Assembly: GCA_028598985.1 (NCBI GenBank) | Contig: JAQRMV010000012.1 | Coordinates: 1 to 42,832 of the forward strand | DNA: 42,832 nucleotides | Reading direction: 5' to 3' | Origin: Gammaproteobacteria bacterium | GTDB taxonomy: Bacteria; Pseudomonadota; Gammaproteobacteria; Pseudomonadales; Balneatricaceae | Part shown: piece by piece, positions 1-42,832 of the stretch | Layout: every line of letters starts with the position of its first letter | Numbering within the stretch: position 1 is the first letter of the stretch | Notes under the pieces: model-generated | Databases searched by the model: none | What the model was told of the DNA's origin: nothing | What the model saw: only the letters and a program-made list of their open reading frames with translations | Program-made: the position numbers and the translations under genes

Positions 1-451
1 ATACTAGAAAAAACCACAAAACGCCGTAACGTCCAGACTTACCCAAAAAAATGAGGCCAAAGCAGTATCTTTTTCTCCAACCCAAATAACCCGCCGCCAA
101 ACATAAACCATCACCTATAATAGGTAACCAGCTGAGTAGCAAAACCCACATACCGTATCGATTGAGCTGGGCAACTCGATGCTGCGACAAGGCAAACCAG
201 CTTTCCAGCCTGCCCCCGTTGTTTTGCCAGCCTTGGCCTTCTTTAAGAGACCTAGCACGCCATAATGCGATTAGATTGCCCATAAAAAAAGTAATGATCG
301 CGCCCACACTATTACCCGTAGAAGCCACCACCCATAACCACATTCCATGGGATGGTTGGTCTATTAACATACCAGAAAATAGAAGCTCTGAACCTCCTGG
401 TAGCAAGGTAGACGCTAGTGCACTGTAAACAAAAAGAACAACCCAAGACAT
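1..451 (-). CDS. YqaA-family (DedA-like) inner-membrane protein, 3' end cut by window
   Basis: This gene is not in the ORF track; I translated it from the minus strand starting at the ATG at 451. It begins MSWVVLFVYSALASTLLPGGSELLFSG and runs open for about 150 residues to the window edge, so the C-terminus is missing. The LLPGGSE motif near residue 17, an early hydrophobic helix, and a later GNSVGAIITFFMG segment fit the YqaA branch of the DedA/SNARE-associated family. These are polytopic inner-membrane proteins, some of which act in membrane lipid or envelope homeostasis; the role of YqaA itself is poorly defined. It starts 4 bases after the sbcB stop, so it is probably translated from the same message. 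The plus ORF at 162-428 is its shadow. Confidence 0.75.
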   Translation of the reverse strand, partial: MSWVVLFVYSALASTLLPGGSELLFSGMLIDQPSHGMWLWVVASTGNSVGAIITFFMGNLIALWRARSLKEGQGWQNNGGRLESWFALSQHRVAQLNRYGMWVLLLSWLPIIGDGLCLAAGYLGWRKRYCFGLIFLGKSGRYGVLWFFLV

Positions 452-455
452 ACTA

Positions 456-1910
456 TTAATTCATTGGATAAATAGATTCTGCGTACATATGCAGCTCTTC
501 AAGAATGGCAATTTGATCTGGTTCGGTGATTTTTTGTCCCAAGTCATTAAGCTCTTTGGCAAAGCTTTCGTATGTACGAGCACCAGAAGCCGATGCATCT
601 AACAAACGTTCTGCGCGAAAGGCTTCCCATGCTTCCATTTCGTCACTGGTTAATAACTCGGGGTAGTTGCGGGCCTTTAAACGGAATAACATTTCTTCTA
701 AACGATTGTCTGAAAAGGAAAACTTGCCTTCGACCCATGTTTCAGGATCTTCTTGGTGTACTTGTTCCATTAGCTTGCGATCATTGTCATTAAAAAAACC
801 TCCACCATAAAGCGCGGCATCTGGGTCAACGGTTGGAAAATCAGGACGCTTGCTAAAGGCTTCGACTAACGCAGTGCACAGTGCAGAATCTTTCTTTAAG
901 TAGCCTAAATGGGTGTTACATTGAGCTTTATCAATAGCAAATTTCTGCGCTTGATCATCTGCCAAAGTTTGTAGAGGTGCCACTACGGGACACTTATTCA
1001 CATGAATTTCTTTCACTGCAGGGCGCACCGTACCCGCAGGCAACTGGTCTTTTCGGCTGAACAACAGCTCTTGTAATTGATCACTGCTATAGCCCTGCCA
1101 AAGCCTAGGGTCTTGTCGTAAATCAAACACCAACACACCATTGTTATTACTTGGGTGTTTTGCAAACGCCCCCACCAAAGACAAATAGCCATTATCCCTG
1201 CCGTACATCGAAGAAACGTGTAACACAGGTTTATGTAGTTGCAAGTCTAACTGGCCCCAGACTTGAGCTTTATGTTTAAGCTGAAAGATATAATTGTAAA
1301 GGCGAGGCTGAGCTTTTTTAAGCAACTGCGCCAGTTCAATGGTGGCTCGCACATCGGCTAGTGCATCGTGGGCATTGGTGTGCTCTATGCCATTGGCTGG
1401 TGCTAGCTGATCTAGCTTTAGCACCAATTCATCATTTTCATTGCGGGGCCAGTTAATACCTTCGGGCCTTATCGCTGCCGCCGTACGTACAAGATCGATT
1501 AGATCCCAACGGCTATTTCCGCCTTGCCATTCGCGGGCATAGGCATCGAAGAAGTTGCGATACAATCCAAAACGTGTGAACTCATCATCAAAACGCAGGC
1601 TGTTGTAACCCAAACTACAGGTGCCCGGCTGACTCATTGCTTGATTAATGCGGGCCATGAATTCAACTTCGGGTAAACCTTCTTCAAGGCATTTTTGAGG
1701 CGTAACCCCAGTCACTAAGCAAGCTCCTGCAGAGGGTAAATAGTCATCAGCAGGACGGCAATACCACATCATGGGTTCGCCGATAGGGTTAAAATCTAGA
1801 TCTGTACGAATGGCAGCAAATTGAGAGGGACGGTCCCAACGGGGATCCAGACCAAAAGTCTCATAATCATGCCATAGCAAGGTTTGGGTTTGGTCTGGTT
1901 GGTAGGCCAC
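456..1910 (-). CDS. sbcB: Exodeoxyribonuclease I (SbcB)
   Basis: This is a 3'-to-5' single-strand DNA exonuclease of recombination and mismatch repair. The DEDDh exonuclease motifs are visible: HDYETFG near residues 14-20 (Asp and Glu metal ligands), GYNSLRFDDEF, and NAHDALAD with the catalytic His. SH3-like and C-terminal helical regions follow. I start at GTG 1910 rather than the track's TTG at 1931. AAGGAG lies 6 bases before the GTG, and the resulting leader (13 residues before HDYETFG) has the same length as in E. coli SbcB. The product is 484 residues, against 475 in E. coli. It follows gcvT after 36 bases with no terminator visible, and yqaA follows it directly, so it is likely read from the gcvT message. 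Confidence 0.95.
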   Translation of the reverse strand: MAYQPDQTQTLLWHDYETFGLDPRWDRPSQFAAIRTDLDFNPIGEPMMWYCRPADDYLPSAGACLVTGVTPQKCLEEGLPEVEFMARINQAMSQPGTCSLGYNSLRFDDEFTRFGLYRNFFDAYAREWQGGNSRWDLIDLVRTAAAIRPEGINWPRNENDELVLKLDQLAPANGIEHTNAHDALADVRATIELAQLLKKAQPRLYNYIFQLKHKAQVWGQLDLQLHKPVLHVSSMYGRDNGYLSLVGAFAKHPSNNNGVLVFDLRQDPRLWQGYSSDQLQELLFSRKDQLPAGTVRPAVKEIHVNKCPVVAPLQTLADDQAQKFAIDKAQCNTHLGYLKKDSALCTALVEAFSKRPDFPTVDPDAALYGGGFFNDNDRKLMEQVHQEDPETWVEGKFSFSDNRLEEMLFRLKARNYPELLTSDEMEAWEAFRAERLLDASASGARTYESFAKELNDLGQKITEPDQIAILEELHMYAESIYPMN

Positions 1911-1916
1911 GCGGCT

Positions 1917-1922
1917 CTCCTT
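1917..1922 (-). promoter_or_regulatory. Shine-Dalgarno of sbcB (decides the start)
   Basis: AAGGAG on the minus strand lies 6 bases upstream of GTG at 1910. It sits inside the longer ORF given in the track, so it argues for the GTG start over the TTG at 1931. Confidence 0.75.
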
Positions 1923-1946
1923 AATCGGCAATGCCGGTGTTAAGTA

Positions 1947-3068
1947 CTACCGGCAGTATGTTTGAACTACAAATGGCATCTTACACACTCTGCAGGGTAA
2001 TTGCTTGCCACGCACAAGTGCAAATACTTGGGTATCAACCTCACACAGGGCGCTATCGAGATAGCCCATTGCTAAAGGTGATCCTAAACTGGGCCCAAAA
2101 CCACCGGAAGTGACAACACCAATTACACTTCCATCCGACGTGACTAGTTCCACACCCTCTCGTACTGGAGCTTTTCCTTCTGGCAACAAACCCACACGAC
2201 GGCGGGGCGCACCATTAGCCATTTGGTCCAAAATAACATGGGCTCCTGGAAAACCACCTTCTCTATCCCCACCGGCACGGCGGCTTTTTTGAATACCCCA
2301 AACCAAGTTGGCAGAAACAGGGGTCGTTTGTTGGTTTAGATCATGCCCATACAAACACAGGCCGGCCTCTAAACGCAGTGAATCTCGCGCACCCAAACCA
2401 ATCCATTCAACTTCATCGAACGCTAATAGGCTAGCGGCCAGTGCTTCGGCTCGGTCGTTGGCAACAGAAATTTCAAAACCGTCTTCACCCGTATAACCAG
2501 CGCGACCAATAAAACAATCGTGGCCTAGAATAGACACCGCTTTAGCATCCATAAAACGCATAGCTGCTACTTCTGGGGCCAAACGAGCTAATATGTCGCC
2601 CGCTTTAGGCCCCTGCAATGCCAACAAAGATCGGTTGTCCAGCACTTCTAGGTTAATATCGCTACCGAAGTGGGCTCGCATATGAGCGATATCTTGTTCC
2701 TTACATCCCGCATTAACCACAACGAAAAAATGGTCGCCTGCATTAGTCACCATTAAGTCATCCATAATGCCGCCCTGAGCATTAGTGAAAAACCCGTAAC
2801 GTTGACGACCTTCAGCAAGGTTTACATAGTCAGCTGGGATTAAACTTTCTAAAGCTAGAGCCACGGCTTCCATAGAAGTACCCGTGAGACGCACTTGACC
2901 CATGTGAGAAACATCAAACAACCCGACTTGCGCACGACAATGTAGATGTTCTTGTTTCACACCCATGGCATATTGCACGGGCATATCGTAACCAGCAAAA
3001 GGAACCATTTTGGCTCCCGCTTCAATATGCATGGCATGAAAAGGGGTGGTTAACAAAGAATCAGACAT
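1947..3068 (-). CDS. gcvT: Glycine cleavage system T protein (aminomethyltransferase)
   Basis: GcvT moves the methylene group from the aminomethyl-lipoyl arm of GcvH to tetrahydrofolate and releases ammonia. Family sequences seen include the N-terminal TPFHAMHIEAGAKMVPFAGYDMPVQY, GLFDVSHMGQ, the folate-binding region GRAGYTGEDGFEI, and GLGARDSLRLEAGLCLYGHD. The length of 373 residues is normal for the family. I chose ATG 3068 (MSDSLL...) over the GTG at 3080 because it fits family N-termini; neither has a strong ribosome site. It is read away from gcvH-gcvP, with the XRE/cupin gene between them. It has its own predicted promoter with a palindrome in the spacer, and it leads an apparent gcvT-sbcB-yqaA transcript. 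Confidence 0.95.
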   Translation of the reverse strand: MSDSLLTTPFHAMHIEAGAKMVPFAGYDMPVQYAMGVKQEHLHCRAQVGLFDVSHMGQVRLTGTSMEAVALALESLIPADYVNLAEGRQRYGFFTNAQGGIMDDLMVTNAGDHFFVVVNAGCKEQDIAHMRAHFGSDINLEVLDNRSLLALQGPKAGDILARLAPEVAAMRFMDAKAVSILGHDCFIGRAGYTGEDGFEISVANDRAEALAASLLAFDEVEWIGLGARDSLRLEAGLCLYGHDLNQQTTPVSANLVWGIQKSRRAGGDREGGFPGAHVILDQMANGAPRRRVGLLPEGKAPVREGVELVTSDGSVIGVVTSGGFGPSLGSPLAMGYLDSALCEVDTQVFALVRGKQLPCRVCKMPFVVQTYCR

Positions 3069-3123
3069 AGGAGTTCTCACTACTTGGATCAGTTAGGCTT
3101 ACTTGGGTTAGAAATCTGAAGCA

Positions 3124-3152
3124 ATTATAAGCAAGTTTCCTATAGGAAACAA
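3124..3152 (-). promoter_or_regulatory. Predicted gcvT promoter with a 16-bp palindromic operator in the spacer
   Basis: On the minus strand, TTGTTT (3152-3147) and TATAAT (3129-3124) are separated by exactly 17 bases. The perfect palindrome GTTTCCTATAGGAAAC (3135-3150) covers part of the -35 and most of the spacer. A bound protein there would be expected to block RNA polymerase. The adjacent XRE/cupin gene is the obvious candidate binder; that link is inference. Confidence 0.6.
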
Positions 3153-3186
3153 ATTTTCTTTACAAAAGGCAAAACCTGACATTACG

Positions 3187-3822
3187 TTATCGTGCCACAA
3201 TCCACAAAACCAATGCATCTTGCTCACTTAGGCTTACTAGGGCATGGCCCATATTGGCATCGTAATACATGCTATCACCAGCCACCATAGCCACTGGCTC
3301 ATAAAACTCGGTATAGAGCGCCAACTCTCCTTCCAATACTAACAAAAACTCCTCGCCTTCATGGCGAACCCAATCTCCAAAGTCGTCGAAGCTGCGGGCC
3401 CGAACACGGGTTTTAAAAGGCACCATTTTTTTACGAGCAAGGTCTGTAGATAGCAATTCATGTTCATATGTACTGGTTGGATGGGGCGTACCTTCTCCCG
3501 ATTTTGTCAGCACTCTACGACCCGAAGCCATGGCACTTCGGGGCTTAGCAAAAAGCTGAGGGATATCAATCTGCAAACCATTAGCGAGCTTTTGCACTGC
3601 TGTAAAGGTTGGAGAAATTTGTTCATTTTCAATTTTTGATAGAGTTGAACGCGCTAAACCTGTCTTTTTGCTCGCTTCTTCTAAAGTTAAACTCAAGCTC
3701 TGGCGAATTTCCCGTAACCGCTTTCCTAATTGCAACGGCTCAACATTAGTTTGCAAACCAGAACCGGATTCAATTTTTAATTCTGGCATATCAGGTTGTT
3801 CTGAGGACATGAGGTAGCTCAT
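3187..3822 (-). CDS. XRE-family regulator with C-terminal cupin sensor domain
   Basis: A 211-residue two-domain regulator. Residues about 33-88 form an HTH_3 domain (LGKRLREIRQSLSLTLEEASKKTGLARSTLSKIENEQISPT). Residues about 133-210 form a small cupin_2 barrel (VRHEGEEFLLVLEGELALY, then MVAGDSMYYDANMGHAL). In this family (for example PuuR) the cupin is thought to sense a small metabolite, and the HTH binds palindromes. It sits between gcvT and gcvH-gcvP, in the same orientation as gcvT, with a conserved-looking palindrome on the gcvT side and a related element on the gcvH side. Control of glycine cleavage in response to glycine or a one-carbon metabolite is therefore plausible, but the ligand is not shown by the sequence. 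The start could also be the ATG at 3810. Confidence 0.85.
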   Translation of the reverse strand: MSYLMSSEQPDMPELKIESGSGLQTNVEPLQLGKRLREIRQSLSLTLEEASKKTGLARSTLSKIENEQISPTFTAVQKLANGLQIDIPQLFAKPRSAMASGRRVLTKSGEGTPHPTSTYEHELLSTDLARKKMVPFKTRVRARSFDDFGDWVRHEGEEFLLVLEGELALYTEFYEPVAMVAGDSMYYDANMGHALVSLSEQDALVLWIVAR

Positions 3823-3912
3823 TGGTTTAACTCGATAACAGCCATGCTAACACGGCACTCCGCTGGCGTCATGTTGAAGGTGGCTAAATTTGATTAACAA
3901 GAAACCTTACAT

Positions 3913-3967
3913 GGAAATATTTCCTATTGGCTAATTTATTGATTGAAAGGAATCGAAATGATATGCT
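3913..3967 (+). promoter_or_regulatory. Predicted gcvH promoter with upstream operator-like element
   Basis: TTGATT (3939-3944) and TATGCT (3962-3967) are 17 bases apart on the plus strand. Just upstream is the perfect 12-bp palindrome GGAAATATTTCC (3913-3924). Overlapping it is ATTTCCTATTGGCTAA (3919-3934), which matches the gcvT operator at 11 of 16 positions. An activator or dual regulator could bind here. A further 6-1-6 inverted repeat, ACACTA-T-TAGTGT, lies at 3999-4011 in the predicted leader. Confidence 0.45.
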
Positions 3968-4040
3968 TACCCTCAGTTATATAGTCAGGCAATCGCCTAC
4001 ACTATTAGTGTGTTATTAATTGATATCAGGAACCCAAATT

Positions 4041-4433
4041 ATGAGCAATATTCCTGCTGAATTGCTGTATACCAACTCCCACGAATGGCTGGCCCAAAAC
4101 GGCGACGGCACTGTTACCGTAGGCATTACACATCATGCCCAAGAATTGTTAGGCGACATTGTATTTGTAGAAGCTGCAGATATTGGCCGCCAACTTGATG
4201 CTGGCGAAGAATATACGGTGATCGAATCCGTTAAAGCAGCATCGGATTCATATTCTCCAGTGGCTGGCGAAATCATTGAATTCAATGAAGCCTTAGAAGA
4301 CACACCAGAAACAGTGAATGAAGAGCCATACACGCAAGGCTGGATCATGAAACTTAAGTTGGCAGATAATGCCGATCTAAGCGAGCTACTTAGTGCCGAA
4401 GCATATGCTGACGTTGTAGCCAGCGAAGGCTAA
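4041..4433 (+). CDS. gcvH: Glycine cleavage system H protein
   Basis: GcvH is the lipoyl carrier that shuttles the aminomethyl intermediate between P, T and L proteins. The lipoylation motif [15 protein letters not shown] puts the modified lysine at about residue 65. The family fold is clear from YTNSHEWL through [14 protein letters not shown]. The protein is 130 residues, close to E. coli GcvH (129). The track starts at TTG 4020; I use ATG 4041, which follows CAGGAAC at a suitable distance and gives the expected N-terminus [17 protein letters not shown]. gcvP follows after 78 bases that contain a strong hairpin. GcvL (lipoamide dehydrogenase) is not in this window. Confidence 0.96.
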
Positions 4434-4449
4434 AACAACCAGCCTAAAA

Positions 4450-4478
4450 CACAAAGCCCGTCTTGCACGGGCTTTGTG
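4450..4478 (+). terminator. Terminator-like hairpin between gcvH and gcvP
   Basis: CACAAAGCCCGT, a CTTGC loop, then ACGGGCTTTGTG make a perfect 12-bp stem. It is followed by CGTTATTAATTG, a weak rather than classical U-run. It lies inside the gcvH-gcvP unit, so it may end only part of transcription or protect the gcvH 3' end. Confidence 0.6.
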
Positions 4479-4511
4479 CGTTATTAATTGTCCCTAGTGA
4501 GGATTTTTTCC

Positions 4512-7415
4512 ATGCCTGAACCTACTACTGCCCCAACTCCAATCGCACAGCTACTCCAAAACAAGGCCTTTCTCAGCCGTCACCTTGGCCCTAGCGCTGC
4601 AGAAAATGAATCCATGTTATCTCATCTTCAAGTGGGCAGCATTGCCGAGCTATTAGATCAAACGGTTCCAGACAGCATCCGACTTAACCAGCCTTTAAAT
4701 TTGCCTGCGTCAAAGTCGGAAGTAGAGACCCTAGCTCAACTCAGGGAAATGGCGAACAAAAATACAGTCAATGTTTCATGCATCGGCATGGGTTACAGCA
4801 ATACCTTGGTGCCAAACGTTATTTTGCGTAACGTGATGGAAAACCCCGCTTGGTACACAGCCTATACACCCTACCAACCAGAGATTGCTCAAGGTCGCCT
4901 TGAAGCTCTACTCAACTACCAGCAAATGATAATGGACCTTACCGGCATGGAGCTGGCAAATGCGTCTCTACTAGACGAATCAACTGCTGCCGCCGAGGCT
5001 ATGGCTTTGTGTAAGCGTGCCAATAAGAAGAAGAGTGTTACTTTCTTCGTGGATGAAAATACGCACCCACAAAACCTTAGCGTAATACAGACCCGCGCGG
5101 AATATTTTGGATTTGATATTGTCACCGGCAACCCCGCTACAGATTTAGCGCAACACGATGTATTTGGCGTACTAGTGCAATATCCAGGCAGCAATGGCGT
5201 TATTTGTGACCTTAAAAACATCATTGAATCAGCCCATGAACAAAACGCTCTGGTAGCCGTTGGCGCTGACATCATGAGCTTAGTATTACTGCAATCGCCT
5301 GGTCAATTGGGAGCAGACGTGGTGTTTGGCTCTAGCCAGCGCTTTGGTGTTCCCCTTGGTTTTGGTGGCCCACATGCAGCCTTCTTTGCTAGCAAAGACA
5401 AATACAAACGCTCCATTCCCGGCCGTATTATTGGCGTCTCTATTGATACCAAAGGCAAACCAGCATTACGCATGGCAATGCAGACACGCGAACAGCATAT
5501 TCGCCGCGAGAAGGCTAACTCAAACATCTGTACTGCACAGGCACTTTTAGCCAACATGTCGTCCTTCTACGCCGTATACCATGGGCCTGAAGGCTTACGT
5601 ACTATTGCCAGCCGCATCCAGCGATTAACCGCTATTTTAGCCGCGCAGCTTGACGCTATAGGTTTCCCTGCAGACAACCAAACCTTCTTTGATACCCTTA
5701 CCTTAGCCACTCATGGTCAGCAAGACGCAATTTACCAGCGCGCCCTTAATGCTGGGTATAATTTACGCAAAATTGGTTTGGACCAACTAGGCATCAGCTT
5801 AGACGAAACTACACAAGTGACCCACATCCAAAGTCTTTTGAACATATTTGCTGGTGCCCAAGTCGATTTTGACCTAGCCGCCACAGACAATCTATGTAGC
5901 AGCATTAACATGGGTATGGCTAGCGAATTAATGCGTGCAGACGCCATTCTTGAACACCCCGTGTTTAATAGCTACCACAGCGAAACAGACATGCTGCGTT
6001 ACTTAAAGAAACTGGAAAACAAAGATTTTTCTTTAGTTCATGGCATGATCCCCTTAGGTTCGTGCACCATGAAACTTAATGCTACGGCGCAAATGGCAGC
6101 CGTCACTTGGCCTGAATTTGCTAACATGCATCCTTTTGCACCTGTAGAACAAACCCAGGGCTACCTCGAACTTATTCGTTCTTTAGAAGCACAATTAGTA
6201 GAGATTACCGGTTACGACCAAGTATCTATGCAACCCAATTCTGGGGCTCAAGGTGAATATGCAGGCCTTGTAGCTATCCGTAAATACCAACACAGTATAG
6301 GTGAAGGTCATCGTAACGTTTGTATCATACCTAGCTCTTCCCACGGCACTAATCCAGCCAGTGCCGCCATGGTAGATATGAAGGTGGTAGTGGTGCGCTG
6401 TGACGATCTAGGCAACGTTGATGTTGCCGATCTTAAAGCCAAGGCTGAGCAACATGCCGAACAATTATCTTGCTTAATGATCACCTACCCTTCTACCCAC
6501 GGCGTATACGAAGAAAGCATCGTAGATATTTGCGATATTATTCATCACAACGGTGGCCAAGTGTATATGGACGGTGCCAATATGAATGCCCAGGTAGGCA
6601 TCAGCAAACCTGGCATTATCGGGTCAGACGTTTCACATTTGAACTTGCACAAAACGTTTGCTATCCCACACGGTGGTGGTGGCCCGGGCATGGGTCCTAT
6701 CGGTGTAAAGTCCCACTTAGCGCCTTTCTTACCCAACCATCCTGTGATTTCAGTACATGGAGAGGATAATGGTAATGGAGCTGTTTCTGCAGCACCTTAC
6801 GGCAGCGGCTCCATCTTGCCTATTTCGTGGGCCTACATTAATTTGTTAGGTGCAGAAGGTTTAGAGCAGTCTACAGCCCAAGCTATTTTGAACGCCAACT
6901 ACATGGCTTCACGCCTAAGTGAGCATTTCCCAATTTTGTACCAAGGCCGCAATAACCGAGTAGCACACGAATGTATTATTGATATTCGTCCGCTTAAAGA
7001 AACCACGGGCATCAGCGAAGAAGACATTGCCAAACGTTTAATGGATTATGGTTTTCATGCGCCCACCATGTCATTCCCTGTGGCAGGTACGTTAATGATC
7101 GAGCCAACGGAATCTGAGCCGAAGCGAGAAATAGATCGCTTCTGTGACGCCATGGCTAACATTCGCGAAGAAATTGCTAAAATCGAAACAGGTGAATGGA
7201 GCCCTAAGCACAACCCACTTAAGATGGCACCTCATACCCAATTAGATCTAGCCAGCCATGGCTGGAACCGCGGCTATTCTCGCACCCTTGCAGCCTTCCC
7301 AACTGAAGCCACTTTAGATGCAAAATTTTGGCCTACTGTAAACCGTATAGACAACGTATATGGTGACCGCAATCTGATTTGCTCTTGCCCTCCAATGGAA
7401 GCGTACCAAGACTAA
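4512..7415 (+). CDS. gcvP: Glycine dehydrogenase (decarboxylating), P protein, single-chain form
   Basis: GcvP is the PLP enzyme that decarboxylates glycine and loads the aminomethyl group onto GcvH. At about 967 residues it is the fused P1+P2 type found in gammaproteobacteria. It shows the N-terminal [30 protein letters not shown] opening the second half, and the PLP-lysine motif [19 protein letters not shown] with Lys at about residue 714. The glycine-rich loop after the lysine is intact. ATG 4512 is preferred over TTG 4488 because GTGAGGA precedes it at a suitable distance and the protein then begins MPEPTTAP. It is followed by a clear terminator. Expression probably depends on the gcvH promoter and on read-through of the hairpin at 4450-4478. 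Confidence 0.97.
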
Positions 7416-7431
7416 ATTATGTATGTGTAAC

Positions 7432-7478
7432 AAGCCCTACCAAAACCTGTAACATACGGTATTGGCAGGGCTTTTTTT
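7432..7478 (+). terminator. Rho-independent terminator of gcvHP
   Basis: AAGCCCTACCAA pairs with TTGGCAGGGCTT (one A-C mismatch) across a loop of about 18 bases, followed by a run of T. It lies just downstream of the gcvP stop. Confidence 0.8.
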
Positions 7479-7531
7479 GGCGTCATTTTTTGCCCTATAC
7501 TTGGTTCCACCACAGTGGCTTAAATTAGCCA

Positions 7532-7558
7532 TTGACCCACGATAAAAATTACTATAAT
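7532..7558 (+). promoter_or_regulatory. Predicted promoter of the MFS gene
   Basis: TTGACC (7532-7537) and a consensus TATAAT (7553-7558) stand 15 bases apart, which is shorter than ideal. The start codon is about 47 bases downstream. The -10 is strong; the -35 spacing lowers confidence. Confidence 0.45.
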
Positions 7559-7604
7559 TTGCGCCTGAATTACCGATTTAATATGACTTATTCATAGGTG
7601 GCCT

Positions 7605-9758
7605 GTGCGAGCACTGAATCAATTCTTACCTTTATACTTAAGCTGTACGCTTTTGCTTATGGGCAACGGTTTGCTGTTTATCATCATCCCTATGAGCATG
7701 CGCTTAGATGGCCAGGACACCGACGCCATCGGTTTAGTCATGTCGCTATATTTTGTGGGCATGTTGTTGGGTTCTTTATACGGTAGGCATCTTATTAGCC
7801 GAGTGGGCCACATCCGCATTTTTGCCGCTTGTGCTTCCGTGGCTACCATGTGCGCATTGTTACATAGCATCTGGTCTGTACCTCTAGTTTGGGGTTTACT
7901 TCGGGTTCTGATTGGCTTTACCAACGCCACTTTTTTTATGACAATGGAAACCTGGTTGAGTGAGAGTTCCACCAGCGAAAACCGCGCTACAGTATTTGGC
8001 AGCTATCAATTTGTGACCTACTTTGGTTTGGCACTGGGCCAGCTCATGCTTAACTTTGCAGAGCCACAAGATCCTATTCTCTATATCTACGTAGCGATGC
8101 TGTTTTGTTTATGCATGATTCCAGTGTTGATGAGCCGTTCTGGTGGCCCACGCATCAATGAACCTGAACCTATGCCCTTAAACACCCTCTATAAAACATC
8201 GCCTCTAGGGGTAGTGGGCATTATGATTTCGGGTATTTGTTTAGGTGCCCTATATAACATGAGTAGTGTGTACGGTGCTGATGTAGGTATGACAAAAAGC
8301 CAAATTGCCACCTTTATGAGCGCCACCATGGTGGGCGGTTTCTTATTGCAGTTCCCCATTGGTAAATTAGCCGATATATTTGACCGTCGAACAGTACTAG
8401 TAATGACTTTATTGGTCGCCTGCTTGTCTGCCATGATATTGCCGATTATGGCCACCCGCGGCGAATTAGCCATTACCATCGCCTGCGCTGTTATTCTTAG
8501 TGGTGCTTTAGCTTGTGTATACCCCATTGCCTTAGCAGACGCATTTGACCGATTAAAGCCTACAGAAATGGTGGCAGCCAGTGGCAAACTTATCCTAGCC
8601 TATGCTACTGGTGGCGCTATTGGTCCCTATACCGCCTCTTTAGTAATGAAACACATGGGAGCAGACGCCCTGTTTGGTTATTTGATTGTGGCCAGCTTAA
8701 TTTTGATCGCTTTCGTAATGTACCGCATGACTATTCGTTCCGCTGTACCCGATGCATTACAAGAATCTTTCGTCGTACAAGGCATGACACCTATGGCCAC
8801 CGAGCTTGACCCTCGAACTGAGTACAATAGCCTAAACGAAACCGGCGTGGCCGCAGAAACGGTTCTATTACTGGCAGAAGAAAACCCCAAAGATGTGGTA
8901 GAAATTGCCGTTAGTGTTGCCCTTAACCAGCCAGAAGAAGCGGTGAATATTGCTCAAGCTGCAGCTTATAATTACCCAGATAACGCCGAAGCATTAGCCA
9001 TTGCCTTAGCCGATGAACTACCACACTTTAAATTAGACATCATTACCAGCGTTGCCGGTTCTGCACCACAATCAAGTGCCGCACTTGCGCGCTACATGTG
9101 CGATCTCATTAAACAACAAAAGCTAGAGCCACAAGCCAGTTTTAATGCCCTAAGCCAACTCACCCGCAAACTGCTGGACGAAGCCCCACAACAAGCCACA
9201 GAGATTGCTGCCATTGTTAGTCAGGAAATAGCCGACGATATGCCGGAGTTAGTGGCAGAAATTGCCGTATTAGCTGCAGAAGCTGCTCCAGATCAACGGG
9301 TAGAAGTTGCCGCTGCCGTGATCCAAGAAGTTCCCGAAGCCAGTGTAGAAGTAGCCGCAGGCGTGGCCGAAGCCATTGCTGCAAGCCCTGACGATGAGCT
9401 GCACTCCTTCTTAGCTGGAGAGGGTGATGAAGATTATGTGGGCGAAGGTGCAGAGCTCGCCATGGCGGTAGCACACGAGGCACCAGATCAAGCGTTACTA
9501 GACATTGCCACCGCCGTAGCCGAAGCCCTGCCAGATGATGCCGCGCAGGTGGCAGAATCTATCGCCCAAACAGACCCAGAACAGGCCTCTGACATTGTAG
9601 ACAGTATTAGTGAAGCAGTGCCCGACATGGCAGATGACGTCATGTACGCCGTGGCTAGTTCGCTGCCTGATCAGGCGGAGGAATTATTACAAGAAGTGCT
9701 GCTAGATGCAGAGTCCAATGACCTTTCTACTGACAACTCTCATTCTTCAGTGAGCTAA
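7605..9758 (+). CDS. YcaD-like MFS transporter with long repetitive C-terminal tail
   Basis: Residues about 1-385 are a 12-helix major facilitator domain resembling E. coli YcaD, with MISGICLGALYNMSSVYG, FPIGKLADIFDRRTVLV and ACVYPIALADAFDRL. The substrate is unknown. YcaD stops near 380 residues, whereas this protein continues to 717. From about residue 420 it is soluble, Ala/Glu/Asp-rich and built of 15-residue units of the form P-[DE]-x-A-x-x-[VI]-A-x-x-[VI]-A. Prolines fall at 428, 443, 458, 473 and 488, and again at 643, 658, 673 and 688. The tail is probably cytoplasmic, if the MFS fold has 12 helices. The start is GTG after AGGTGGCCT. It is a single gene, flanked by the gcvP terminator and convergent mutT, whose 3' end it overlaps by 32 bases. 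Confidence 0.85.
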   Translation: MRALNQFLPLYLSCTLLLMGNGLLFIIIPMSMRLDGQDTDAIGLVMSLYFVGMLLGSLYGRHLISRVGHIRIFAACASVATMCALLHSIWSVPLVWGLLRVLIGFTNATFFMTMETWLSESSTSENRATVFGSYQFVTYFGLALGQLMLNFAEPQDPILYIYVAMLFCLCMIPVLMSRSGGPRINEPEPMPLNTLYKTSPLGVVGIMISGICLGALYNMSSVYGADVGMTKSQIATFMSATMVGGFLLQFPIGKLADIFDRRTVLVMTLLVACLSAMILPIMATRGELAITIACAVILSGALACVYPIALADAFDRLKPTEMVAASGKLILAYATGGAIGPYTASLVMKHMGADALFGYLIVASLILIAFVMYRMTIRSAVPDALQESFVVQGMTPMATELDPRTEYNSLNETGVAAETVLLLAEENPKDVVEIAVSVALNQPEEAVNIAQAAAYNYPDNAEALAIALADELPHFKLDIITSVAGSAPQSSAALARYMCDLIKQQKLEPQASFNALSQLTRKLLDEAPQQATEIAAIVSQEIADDMPELVAEIAVLAAEAAPDQRVEVAAAVIQEVPEASVEVAAGVAEAIAASPDDELHSFLAGEGDEDYVGEGAELAMAVAHEAPDQALLDIATAVAEALPDDAAQVAESIAQTDPEQASDIVDSISEAVPDMADDVMYAVASSLPDQAEELLQEVLLDAESNDLSTDNSHSSVS
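8886..9713 (+). repeat. 15-residue tandem repeat array in the MFS tail
   Basis: This is the coding region for residues 428 to about 703. A first block has five prolines exactly 15 residues apart (428-488). A middle block has looser spacing (528, 547, 562, 577, 595). A last block has prolines at 627, 643, 658, 673 and 688. The repeat is in the protein; the DNA is diverged, so it is not a recent tandem duplication. Confidence 0.85.
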
Positions 9759-10161
9759 GAGGCCAAGTCTCGAGCAGTGTGTCGACTATAATTTGGTTAG
9801 CGTCGGGAATGGTTAGCTGGGGTAGATTTTGAACATCTACCCAAGTTAAGGGCTGCCCCTCTAAGCCTTTAGCAATGCCCCTAAAGTCATTGACTAGGTA
9901 GAAATACAACGAGACCTGCTTATCACTATAGTCGTGATGCACAGCCTTAAATAGCTTACAGGCCTGTGCATTAATGTGCAGGCCTACCTCTTCTTTAAGC
10001 TCTCTGGTTAATGCTTGTAGGTGGCTTTCATTGGCTTCTATTTTGCCGCCAGGAAATTCCCACTTGCTGCCTTGGTGTTGCCAACTGGCCCGCTGGGCCA
10101 TCAGTATTCGCTGTTGCGAATCGATTACAATGGCGGCTACCACTTCCACACGCTTAGTCAT
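9727..10161 (-). CDS. mutT: MutT-like Nudix hydrolase (8-oxo-dGTP diphosphatase)
   Basis: It probably cleans oxidised guanine nucleotides (8-oxo-dGTP to 8-oxo-dGMP) from the pool. The Nudix box GX5EX7REUXEEXGU is complete at residues 39-61 (GKIEANESHLQALTRELKEEVGL). The upstream SKWEFPGG and the RASWQHQG segment fit MutT proper. At 144 residues it is slightly longer than E. coli MutT (129), and the extra C-terminal residues lie in the 32-base overlap with the convergent MFS gene. It follows argJ by 11 bases, the secA-argJ-mutT order seen at the end of dcw regions in relatives such as Pseudomonas. Confidence 0.88.
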   Translation of the reverse strand: MTKRVEVVAAIVIDSQQRILMAQRASWQHQGSKWEFPGGKIEANESHLQALTRELKEEVGLHINAQACKLFKAVHHDYSDKQVSLYFYLVNDFRGIAKGLEGQPLTWVDVQNLPQLTIPDANQIIVDTLLETWPLSSLKNESCQ

Positions 10162-10172
10162 ATTGATAATCT

Positions 10173-11387
10173 TTAACTGCGGTAGTCGGCGTTAATTTTA
10201 ACGTAGTCGTAAGATAAGTCTGTGGTCCATACGATTTCTTTAGCATCACCCCGTTTAAGGTCTACTTTTATGGTGATTTCTTCTTGATCCATAACCATCT
10301 GTCCGGCCGCTTCGGTGTAGCTTTTTGCACAGCCGCCCTGCTCAACAAGGAGGACATTACCTAAATGAATGGTAAGGATATTAACATCTAGATTGGGCAC
10401 ACCCGCATAGCCAACTGCAGCCAATATACGGCCCCAGTTAGGATCGCTGGCGAACATGGCGGTTTTGATCAATGGGGAGTGGGCAATGGCGTAAGCCGCT
10501 TGCAAGCACTCTTCAGTATTAGCGCCGCCTTCTACTTCTACGCTAATAAACTTGGTTGCACCTTCACCGTCTCGCACTATGGCTTGGGCCAATTGTTGCA
10601 TAAGCTCGGTTAAGGCTTGGCTAAACTTAGCCACTAGCTCGCTGTCTTCATCTAAGCATAATTCACTTGCACCCGTAGCGATCAAGATACATGAATCGTT
10701 AGTAGACATATCGCCGTCTACAGTAATGCGATTAAAGCTTTTATTAACGGCTTGATTAAGCAGATCTTGAGTTAAGGTAGGAGAACACTGTGCATCTGTA
10801 GCAACAAAAGCCAACATGGTGGCCATATTGGGCCTAATCATACCCGAACCTTTAGATATGCCCGTAAGGCTAATCACTCGCCCTAAGTGTTCTATTTGTA
10901 CACTAGCACCTTTGGTCCGAGTGTCCGTGGTTAATATACCCCAGGCAGCATCCTGCCAACCATTAGCATTTAACTCGCTGACGGCATGGGGTAAACCTGC
11001 GACAATTTTTTCAATAGGGAGTTTTTCGCCAATCACACCAGTGGAAAAAGGCAAGACTTGAGAGCTGCGCAAGCTAAGCACTTGAGCCAGTTCGGCACAG
11101 GATGTAAGGGCATCGGCATCTCCAGCAGCGCCCGTGCCTGCATTAGCATTACCGGTATTAATCACTAAGGCTAGGGGGCTGTCTTCCTGCAAGTGATGCC
11201 TACAAAGGTGTACGGGGGCCGCGCAAAAGGCGTTGGCTGTGAACACACCCGCCATGCTCGAGCCTTCTTTGGCCTGTATCACCACTAAGTCTTTGCGTCC
11301 CGGGGTTTTAATACCCGCTTGCGTGGTGCCCAACTGCACACCTTCAATAGGATGGTAATTAACTTCAACTAACGTTCCAACTGCCAT
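10173..11387 (-). CDS. argJ: ArgJ bifunctional ornithine acetyltransferase / N-acetylglutamate synthase
   Basis: ArgJ recycles the acetyl group from N-acetylornithine to glutamate in arginine synthesis; some members also use acetyl-CoA. The self-cleavage site is visible in KGSGMIRPNMATMLAF: cleavage before Thr190 would give alpha and beta chains with Thr190 as nucleophile. Other family sequences are FTANAFCAAPV near the N-terminus and FASDPNWGRILAAVGYAG in the beta chain. At 404 residues the length is normal. Whether it is mono- or bifunctional cannot be read from the sequence. It lies 28 bases after secA and 11 before mutT, in one transcriptional run. Confidence 0.95.
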   Translation of the reverse strand: MAVGTLVEVNYHPIEGVQLGTTQAGIKTPGRKDLVVIQAKEGSSMAGVFTANAFCAAPVHLCRHHLQEDSPLALVINTGNANAGTGAAGDADALTSCAELAQVLSLRSSQVLPFSTGVIGEKLPIEKIVAGLPHAVSELNANGWQDAAWGILTTDTRTKGASVQIEHLGRVISLTGISKGSGMIRPNMATMLAFVATDAQCSPTLTQDLLNQAVNKSFNRITVDGDMSTNDSCILIATGASELCLDEDSELVAKFSQALTELMQQLAQAIVRDGEGATKFISVEVEGGANTEECLQAAYAIAHSPLIKTAMFASDPNWGRILAAVGYAGVPNLDVNILTIHLGNVLLVEQGGCAKSYTEAAGQMVMDQEEITIKVDLKRGDAKEIVWTTDLSYDYVKINADYRS

Positions 11388-11415
11388 GTTTGTATTCCTA
11401 GTGTATTACCTATGC

Positions 11416-14130
11416 TTAACTAAGCTTACCGTGACACTGCTTGTACTTTTTACCGGAACCACAAGGACATGGCTCATTTCGGCCTACCTTAGAAGAAGCT
11501 GATGAAGTCTTTTGGGGTGCTTTTTGCGTAGCCGGTTCAGAACCTGTCTCAGATTGTATTTGGGCATGCTGAAACTGCATCGCAGCTTGAGCTTGTTCAC
11601 GTTTTAAACGCTCTTCGGCCTCAACTTCTGCAGGTGAACGAACCTGGACGTGACTTAAAATGCGAATGACATCTTCTTTTATGGCCGATAAAAGCTGCTG
11701 AAATAATTCAAAAGACTCCCGCTTATATTCTTGTTTGGGATTCTTTTGGGCATACCCGCGTAAATGGATTCCTTGGCGCAACATGTCCATAGTAGCTAAG
11801 TGTTCTTTCCAACGGGAATCGATCACTTGCAACATCACTTGCTTTTCAAAACCACGGATGGTCTCAGCACCCACGACGTCAGTTTTAGCCTGATAGCTTT
11901 GTGTTAAATTAGTTTGGATTTTTTCACGTAGACCGTCTTCTTCTAAACGATCATCGCTGTCAAGCCACTCTTGTACTGGCAACGTCATACCAAACTGTTT
12001 TTCTAGCTCTTTTTCTAAACCACTGACATCCCACTGTTCCGCCAGGCTTTGTGGGGCAATAAAGCCATCTATGGCACTGTCTACCACTTCGGTTCGAATA
12101 TTAGTGATAACATCTGTGATATCGTCAGTAGACATTAGTTCGTTACGCTGATCGTACACCACGGTGCGCTGGTCGTTGGCCACATCATCATATTCGAGTA
12201 ATTGTTTACGCATATCGAAGTTACGGCCTTCCACTTTACGCTGTGATTTTTCAATAGCGTTGGAAACCATGCGGTGCTCAATAGCCTCACCTTTCTCCAT
12301 ACCTAATTTTTGCATGAGGCCTTTAATTCGCTCAGGTGCAAAAATACGCAGTAAGTTATCTTCTAAAGACAAGAAGAAACGAGATGATCCTGGGTCTCCT
12401 TGACGGCCAGCACGGCCACGCAACTGGTTATCAATACGACGTGACTCGTGGCGCTCGGTGCCTATAATGTGTAAACCGCCTGCTGCCAATACCAAATCAT
12501 GGCGCACTTGCCAATCGGCCTTGGCTGCATCAATGTCTGCTTCGCTTGCGCCATCACCCAGTGCTGCTATTTCAACTTCTAACTTACCACCCAAACCAAT
12601 ATCTGTACCGCGGCCAGCCATATTGGTGGCAATGGTTACAGCACCAGGGCGACCTGCCTCGGCAATTATGCTGGCTTCGCGTTCGTGTTGCTTGGCATTA
12701 AGTACATTGTGAGACACATCGGCTTTAGTTAAGGCTGCAGATACCATTTCTGACATTTCAATAGACGCAGTACCCACCAATACTGGGCGCTGCTCCTTCA
12801 CACAAAAGCGAATATCTTCAATAATAGCGTCAAATTTTTCTGCCATTGTGAGGTATACAAGGTCGTTCATGTCCTTGCGTTTAACTTCAACGTTGGTAGG
12901 GATTACCAACACGTCTAAGCCATAAATTTGATGCAATTCAAACGCTTCTGTATCTGCAGTGCCGGTCATACCAGAAAGCTTGTCATACAAACGGAAGTAA
13001 TTTTGGAACGTTGTTGAAGCCATGGTTTGGCTTTCTTTCTGAATGGTTACACCTTCTTTGGCTTCGATAGCCTGGTGTATACCTTCGGACCAGCGGCGCC
13101 CCGCCATAGTACGACCCGTGTGCTCGTCTACAATCACGATCTGATCGTCTTGGACGATATAGTCCACATTACGAGAGAAAACAACATGGGCTTTTAGCGC
13201 TGCATGTACATGGTGCAAGAGCGTTAAATTAGATGCTGCGTAAAGGCTGTCGCCTTGGTTCAACAGTTCTGCTCCAATAAGCAGCTCTTCAACAAATTGA
13301 TGGCCTGCTTCGGTAAGTTCTATGGTTTTGTGGGATTCATCATAAGTATAATGCCCCTTCGGCTCTTCATCACCTTCAACCTCAGGTTGTATGTCCAGGT
13401 GTGGCACTAGGCCGTTGATAGTGATATACATTTGAGTATTATCTTCAACGGGACCAGATATAATCAATGGTGTTCGCGCTTCGTCAATAAGAATGGAATC
13501 CACCTCATCAACAATGGCAAAGTGAAGCGGACGTTGTACTTTATCTGCAGCACTAAAGGCCATGTTGTCACGCAGGTAGTCAAAACCAAATTCGTTGTTA
13601 GTGCCATAGGTCACATCGCAAGCATATGCTTGGCGTTTTGTTACGGCATCTTGGCCAGATAAAATAACACCTACAGACAAACCTAAGCCTTCGTACAAAG
13701 GGCGCATCCACTGGGCATCACGCTGGGCTAGATAATCGTTTACGGTGACCACATGCACGCCGTTTGCCGTAATAGCATTGAGATATACAGCCAAGGTAGC
13801 TACTAAGGTTTTACCTTCACCAGTGCGCATTTCAGAAACTTTGCCTTGATGCAAAGCCATCCCACCGATCATTTGTACGTCAAAGTGGCGTAATCCCATA
13901 AAGCGTATCGATGCTTCTCGGCAAATCGCAAATGCTTCTGGTAATAACTGGTCTATGGTTTCACCCGCTTCAATACGCAGGTTGAATTCAGCTCGTTTAG
14001 CAGCAATCTCTATATCAGACAGCGACTGGACACTGCTTTCTAATGCGTTGATTGAGTTTACAATTTTACCAAACCGCTTAACTTCACGATCGTTCTTGCT
14101 GCCAAAAAGTGATTTTAAAATCTTTACCAT
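11416..14130 (-). CDS. secA: SecA preprotein translocase ATPase
   Basis: This is the motor ATPase of the Sec pathway; it pushes unfolded preproteins through SecYEG. At 904 residues it compares with 901 in E. coli. It shows Walker A MRTGEGKT with Lys at about 107, the DEAD-like [20 protein letters not shown], helicase motifs [10 protein letters not shown] and [11 protein letters not shown], the arginine-finger region [15 protein letters not shown], and a C-terminal zinc site [15 protein letters not shown] that binds SecB. No secM-like ORF lies between lpxC and secA, so the SecM arrest control of E. coli is absent here. A short GCGCT/AGCGC inverted repeat lies just upstream at 14149-14160, and the ribosome site is weak. 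Confidence 0.98.
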
Positions 14131-14241
14131 TGTCTTGTCTTTTTATATGCGCTTCAGCGCTGTTATGGATAAACTGAGACGCTTATAATCTCTTCTATTA
14201 CTATGGGGTCTTAGTCCTATTTTCAAAGGCCTAAAACGTAG

Positions 14242-14274
14242 AAAAGCCGGAGTTCTTTAGAACACCGGCTTTTT
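14242..14274 (-). terminator. Terminator after lpxC, bidirectional
   Basis: On the minus strand AAAAGCCGGTGTT, loop CTAAAG, AACTCCGGCTTTT form a 13-bp stem with one T-T mismatch, flanked by A-run and T-run. It lies 13 bases after the lpxC stop, so secA probably has its own promoter downstream of it. Confidence 0.8.
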
Positions 14275-14286
14275 CATTGCAGCCTG

Positions 14287-15201
14287 TTAAACGGCGGTAG
14301 CTGCTGGGCTCATATAGGCAATAGGAGCATCGGCCTCGTCATCAAATGTAACCACTTCCCATGCGTCCTCTTGTATCAATAACTCCCGCAAAAGCATGTG
14401 ATTTAAACCGTGGCCAGATTTATGACCCTGAAACTTTCCAATTAAGCTGCGACCAAGAAGATACAAATCACCTACCGCATCCAACACCTTATGTTTAACA
14501 AACTCGTCTTGGTAACGTAAGCCATCTTCGTTCAAAACACGATAGTCATCAACAGCAATAGCGTTATCTAAACTGCCACCTAATGCCAAATTTTTAGATC
14601 GCAGATATTCAAAGTCTTTCATAAAGCCAAACGTGCGCGCTCGGCTCACTTCCTTAACGTAAGAGGTGCTCGAAAAATCTAAGCTGGTTGTGCAGTTACG
14701 GCTTTCGAAAAGAGGATGATCAAAATCTATAGTAAAGCCCACCTGAAAACCATCAAATGGTTGTAAAGAAGCCTGTTTGTCGTCTTGGTTTACGCTAATG
14801 GTCTTTTTAATACGAATGAATTTTTTGGCAGCGTTTTGCTCTTCTACACCAGCTGATTGCAACAAAAAGATAAATGGAGCAGCGCTGCCGTCCATTATTG
14901 GCACTTCTTCGCCACTCAACTCAACGTAAGCATTATCAATACCAAGCCCTGCAAAAGCAGACAAAAGATGCTCAACTGTGCACACGCGCACACCGTCTTT
15001 TACCAAATTAGTAGATAATGTAGTGTCGCCCACATTTTGGGCTGTAGCGGCAATAGTCACAACAGGATCGAGATCTGTTCGACAAAAAACAATGCCCAAG
15101 TTGGCCGGGGCGGGCTTCAAAGTGAGATAAACCTTCTTACCCGTATGAATACCAATACCAGTGGCTCTGATAATATTTTTTAATGTACGCTGTTTGACCA
15201 T
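14287..15201 (-). CDS. lpxC: LpxC, UDP-3-O-acyl-N-acetylglucosamine deacetylase
   Basis: This zinc enzyme makes the committed step of lipid A synthesis. Zinc ligands are visible as His78 in [11 protein letters not shown] (with catalytic Glu77) and His237 and Asp241 in [11 protein letters not shown]. The catalytic His264 is in [10 protein letters not shown]. At 304 residues it matches E. coli (305). The end PAATAV is Ala-rich and hydrophobic, the sort of tail FtsH recognises in E. coli LpxC. It is separated from ftsZ by 113 bases carrying a strong extended -10 promoter and ends at a terminator, so it can be expressed independently of the dcw genes. Confidence 0.97.
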
Positions 15202-15235
15202 GATGTCCTAGACCCTGCACTCGGGATAGCCGAGT

Positions 15236-15244
15236 ATTATAGCA
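15236..15244 (-). promoter_or_regulatory. Extended -10 promoter of lpxC
   Basis: The minus strand reads TGCTATAAT, an extended -10, with no good -35 at 16-18 bases. Immediately downstream is a perfect 6-bp hairpin ACTCGG-CTATC-CCGAGT (15235-15219), which would sit at or near the start of the transcript. Confidence 0.6.
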
Positions 15245-15314
15245 CAAAAAACCCTGTCTCTAAGGAATAAACGCCTTAATTACAGACAACAAGCGCCACC
15301 ACCAGACTTAACCC

Positions 15315-16481
15315 TTAGTCAGCTTGACGCCGTAGAAACGCAGGGATATCTAAATAGCCAATATCTCCGTCAGAGGTAGCAGAATTATCCGCGTTCTCCG
15401 CCACTGAATCGCTCATATGCCCATTACCGGCATTGACTGTTGGCAACTCCATTTGATCACCCGTAGGGCGCTTCATAGTATTATTGACCACAGCTTTCAC
15501 AGTTGGTTCAACTTCTGCTGCATATGCATGCCCTAAACCCGTAGCCACAACAGTCACCTTGAGTTCATCAGACATTTCTGGATCAATAACAGTACCAATA
15601 ACTACGGTAGCATTGTCTGACGCGAACTCCTCAATAGTATTACCTACTTCAGAAAACTCACCCAAGTTCATGTCTAATCCAGCGGTAATATTAACCAAGA
15701 TACCCTTGGCACCACGTAAGTCCACATCCTCCAGCAATGGGCTACGAACCGCCGCTTCTGCCGCTTCACGAGCACGATCTTCACCACGTGCAACACCCGT
15801 ACCCATCATTGCCATGCCCATTTCAGACATCACGGTACGTACGTCAGCAAAATCAACGTTGATCATACCCGGGCGGATAATCAAGTCTGCAATGCCTTGA
15901 ACGGCACCAAGAAGCACATCATTAGCGGTGCTAAACGCAGTCAAAAGACTACAATTTTTACCTAATACCGGTAGCAATTTTTCATTAGGAATAGTGATCA
16001 AAGAATCCACATGCTCTGCTAATTCTTTTAAGCCTTGCTCGGCAATCGCCATGCGCTTACGGCCCTCAAAAGGGAACGGCTTAGTCACAACTGCTACGGT
16101 TAAAATGCCCATTTCACGAGCCACTTCAGCCACTATAGGCGCTGCCCCCGTGCCCGTGCCTCCACCCATACCGGCGGTAATAAAGACCATATCAGCACCT
16201 TCCAAGATACTTTCAATTTGGGCACGGTCCTCTATGGCAGCTTCGCGGCCAATGTTAGGATTAGCACCGGCACCCAAGCCTTTAGTGATCTGTGTTCCTA
16301 GCTGAACTACAGATCGAGCTTCCATGCCCTTGAGCGCTTGAGCGTCCGTATTGGCACAAATAAACTCTACACCGTCTATTTCACTAGACAACATGTGACT
16401 AACAGCATTACCACCGCCACCGCCTACGCCAATTACCTTAATAACTGCATTTTGCGGCACGTCATCAACTAATTCGTACAT
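15315..16481 (-). CDS. ftsZ: FtsZ cell-division GTPase
   Basis: This tubulin homologue forms the Z-ring. It shows the glycine-rich start [15 protein letters not shown], the tubulin signature GGGTGTG at residues 106-112, and the T7/synergy region [12 protein letters not shown] variable linker (about 320-375) precedes the conserved C-terminal peptide [13 protein letters not shown], which binds FtsA and ZipA. At 388 residues it is close to E. coli (383). GGGAG precedes the ATG by 7 bases. It is the last dcw gene before lpxC and is separated from ftsA by 91 bases. Confidence 0.98.
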
Positions 16482-16572
16482 CGCCTTGCTCCCGGTCTAA
16501 TTTATTGTTTTTCTGACAACCAATCCTATCGTTTATCAGACTTCACTTATGACAAGTTTAAACGACTCATCG

Positions 16573-17820
16573 TTAAAAATTCGATTTAATCCAAGCTTTA
16601 GCCTTTAATAACCACTGGCCGCTATTAAACCCCGAAAAAATCTTGCTTGGCGCCCTAACCTGCATGGAAGACCCTGTTTGTTGGGCATAGCTCAACAACC
16701 CTACACAGGTTGCATACGTTGGATTATCTAATAAACCACTGGGGCCCTGGGCCTTATGAGGCTTAGCTAAGCGCACTGGCATATGGAATATTTCTTCTGC
16801 TAGCTCTACCGCCCCTTCCATTTGAGCAGTACCCCCTGTTAACACCATACCGGCTGCAATCAGGTCTTCATAGCCACTGCGTCGCAGCTCAGATTGAATC
16901 AAGGTATAGAGCTCTTCATACCGAGGCTCCACCACTTCAGCCAAGGCTTGGCGAGACAAATCCCTTGCTGGACGATCGCCTACACTTGGCACTTTAATAC
17001 TTTCTGTTAGGTCCGTAAGTTGTGCTAAGGCACAGGCATACCTAACTTTTACATCTTCTGCATGGACCGTTGGTGTGCGTAGCGCCATGGCAATGTCGTT
17101 AGTCACTTGATCGCCCGCCACAGGGATCACTGAAGTGTGACGAATGGCACCCGCAGTAAATACAGCCACATCAATAGTGCCGCCGCCCATATCCACCAAA
17201 CACACACCTAGTTCTTTTTCGTCTTCTGTCAATACGGCATAGCTGGAGGCCAATGAGTTGAGAACAATGTTTTCCAACACTAAATCACATCGACTGACAC
17301 ACTTTTCAATATTTTGAGCCACGTTAAGGGCGCAGGTGACAATATGAACCTTTGCCTCTAAACGCACACCGGCCATACCCAGCGGATCTTGAATACCTTC
17401 TTGGCCATCGATCACGTATTCTTGAGGCAGTATGTGCAAAATCTTTTGATCTGAAGGAATCGCTACAGCTCTTGCCGCCTCAATCACACGCTCTAAATCA
17501 AGCTCTGACACTTCACCGGCCTGTATCGCTACAATGCCGTGTGAATTCATACTGCTAATATGATTACCACCAATCCCTACGGTAACCGAGTTAATCTTGC
17601 AATCCGCCATCAACTCAGCTTCTTCGATGGCTCGCTTCACAGACAGCACTGTAGATTCTATGTTGGCAACTATGCCTCGCTTTAAACCACGCGACTCTTG
17701 GGCTCCAATGCCCACTACCTGCAATTGGTCATCGTTACCCAGCTCTGCCACCATAGCGACCACTTTCGAAGTACCGATATCCAACCCAACGATCATGGGT
17801 TTAATTGCTGCTTCTGCCAC
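16573..17820 (-). CDS. ftsA: FtsA cell-division actin-like ATPase
   Basis: FtsA tethers FtsZ filaments to the membrane and recruits later divisome proteins. It shows the actin-fold phosphate loop IVGLDIGTSKVVAMVAE near the N-terminus, LVDMGGGTIDVAVF and GMVLTGGTAQMEG. The C-terminal amphipathic membrane-targeting helix WLLKAKAWIKSNF is present. At 415 residues it is close to E. coli (420). The start is GTG 17820 after AAGGAAG. 140 bases separate it from ftsQ, so a promoter within this gap is likely although I see no strong one. Confidence 0.97.
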   Translation of the reverse strand: MAEAAIKPMIVGLDIGTSKVVAMVAELGNDDQLQVVGIGAQESRGLKRGIVANIESTVLSVKRAIEEAELMADCKINSVTVGIGGNHISSMNSHGIVAIQAGEVSELDLERVIEAARAVAIPSDQKILHILPQEYVIDGQEGIQDPLGMAGVRLEAKVHIVTCALNVAQNIEKCVSRCDLVLENIVLNSLASSYAVLTEDEKELGVCLVDMGGGTIDVAVFTAGAIRHTSVIPVAGDQVTNDIAMALRTPTVHAEDVKVRYACALAQLTDLTESIKVPSVGDRPARDLSRQALAEVVEPRYEELYTLIQSELRRSGYEDLIAAGMVLTGGTAQMEGAVELAEEIFHMPVRLAKPHKAQGPSGLLDNPTYATCVGLLSYAQQTGSSMQVRAPSKIFSGFNSGQWLLKAKAWIKSNF

Positions 17821-17960
17821 CCAAATTCTTCCTTATAGATTTGTTTCTCAAGCCACCAAAAATAGGCACTTAAAGATTTTTTAATTATCCCACACTTTAG
17901 CCCCTAAGTGGTGGATTAATAGCATAAATTCTTCTTCAATCAAGGCCGCTACTCGTGCCT

Positions 17961-18689
17961 TTAAGTGGTAGTTTTCCACGCTACTGATACTCCATGGGGA
18001 TAACGTCCATCAATACGCTCAATGCGCGCCTCTTGGGTTAAAAAATGACTATGATAAACCTTCATCAAGCGCTGTAATCTTGGCAACATTTGTTTTCGAC
18101 CTAACACTAAAACAATACCATTTTTGAGTAGCAACTCCACCGCCCCTCGATGGGCCATAGAAAGCTGATCTATAATCAAATCATCCCGCCCAACCAGCCA
18201 ACTCATTTGTCGATACAATTGGCTCATAAACCAAGCACTACCCTGGGGGCCGGTAAATAAAGGCAAGTGGTCAGCACCCGGAACTAGGCTAGGGTTAACC
18301 AATACCAGCTCACCTTCGTGGTTAATAAAGCCACCATCTTGCCAACGGGCGATGAAAATTTGTTTATGGGCTTCAACCATCAGCCTATTGGGCCAAACAC
18401 GACTCACCTTGGCATCATTAACCCATGCATGGTCCTCTACACTTTGTCTAATATCTTGTAAATCGGCGCCGAAAAATGAATCTGACAAACGTAAATTTAG
18501 CTGGGCCTGAAGCGCCACCCTTTGAGAAGCGGGTATATCGGTATGTAAAATAATCTGTTGCAGGGGTCGCTTCAACCAAGGCTGCATAACCTGCCAAATT
18601 AACAGTCCCGCCATAAACACCACTAACAGCAAAAGCAGCCTAGCGCCCCAGCTCCAATGCGTGGTTTTCACGTCCACTTCAAGGCTCAT
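17961..18689 (-). CDS. ftsQ: FtsQ divisome membrane protein
   Basis: This bitopic inner-membrane protein bridges early and late divisome parts through FtsB and FtsL. A single transmembrane helix at about residues 16-36 (ARLLLLLVVFMAGLLIWQVM) follows a short cytoplasmic tail. A POTRA domain (IILHTDIPASQRVALQAQL... to VWPNRLMVEAHKQIFIARW) and the beta domain with FINHEGELV follow. At 242 residues it is a little shorter than E. coli FtsQ (276). Its start overlaps the ddlB stop by one base, so translation is probably coupled. Confidence 0.94.
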   Translation of the reverse strand: MSLEVDVKTTHWSWGARLLLLLVVFMAGLLIWQVMQPWLKRPLQQIILHTDIPASQRVALQAQLNLRLSDSFFGADLQDIRQSVEDHAWVNDAKVSRVWPNRLMVEAHKQIFIARWQDGGFINHEGELVLVNPSLVPGADHLPLFTGPQGSAWFMSQLYRQMSWLVGRDDLIIDQLSMAHRGAVELLLKNGIVLVLGRKQMLPRLQRLMKVYHSHFLTQEARIERIDGRYPHGVSVAWKTTT

Positions 18690-19663
18690 TAGCTCACCCC
18701 AACCCGTGCAAAAGCCAGGTTTAATATCAGCAAAGTTAATTGAGAAAAATCTAACCCGGCAGCGTCAGCAGCCATTGGCACCAAACTATGACTGGTCATG
18801 CCTGGCGTTGTATTCACCTCTAATAACCAGTTCCTGCCTTGTTTATCTCGCATCACATCAATGCGACCCCAGTCCCTACACCCTAATACTTGAAAGGCAT
18901 AACGACATTCGTCTTGCATACCCTGCTGCTCTGCTGCACTCATAGGGTTATCAAACAAGTATTGAGTTTCGTCGGAGTAATACTTAGCCTGTAGGTCGTA
19001 AAAGGCATTATTAGTCTCTAGCCGAATCGCTGGCAAAGACAGGTCATTAAGTATAGGTACTGTGTACTCATCACCATCAATAAATTGCTCGGCCATTACT
19101 TCACGGTCGTATTCTGCTGCGTCTCGGTATGCTCGCTCTAGAGCGGCAGCTGAATCAACGATATTGATCCCTAAACTAGAACCTTCGTGCACTGGTTTAA
19201 CCACCAACGGTAGCTCTAGACGTTTAGCCACTTCTGCCCAATTACTTGAACTATTGAGCACTTCATAAGCAGGGGTTCTTACGCCCTGTGCCAACCATAC
19301 CAATTTGGTCATGAGCTTATTCATACCTAAACTAGAGGCTAAAACGTCGCAACCTGTGTATGGAATCTTCATGAATTCGAGCACACCCTGCAATGTGCCA
19401 TCTTCACCACCTCGGCCATGCAGAATAATAAACGCCGCATCCATTTTCGCCTGCTGAAGCTGAGACACCTGATCTAGGCCATCTGCGCCTAAGTCTAAAC
19501 CAAACGCATTAACACCAGCACTTTGCAGGTGGGATAAAACTTGCTCTCCACTCATTAAAGAAATTTCGCGCTCTGCGGAGGTGCCACCATAAATGACGGC
19601 AACACGGGCGTCTGGCACAGTGAGCAAATGAGCCCATCGTTTAGATAAATTCATATTTGTCAT
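18689..19663 (-). CDS. ddlB: D-alanine--D-alanine ligase
   Basis: This ATP-grasp enzyme makes the D-Ala-D-Ala dipeptide that MurF adds. It shows VIYGGTSAEREISLMSG, HGRGGEDGTLQGVLE, the Ser/Gly loop VKPVHEGSSLGI and the Mg-binding end LLEVNTTPGMTSHSLVP. At 324 residues it is slightly longer than E. coli DdlB (306). AGGAG precedes ATG 19663. The start abuts the murC stop (TAAATG) and the stop overlaps ftsQ, the standard dcw order. Confidence 0.97.
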   Translation of the reverse strand: MTNMNLSKRWAHLLTVPDARVAVIYGGTSAEREISLMSGEQVLSHLQSAGVNAFGLDLGADGLDQVSQLQQAKMDAAFIILHGRGGEDGTLQGVLEFMKIPYTGCDVLASSLGMNKLMTKLVWLAQGVRTPAYEVLNSSSNWAEVAKRLELPLVVKPVHEGSSLGINIVDSAAALERAYRDAAEYDREVMAEQFIDGDEYTVPILNDLSLPAIRLETNNAFYDLQAKYYSDETQYLFDNPMSAAEQQGMQDECRYAFQVLGCRDWGRIDVMRDKQGRNWLLEVNTTPGMTSHSLVPMAADAAGLDFSQLTLLILNLAFARVGVS

Positions 19664-21100
19664 TTAGTATTTCTCCTGGTCTATTTTCTCCAACAAAGCT
19701 CTGGAAATTTGTCCAATATCTCCAGCACCTTGGGTCAACAATAAATCACCACTGTTTAGAACACCTTCCAACACAGGAGCAATAGCGGCGCCACGCTCCA
19801 CAAAGATTGGATCTACCTGCCCACGGGAACGAATACTTCTGCACAAACTACGCCCATCAGCCCCATTGATAGGCTCTTCACCAGCAGGATAAATATCTAA
19901 CAAAATCAGCACATCTACTCGCGACAACACGTCTACAAAATCTTCATATAAATCCCGGGTTCGAGAATACCGGTGCGGTTGATATACCATAACCAAACGC
20001 CTACCGGGCCAACCAGCACGGATTGCCTCAATAGTTGCTGACACTTCACGAGGGTGATGGCCATAATCATCCACCAAGGTTGCCACCCCTGTTTGTGCAG
20101 GATAGTCGCCAAGCACCTGAAAACGCCGCCCCACTCCAGAGAATTCGTTAAGACCAGTGACAATATGTTCGTCTGCCACTTCTAAGTCGGTTGCTACCGC
20201 TATCGCCGCCAGGGCATTTTGAACATTATGTTTACCTGGTATTGTTAAGGTAATATCAAGGTCTTGATAACCTTTTCGACACGCCGTAAACGAAGTCACC
20301 ATACCTTGTTGATGAAGATTAATGGCCTTAATATCTGCATTTTCATCAAAGCCATAAGTCATCAAAGGCCGGCTTACTTGGGGCAATATTTCCCACACTA
20401 CGGGATCATCAATACACACAATGGCAAGCCCATAGAATGGCAAGTTATGCAAAAACTCAACGAAGGTTTTCTTTAAGCGGTTGAAGTCCCCTTCATAGGT
20501 CGACATGTGGTCTGCATCGATATTAGTCACAATAGAAGTGAGTGGTTGCAAATGCAAAAAAGAAGCATCACTTTCGTCTGCCTCTGCCACCAAATAAGAA
20601 CTCGCTCCTAATTTAGCATTGGTGCCCGCACTGGTTAACTTACCACCAATAACAAAGGTTGGATCTAAACCACCCGCACCTAGAATAGAAGCCACTAAAG
20701 ACGTGGTAGTGGTTTTCCCATGGGTGCCTGCCACCGCGATACCATGTCGATAACGCATTAACTCTGCCAACATTTCGGCTCGCTGCACCACTGGTATACG
20801 ATGCGCCCTTGCTGCAACTAGCTCAGGATTTTCTTCTGTTACGGCTGTCGAAACCACCACTACATGGGCACCGCGAATATTGGATTCTTGATGGCCAATA
20901 AAAATCTGAGCTCCGTGGCTAGACAAGCGCTCAGTCACCGGACTGAGTTTTAGATCTGAACCACTAATTTCGTAACCCTGGTTAAGCAATACTTCAGCAA
21001 TGCCGCACATGCCTACGCCACCTATACCCACAAAATGGATTCTCTTAATGCGTCGCATTTCTGGAATTGTGTACTGATTGGGCGGGATGAATTTAACCAC
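19664..21100 (-). CDS. murC: MurC, UDP-N-acetylmuramate--L-alanine ligase
   Basis: MurC adds the first amino acid, L-Ala, to UDP-MurNAc. The nucleotide-binding N-domain starts [18 protein letters not shown]. The ATP loop [16 protein letters not shown] is intact, and [17 protein letters not shown] and YQPHRYSRT are typical MurC signatures. At 478 residues it is slightly shorter than E. coli MurC (491). It overlaps murG by 8 bases at its start and touches ddlB at its end. Confidence 0.97.
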
Positions 21101-22172
21101 GGCTGATCTCCATACAATGTTGTGCCACTAAGTCTGCCGCATCGGGTGTAGCACAGGTTAACGCTGCGGTAGACATATTAATTATAGTTGGTTGATGACC
21201 TATTAAATCACTCATTACTCGACTTAAAGTGTCCGGCGTCAGCTGTGCTTGCGGCAACAGAATAGCGGCGCCTGCCGCCACCAACACATTAGCGTTAGCA
21301 GTTTGGTGGTCATCAACGGCATGGGGAAAAGGCACTAAAATAGACGCCATGCCAGCTCCCGCCAATTCACTTACTGTTAAAGCCCCGGCCCGACAGATGA
21401 CTAAATCTGCCCATGCATAGGCCTGTGCCATATCATCAATATAAGCCTCTATGCGTGCTTCAACCTTAGAGCTTGTATAGACCGATTGCGTCAGTAAAAG
21501 GTGTTTTGGGCCCGTTTGATGCCACATCTCTGGTCGAGATTCAGTAGGTAACAAACTAATCGCCTGAGGGACTACATTGTTCAGTGCAAGAGCCCCAAGG
21601 CTGCCACCCACCACCAAGACTCTAAGCCTTTTATGTGTTTCTTTACGAGGACCAATATCAGATCTCAAAGGATTACCCACTGTCACTACGTCATCTTTCG
21701 AAAAACTTCCTGGAAACGCCTGCAAAGTTCGGGCAGCCAAAGGGCGAAGCAATCGATTAGTGAGTCCAGGAATAGCATTTTGCTCATGCAAAACTAACGG
21801 TATCCCAAGCAGTTTAGCTGCCAACCCGCCTGGCCCTGAAACAAAACCACCCATCCCCAAGATGCAATGAGGTTTGAAACGACGAATCACGCCGACCGCT
21901 TGACACAAAGACTTTATCAAACGCCATGGAGCCAGCAACAAAGTCAATTTTCCTTTACCTCTCAAACCAACCACATCGATACAATGCAATTTTAATCCAG
22001 CTGCAGGCACCAAACGCGACTCAATACCCCTGTCCGTTCCCAGCCATTGCACCTGCCAGCCTTTTTTCAGCAGTATTTCAGCCGTAGCTAGGGCCGGATA
22101 TACATGTCCACCCGTACCCGCAGCAAGTACTAATAAACGTTTTGATTTCTGCTGTAAACTAACGCCCGTCAT
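21093..22172 (-). CDS. murG: MurG, lipid II synthase (GlcNAc transferase)
   Basis: MurG transfers GlcNAc from UDP-GlcNAc to lipid I at the inner face of the membrane, making lipid II. The glycine-rich [16 protein letters not shown] near the N-terminus, [16 protein letters not shown], and the nucleotide site [16 protein letters not shown] identify it. I start at ATG 22172 (MTGVSLQQK) instead of the track's 22214. AAGG precedes it, the product is 359 residues against 355 in E. coli, and the overlap with ftsW falls to 14 bases. Confidence 0.96.
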
Positions 22173-23442
22173 AATGCTGACCTTGCTTTTGATCTTCATC
22201 AAACCACTGATCAATATCGTCTAGACCCGGTGTAGGAGCATAGACAGTACCTGTATCACTTACCTCTACATGACGAGACACTGAATCAGCGCGCTCACCC
22301 TTGTCATGGACCAGGTTATTTTCCAATGAAATTCGCAATAAAATACCCAAGCTACCTGCGCAAGCTAACATGCTACTGCCGCCGTAGCTTACAAACGGCA
22401 AAGTTAAACCTTTGGTAGGTAATAGACCTAGGTTTACACCGATATTGATCATGGCTTGAGCCGCAATCAACAGCACCAAACCATAAGCCAAGTAGGCTGA
22501 AAAATGGCGCCCTAGGCGCTCGGCTTTTTGGCCCACATGTAAACCACGCACAATAAGCACACCATATAATGCCACTACAATGAGTGCGCCAACTGCTCCC
22601 CATTCCTCAGCTAATACAGAATAAACAAAATCTGTGTGGGCCTCTGGCAAATAAAACAACTTCTGCATGCTTTGGCCTAAACCTTCACCAAACCAACCGC
22701 CACGACCAAACGCAATTTGAGCTTGAGTAAGCTGATACCCGCTGCCAAAAGGGTCTCCCCATGGGTCTAAATAAGTCATTAGCCGTTTGACTCGATACTC
22801 GGCGGCAAAAATGGTCATCGCTCCCAGAGCGCCAGCTGCAAGCAAAACCACAGAAATATGGCGCTTACGCATGCCACCTAAAAAGAACATCCCCAATACA
22901 GCGCCCATCATCACTACAACCGCACCAAAATCCGGCTCTAACAACAGGAGCACGATAAAGACGCCAAGAACCACAGTAGATTTAAGAAATCCTGAAAAGT
23001 GATTTCTAACTTCATCTTGTTGACGCACTAAATAGCCTGCCATAAATGCCACAACGGCAATTTTGGCAAATTCTGAAGGCTGTAAACTTAATGGGCCAAT
23101 GGGAATCCATCGAGTACTACCGTTCACATTTTTACCCAAACCCGGTAACAACACAGCGACTAATAACAGCGCTGCTACAAGCAACAGGTAAGGGCTTTGT
23201 TTTTGCCACACTTCCACAGGAATCAATAGACAAACCATAAGGCTTACACTACCCAACACCATAAACAACAACTGTCGTTTGCTTTGGTAAAAAGGATCAT
23301 TAAATTTAATCGCAACAACATCCATAGAGGCCGAGGTAATCATCACATAGCCAATCAGTGCCAAAGCTAAAGCGGGCAAAAATAAAGCAAGGTCTAACCT
23401 TTGGCTTGTTACGGTGTGCCACTGTTTCGATACATTAGTCAT
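22159..23442 (-). CDS. ftsW: FtsW, SEDS-family septal peptidoglycan polymerase
   Basis: This polytopic inner-membrane glycosyltransferase works with FtsI (PBP3) to build septal peptidoglycan from lipid II. About ten transmembrane segments can be seen. SEDS motifs include NGSTRWIPIGPLSLQPSEFAKIA and the C-terminal LLPTKGLTLPFVSYGGSSMLA. At 427 residues it is close to E. coli (414). A cytoplasmic tail of about 50 polar residues follows the last helix. It overlaps murD by 4 bases (ATGA) and murG by 14. Confidence 0.97.
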   Translation of the reverse strand: MTNVSKQWHTVTSQRLDLALFLPALALALIGYVMITSASMDVVAIKFNDPFYQSKRQLLFMVLGSVSLMVCLLIPVEVWQKQSPYLLLVAALLLVAVLLPGLGKNVNGSTRWIPIGPLSLQPSEFAKIAVVAFMAGYLVRQQDEVRNHFSGFLKSTVVLGVFIVLLLLEPDFGAVVVMMGAVLGMFFLGGMRKRHISVVLLAAGALGAMTIFAAEYRVKRLMTYLDPWGDPFGSGYQLTQAQIAFGRGGWFGEGLGQSMQKLFYLPEAHTDFVYSVLAEEWGAVGALIVVALYGVLIVRGLHVGQKAERLGRHFSAYLAYGLVLLIAAQAMINIGVNLGLLPTKGLTLPFVSYGGSSMLACAGSLGILLRISLENNLVHDKGERADSVSRHVEVSDTGTVYAPTPGLDDIDQWFDEDQKQGQHYDGR

Positions 23443-24794
23443 GCTAACGCCCGCACTAATTCGGCAAAATGATCACCCCTAGCCTGAAAACCACTATAGG
23501 CATCAAAACTTGCACAAGCAGGAGACAACAATACAAGATCACCGCTTTCTGCCATCTGGGACGCTGTTTTAACCGCATTTTGCATATTATGCACATGGCT
23601 AAACATCACTTGGCCAGATAAAGCCTGTTCAATTTGACTCGCGTCTTGGCCCATTAGTAGGGTTTGTTTGCCAAAGTGCTTGAGCGGTGCTGCAAGGTCA
23701 GAAAAGTCTGCTCCTTTGCCCACGCCCCCAGCAATAAGAATAATTTTACCTGTTAAATCCGGCCCAAAACCTTCCAGGGCAGCCACTGTGGCACCTACAT
23801 TAGTGCCCTTAGAATCATTAATGTAATCAACGCCATCAATATTCGCTACCAATTCACACCGGTGTGATAACCCTGTGAAGGTTTTTAGGGTATTAAGCAT
23901 GGCATCCATAGGCAATTTAACGGCTTGGCCAAGTGCTAACGCAGCAAGAGCATTGGCTACATTATGGAGACCCGACATAGCCATTTGGCTTACCGCCAAT
24001 AGCGGCTGTAAACCTTGAGCTAACCATACTTCACCACCCTTCTTGCGCAAACCAAATTGGCCTACATCTGGGTCCGCCAAGCTAAATCGTGTTTGTTTTA
24101 CTGTATCTGGAACCAACGGGTTGGTTAGCGCATCATCGCCATTTACTACGGCCGCTTTACATGATTGAAAAATTCGATGCTTAGCTTGGTGATATGCCAT
24201 TAAACTGTCATACCGATCCATATGGTCTGGGCTCACATTAAGCACACAAGCGACTGCGGCCCCTAATCCGGTGGTAGATTCTAACTGAAAACTAGACAGC
24301 TCGATGACGTACAAATCAACATCATCATCAAGCAACGACACAGCCGGTTCGCCTAGGTTTCCGCCTATACCTGCCTTCAAACCAGCATTATGAGCCATTT
24401 CACCCACTAGACTAGTAACCGTACTCTTAGCGTTAGAACCCGTAATGGCTACAACGGGCACTCCTGCAGAGCGAGCTGCCTGGGCAAATAAATCAATATC
24501 ACTGCGAATAGGCACCCCCACTTTAGCAGCCTCAACTAAAGCGGGTTCTTGCATGGATACGCCTGGGCTTAATATGATTTGGCTAGCTGCCTGACATAAG
24601 TCATGGGGGAAATCACCCAAATGGACAGCCACGTCTGGCTGCTCAGATCGCAACTGATGTAAAAATGGAGGTTGCTGCCTTGAGTCTGCAACTTGGAATC
24701 GTTCACCTTGAGCTGCCAAATACTGTGCGCAGGAAAATCCGGTTTTTCCTAACCCGATGATCAAGCTAAAACGATCACTGACGATTAACGACAT
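23439..24794 (-). CDS. murD: MurD, UDP-MurNAc-L-Ala--D-glutamate ligase
   Basis: MurD adds D-Glu to UDP-MurNAc-L-Ala. The N-terminal LIIGLGKTGFSCAQYLAAQG binds the UDP part. The ATP loop reads ITGSNAKSTVTSLVGEM, with Ala where E. coli has Gly (GSNGKST). Family regions INDSKGTNVGATVAALEGF and LLSPACASFDAYSGFQARG are present. At 451 residues it is slightly longer than E. coli (438). mraY precedes it by 27 bases and ftsW overlaps its end. Confidence 0.97.
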   Translation of the reverse strand: MSLIVSDRFSLIIGLGKTGFSCAQYLAAQGERFQVADSRQQPPFLHQLRSEQPDVAVHLGDFPHDLCQAASQIILSPGVSMQEPALVEAAKVGVPIRSDIDLFAQAARSAGVPVVAITGSNAKSTVTSLVGEMAHNAGLKAGIGGNLGEPAVSLLDDDVDLYVIELSSFQLESTTGLGAAVACVLNVSPDHMDRYDSLMAYHQAKHRIFQSCKAAVVNGDDALTNPLVPDTVKQTRFSLADPDVGQFGLRKKGGEVWLAQGLQPLLAVSQMAMSGLHNVANALAALALGQAVKLPMDAMLNTLKTFTGLSHRCELVANIDGVDYINDSKGTNVGATVAALEGFGPDLTGKIILIAGGVGKGADFSDLAAPLKHFGKQTLLMGQDASQIEQALSGQVMFSHVHNMQNAVKTASQMAESGDLVLLSPACASFDAYSGFQARGDHFAELVRALA

Positions 24795-24821
24795 TGGTAT
24801 TTATGCCCTTTGGAAGTTTAA

Positions 24822-25904
24822 CTATCTTAGCTTCAGTGTGGCTAAACCGATCAATACTAAAATTACAGTAATGATCCAAAAACGCACGATAATACGTGGC
24901 TCTGGCCAACCCTTTAATTCGAAATGATGGTGTATTGGCGCCATACGGAAGATCCGTTTTCCCGTTAACTTGAACGAAATCACCTGTAATATAACTGACA
25001 CCGTTTCCATCACAAATACACCACCCATGATTAATAACACTAACTCTTGGCGAACAATCACAGCCACTACGCCCAAAGCCGCGCCTAACGCCAAAGCACC
25101 CACATCCCCCATAAATACTTGAGCAGGATAGGTGTTAAACCATAAGAATCCCATGCCAGCGCCAACCATTGCGGCACAAAAAACCACCAATTCTCCTGCA
25201 CCACTAATATATGGAATATTAAGATATGCGGAAAACACTGAGTGGCCCGTTAAGTATGCAAATACCGCCAATGCGCCAGCAATAAGTACAGTCGGTAATA
25301 TCGCCAAGCCGTCTAGCCCGTCCGTTAGGTTAACCGCATTTGAAGTGCCCACAATGACGAAGTAAGTAAGCACGACATATAACACACCAATATTAATGCC
25401 TACAGTTTTGAAAAAAGGCACAATGAGTTCTAATTCTTGTGACGATTGGGCGCTGTAATACAGAAATAACGCCGCTCCCAAACCGCCTACAGATTGCCAA
25501 AAATACTTCCATCGAGCGATTAATCCACGGGAGTTTTTCTCTACAACTTTGCGATAATCATCCACCCAACCTACGGCACCAAATATAGCCGTTACTGCAA
25601 TTGTGACCCAAATATATCGGTTTGTTAGATCGCCCCACAACAAAGCACTGATTAATATCGCCACTAATATTAATGCGCCACCCATTGTGGGTGTTCCGGC
25701 TTTCACCAAATGAGTTTGCGGGCCATCATCACGAATTGACTGGCCTATTTGCTTGGCTTTTAAATGCTTAATCATATAAGGGCCAATTGCCATAGCGATA
25801 AACAAAGAAGTAAGCACTCCCATGATGCCACGCATAGTAAGGTATTGAAAAACACCAAAGGCGCTATAATACTGTGATAAATAATCTGCTAACCATAACA
25901 ACAT
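24822..25904 (-). CDS. mraY: MraY, phospho-MurNAc-pentapeptide transferase
   Basis: MraY moves phospho-MurNAc-pentapeptide onto undecaprenyl phosphate, giving lipid I. It has about ten transmembrane helices. The aspartate-rich Mg site [10 protein letters not shown], the catalytic [14 protein letters not shown] and the histidine loop [15 protein letters not shown] are all intact. At 360 residues it equals the E. coli protein. It lies 3 bases after murF. Confidence 0.98.
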
Positions 25905-25907
25905 GGG

Positions 25908-27272
25908 CTAGTTTCCATTGTTAATTAATAATTCAACCACGTGTTCCATTTGACTGGATCGAGATCCTTTAACCAAACAGCTGAAGTCGGCTTTTGGCAG
26001 TTGTTCAAAGCAACTGTATAAATTTTTTTTGTCTGCACAAACCTTACCGTAGCCACCCCCGCACTGCTGATAGCTTTGAATGGCAGCCGCAGCTAACGGG
26101 CCAAATCCATAAAATTGCTCTATACCAGCTGCCGCCACTTGGGCTCCAATCCGCTGATGTAACGCCACCTCTTGAGAGCCTAATTCACCCAGATCACCCA
26201 ACATAAAACAGCGCACCCCTTGGCACTGTTCTAACACATCAATAGCCGCCTTAACCGACCCTGGGTTGGCATTATAGGTGTCATCAATAATGCAACGATC
26301 ATTACTGAGTTGATGACTAACCAGCCGTCCTTGATACGGTCTGGCCTGGGCGAGTCCTGCTACCACTTGGTCCAGCGATAAACCCAAAGCCAAGGCTGCC
26401 GCAGTTGTTGCTAAAGCATTAGCCACATTATGTATACCTAACAAAGCCAAGGACACTTGTCGCTGCTGCTCGCCAATATGAAGTGTAAAGCGGCTGCCTT
26501 GAGGCGTATTTTGAATATCCCTGGCATACACGCTAGCGCTGCTATTATTTAAGCTAAAACTCCATATTCTCCTGTCCTCAGCCAACACTTTCCATTGGTT
26601 AAAATGTGGATCATCCAAATTCAGCACAACCTGTCCTTGCGATGAAAGGCCTGTAATAATTTCGCCCTTGGCTTTAGCTACACCACTTAACCCCCCAAAG
26701 CCAGATAAGTGGGCCTCTTGTGCGTTATTCAAAATAGCCACGTCTGCCATCACCATGCGACTGGTATAGGCTATTTCACCAATATGGTTGGCACCCAGCT
26801 CTAGCACTTTATAATCAATGTCGTTGTGCATACCCCAAAGGGTTAGTGGCACACCAATATCATTGTTAAAATTACCTTGAGTTACCTCTGCTTGCCCCGC
26901 TTCAAATAACACCTTTTGGAGCATTTCCTTAACTGTAGTTTTACCGCTACTACCGGTGACGGCAACAAATTGACCATCCAGCGTTTGGCGCTTTATCTGT
27001 GCTAACTGACCCAAGGCAATACGCGTATCCGGCACAACCAACAAGGGTAGGTTTGTGTCTATTTCCGTGCTCACTAATGCTGCACATGCCCCTTGGCTTT
27101 GCGCCTGAGCTATAAATTCGTGACCGTCAAAATTAGGCCCTACCAAAGCAACAAATAGATCTCCTGCAACCAAGCTTCTTGTGTCTGTAGACAACCGACT
27201 AAATGAAGCCTCACCTATAGACCGGCTGAAAGGCACTTGTTTCGATAGTTCAGAGAGACTAAAAGAGGTCAT
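25908..27272 (-). CDS. murF: MurF, UDP-MurNAc-tripeptide--D-Ala-D-Ala ligase
   Basis: MurF adds the D-Ala-D-Ala made by DdlB, completing the pentapeptide. It shows DTRSLVAGDLFVAL in the N-domain, the ATP loop VTGSSGKTTVKEML, LELGANHIGEI and IDDTYNANPGSVKAAIDVL. At 454 residues it is close to E. coli (452). Its start overlaps the murE stop by 4 bases. Confidence 0.97.
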   Translation of the reverse strand: MTSFSLSELSKQVPFSRSIGEASFSRLSTDTRSLVAGDLFVALVGPNFDGHEFIAQAQSQGACAALVSTEIDTNLPLLVVPDTRIALGQLAQIKRQTLDGQFVAVTGSSGKTTVKEMLQKVLFEAGQAEVTQGNFNNDIGVPLTLWGMHNDIDYKVLELGANHIGEIAYTSRMVMADVAILNNAQEAHLSGFGGLSGVAKAKGEIITGLSSQGQVVLNLDDPHFNQWKVLAEDRRIWSFSLNNSSASVYARDIQNTPQGSRFTLHIGEQQRQVSLALLGIHNVANALATTAAALALGLSLDQVVAGLAQARPYQGRLVSHQLSNDRCIIDDTYNANPGSVKAAIDVLEQCQGVRCFMLGDLGELGSQEVALHQRIGAQVAAAGIEQFYGFGPLAAAAIQSYQQCGGGYGKVCADKKNLYSCFEQLPKADFSCLVKGSRSSQMEHVVELLINNGN

Positions 27273-28789
27273 GCTTTGGCGCCTCCCTGAAGGAAACGAT
27301 GCACTTGCTCTTGGTCACTGAAGTGATGTTTATGACCCTGTATATCTTGATAAGTTTCATGACCCTTGCCAGCAATCAACACAATATCGCATGCCTTAGC
27401 TCGACCCATTACCAACTTAATAGCCGCGCTTCGGTCACTTTCTATAATCACAGACTCTAAGCGCGAAAATCCTCTAGCAATGTGTTGTAATATTTGCTCA
27501 CTGGATTCAGTTCGAGGATTATCATCAGTCACCACCACATGATCTGCAAAACGTTCGGCGATACTTGCCATTTGAGGACGCTTGCCTGCGTCACGATCAC
27601 CTCCACAACCAAACACAACCCACAATTCTCCTTGAGTGATGTGTTCTTTAGCTGCTATGAGTGCTTGTTCTAAGGCATCAGGCGTATGAGCATAGTCGAC
27701 AATCGCTTGGGGTGCATTTTCCAACTGCCCTGCCTTACCAATAAGTTGCATCCGGCCACTTACGGTGGTCAAATTATTAATGGATTCCATCGCTGGTATT
27801 AATTTGACCCCATGCAACAAAAGCACCGCTAAACTGGCCAAAATATTACTTAAATTAAAACGCCCAATAAGGCCTACATTTAATGCAGCCGTTCCCATGG
27901 GAGTATGCACCAGTGCTTCGATGCCGTGTTTATGCTGGGTGATAGACGACACTCCTACATCCACATAATCAACTTCTGAAATTTGTGCACTGTAGGTATA
28001 GGTTTGCACCGAAGGGGCAACTTCATTAAGTAAGCCTCGCCCAAAATCATCATCAAAATTGATCACTGCGTGGCTCAAATTAGGCCACACGAATAACTTG
28101 GCCTTCACTTCTCCATAAGCTCGCATGCTGCCATGGTAATCAAGATGATCTCGAGTCAGATTGGTAAACACCGCAGTTTTAAAGCGACATCCATTCAAAC
28201 GGCCTTGGTCCAAACCATGGGAAGACACCTCTACTGCACAAGCCTTAGCGCCTGCATCTGCCATAGCACCCAGCTGACTCTGCATAGTGACTTCATCTGG
28301 CGTCGTATTTAGGCCCTGTTCCAACTGGTCGAGAAGGCCATAGCCTAAAGTGCCCATAACTCCACAAGTTTGACCAAGTTGCGTAAAACACTGGGCAATG
28401 AATTGGCTACAACTTGTTTTACCGTTAGTGCCAGTAATACCTACCAAGGACATCCTTTGGCTGGGTTCATTATTCATTTTTGCAGCCACAGATCCCTGAA
28501 TAACTGCTAGATTAGCAATACCCACAATGGGCACAGTGAGATTAGATGGGTCCAACTTCAACGCCTGTTGCGCATCAATAGCTACCGCCGCAGCTCCATT
28601 TGCCTGCGCTTGCTCTATATAGCTGCGCTGCCGCTTTGGTTCCCCTAAACAAGTAATGAACAAGTTGCCCTGCTCTACCTGCCGGCTATCTGATGACACC
28701 CCATACACACAAACATCAGCCCATTGTTGGGCTAGTCCTGGCAGGGACATCAGTTCGTGTAAGCGTTTGGTATCCACATCCAACCTCAC
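27269..28789 (-). CDS. murE: MurE, UDP-MurNAc-L-Ala-D-Glu--meso-DAP ligase
   Basis: MurE adds the third peptide residue. The DNPR motif in VVTDDNPRTESSEQI marks meso-diaminopimelate rather than lysine specificity, as expected for a Gram-negative. The ATP loop VGITGTNGKTSCSQF and SSDSRQVEQGNLFI in the UDP-binding domain are present. At 506 residues it is close to E. coli (495). The start is GTG 28789, preceded by AAGG. It begins 2 bases after the ftsI stop and overlaps murF. Confidence 0.97.
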   Translation of the reverse strand: MRLDVDTKRLHELMSLPGLAQQWADVCVYGVSSDSRQVEQGNLFITCLGEPKRQRSYIEQAQANGAAAVAIDAQQALKLDPSNLTVPIVGIANLAVIQGSVAAKMNNEPSQRMSLVGITGTNGKTSCSQFIAQCFTQLGQTCGVMGTLGYGLLDQLEQGLNTTPDEVTMQSQLGAMADAGAKACAVEVSSHGLDQGRLNGCRFKTAVFTNLTRDHLDYHGSMRAYGEVKAKLFVWPNLSHAVINFDDDFGRGLLNEVAPSVQTYTYSAQISEVDYVDVGVSSITQHKHGIEALVHTPMGTAALNVGLIGRFNLSNILASLAVLLLHGVKLIPAMESINNLTTVSGRMQLIGKAGQLENAPQAIVDYAHTPDALEQALIAAKEHITQGELWVVFGCGGDRDAGKRPQMASIAERFADHVVVTDDNPRTESSEQILQHIARGFSRLESVIIESDRSAAIKLVMGRAKACDIVLIAGKGHETYQDIQGHKHHFSDQEQVHRFLQGGAKA

Positions 28790-28791
28790 TG

Positions 28792-30468
28792 TTAACCTTG
28801 TAATGGCGCTAGATCATCTGGCGCCACATTTAATAACCGCAAGCTCTCCGCCATAATGCGGGAAAATACGGGTGCGGCCACTTCACCGCCATAATATTGT
28901 TCACCTTTTGGGTCATCGACAATCACCACACACACCAAACGCGGCTTAGATGCTGGAGCCATGCCGGCAAATACCGCAGCATAAACGTCATCATCATACC
29001 CACCATCCTTTGATGGTTTATGTACGGTGCCGGTTTTTCCTGCCACCTTATACGATGGCACCCTTGCCCGAGTTCCAGTGCCGCCTTTTTGCGTAACTGT
29101 TTCCAGCATGGCGATCACTTGTTTGGCCACGTATTCGGGCATCACTCGTTCGGCCTCAGGTATTTCGCTTTGTTTTAATATCGACACTGGACGTTTCAGG
29201 CCGTAGCTGGCAAAAACCCCGTAGGCCTGCGCTAACTGTACCGGCGTAACAGCAATGCCATATCCATAGGCCATGGTTGCCAAGTTAATAGGATTCCATT
29301 TTGCATAATTAGGCAAAATGCCAGAACTTTCACCGGGGAAACCACTGCCTGTGGCCTGGCCTAGACCAAAACTATAGAACGTATCCCTGACACTATTTTC
29401 GGGTAATGATAAGGCCAATTTAGTGACCCCTACGTTGCTTGATTTGGTGATAATGCCGGTGATATCTAATACACCATAATTACGGTGGTCACGAATAGTT
29501 TTACGTTTTACTTTAACAAAACCAGGGCTGGTATCTACTTGGCTGTCTGGATCGTATTGACCACTCATCAGTGCTGCGGCAATAGTCATAGGCTTCATGG
29601 TTGAGCCTGGCTCTAACACATCGGTTAAAGCACGATTACGCAAGCTATCTATACTCATGACTGAGCGATTATTTGGATTGTAAGCAGGTTGGTTAACCAT
29701 CGCCAAAATCTCACCAGTTTGTACATCCAGCACTACCGCAGAACCCGAAGACGCCTTGTGCTGCTGAACCACGGCCTTTAGCTCACGATAGGCAACATAT
29801 TGCATGCGTAAATCGATACTTAGATTCAGATCTTTTCCTGGCTGCGCATTGGCCAATAGTTGTAGGTCTTTAACGGTTCGGCCAGTGCGATCTTTTTGCA
29901 CCACTTTTTTCCCAGAAGCGCCTTGTAACCACGATTCGTATGCCAACTCCATACCTTCTTGGCCCTGATCATCTACGTTATTAAAACCTACTAAATGAGT
30001 AGCTACTTCTGCAGCAGGGTAATAACGATGGAATTCTTCACGCCCATGCACACCAACCCATTGTTGATCTAGCACAGCTTTTGCGTCAGCAGGGTTTACA
30101 TGCCTCTTTAGATACATAAACTCTTTGTTTTTGAGTCGATCCAAACGTTTTAAAAAAGCAACTTCAGGCAACCCTAGGCCTTTAGCCACTTGTTTGGCTT
30201 GAACTAAATCCTCACCCAACACTTGAGGGTTAGCCCATAAGCTAACCACTGGAGCACTGACAGCAAGAGGCTCACCACGCCGATCTAAAATCATGCCCCG
30301 GTGCGCAGGAATTGGAACCTCACGCACCATGCGAGCATCGCCTTGGCGCATTAAGAACGAACGTTCAGTTACATTAAGATGCACCAAACGCCAAGCCACA
30401 CCCGAAGCCGCTACCAATAAAATCAGCCACACCAGGCGTAAACGCCATGGATAATCCATGGCATTCAT
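28792..30468 (-). CDS. ftsI: FtsI (PBP3), septal transpeptidase
   Basis: This class B penicillin-binding protein crosslinks septal peptidoglycan with FtsW. One N-terminal membrane anchor lies at about residues 12-28. The pedestal with RGMILDRRGEPLAVS follows. The active-site Ser289 is in EPGSTMKPM, followed by the SSN motif (KSSNVGVTKLA) and KTGT (VAGKTGTVHKP). At 558 residues it is near the E. coli length (588). It overlaps ftsL by 4 bases (ATGA). Confidence 0.97.
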   Translation of the reverse strand: MNAMDYPWRLRLVWLILLVAASGVAWRLVHLNVTERSFLMRQGDARMVREVPIPAHRGMILDRRGEPLAVSAPVVSLWANPQVLGEDLVQAKQVAKGLGLPEVAFLKRLDRLKNKEFMYLKRHVNPADAKAVLDQQWVGVHGREEFHRYYPAAEVATHLVGFNNVDDQGQEGMELAYESWLQGASGKKVVQKDRTGRTVKDLQLLANAQPGKDLNLSIDLRMQYVAYRELKAVVQQHKASSGSAVVLDVQTGEILAMVNQPAYNPNNRSVMSIDSLRNRALTDVLEPGSTMKPMTIAAALMSGQYDPDSQVDTSPGFVKVKRKTIRDHRNYGVLDITGIITKSSNVGVTKLALSLPENSVRDTFYSFGLGQATGSGFPGESSGILPNYAKWNPINLATMAYGYGIAVTPVQLAQAYGVFASYGLKRPVSILKQSEIPEAERVMPEYVAKQVIAMLETVTQKGGTGTRARVPSYKVAGKTGTVHKPSKDGGYDDDVYAAVFAGMAPASKPRLVCVVIVDDPKGEQYYGGEVAAPVFSRIMAESLRLLNVAPDDLAPLQG

Positions 30469-30794
30469 GGTAAGCGCACCAAAATAATCTGTTTTGCTGG
30501 CGGCACACTCATCTGCAACTGTTCAGAGACCATCGATTCCACTCGACTATGAGACGCCCAAGCACTTTGCTCCAATAACAACTGTCCCCACTCCACTTGC
30601 ATGTTATTACGGTCTCGCTCTAACTGATGCAAATAGTTAATATGGCCTCGTGCCTGAAATGAGCTATAAACTACAGACTGAGCACTAATCACTAGAAACA
30701 CGAGTAATATAAGCCCCAGCATCATGGCATACCGCTCAGCCTGCAGGCTTGCACGTTTGAGCCAAACGTTAAGGCTTTGACTCAAGTCTTTCAT
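30465..30794 (-). CDS. ftsL: FtsL divisome protein
   Basis: This small bitopic protein forms the FtsQLB complex with FtsQ and FtsB. Of its 109 residues, a short cytoplasmic part is followed by one transmembrane helix (about 24-44, [21 protein letters not shown]) and a periplasmic coiled-coil stretch ([28 protein letters not shown]). The family is poorly conserved, so the identity rests on shape plus its place between rsmH and ftsI, with 4-base overlaps on both sides. Confidence 0.92.
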
Positions 30795-31729
30795 GCTATT
30801 TTTTCTGCTACCCGCATCACTGCACTGCGCGATCGAGGGTTAATGGCAATTTCATTGGCAGTAGGCTTCCTAGTCTTACCTATCAGCTTTAAACGTCGGC
30901 TTAACTGATCCTCAGTCACAGGTAGCCCTAAAGGAATGTGGGAGTCACCTTTAGCATGTTCTCGCATAAAGCGTTTTACAATACGATCTTCCAATGAATG
31001 AAAACTAATCACCACTAAACGGCCACCAGGAGCCAAGGCTTCTAGCGCAACTTGCAAGCCCACTTCTAGGTCTTTAAGCTCTTGGTTAATATGAATACGT
31101 ATACCTTGGAAAGCTCTAGTTGCTGGGTTTTTGCCTTTTTCCCATTTTGGATTAGCTGCAGCAATAATGCCCGCCAACTGTTTAGTTGTGGTAATCGGTT
31201 TTTGTTGGCGCTGCTCAACTACAGCCCGCGCCATCCTTCGAGAAAATCGTTCCTCCCCATAATGATAAAGCACATCGGCAATTTCTTCTGCACCGGCTCG
31301 CGCCAACCATTGCGCAGCAGATTCACCCTCATCAGGATTCATGCGCATGTCTAACGGTCCATCGCACTGGAAACTAAAACCACGATTCGCGTCATCTAAC
31401 TGGGGGGAAGAAACACCAAGATCTAGCAATATGCCCTGAACTTGACCGAAACAGTCTTGTTCTTGGGCAACTTGATCCAAATTAGCAAAAGAAGTTTGAG
31501 TAATGGTCAAGCGAGGGTCTTCGGCGATCATTGCCTGCGCTTGAGCAATGGCTAATGGGTCTTTATCAAAAGCCTGTAACCGACCATGGGCACCCAAGTG
31601 CTGCAAAATAAGCCCACTGTGCCCGCCACGACCAAAAGTACCGTCCATATAGATGCCATCGGCATCGTGTACCAATAGCTCTACAGCTTCATCAAGCAGG
31701 ACAGACTTATGTTTAAATTCTTGTGTCAT
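30791..31729 (-). CDS. rsmH: RsmH, 16S rRNA m4C1402 methyltransferase
   Basis: RsmH N4-methylates C1402 of 16S rRNA; RsmI, also in this window, adds the 2'-O-methyl to the same base. The SAM motif [18 protein letters not shown] and the later [18 protein letters not shown] are typical. The track ORF begins at 31870, but its first 47 residues lie in the mraZ 3' region and look non-coding. ATG 31729 gives 312 residues (E. coli 313), with the family start [16 protein letters not shown]. mraZ ends 34 bases upstream. Confidence 0.97.
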
Positions 31730-31763
31730 TTCAGTTCCATTTTTTATGCTAGACAATGGCTGA

Positions 31764-32231
31764 CTATAAAGACAACTGATGCAAGAGTTCAGGCAGCTCT
31801 TCAGTGTTACTATTGGCCTGCAAATATGTCTCTCTGCGCGCACTCCATAAGGACTCGCTCCACAGTTCAATTTTTTTGCCCTGCCCTAAAAGAATGACTT
31901 TTTTATCGACCTGTGCATATTCACGCAACACAGCCGGCAATAAAATGCGCCCACTGGCATCCAGCTCTATATCTGTTGCATGGCCTATCAGTAAGCGCTG
32001 AATGCGCCTTGCGGCGGGATTAAAGCTAGGCAACTGTTCCAGCTTCTGTTGAATAATGTTCCATTCAACTAATGGGTAGATTAGTAGACAGGATTCTTCG
32101 GTATCAATGGTAATCACTAGTTGGGGGTTTGCATCGATCGGCGCTTTTTCTATAAATAGATCGCGAAAACGTACTGGCATCGCCATACGCCCTTTTGCAT
32201 CTAAATTTACTGTAGCCGCGCCACGAAACAT
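31764..32231 (-). CDS. mraZ: MraZ, transcriptional regulator of the dcw cluster
   Basis: This double AbrB/SpoVT-like protein represses its own dcw promoter in E. coli. Both repeats are visible: [17 protein letters not shown] and [20 protein letters not shown] prefer the second of two adjacent ATGs (32231), because GGGAAG is then 6 bases away and the start MFRGA matches relatives; the track uses 32234. The product is about 155 residues. It is the first gene of the cluster, and three MraZ boxes lie 40-64 bases upstream. Confidence 0.95.
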
Positions 32232-32270
32232 CATTTACTTCCCAAAAACAAAGCCATATTGGGAAAATAC

Positions 32271-32295
32271 ACCACCTTTTCCCACTTTTACCCAC
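32271..32295 (-). promoter_or_regulatory. MraZ-binding boxes (three direct repeats)
   Basis: The minus strand reads GTGGG-TAAAA-GTGGG-AAAAG-GTGGT: three 5-base boxes each separated by 5 bases, a 10-bp period. This matches the known MraZ direct-repeat operator. The boxes lie just downstream of the predicted -10, near the transcription start, consistent with autorepression. Confidence 0.82.
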
Positions 32296-32301
32296 CATAC
32301 T

Positions 32302-32330
32302 AGTGTAGGTAGGTCATGGCTATATTGCAA
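32302..32330 (-). promoter_or_regulatory. Predicted mraZ / dcw promoter
   Basis: TTGCAA (32330-32325) and TACACT (32307-32302) are 17 bases apart on the minus strand. Each matches sigma-70 consensus at 4 of 6 positions. Its position directly before the MraZ boxes supports it. Confidence 0.5.
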
Positions 32331-32380
32331 GTGAAAAAAGAAAGTTACTTGATCGCCCTAAACAGCAGGGCCTTGAGTCT

Positions 32381-33037
32381 TTACAGCAGGTCTTGTAACA
32401 CGTGGCTAGGCACTAGTATATGTTTTGATATCAGGCTTTGAGCGGCCTTAATGTCTCGCTCTAACACTGCGCAGACCAATTGTTCATGTTCCTTCTGGTT
32501 TACGTCAAAAGCGGCATGCCCCGCATTATGCTGTAACCACAAATTACGATAGCGGGACGCTTTTTCGTAAAGGTCTAAACGCACTCTAAGTAACTCTTTA
32601 GAACCACACCCTTTGGCAATGGCATAGTGAAACTGTTGATGTAGCTGCTCCCATGATTGCAAGTCACCGTCGGCTTGTAATAAAGACGCGTTAGCTTGCA
32701 AACGATACGCAGCGGCCACAATATCAGCTTCCCATTGTTGATCACCGCGTTCTATCGCTAAGCCTACACATAAACTCTCTATGCGGGCACGGGTATCATA
32801 AATGTCGATCAGTTCCGATTGAGAAACGGGGCAGACTCGATAACCTCGCTGGTCCTGTACTTGCACTAGCTGCATTACCACCAACTGGGACAAAGCTTCA
32901 CGTAACGGATTGACCCCCACATGGTAACGCTCTTTTAGGGCGCTCATTTTGAGTTTATGGCCTGGCGCAAAAACACCAGCCAAGATATCTTGCTTAACCA
33001 CCTGCAGGACTTTTGTTGCGGAGTTTTCTAAGGCCAT
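32381..33037 (-). CDS. GntR-family regulator, FadR subfamily (FCD domain)
   Basis: The N-terminal winged helix at about residues 5-72 has the signature AGVFAPGHKLKMSALKERYHVGVNPLREALSQL. The C-terminal FCD effector domain is helical, with likely metal ligands in DTRARIES, HQQFHYAIAKG, NQKEHEQL and ISKHI. It resembles the CsiR branch, but the ligand and targets are not known from sequence. ATG 33037 follows GGAT and is preferred over the track's TTG 33043. An inverted repeat TTGAT-TACAAG-ATCAA lies upstream at 33085-33100 and could be an autoregulatory site. It lies between ygjP-like and mraZ and is not part of the usual dcw set. Confidence 0.85.
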   Translation of the reverse strand: MALENSATKVLQVVKQDILAGVFAPGHKLKMSALKERYHVGVNPLREALSQLVVMQLVQVQDQRGYRVCPVSQSELIDIYDTRARIESLCVGLAIERGDQQWEADIVAAAYRLQANASLLQADGDLQSWEQLHQQFHYAIAKGCGSKELLRVRLDLYEKASRYRNLWLQHNAGHAAFDVNQKEHEQLVCAVLERDIKAAQSLISKHILVPSHVLQDLL

Positions 33038-33096
33038 TCTCAAAATCCATACATTTAGAAATAATGTCGATACTTTAATGCCATTTGATTACAAGA

Positions 33097-33807
33097 TCAA
33101 TCTAGGCCAAGCAAATGGCCTTCTTCCTTAAGCCACTGTTTTGCATCTCTATGATTAGGCAGTACTTTAGACACATGCGACCAAAACTCTGGGCCGTGAT
33201 GCATGTGCAACAGATGACAGAGTTCATGCACCACTACACTGTCTACTACGGCCTGAGGTGCCATCATCAACTTCCAGTTAAATTGCACCTCCCCACGAAG
33301 GTTGCAACTCCCCCATCGAGCACGATAAGTTTTAATCTCTACCTCTGTAGGCCATGCACCCACCAAAGGTGCAAAAAACGCCACCCGCTGCCTAAAATGA
33401 TCTTTTGCTTGTTGCTTATACCAACGCACCAAAGCATTCCGTATCCAATCAGGTTTAGCCTGGGGTGCGCTCACTACCAGCTGATTCATCATCTTAAGCT
33501 CTACACCAAAAGCACCCGGCCGAACAACTAATGTTAATTCGTCACCTAAATAAGGCAATCGATCTCCCGCCTGATACAACCGCACAGGACCTATCGGCAC
33601 TTCATCCAGCGCGGTAAGCTTGGACAATATCCAATCACTTTTTGCCGTTAACAAACCCTTTAATTGTTTATTCGTTATAGACTTTGGCGCCAACACCACC
33701 ACCTGACCGCCAGACAACCGAAAGCCTACACTGCCTTGACGCCGTGTACGTTTGATGATGGCTGTGAAGCCATTTAAAGAAATTGTTTCTGCGGAGGCTA
33801 AAATCAT
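33097..33807 (-). CDS. YgjP/DUF45-type zinc metallopeptidase-like protein
   Basis: The HExxH motif in VVHELCHLLHMHHGPEFWSHV, together with YRARWGSCNLRGEVQFNWKLMMAP, identifies the YgjP (DUF45, WLM/SprT-like) family of about 230-residue cytoplasmic predicted zinc proteases. The physiological role is not established. The track start is TTG 33843; I take ATG 33807 (MILASAETISLNGF), although its ribosome site is poor. It starts about 60 bases after the end of RNase P RNA with no separate promoter seen, so read-through from rnpB may transcribe it. Confidence 0.82.
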   Translation of the reverse strand: MILASAETISLNGFTAIIKRTRRQGSVGFRLSGGQVVVLAPKSITNKQLKGLLTAKSDWILSKLTALDEVPIGPVRLYQAGDRLPYLGDELTLVVRPGAFGVELKMMNQLVVSAPQAKPDWIRNALVRWYKQQAKDHFRQRVAFFAPLVGAWPTEVEIKTYRARWGSCNLRGEVQFNWKLMMAPQAVVDSVVVHELCHLLHMHHGPEFWSHVSKVLPNHRDAKQWLKEEGHLLGLD

Positions 33808-33866
33808 AAAGTCTGAAATCGCGCCATTTGAGCCACTAATCAAAGCAATTTTATGGATCTAAAAAG

Positions 33867-34236
<370 letters not shown>

Positions 34237-34242
34237 GGGCGC

Positions 34243-34271
34243 AGAATACCGATTTTGCTCGCCTGTGGCAA
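34243..34271 (-). promoter_or_regulatory. rnpB promoter
   Basis: TTGCCA (34271-34266) and TATTCT (34248-34243) are exactly 17 bases apart on the minus strand. This puts the start about 6-7 bases downstream, at the 5' end of helix P1. A GC-rich CGCCCG discriminator, as in stringently controlled stable-RNA promoters, lies between. Confidence 0.75.
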
Positions 34272-34294
34272 GCTAAATGCAGGCTAACAGCAAC

Positions 34295-35137
34295 TTACTT
34301 GCCTTGTAGCTGCAAGGCTCGGTCATAAAGGGCCTTTTTTTTATGGCCGGTGATGGATGCGGTGATAGATGCAGCTTTTTTAATAGGTAATTCTGCTAAC
34401 AAAACAGATAGAATTCTCTCTTCTTCAACGCCAATCTCTTGAGGCGGTTGCTCTTCAGCCCCCGCCAACAATACAACAAACTCACCCTTTTGCTGATTAT
34501 GGTCTGCCGCAAGCCAAGCCTGCACATCGCCTGCCACAGAGCCATATACGGTTTCAAAAGTTTTGGTGAGTTCTCGAGCCAACACAAGCTGTCGCTCGGC
34601 GCCAATCACGCTAACAATATCATCGATCATAGCAACAATACGATGGGGGGATTCGTAAAACACTTGCGTATGAGTCACTTCTTTTAACTGCTGGAGTTGC
34701 TGTTTTCTGCCACTACTCTTGGCCGGTAAAAAACCATAGAAGCTAAATCGGTCGGTGGCTAGCCCAGAGACACTAAGGCCCGCAATCAAAGCACAAGGAC
34801 CTACAACCGGCACCACTTGATAACCCGCCTCACGTACAGCACTCACCAAGTGGTAGCCAGGGTCAGAAATCAACGGCGTACCTGCATCGGATATTAGTGC
34901 AATGGACTGCCCTTGAGCTAACTTTTGCACTAAAACTTGAGCTCGTTGGCGTTCGTTATGGTCATGCACAGCAAGCATGGGGGTAGTAATAGCAAAGTGC
35001 TGCATTAAACGACCACTGTGCCGAGTGTCTTCAGCGGCAATAAGGTCCACCTTTTTAAGGGTATCTACTGCTCTGGGGCTTAAATCATCAAGATTGCCAA
35101 TAGGTGTCGAAACCACATAAAGTATTGCTGCTGTCAT
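34295..35137 (-). CDS. rsmI: RsmI, 16S rRNA C1402 2'-O-methyltransferase
   Basis: This is the YraL/tetrapyrrole-methylase-fold enzyme for ribose methylation of C1402. It shows LYVVSTPIGNLDDLSPRAVDTLKKVDLIAAEDTRHSG at the N-terminus, ALISDAGTPLISDPGYHLV and FYESPHRIVAMI. At 280 residues it is close to E. coli (286). It is divergent from lpoA, as in E. coli. A perfect 12-bp palindrome GCTTGGCCAAGC (35158-35169) lies upstream of its start. It partners functionally with RsmH in this window. Confidence 0.96.
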   Translation of the reverse strand: MTAAILYVVSTPIGNLDDLSPRAVDTLKKVDLIAAEDTRHSGRLMQHFAITTPMLAVHDHNERQRAQVLVQKLAQGQSIALISDAGTPLISDPGYHLVSAVREAGYQVVPVVGPCALIAGLSVSGLATDRFSFYGFLPAKSSGRKQQLQQLKEVTHTQVFYESPHRIVAMIDDIVSVIGAERQLVLARELTKTFETVYGSVAGDVQAWLAADHNQQKGEFVVLLAGAEEQPPQEIGVEEERILSVLLAELPIKKAASITASITGHKKKALYDRALQLQGK

Positions 35138-35204
35138 GCCTTAAGCCTTTTGCACTTGCTTGGCCAAGCTTTTATGCTAGGCTTACGAAGACCAGATCAC
35201 TAGA

Positions 35205-35232
35205 TTGACCTGAGTTGCGCACATTGTAACCT
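35205..35232 (+). promoter_or_regulatory. Possible lpoA promoter
   Basis: TTGACC (35205-35210) and TAACCT (35227-35232) are 16 bases apart in the rsmI-lpoA divergent gap. The -35 is good and the -10 weak. Confidence 0.3.
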
Positions 35233-35265
35233 AAACTAGCCACACCATACCCACAAGAATGCTTT

Positions 35266-37290
35266 ATGATTTTAATTCGACGCCATTGTTTCCGCATCAT
35301 ATATATTGCATTGGGCTTACTCATACTGACTGCCTGCCAGCCATCGAATGTACGTTCGCAATCCCAAACGTCTAATCCAACTCAAGCCGCTATTGTAATA
35401 GCGCTGGATTTAACTAAATCGAGCCCCCTTGACAACAATCAAGACATGGCCACTTTGCTTGAGGGCACTCCGGCCCTTGAAAGCAACACGGCCAGCATAT
35501 TAGAGAGCCCCAAACCCAATAGTCAACCAACAATTATAGATATACACCGCACCGAGCCAGCGCTGCCTCAACAACTCAATCAACAACTTCAACAAATATA
35601 CCAAACTCCTAAACCCATTCGTCAGTCACAATTACTGGCAATGGCACAAAAATTACTAGCACAAGGCCACGCTCAATCAAGCGCTCGCCTGCTTGATCAA
35701 ATCAATTTAGATAATCTTGAAAAAGCTTTACTGGGCCGTTACTTTGAAACTCGTGCAGAAACTCAACTAACCCTAGGCAATAGCTTCGGCGCCATCGTGT
35801 GGCTACATCAAGCACAATTATTAACCCCAGCAACTCAGCCTACAATTATTAGCAAGCGATTAGCGTTAAAAGCGCAAGCCTATGAACTCAACGGGCGTGC
35901 ACTTCCTGCAGCAACAACACTTATCGAGCTCAGCCAAACACTGGTAACGCAGGATCCCACCCAGTACAACCAACGAATATGGCGATCCCTAACAAAAGTG
36001 AGCAAAAATGCCTTGCAACAACACGCCGCCAAGGCAGCGTCGGATACGGCACGAGCTTGGTACAATTTGGCATTATTACCTCTAAACTATCACGATTTAC
36101 ACTTGCAACTAAATGCCTTAAAACAATGGCAACAACAGTGGCCCACACACCCAGCGGCACTCAAACCACCTAAAGATTTACAAAATCTAGCGGATTTAAA
36201 CGCCCATCAACCTCGTCGTATAGCCCTCGCTATTCCACTTGAGGGGCGGCTAGGAAAAGTAGGGAAAGCCGTGATTGATGGCTTTATGGCGGCTCGATTT
36301 GAGGCACATAAAAAACAAGGCATCATCCCTTATATTAAGGTTTATGACACCACCCAATTGCATGACTTGGATGCACTGTATCAACAAGCTAGCGATGATC
36401 AAATAGAAATGATCATCGGTCCTTTGGATAAGGAAGAAGTGGTTGAACTAAGCCAAAGAGAGGCTTTACCGATCCCTACCCTAGCGCTTAATTACGTACC
36501 CTTAGAGAGCAACCACAAACTCACCACCAATTTGATGCAATTTGGCCTAGTGGTCGAAGATGAATCTGCCCAACTCGCCAAACGGAACTGGGCCCAAGGC
36601 CACAAACGCATTCTTATATTGCATCAAGACCAAGCTTGGGCAATAAGAGCCGCTCGGCACTTTAAATCTACTTGGGATGAGCTAGGCGGCCAAATTGTGA
36701 GCCAAGTGAGCTTTTCTGGCGCCGGTGATCATTCTAAGGCTATCACCCAAGCGTTACTTATCAACCAAAGCCATGACCGCTCAAAAATTCTTAAACAAAT
36801 TCTGTCTGGCAGTAGCCCAACACTAAAATTTGAACCAAGAAGGCGCCAAGACATCGATGCAATTGTACTATTTGCACTGCCTGAAGATGGCCGCCAAATC
36901 ATTCCTACTTTAGCGTTCCATTACGCTGCAAACTTGCCAGTGTACGCAAGCCATCATATTTATCAGGGGCCGACTAAAACCAATCGAGACCGTGATCTAA
37001 ATAAAGTCATTTTCACGGAGCTACCCTGGATGATAGAGCAGCCGGAAATCCAAAAAACAATTAGCCACCAGTGGCCGCAAAGGCAGCGATATAACCGACT
37101 ATTTGCCATCGGCGTAGACGCCTATAGATTATTCCCAAGGCTTGAACAGTTACAGGCTTATAGTGATAGTCGTGTTCACGGCGTCACTGGATTATTACAG
37201 ATGAATGCCCAAGGTCGCATTGTTACGGAAAGGTCTTGGGGGCAATTTAAAGGTGGAAAAATCATCGTTAATCCTCGTGTAATAAAATGA
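35266..37290 (+). CDS. lpoA: LpoA, outer-membrane lipoprotein activator of PBP1A
   Basis: LpoA reaches through the peptidoglycan to stimulate PBP1A. A lipoprotein signal ends in the lipobox LTAC with lipidated Cys24 followed by Gln, so the protein should be sorted to the outer membrane. The N-domain (about 100-300) is helical and TPR-like (LARYFETRAETQLTLGN-type helices). The C-domain (about 310-674) is a periplasmic-binding-protein fold starting RRIALAIPLEGRLGKVGKAVIDGFMAARFEA. At 674 residues it matches E. coli LpoA (678). It leads the lpoA-yraN-diaA-dolP operon. Confidence 0.93.
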   Translation: MILIRRHCFRIIYIALGLLILTACQPSNVRSQSQTSNPTQAAIVIALDLTKSSPLDNNQDMATLLEGTPALESNTASILESPKPNSQPTIIDIHRTEPALPQQLNQQLQQIYQTPKPIRQSQLLAMAQKLLAQGHAQSSARLLDQINLDNLEKALLGRYFETRAETQLTLGNSFGAIVWLHQAQLLTPATQPTIISKRLALKAQAYELNGRALPAATTLIELSQTLVTQDPTQYNQRIWRSLTKVSKNALQQHAAKAASDTARAWYNLALLPLNYHDLHLQLNALKQWQQQWPTHPAALKPPKDLQNLADLNAHQPRRIALAIPLEGRLGKVGKAVIDGFMAARFEAHKKQGIIPYIKVYDTTQLHDLDALYQQASDDQIEMIIGPLDKEEVVELSQREALPIPTLALNYVPLESNHKLTTNLMQFGLVVEDESAQLAKRNWAQGHKRILILHQDQAWAIRAARHFKSTWDELGGQIVSQVSFSGAGDHSKAITQALLINQSHDRSKILKQILSGSSPTLKFEPRRRQDIDAIVLFALPEDGRQIIPTLAFHYAANLPVYASHHIYQGPTKTNRDRDLNKVIFTELPWMIEQPEIQKTISHQWPQRQRYNRLFAIGVDAYRLFPRLEQLQAYSDSRVHGVTGLLQMNAQGRIVTERSWGQFKGGKIIVNPRVIK

Positions 37291-37655
37291 ACACCACACA
37301 AATAGGGGCATGGGCCGAAGACATCGCATGGCAACACATGCAACAGCATGGCTGGCAGCTGGTCGAACGCAATTTTTTTTGCAAAGGTGGAGAGCTTGAT
37401 ATCATCGCCCGCAAAGATAACGTACTTGCATTCGTTGAAGTAAAGTACCGTAAACATCACACAATGGGCGGTGCAGTGGCCAGCCTTAGCAAAGCTAAGC
37501 AGCGCCACTTAATCCACAGTGCGAAAGTATTTTTGCAACGTTATCCGCTGTTTAACAATATGGACTGCCGTTTTGATCTGGTGGCTATTAGTGGTTCTAA
37601 TAGCCCCCATAGCCAAGTTCAGATACAATGGTTAGACAACGCATTTATCACGTAG
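37287..37655 (+). CDS. yraN: YraN, UPF0102 endonuclease-like protein
   Basis: A 122-residue protein of the UPF0102 family with a predicted Holliday-junction-resolvase/restriction-like nuclease fold. It starts GAWAEDIAWQHMQQHGWQLVERNFFCKGGELDIIARKDNVLAFVEVKYRK, where GELDII and FVEVKYR carry the PD-(D/E)xK-type acidic residues and lysine. The function is unproven. It overlaps the lpoA stop by 4 bases (ATGA). Confidence 0.93.
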   Translation: MNTTQIGAWAEDIAWQHMQQHGWQLVERNFFCKGGELDIIARKDNVLAFVEVKYRKHHTMGGAVASLSKAKQRHLIHSAKVFLQRYPLFNNMDCRFDLVAISGSNSPHSQVQIQWLDNAFIT

Positions 37656-37676
37656 GACTAACGCTAGGTCTCATTA

Positions 37677-38270
37677 ATGGAACTGCAAGAACGGGTTATC
37701 AATCAATTCCATGAGCATATGGGATGCGCAGCATACAGTGCAGAACATTTACCTCAAGACATTGGCATTGCCGCACAAATGCTGCATCAGTGTTTTATTG
37801 AGGAAGGCAAAATACTAATTTGCGGCAATGGCGCCAATGCCGCAAATGGCCATCATCTAAGCGCTGCTTTACTGAGCCGCTTTGAACAAGAGCGCCCAAG
37901 CCTTCCTGCTATTAATTTAACAGCCGACAGCACAACCATGAGCTCGATTACTCGCGAATCTAGCTTCCAAGATGTGTTTGCGAAGCAAATTACAGCTTTA
38001 GGTCAGCAAGGTGATATTCTTTTAGTACTTTCTGAACAAGGCAATTGTGGCAACCTAATTCAAGCCATACAAGCTGCCCATAACCGTAGTTTGCAGGTCA
38101 TTTCTATTACCGGACAAAGCGGTGGCGACATGGCGACAATACTCGATCCAGACGACGTAGCCATCCGCATTCCAAGCGATAACAATGTTAATATATTACA
38201 ACTTCAATTGATTACCATTCACTGCCTTTGTGATCTAATCGATTTTCAACTCTTTGGGAGCAATGAATAA
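37677..38270 (+). CDS. diaA: DiaA, SIS-domain DnaA initiator-associating protein
   Basis: In E. coli DiaA, a tetramer, binds DnaA and promotes ordered assembly at oriC. The SIS domain spans most of the 197 residues: KILICGNGANAANGHHLSAALLSRFEQERPSLPAI matches the DiaA pattern, including FE-ERPSLPAI, and IHCLCDLIDFQLF is the characteristic end. Heptose isomerase GmhA is the main alternative, but the order yraN-diaA-dolP and the ERPSLPAI segment favour DiaA. Confidence 0.92.
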   Translation: MELQERVINQFHEHMGCAAYSAEHLPQDIGIAAQMLHQCFIEEGKILICGNGANAANGHHLSAALLSRFEQERPSLPAINLTADSTTMSSITRESSFQDVFAKQITALGQQGDILLVLSEQGNCGNLIQAIQAAHNRSLQVISITGQSGGDMATILDPDDVAIRIPSDNNVNILQLQLITIHCLCDLIDFQLFGSNE

Positions 38271-38840
38271 ATGCTAAAACGCGGTATTCAACTAATCACC
38301 CTAGCTAGCTGTTTCGTTATAGTGAGCGCTTGCACACCTGTACTAAGCAGTAAACCTGTCACAGACACCAAAGGCTCCCGCTCTTTGGGCACCTTATACA
38401 ATGACCAATTGATTGAAACCACCACCATAGATTCAATTTTACGGGGTTCACCACTGCTTGAATCTGCCCATATTAGCGCTGTGAGCGTAAACGGTATTGT
38501 ACTATTGGTTGGCCAAGTACCCAGTGAGAGCACAAAACTCCTTGCTGGCGCTAAAGCTCGAGAGGTGACCAATGCCCGTAAAGTACACAATGAGCTGTTG
38601 GTTAGCGGCCCTTCTTCTTATGTCGTGCGCACCAACGACACTTTAATCACCACCAAAGTAAAAGCGCACATGGTGGGCGAACCCGCTTTTCCAGCTACCC
38701 GCGTCAAGGTGGTCACTGAGAACGGGGTAGTCTATCTAATGGGCTTGGTCACGCACGCAGAAGCCGAGTGGGCCGTTAAAGTATCTTCAGCTGCCAGTGG
38801 CATACAACGTATTGTAAAAGTGTTTGAGTACATCGACTAA
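38271..38840 (+). CDS. dolP: DolP (YraP), BON-domain outer-membrane lipoprotein
   Basis: This envelope-integrity lipoprotein binds anionic phospholipids in E. coli. The lipoprotein signal ends in VSAC with Cys21 followed by Thr. Two BON domains follow at about residues 48-115 (DSILRGSPLLESAHISAVSVNGIVLLVGQV) and 125-189 (TTKVKAHMVGEPAFPATRVKVVTENGVVYLMGLV). At 189 residues it equals E. coli DolP (191) within two residues. Its ATG directly follows the diaA stop, and a strong terminator follows. Confidence 0.94.
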   Translation: MLKRGIQLITLASCFVIVSACTPVLSSKPVTDTKGSRSLGTLYNDQLIETTTIDSILRGSPLLESAHISAVSVNGIVLLVGQVPSESTKLLAGAKAREVTNARKVHNELLVSGPSSYVVRTNDTLITTKVKAHMVGEPAFPATRVKVVTENGVVYLMGLVTHAEAEWAVKVSSAASGIQRIVKVFEYID

Positions 38841-38857
38841 TAAAGGCACTTTGCACC

Positions 38858-38897
38858 AGACCATAAAAAAGGGCCAACTGGCCCTTTTTTATGGTCT
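38858..38897. terminator. Long bidirectional terminator between dolP and sspB
   Basis: AGACCATAAAAAAGGGCC, loop AACT, GGCCCTTTTTTATGGTCT form a perfect 18-bp stem. The A-run and T-run inside the stem let it work on both strands, ending dolP (plus) and sspB (minus). Confidence 0.93.
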
Positions 38898-38903
38898 GCA
38901 TCA

Positions 38904-39332
38904 TTACTTTACCACTTTGAGTATAGGTCGCTTAGATCGATCAGTGATAGAGGACACAGTACCCGGCTCTTTAGGTTTATCGGGCGGAGGTGGTTCTAAA
39001 TCATCTGGGTTGGGGATACCTGGCTCAAAACCAAACCCCATGCCTTCACCACTTTCCTTAGCGTAAACGGCCATTACCGCCAATATGGGCACGTAAACGT
39101 GCATACGCACGCCACCAAATCTAGCATTAAACTCTATTGCTTCATTGCTAAGGCTTAGGCCCTCTACAGCACTGGGCGAAATATTGAGCACAATTTGCCC
39201 ATCAGAAATAAATCGCTCTGGAACCATCACGTCATTGATGGTTGCATCAACCACTATATGAGGCGTGGAATCATTATCTAAAATCCACTCATGTAAAGCA
39301 CGTAATAAATAAGATCGGCTTGGAGTCATCAT
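38904..39332 (-). CDS. sspB: SspB, ClpXP adaptor for ssrA-tagged proteins
   Basis: SspB delivers ssrA-tagged and some other substrates to ClpXP. The folded N-domain (about 1-110) starts SRSYLLRALHEWILDNDSTPHIVVDA and includes GLSLSNEAIEFNARFGG. A Pro/Glu-rich flexible linker follows (PDDLEPPPPDKPKEPG). The C-terminal RPILKVVK is the ClpX-binding (XB) peptide. At 142 residues it is shorter than E. coli (165), the difference being in the linker. The first ATG (39332) sits 8 bases after GAGG. It follows sspA by 14 bases. Confidence 0.95.
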   Translation of the reverse strand: MMTPSRSYLLRALHEWILDNDSTPHIVVDATINDVMVPERFISDGQIVLNISPSAVEGLSLSNEAIEFNARFGGVRMHVYVPILAVMAVYAKESGEGMGFGFEPGIPNPDDLEPPPPDKPKEPGTVSSITDRSKRPILKVVK

Positions 39333-39346
39333 CTAGACAGCCTCAA

Positions 39347-39976
39347 TTAGATACGCATTTCGTGCTCAAGCTCTGACAAGCTTTCTTGAAACCCTTCGCG
39401 AGCAAAGATACGCTCCATATACTCAAGCATCGGTGCAGCTTGTTCTTCTGGAAGCTCAATGCCTAGCTGTGGCAAACGCCACAAAATAGGCGCAATGCAG
39501 CAATCAACCAAAGTAAATTCTTCACTCATAAAGTATAATTTTTCAGTGAAGATAGGGGCTGTAGAAATCAAACTTTCACGTAATTCTTTTTGCGCTTCCA
39601 CGATTTCGACTTCGTCATCAGAAGTCATAATCACATCGGCTAAACGACACCAATCACGTTCAATACGATACATGTACAGACGGCTTTCTGCGCGAGCAAC
39701 GGGATAAACAGGCAATAGTGGAGGATGCGGAAAACGCTCATCCAAATATTCCATCATCACATTGGCTTCATAAAGCACAAGCTCACGATCTACTAGTGTA
39801 GGCAAGCTATTGTATGGATTAAGGTCAGCCAGGTCCTCTGGCTTATGCTCTGAATCAACATCAATAATGTCAACAGTCACACCTTTTTCTGCAAGCACAA
39901 TACGAACACGATGGCTGTAATGATTTGACCCATCAGAAAAAAACGTCATGGAAGAGCGTTTAGCTACTACACCCAT
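39347..39976 (-). CDS. sspA: SspA, stringent starvation protein A
   Basis: This GST-fold protein binds RNA polymerase and alters promoter choice in stationary phase; it lacks glutathione transferase activity in E. coli. Conserved stretches are [66 protein letters not shown]. The PHPPL-type surface known to matter for function is present. The track start at 39991 is five residues too long. ATG 39976 gives [10 protein letters not shown], aligned with E. coli MAVAANKRSVM, with GAGG 9 bases upstream. The product is 209 residues. Confidence 0.96.
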
Positions 39977-40111
39977 GTAGGTATACCTCAATAATAAACG
40001 ATAGCGCTAGGCGCCGAAAACGAATACGCGACCGGCTGTATTCATCATTAATGAACAACAACGGTCGCGCTAAATAGATTAGATTGAGGCATTATACCTC
40101 AAAATTAGCTG
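39977..40111 (-). other. petC-sspA intergenic region with repeats and hairpins
   Basis: In minus-strand order it holds four elements. First, a TTGAGG-TATAATG-CCTCAA hairpin (40102-40084) contains a TATAAT. Second, an 8-bp perfect stem CGCGACCG...CGGTCGCG (40069-40062 with 40034-40027) encloses an inner TTCAT...ATGAA repeat. Third, there are small palindromes GGCGCC and TAGCGCTA. Fourth, AGGTATACCT (39979-39988) overlaps the sspA ribosome site. TTGAGGTATA occurs twice (40102-40093 and 39991-39982). I see no classical U-run terminator. Confidence 0.5.
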
Positions 40112-40897
40112 TTAATGGACGTCGCGCCAGAATTCCTTTTTCAAGAAATAAAACACCACTGTCATTAACATGGTGAACAAAATAGCCCACATACCAATAC
40201 GCTGACTATCTGTCTTGTATGGCTTAGCCATGTAAGACATAAAGTTAGTTAAATCATAAGACACTGCATCAAATTGAGCCTGCGATAAACTACCAGTGCC
40301 TGCTTCTACACTCAGCACATCACAACTCTGCGCAGTTAACGCCTTACCGGTTAAGCTATCAATCATGACTACACCGTGGGTGTCCTTCTTGGGCACCTGA
40401 GCACAGATTTTTGACTGCACGCCTTGCAACTCAGCTAACACGTTAGGCATACCGACACTTGGAAAAACCACGTTATTAACGCCATACGGACGACTGTCAT
40501 CTGCATAAAAGCTACGTAGATATGTGTATACCCAATCAGCACCACGCAAATTCACTTCATTGGTTAGGTCTGGTGGCGTTGCACCAAACCATTTAGCGGC
40601 AAGCTTAGGATCCATAGCATTAGTCATTTGCGATCCGACCTTTTGATTACTCAAAATCAAATGTTCCGTCACTAAATCCTCTGGCATATGCAAGTCTTCA
40701 GCTGCACGAATGTAACGCTGGTACTGGGCAGTGTGGCAACCCAAACAATAGTTAACAAAAGTTTTCATGCCACGTTGCAAAGACGCGTGATCTGTTGCAT
40801 CGGTTTGGATAGAGTCTAAGTGAACATTAGAACCACCACCTGCTTGAGCAAACATTGGCATTACTAGCATTAAACTTAACAAGAATAATTTTTTCAT
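40112..40897 (-). CDS. petC: Cytochrome c1 of the bc1 complex
   Basis: This haem c subunit passes electrons from the Rieske protein to soluble or membrane cytochrome c. The signal peptide MKKLFLLSLMLVMPMFAQA is followed by the haem site CLGCH (Cys51, Cys54, His55). A likely axial Met lies in VFPSVGMPNVLAEL. A C-terminal membrane anchor, IGMWAILFTMLMTVVFYFLKKEFW, follows. The track ORF has 66 extra N-terminal residues that overlap petB and look non-coding. ATG 40897 gives 261 residues and begins 2 bases after the petB stop. Confidence 0.96.
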   Translation of the reverse strand: MKKLFLLSLMLVMPMFAQAGGGSNVHLDSIQTDATDHASLQRGMKTFVNYCLGCHTAQYQRYIRAAEDLHMPEDLVTEHLILSNQKVGSQMTNAMDPKLAAKWFGATPPDLTNEVNLRGADWVYTYLRSFYADDSRPYGVNNVVFPSVGMPNVLAELQGVQSKICAQVPKKDTHGVVMIDSLTGKALTAQSCDVLSVEAGTGSLSQAQFDAVSYDLTNFMSYMAKPYKTDSQRIGMWAILFTMLMTVVFYFLKKEFWRDVH

Positions 40898-40899
40898 GA

Positions 40900-42162
40900 T
40901 TACACCACCCTTGCTGGAACAGGCTTGGTCGCTTCCATACGCGTGTAAAACGGCATAAGGATAAAGTAACCAAAATACAAAGCAGTACATATCTGAGCCA
41001 CTAAAGTGCGCCCCTCTGTAGCGGCCACGGTACCTAAATAACCCAATATAACAAAGCTCACTACAAAAATAGCCAACCAAACTTTGCTTAACCAACCTTT
41101 ATAACGCATCGACTTAACTGGGCTGCGATCTAACCAAGGCATCACAAAGAGGATAGCAATCGCGCCACCCATGGTGATGACACCTAGAAACTTAGCATCC
41201 AAACCAAATAGCGGGAAGGTGATCGCACGTAACATAGAGTAGTAAGGCGTGAAATACCATACCGGAGCAATATGTTCTGGCGTTTTCAACGAGTTGGCAG
41301 GCTCATAGTTGGGCTTCTCAATAAAGTACCCTCCCCCTTCTGGAAAGAAGAAAATAACCAAACAGAACACCGTTAAGAAGACACCCACTGCCACCAAGTC
41401 TTTAATGACGTGATAGGGCCAGAAAGCCACACCATCAACTGGCACACCATTTTCGTCCTTATTTTGATCAATTTCGATGCCATCTGGGTTACTAGAACCC
41501 ACATCGTGTAATGCCAAAATATGCAAGACAACCAAAGCCAAAATAACAATCGGCAAGGCAATAACATGTAATGAGAAGAAACGGTTAAGGGTAATGCCCG
41601 AAATCAGGAAGTCACCACGGATCCACTGCACAAGGTCTTCGCCTACAATAGGAATCGCACCCGCTAAGGATAAGATAACCTGGGCACCCCAATAAGACAT
41701 TTGACCCCATGGCAGCAAATAACCAAAGAAACCTTCAGCCATAAGTGCAAGGTATATGGCCATACCAAATAGCCAAATTAGCTCGCGCGGTTTTTGATAA
41801 GAGCCATACATTAAACCCCTAAACATATGCAAATAAACCACAACAAAGAAGGCCGAAGCGCCGGACGAGTGCATGTAGCGGATAATCCATCCCATCTCTA
41901 CATCACGCATAATATATTCTACCGAGGCAAAAGCACCCTCTGCGGTAGGTTCGTAGGACATTGTTAACCAAACACCCGTAAGGATTTGGTTAACTAAAAC
42001 CAATAATGAAAGCACACCAAATACGTACCAAACGTTAAAGTTTTTAGCAGCATAGTATTTGGACATGTGGTCTTGCCACATTTGAGTCAGCGGGAAACGG
42101 TCATCAATCCAACGAATGATGCCACTATCTGCCTTTGCGCGATTAGGATTACCGACAGCCAT
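40900..42162 (-). CDS. petB: Cytochrome b of the bc1 complex
   Basis: This is the membrane core with haems bL and bH and the Qo and Qi quinone sites. It has eight or so transmembrane helices in 420 residues. Haem ligands appear as His98 and His112 (YMHSSGASAFFVVVYLHMF) and His199 and His214 (FFSLHVIALPIVILALVVLH), the second pair 15 apart. The Qo motif reads PVWY (APVWYFTPYYSML) rather than the PEWY of mitochondria and alphaproteobacteria. Its start overlaps the petA stop by one base. Confidence 0.97.
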   Translation of the reverse strand: MAVGNPNRAKADSGIIRWIDDRFPLTQMWQDHMSKYYAAKNFNVWYVFGVLSLLVLVNQILTGVWLTMSYEPTAEGAFASVEYIMRDVEMGWIIRYMHSSGASAFFVVVYLHMFRGLMYGSYQKPRELIWLFGMAIYLALMAEGFFGYLLPWGQMSYWGAQVILSLAGAIPIVGEDLVQWIRGDFLISGITLNRFFSLHVIALPIVILALVVLHILALHDVGSSNPDGIEIDQNKDENGVPVDGVAFWPYHVIKDLVAVGVFLTVFCLVIFFFPEGGGYFIEKPNYEPANSLKTPEHIAPVWYFTPYYSMLRAITFPLFGLDAKFLGVITMGGAIAILFVMPWLDRSPVKSMRYKGWLSKVWLAIFVVSFVILGYLGTVAATEGRTLVAQICTALYFGYFILMPFYTRMEATKPVPARVV

Positions 42163-42758
42163 TACGCATTACCTCCATCTTCGCCAATTTGAATAATTGA
42201 ATCACTCTCGTAAAAATGTGGCGGAATTTCTAAGTTTGTAGGGGCTGGTTTACTCTTATAAACACGGCCAGATAGATCAAAGGTAGAGCCATGGCAAGGA
42301 CAGTAAAAACCACCCTTCCAATCGGCGCCCAAATCGGCTGGAGCCACTTCTGGGCGATAGGTTGGAGAGCAACCTAAATGCGTGCAAATACCAACCATCA
42401 CCATCACTTCGTCACGTAATGCACGTGAAGGAGTGCCAGGCACATATTCAGGTTGCTTAGATTTAGCAGAAGTTGGATCGGCAAGGCTATCGTTTAAGGC
42501 CGCCAAATTCCCCAAAGCCTCTGCGCTACGGCGTACAATCCATACCGGCTTGCCGCGCCATTCAACAATCATTTGTTGGCCTGGCTCTAACTTGCTAATA
42601 TCCGCCTTGACCGGTGCGCCGGCCGCTCGGGCTCTTGCACTTGGGTTCCAGGAGGCTACAAAAGGGACTGCTGCACCTACGCCACCAGCGGCACCCACAA
42701 CTACAGATGCGCCGACTAGCACGCGACGTCGAGTCTTATTCACGCCATCATTACTCAT
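42162..42758 (-). CDS. petA: Rieske iron-sulfur subunit of the bc1 complex
   Basis: The [2Fe-2S] protein accepts the first electron from quinol at the Qo site. A Tat-type N-terminus (KTRRRVLVGAS) and one hydrophobic helix (residues about 13-34) serve as uncleaved anchor. Cluster ligands are intact: CTHLGC (Cys125, His127, Cys130) and CPCHGS (Cys153, Cys155, His156). At 198 residues the length is normal. It is the first gene of petABC, with a promoter just upstream. Confidence 0.97.
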   Translation of the reverse strand: MSNDGVNKTRRRVLVGASVVVGAAGGVGAAVPFVASWNPSARARAAGAPVKADISKLEPGQQMIVEWRGKPVWIVRRSAEALGNLAALNDSLADPTSAKSKQPEYVPGTPSRALRDEVMVMVGICTHLGCSPTYRPEVAPADLGADWKGGFYCPCHGSTFDLSGRVYKSKPAPTNLEIPPHFYESDSIIQIGEDGGNA

Positions 42759-42798
42759 TCAATTGGTCTCCAGCTAGGCTGTAAAATTACTGCCTGCA

Positions 42799-42827
42799 AT
42801 ATTAAAGGAAAGCCTTTAAATAGACAA
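42799..42827 (-). promoter_or_regulatory. Predicted petABC promoter
   Basis: TTGTCT (42827-42822) and TAATAT (42804-42799) lie 17 bases apart on the minus strand. The spacer contains the inverted repeat AAAGG-CTTT-CCTTT. The petA start is about 40 bases downstream. Confidence 0.5.
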
Positions 42828-42832
42828 GGTTA

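Follow-up and report, generated by a model that had tools for sequence, protein, structure and literature searches.

A conserved palindrome in the gcvT promoter region, candidate operator of a neighbouring XRE-cupin regulator of glycine cleavage

The window, by which we mean the whole stretch of 42,832 nucleotides that was analyzed, carries glycine cleavage genes arranged around a gene encoding an XRE-cupin protein (Table 1). The gcvT gene lies downstream of the XRE-cupin gene on the same strand; gcvH-gcvP, on the opposite side of that gene, are transcribed divergently. Further along, at 7605-9758, an MFS transporter ORF presents an unusual long alanine-rich, repeat-like C-terminal extension after the transporter domain.

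Table 1. Genes, predicted promoters and candidate operators around the XRE-cupin gene.
Feature	Position	Strand	Remarks
gcvT, aminomethyltransferase (PRK13579-type)	1947..3068	-	NF010093, 546 bits vs cut-off 459
gcvT promoter, -10 box TATAAT	3124..3129	-	TATA in all 14 aligned sequences
O1, proposed gcvT operator, perfect palindrome GTTTCCTATAGGAAAC	3135..3150	.	kept in 13 related loci and beyond
gcvT promoter, -35 box TTGTTT	3147..3152	-	overlaps O1; conserved in the genus
XRE-cupin regulator gene, 211 aa, HTH_3 + Cupin_2; proposed O1 binder	3187..3822	-	Pfam, conserved residues, fold match 1y9q
Predicted regulator promoter ATGACG-17-TAGCAT	3844..3872	-	from alignment; weak consensus match
GGAAATATTTCC, 12-bp palindrome overlapping O2	3913..3924	.	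conserved in part of the genus
O2, proposed operator, degenerate second copy TTTCCTATTGGCTA between regulator and gcvH	3920..3933	+	
Predicted gcvH promoter TTGATT-17-TATGCT	3939..3967	+	19 bases from O2 start
gcvH, divergent from regulator	4041..4433	+	NF002270, TIGR00527
gcvP	4512..7415	+	PF02347, PF21478

The first-pass annotation had pointed to a perfect 16-bp palindrome within a gcvT promoter of the form TTGTTT-17-TATAAT. Both are present: GTTTCCTATAGGAAAC occupies exactly this place (O1) and is the sole copy in the window at up to 3 mismatches in a pattern search, and the promoter is found on the minus strand, with a spacer of 17 bases, about 55 bases ahead of the gcvT start. The statement that the palindrome covers the spacer was inexact, as O1 takes in 12 of the 17 spacer bases and also the last 4 bases of the -35 box. 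Three perfect 16-bp palindromes were observed in the window vs 0.7 expected; the other two are located in coding sequence, in gcvH (4273-4288) and gcvP (5383-5398), and are likely due to chance. Palindromy alone is therefore weak evidence for O1, and the case for this site rests on comparison across relatives.

The neighbouring gene had been described as an HTH-cupin regulator, and its product indeed contains an HTH_3 domain (residues 36-88, 51.8 bits) and a Cupin_2 domain (residues 151-209, 43.9 bits), both above the Pfam cut-off. With an N-terminal XRE and a C-terminal cupin domain, it conforms to the XRE-cupin family, whose members measure about 180-210 aa. The same XRE-then-cupin order is given by the fold search and by the AlphaFold model; from the latter, of moderate confidence (pLDDT 64), only domain order was taken. 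The best PDB match, by sequence and by fold, is 1y9q, the solved structure of an HTH_3 family regulator of Vibrio cholerae; by sequence only the HTH part matches, and 1y9q is not an ortholog. Among proteins from genomes that share the site, the recognition region ARSTLSKIENEQISPTF shows essentially no variation. Also, the cupin residues H154, E158 and H193 are invariant, a pattern that would fit a site for a metal or a ligand.

A paralogous XRE-cupin (59-60% identity) is encoded in the same genome at L115:6033-6572 (G000:C102). Its gene overlaps the end of a second sdaA and is followed by rdgB- and hemW-like genes, an arrangement kept across the genus. We rejected this paralog as a rival binder of the palindrome on the basis of its recognition helix, which differs from that of the regulator (AQSTLSKMENNQL vs ARSTLSKIENEQI). 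No TTTCC..GGAAA was found in the approximately 170 bases upstream of the second sdaA.

For comparison within the genus, the gcvT upstream regions of the window and of 13 relatives (Oceanospirillaceae ASP10-02a group) were aligned. The gap between the regulator gene and gcvT aligned poorly in these 14 sequences, save for AAGAAAATTTgTTTCCTATAGGAAAC...TATAAT, which forms the main conserved block between divergent flanks; the O1 palindrome varied in three columns only. The copy next to gcvH had an invariant right arm, ATAGGAAA, across the alignment. The left arm was degenerate in close relatives, including the window, where O2 thus has one degenerate arm, and it was perfect in four more distant members, in which O2 is a full palindrome. 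The predicted promoter of the regulator gene is free of overlap with O2.

Beyond the genus, we considered the best 80 relatives of the regulator (62-97% identity). All of them are encoded beside gcvT, with gcvH, gcvP, glyA or sdaA nearby in most cases, and the gcvT-adjacent regulator recurs together with the site in Vibrio, Photobacterium, Psychromonas, Marinobacterium and others. The palindrome TTTCCTATAGGAAA, within a few changes, is found upstream of the divergent operon in almost all 80 loci and often also upstream of gcvT, and a conserved palindrome appears to flank the regulator gene on one or both sides in most relatives. An alignment of gcvT upstream regions had been proposed as a check of the initial reading; it revealed that TTTCCTATAGGAAA is conserved at gcvT and at partner genes in the genomes that bear the regulator. 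A pattern search with TTTCCWWWWGGAAA in 117 family members (genomes of 1.4-6 Mb) returned 0-4 copies per genome, mostly at gcv, sdaA or glyA genes. The pattern occurred at most 600 bp upstream in 25 of the 48 gcvT genes compared; many of the remaining ones have it 1-2.6 kb upstream, where the module starts. Judging from these sites, neighbouring metabolic genes would be the targets of the protein, as in the XRE-cupin family.

Some observations were made at other places in these genomes. SAM-I/IV riboswitches were detected near the regulator locus of three relatives (L067:5896-6002, L076:5303-5409, L113:2179-2282). In genera g7 and g2, copies of the palindrome lie upstream of permease- or transporter-like genes and near a TRAP-type binding protein (L184:1989, L185:2025, L186:2067, L187:2082), and these transport genes are possible targets of the regulator. 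Non-gcv sites of other genera, whether near these transporters or near other genes, were excluded as evidence.

The site is also found apart from the regulator gene. In genera g8 (L175-L180) and g3 (L188), the regulator is encoded off the gcv locus and the site is still present between gcvT and sdaA/gcvH, and in genus g6 (L181-L183) extra sites precede a separate gcvHP operon. Since the site occurs at gcv away from the regulator gene, mere linkage is hard to invoke. Counting non-gcv sites as well, and scoring the regulator as present at E <= 1e-60, a threshold that admits some 57-61% homologs, we found the site in 84 of the 89 genomes with the regulator vs 7 of the 28 without it (exceptions on the two sides: 5 and 7). 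In view of this scoring, and because the genomes are related and do not represent independent events, the corresponding Fisher test (P = 7e-13) is only a guide. Genera g5, g9 and g13 each include genomes in both states. Genomes without the regulator mostly lack the close GcvT type too and keep a 37-40% type. Thus, regulator, site and close GcvT type would tend to move as a module, with exceptions.

A second site of the genome to which the window belongs, TTTCCTTTTGGAAA (G000:C91:11894-11907; L160:2395-2408), lies about 200 bp upstream of a gene that we take to be fhs, encoding formate-tetrahydrofolate ligase. In the genus, this site has 0-1 arm mismatches in 10 of the 12 members with an fhs start and 2 in the other two, and its distance is 177-204 bp upstream in all 12. 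TTGAC and GTTTCTTAT often come after it, at a distance that stays constant, the latter possibly a second, weaker site; the TTGAC comes at an offset similar to that of the gcvH, glyA and sdaA promoters. Glycine cleavage feeds the one-carbon folate pool, on which Fhs acts, and fhs may therefore belong to one regulon with gcv. Three near matches in the genome were discarded as targets, since they fall inside coding sequences: a methionine aminopeptidase-like gene (G000:C118), a sensor kinase gene (C35) and a helicase-like gene (C66). The first-pass annotation had suggested a local switch. This holds only in part: within the genus the site also stands at fhs, and in other genera it occurs apart from the regulator gene. 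Our data support a predicted regulator and operator for gcv with a small trans-acting regulon instead of a purely local circuit.

The position of the site with respect to promoters is not the same at all genes. At gcvH, glyA and sdaA, a predicted promoter TTGNNN-17-TANNNT starts 19-22 bases after the start of the palindrome in 46 of 60 distinct upstream sequences, vs about 0.2 expected from shuffled sequences. This fixed spacing was seen in loci of the genus, of Vibrio and of Marinobacterium, and it puts the centre of the site at about -49.5, over the UP-element region and beside the -35 box. It may reflect activation, blocking of the UP element, or inheritance of one ancestral promoter. The location of the palindrome had been called ideal for repression; this remains apt for gcvT in the genus, where O1 lies over the -35 box and spacer, and it is limited to that case because at the partner promoters the site lies just ahead of -35, an arrangement other than classic occlusion.

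Computation establishes that the site exists, that it is conserved, and that it is tied to the gcv genes and co-occurs with the regulator; we consider that O1 is probably the operator of the adjacent XRE-cupin protein, a regulator of glycine, serine and one-carbon catabolism that would act most likely as a repressor. The regulator would use its XRE domain to bind TTTCCTATAGGAAA as a dimer. At gcvT, the bound protein, over the -35 box and spacer, would most likely block RNA polymerase, and the block would be lifted once the cupin domain binds a metabolite of the pathway, perhaps glycine, serine or a product. The same regulator would also act at the gcvHP copy, degenerate in this genome, and at the fhs copy in the genus, and at glyA or sdaA copies in other genera. 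By means of these copies it could govern glycine, serine and one-carbon catabolism. The sites at gcvH, glyA and sdaA, centred at about -50, speak against this reading, since those described for XRE-cupins occlude the promoter; so do the degenerate arm of O2 and the genomes that have the regulator or the site without the other.

The most serious alternative, which we regard as rather unlikely, is that the regulator is an activator or has a dual role: bound upstream of -35 at gcvHP, glyA, sdaA and fhs it would aid RNA polymerase, while a position over the promoter would be confined to gcvT of this genus. Lambda CI at PRM is a general precedent for help given to the polymerase from just upstream of -35. 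The rigid spacing suggests contact with the polymerase, and the TTGAC at a similar offset after the fhs site is in line with this; however, a centre near -49.5 departs from where activators classically bind, which for lambda CI is -42. Moreover, the divergent promoters beside the regulator gene may be homologous, with an inherited spacing, and a site over the UP element could equally repress. The studied XRE-cupins of Pseudomonas are exclusive inhibitors (PMC7901475). The specific combination in which one palindrome serves two modes, occlusion at gcvT and activation near -50 at gcvHP, glyA, sdaA and fhs, appears doubtful to us.

It seems very improbable that the palindrome belongs to a different regulator, such as a LysR protein or another global factor, with the XRE-cupin gene a mere neighbour. 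Conservation of a site does not name the protein that binds it, and the genome also encodes a GcvA-like LysR at another locus. But the site tracks the presence of the XRE-cupin across the 117 genomes, lies on both sides of the regulator gene in many of them, and stays at gcv in genomes whose XRE-cupin, with the same recognition helix, is encoded at a different locus. Finally, a chance palindrome or a promoter feature deprived of regulatory role deserves almost no credit despite the excess of palindromes in the window, as the site is conserved across genera at the same genes and is all but missing elsewhere, which rules out chance.

Control of glycine cleavage is known in a few models, namely GcvA/GcvR, GcsR and a riboswitch. 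In Escherichia coli, the LysR activator GcvA and the accessory protein GcvR provide glycine-responsive control of the glycine cleavage genes, and in other bacteria the glycine riboswitch (RF00504) does so for gcv genes. The first-pass annotation held that the present scheme differs from both. As to the riboswitch, this stands: no match to RF00504 was found in the window, in the genome or in 20 related loci. As to GcvA, the best LysR of the genome (G000:C1:81036-81914, not at this locus) scores 265.7 bits, below the equivalog cut-off of 288, yet it is possibly a divergent GcvA or an additional regulator of glycine cleavage. GcsR of Pseudomonas aeruginosa, a TyrR-like enhancer-binding sigma-54 activator induced by glycine, controls gcvH2-gcvP2-glyA2-sdaA-gcvT2 through three tandem copies of TGTAACG-N4-CGTTCCG (PMC4894688). 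The gene set is the same as that predicted for our regulator (gcvH-gcvP-glyA-sdaA-gcvT), whereas the gcvT promoter described here is sigma-70-like.

Several XRE-cupins of Pseudomonas (ErfA, PsdR, PauR, PA0535 and others) have been shown experimentally to bind palindromes and to inhibit neighbouring metabolic genes (PMC7901475); DbuR of P. putida is likewise a local inhibitor with a palindromic site (PMC12724383). They share with the regulator the XRE-then-cupin order and, as predicted in our case, palindromic sites, adjacent metabolic targets and a small regulon. Their targets are different: neither glycine nor gcv occurs in the text of the former study, nor glycine in that of the latter. The rigid site upstream of -35 at partner promoters also sets the regulator apart from them. 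No published description of a gcv XRE-cupin regulator was found in the literature searched, a scope outside which fall subscription papers and RegPrecise-type databases, and we provisionally regard it as undescribed.

Glycine cleavage mutants of V. cholerae differ in behaviour in a fly infection model (PMC5473594), and control of this pathway is therefore of wider interest. To the known models our analysis would add a different regulator with an explicit candidate operator, across Vibrio, Photobacterium and other marine bacteria, with fhs added in one genus. It offers a testable motif and regulon for the little-studied control of glycine and serine breakdown. If the two-mode reading were true, glycine cleavage, serine deamination and one-carbon metabolism would be coordinated across Vibrionaceae and relatives of the Oceanospirillaceae.
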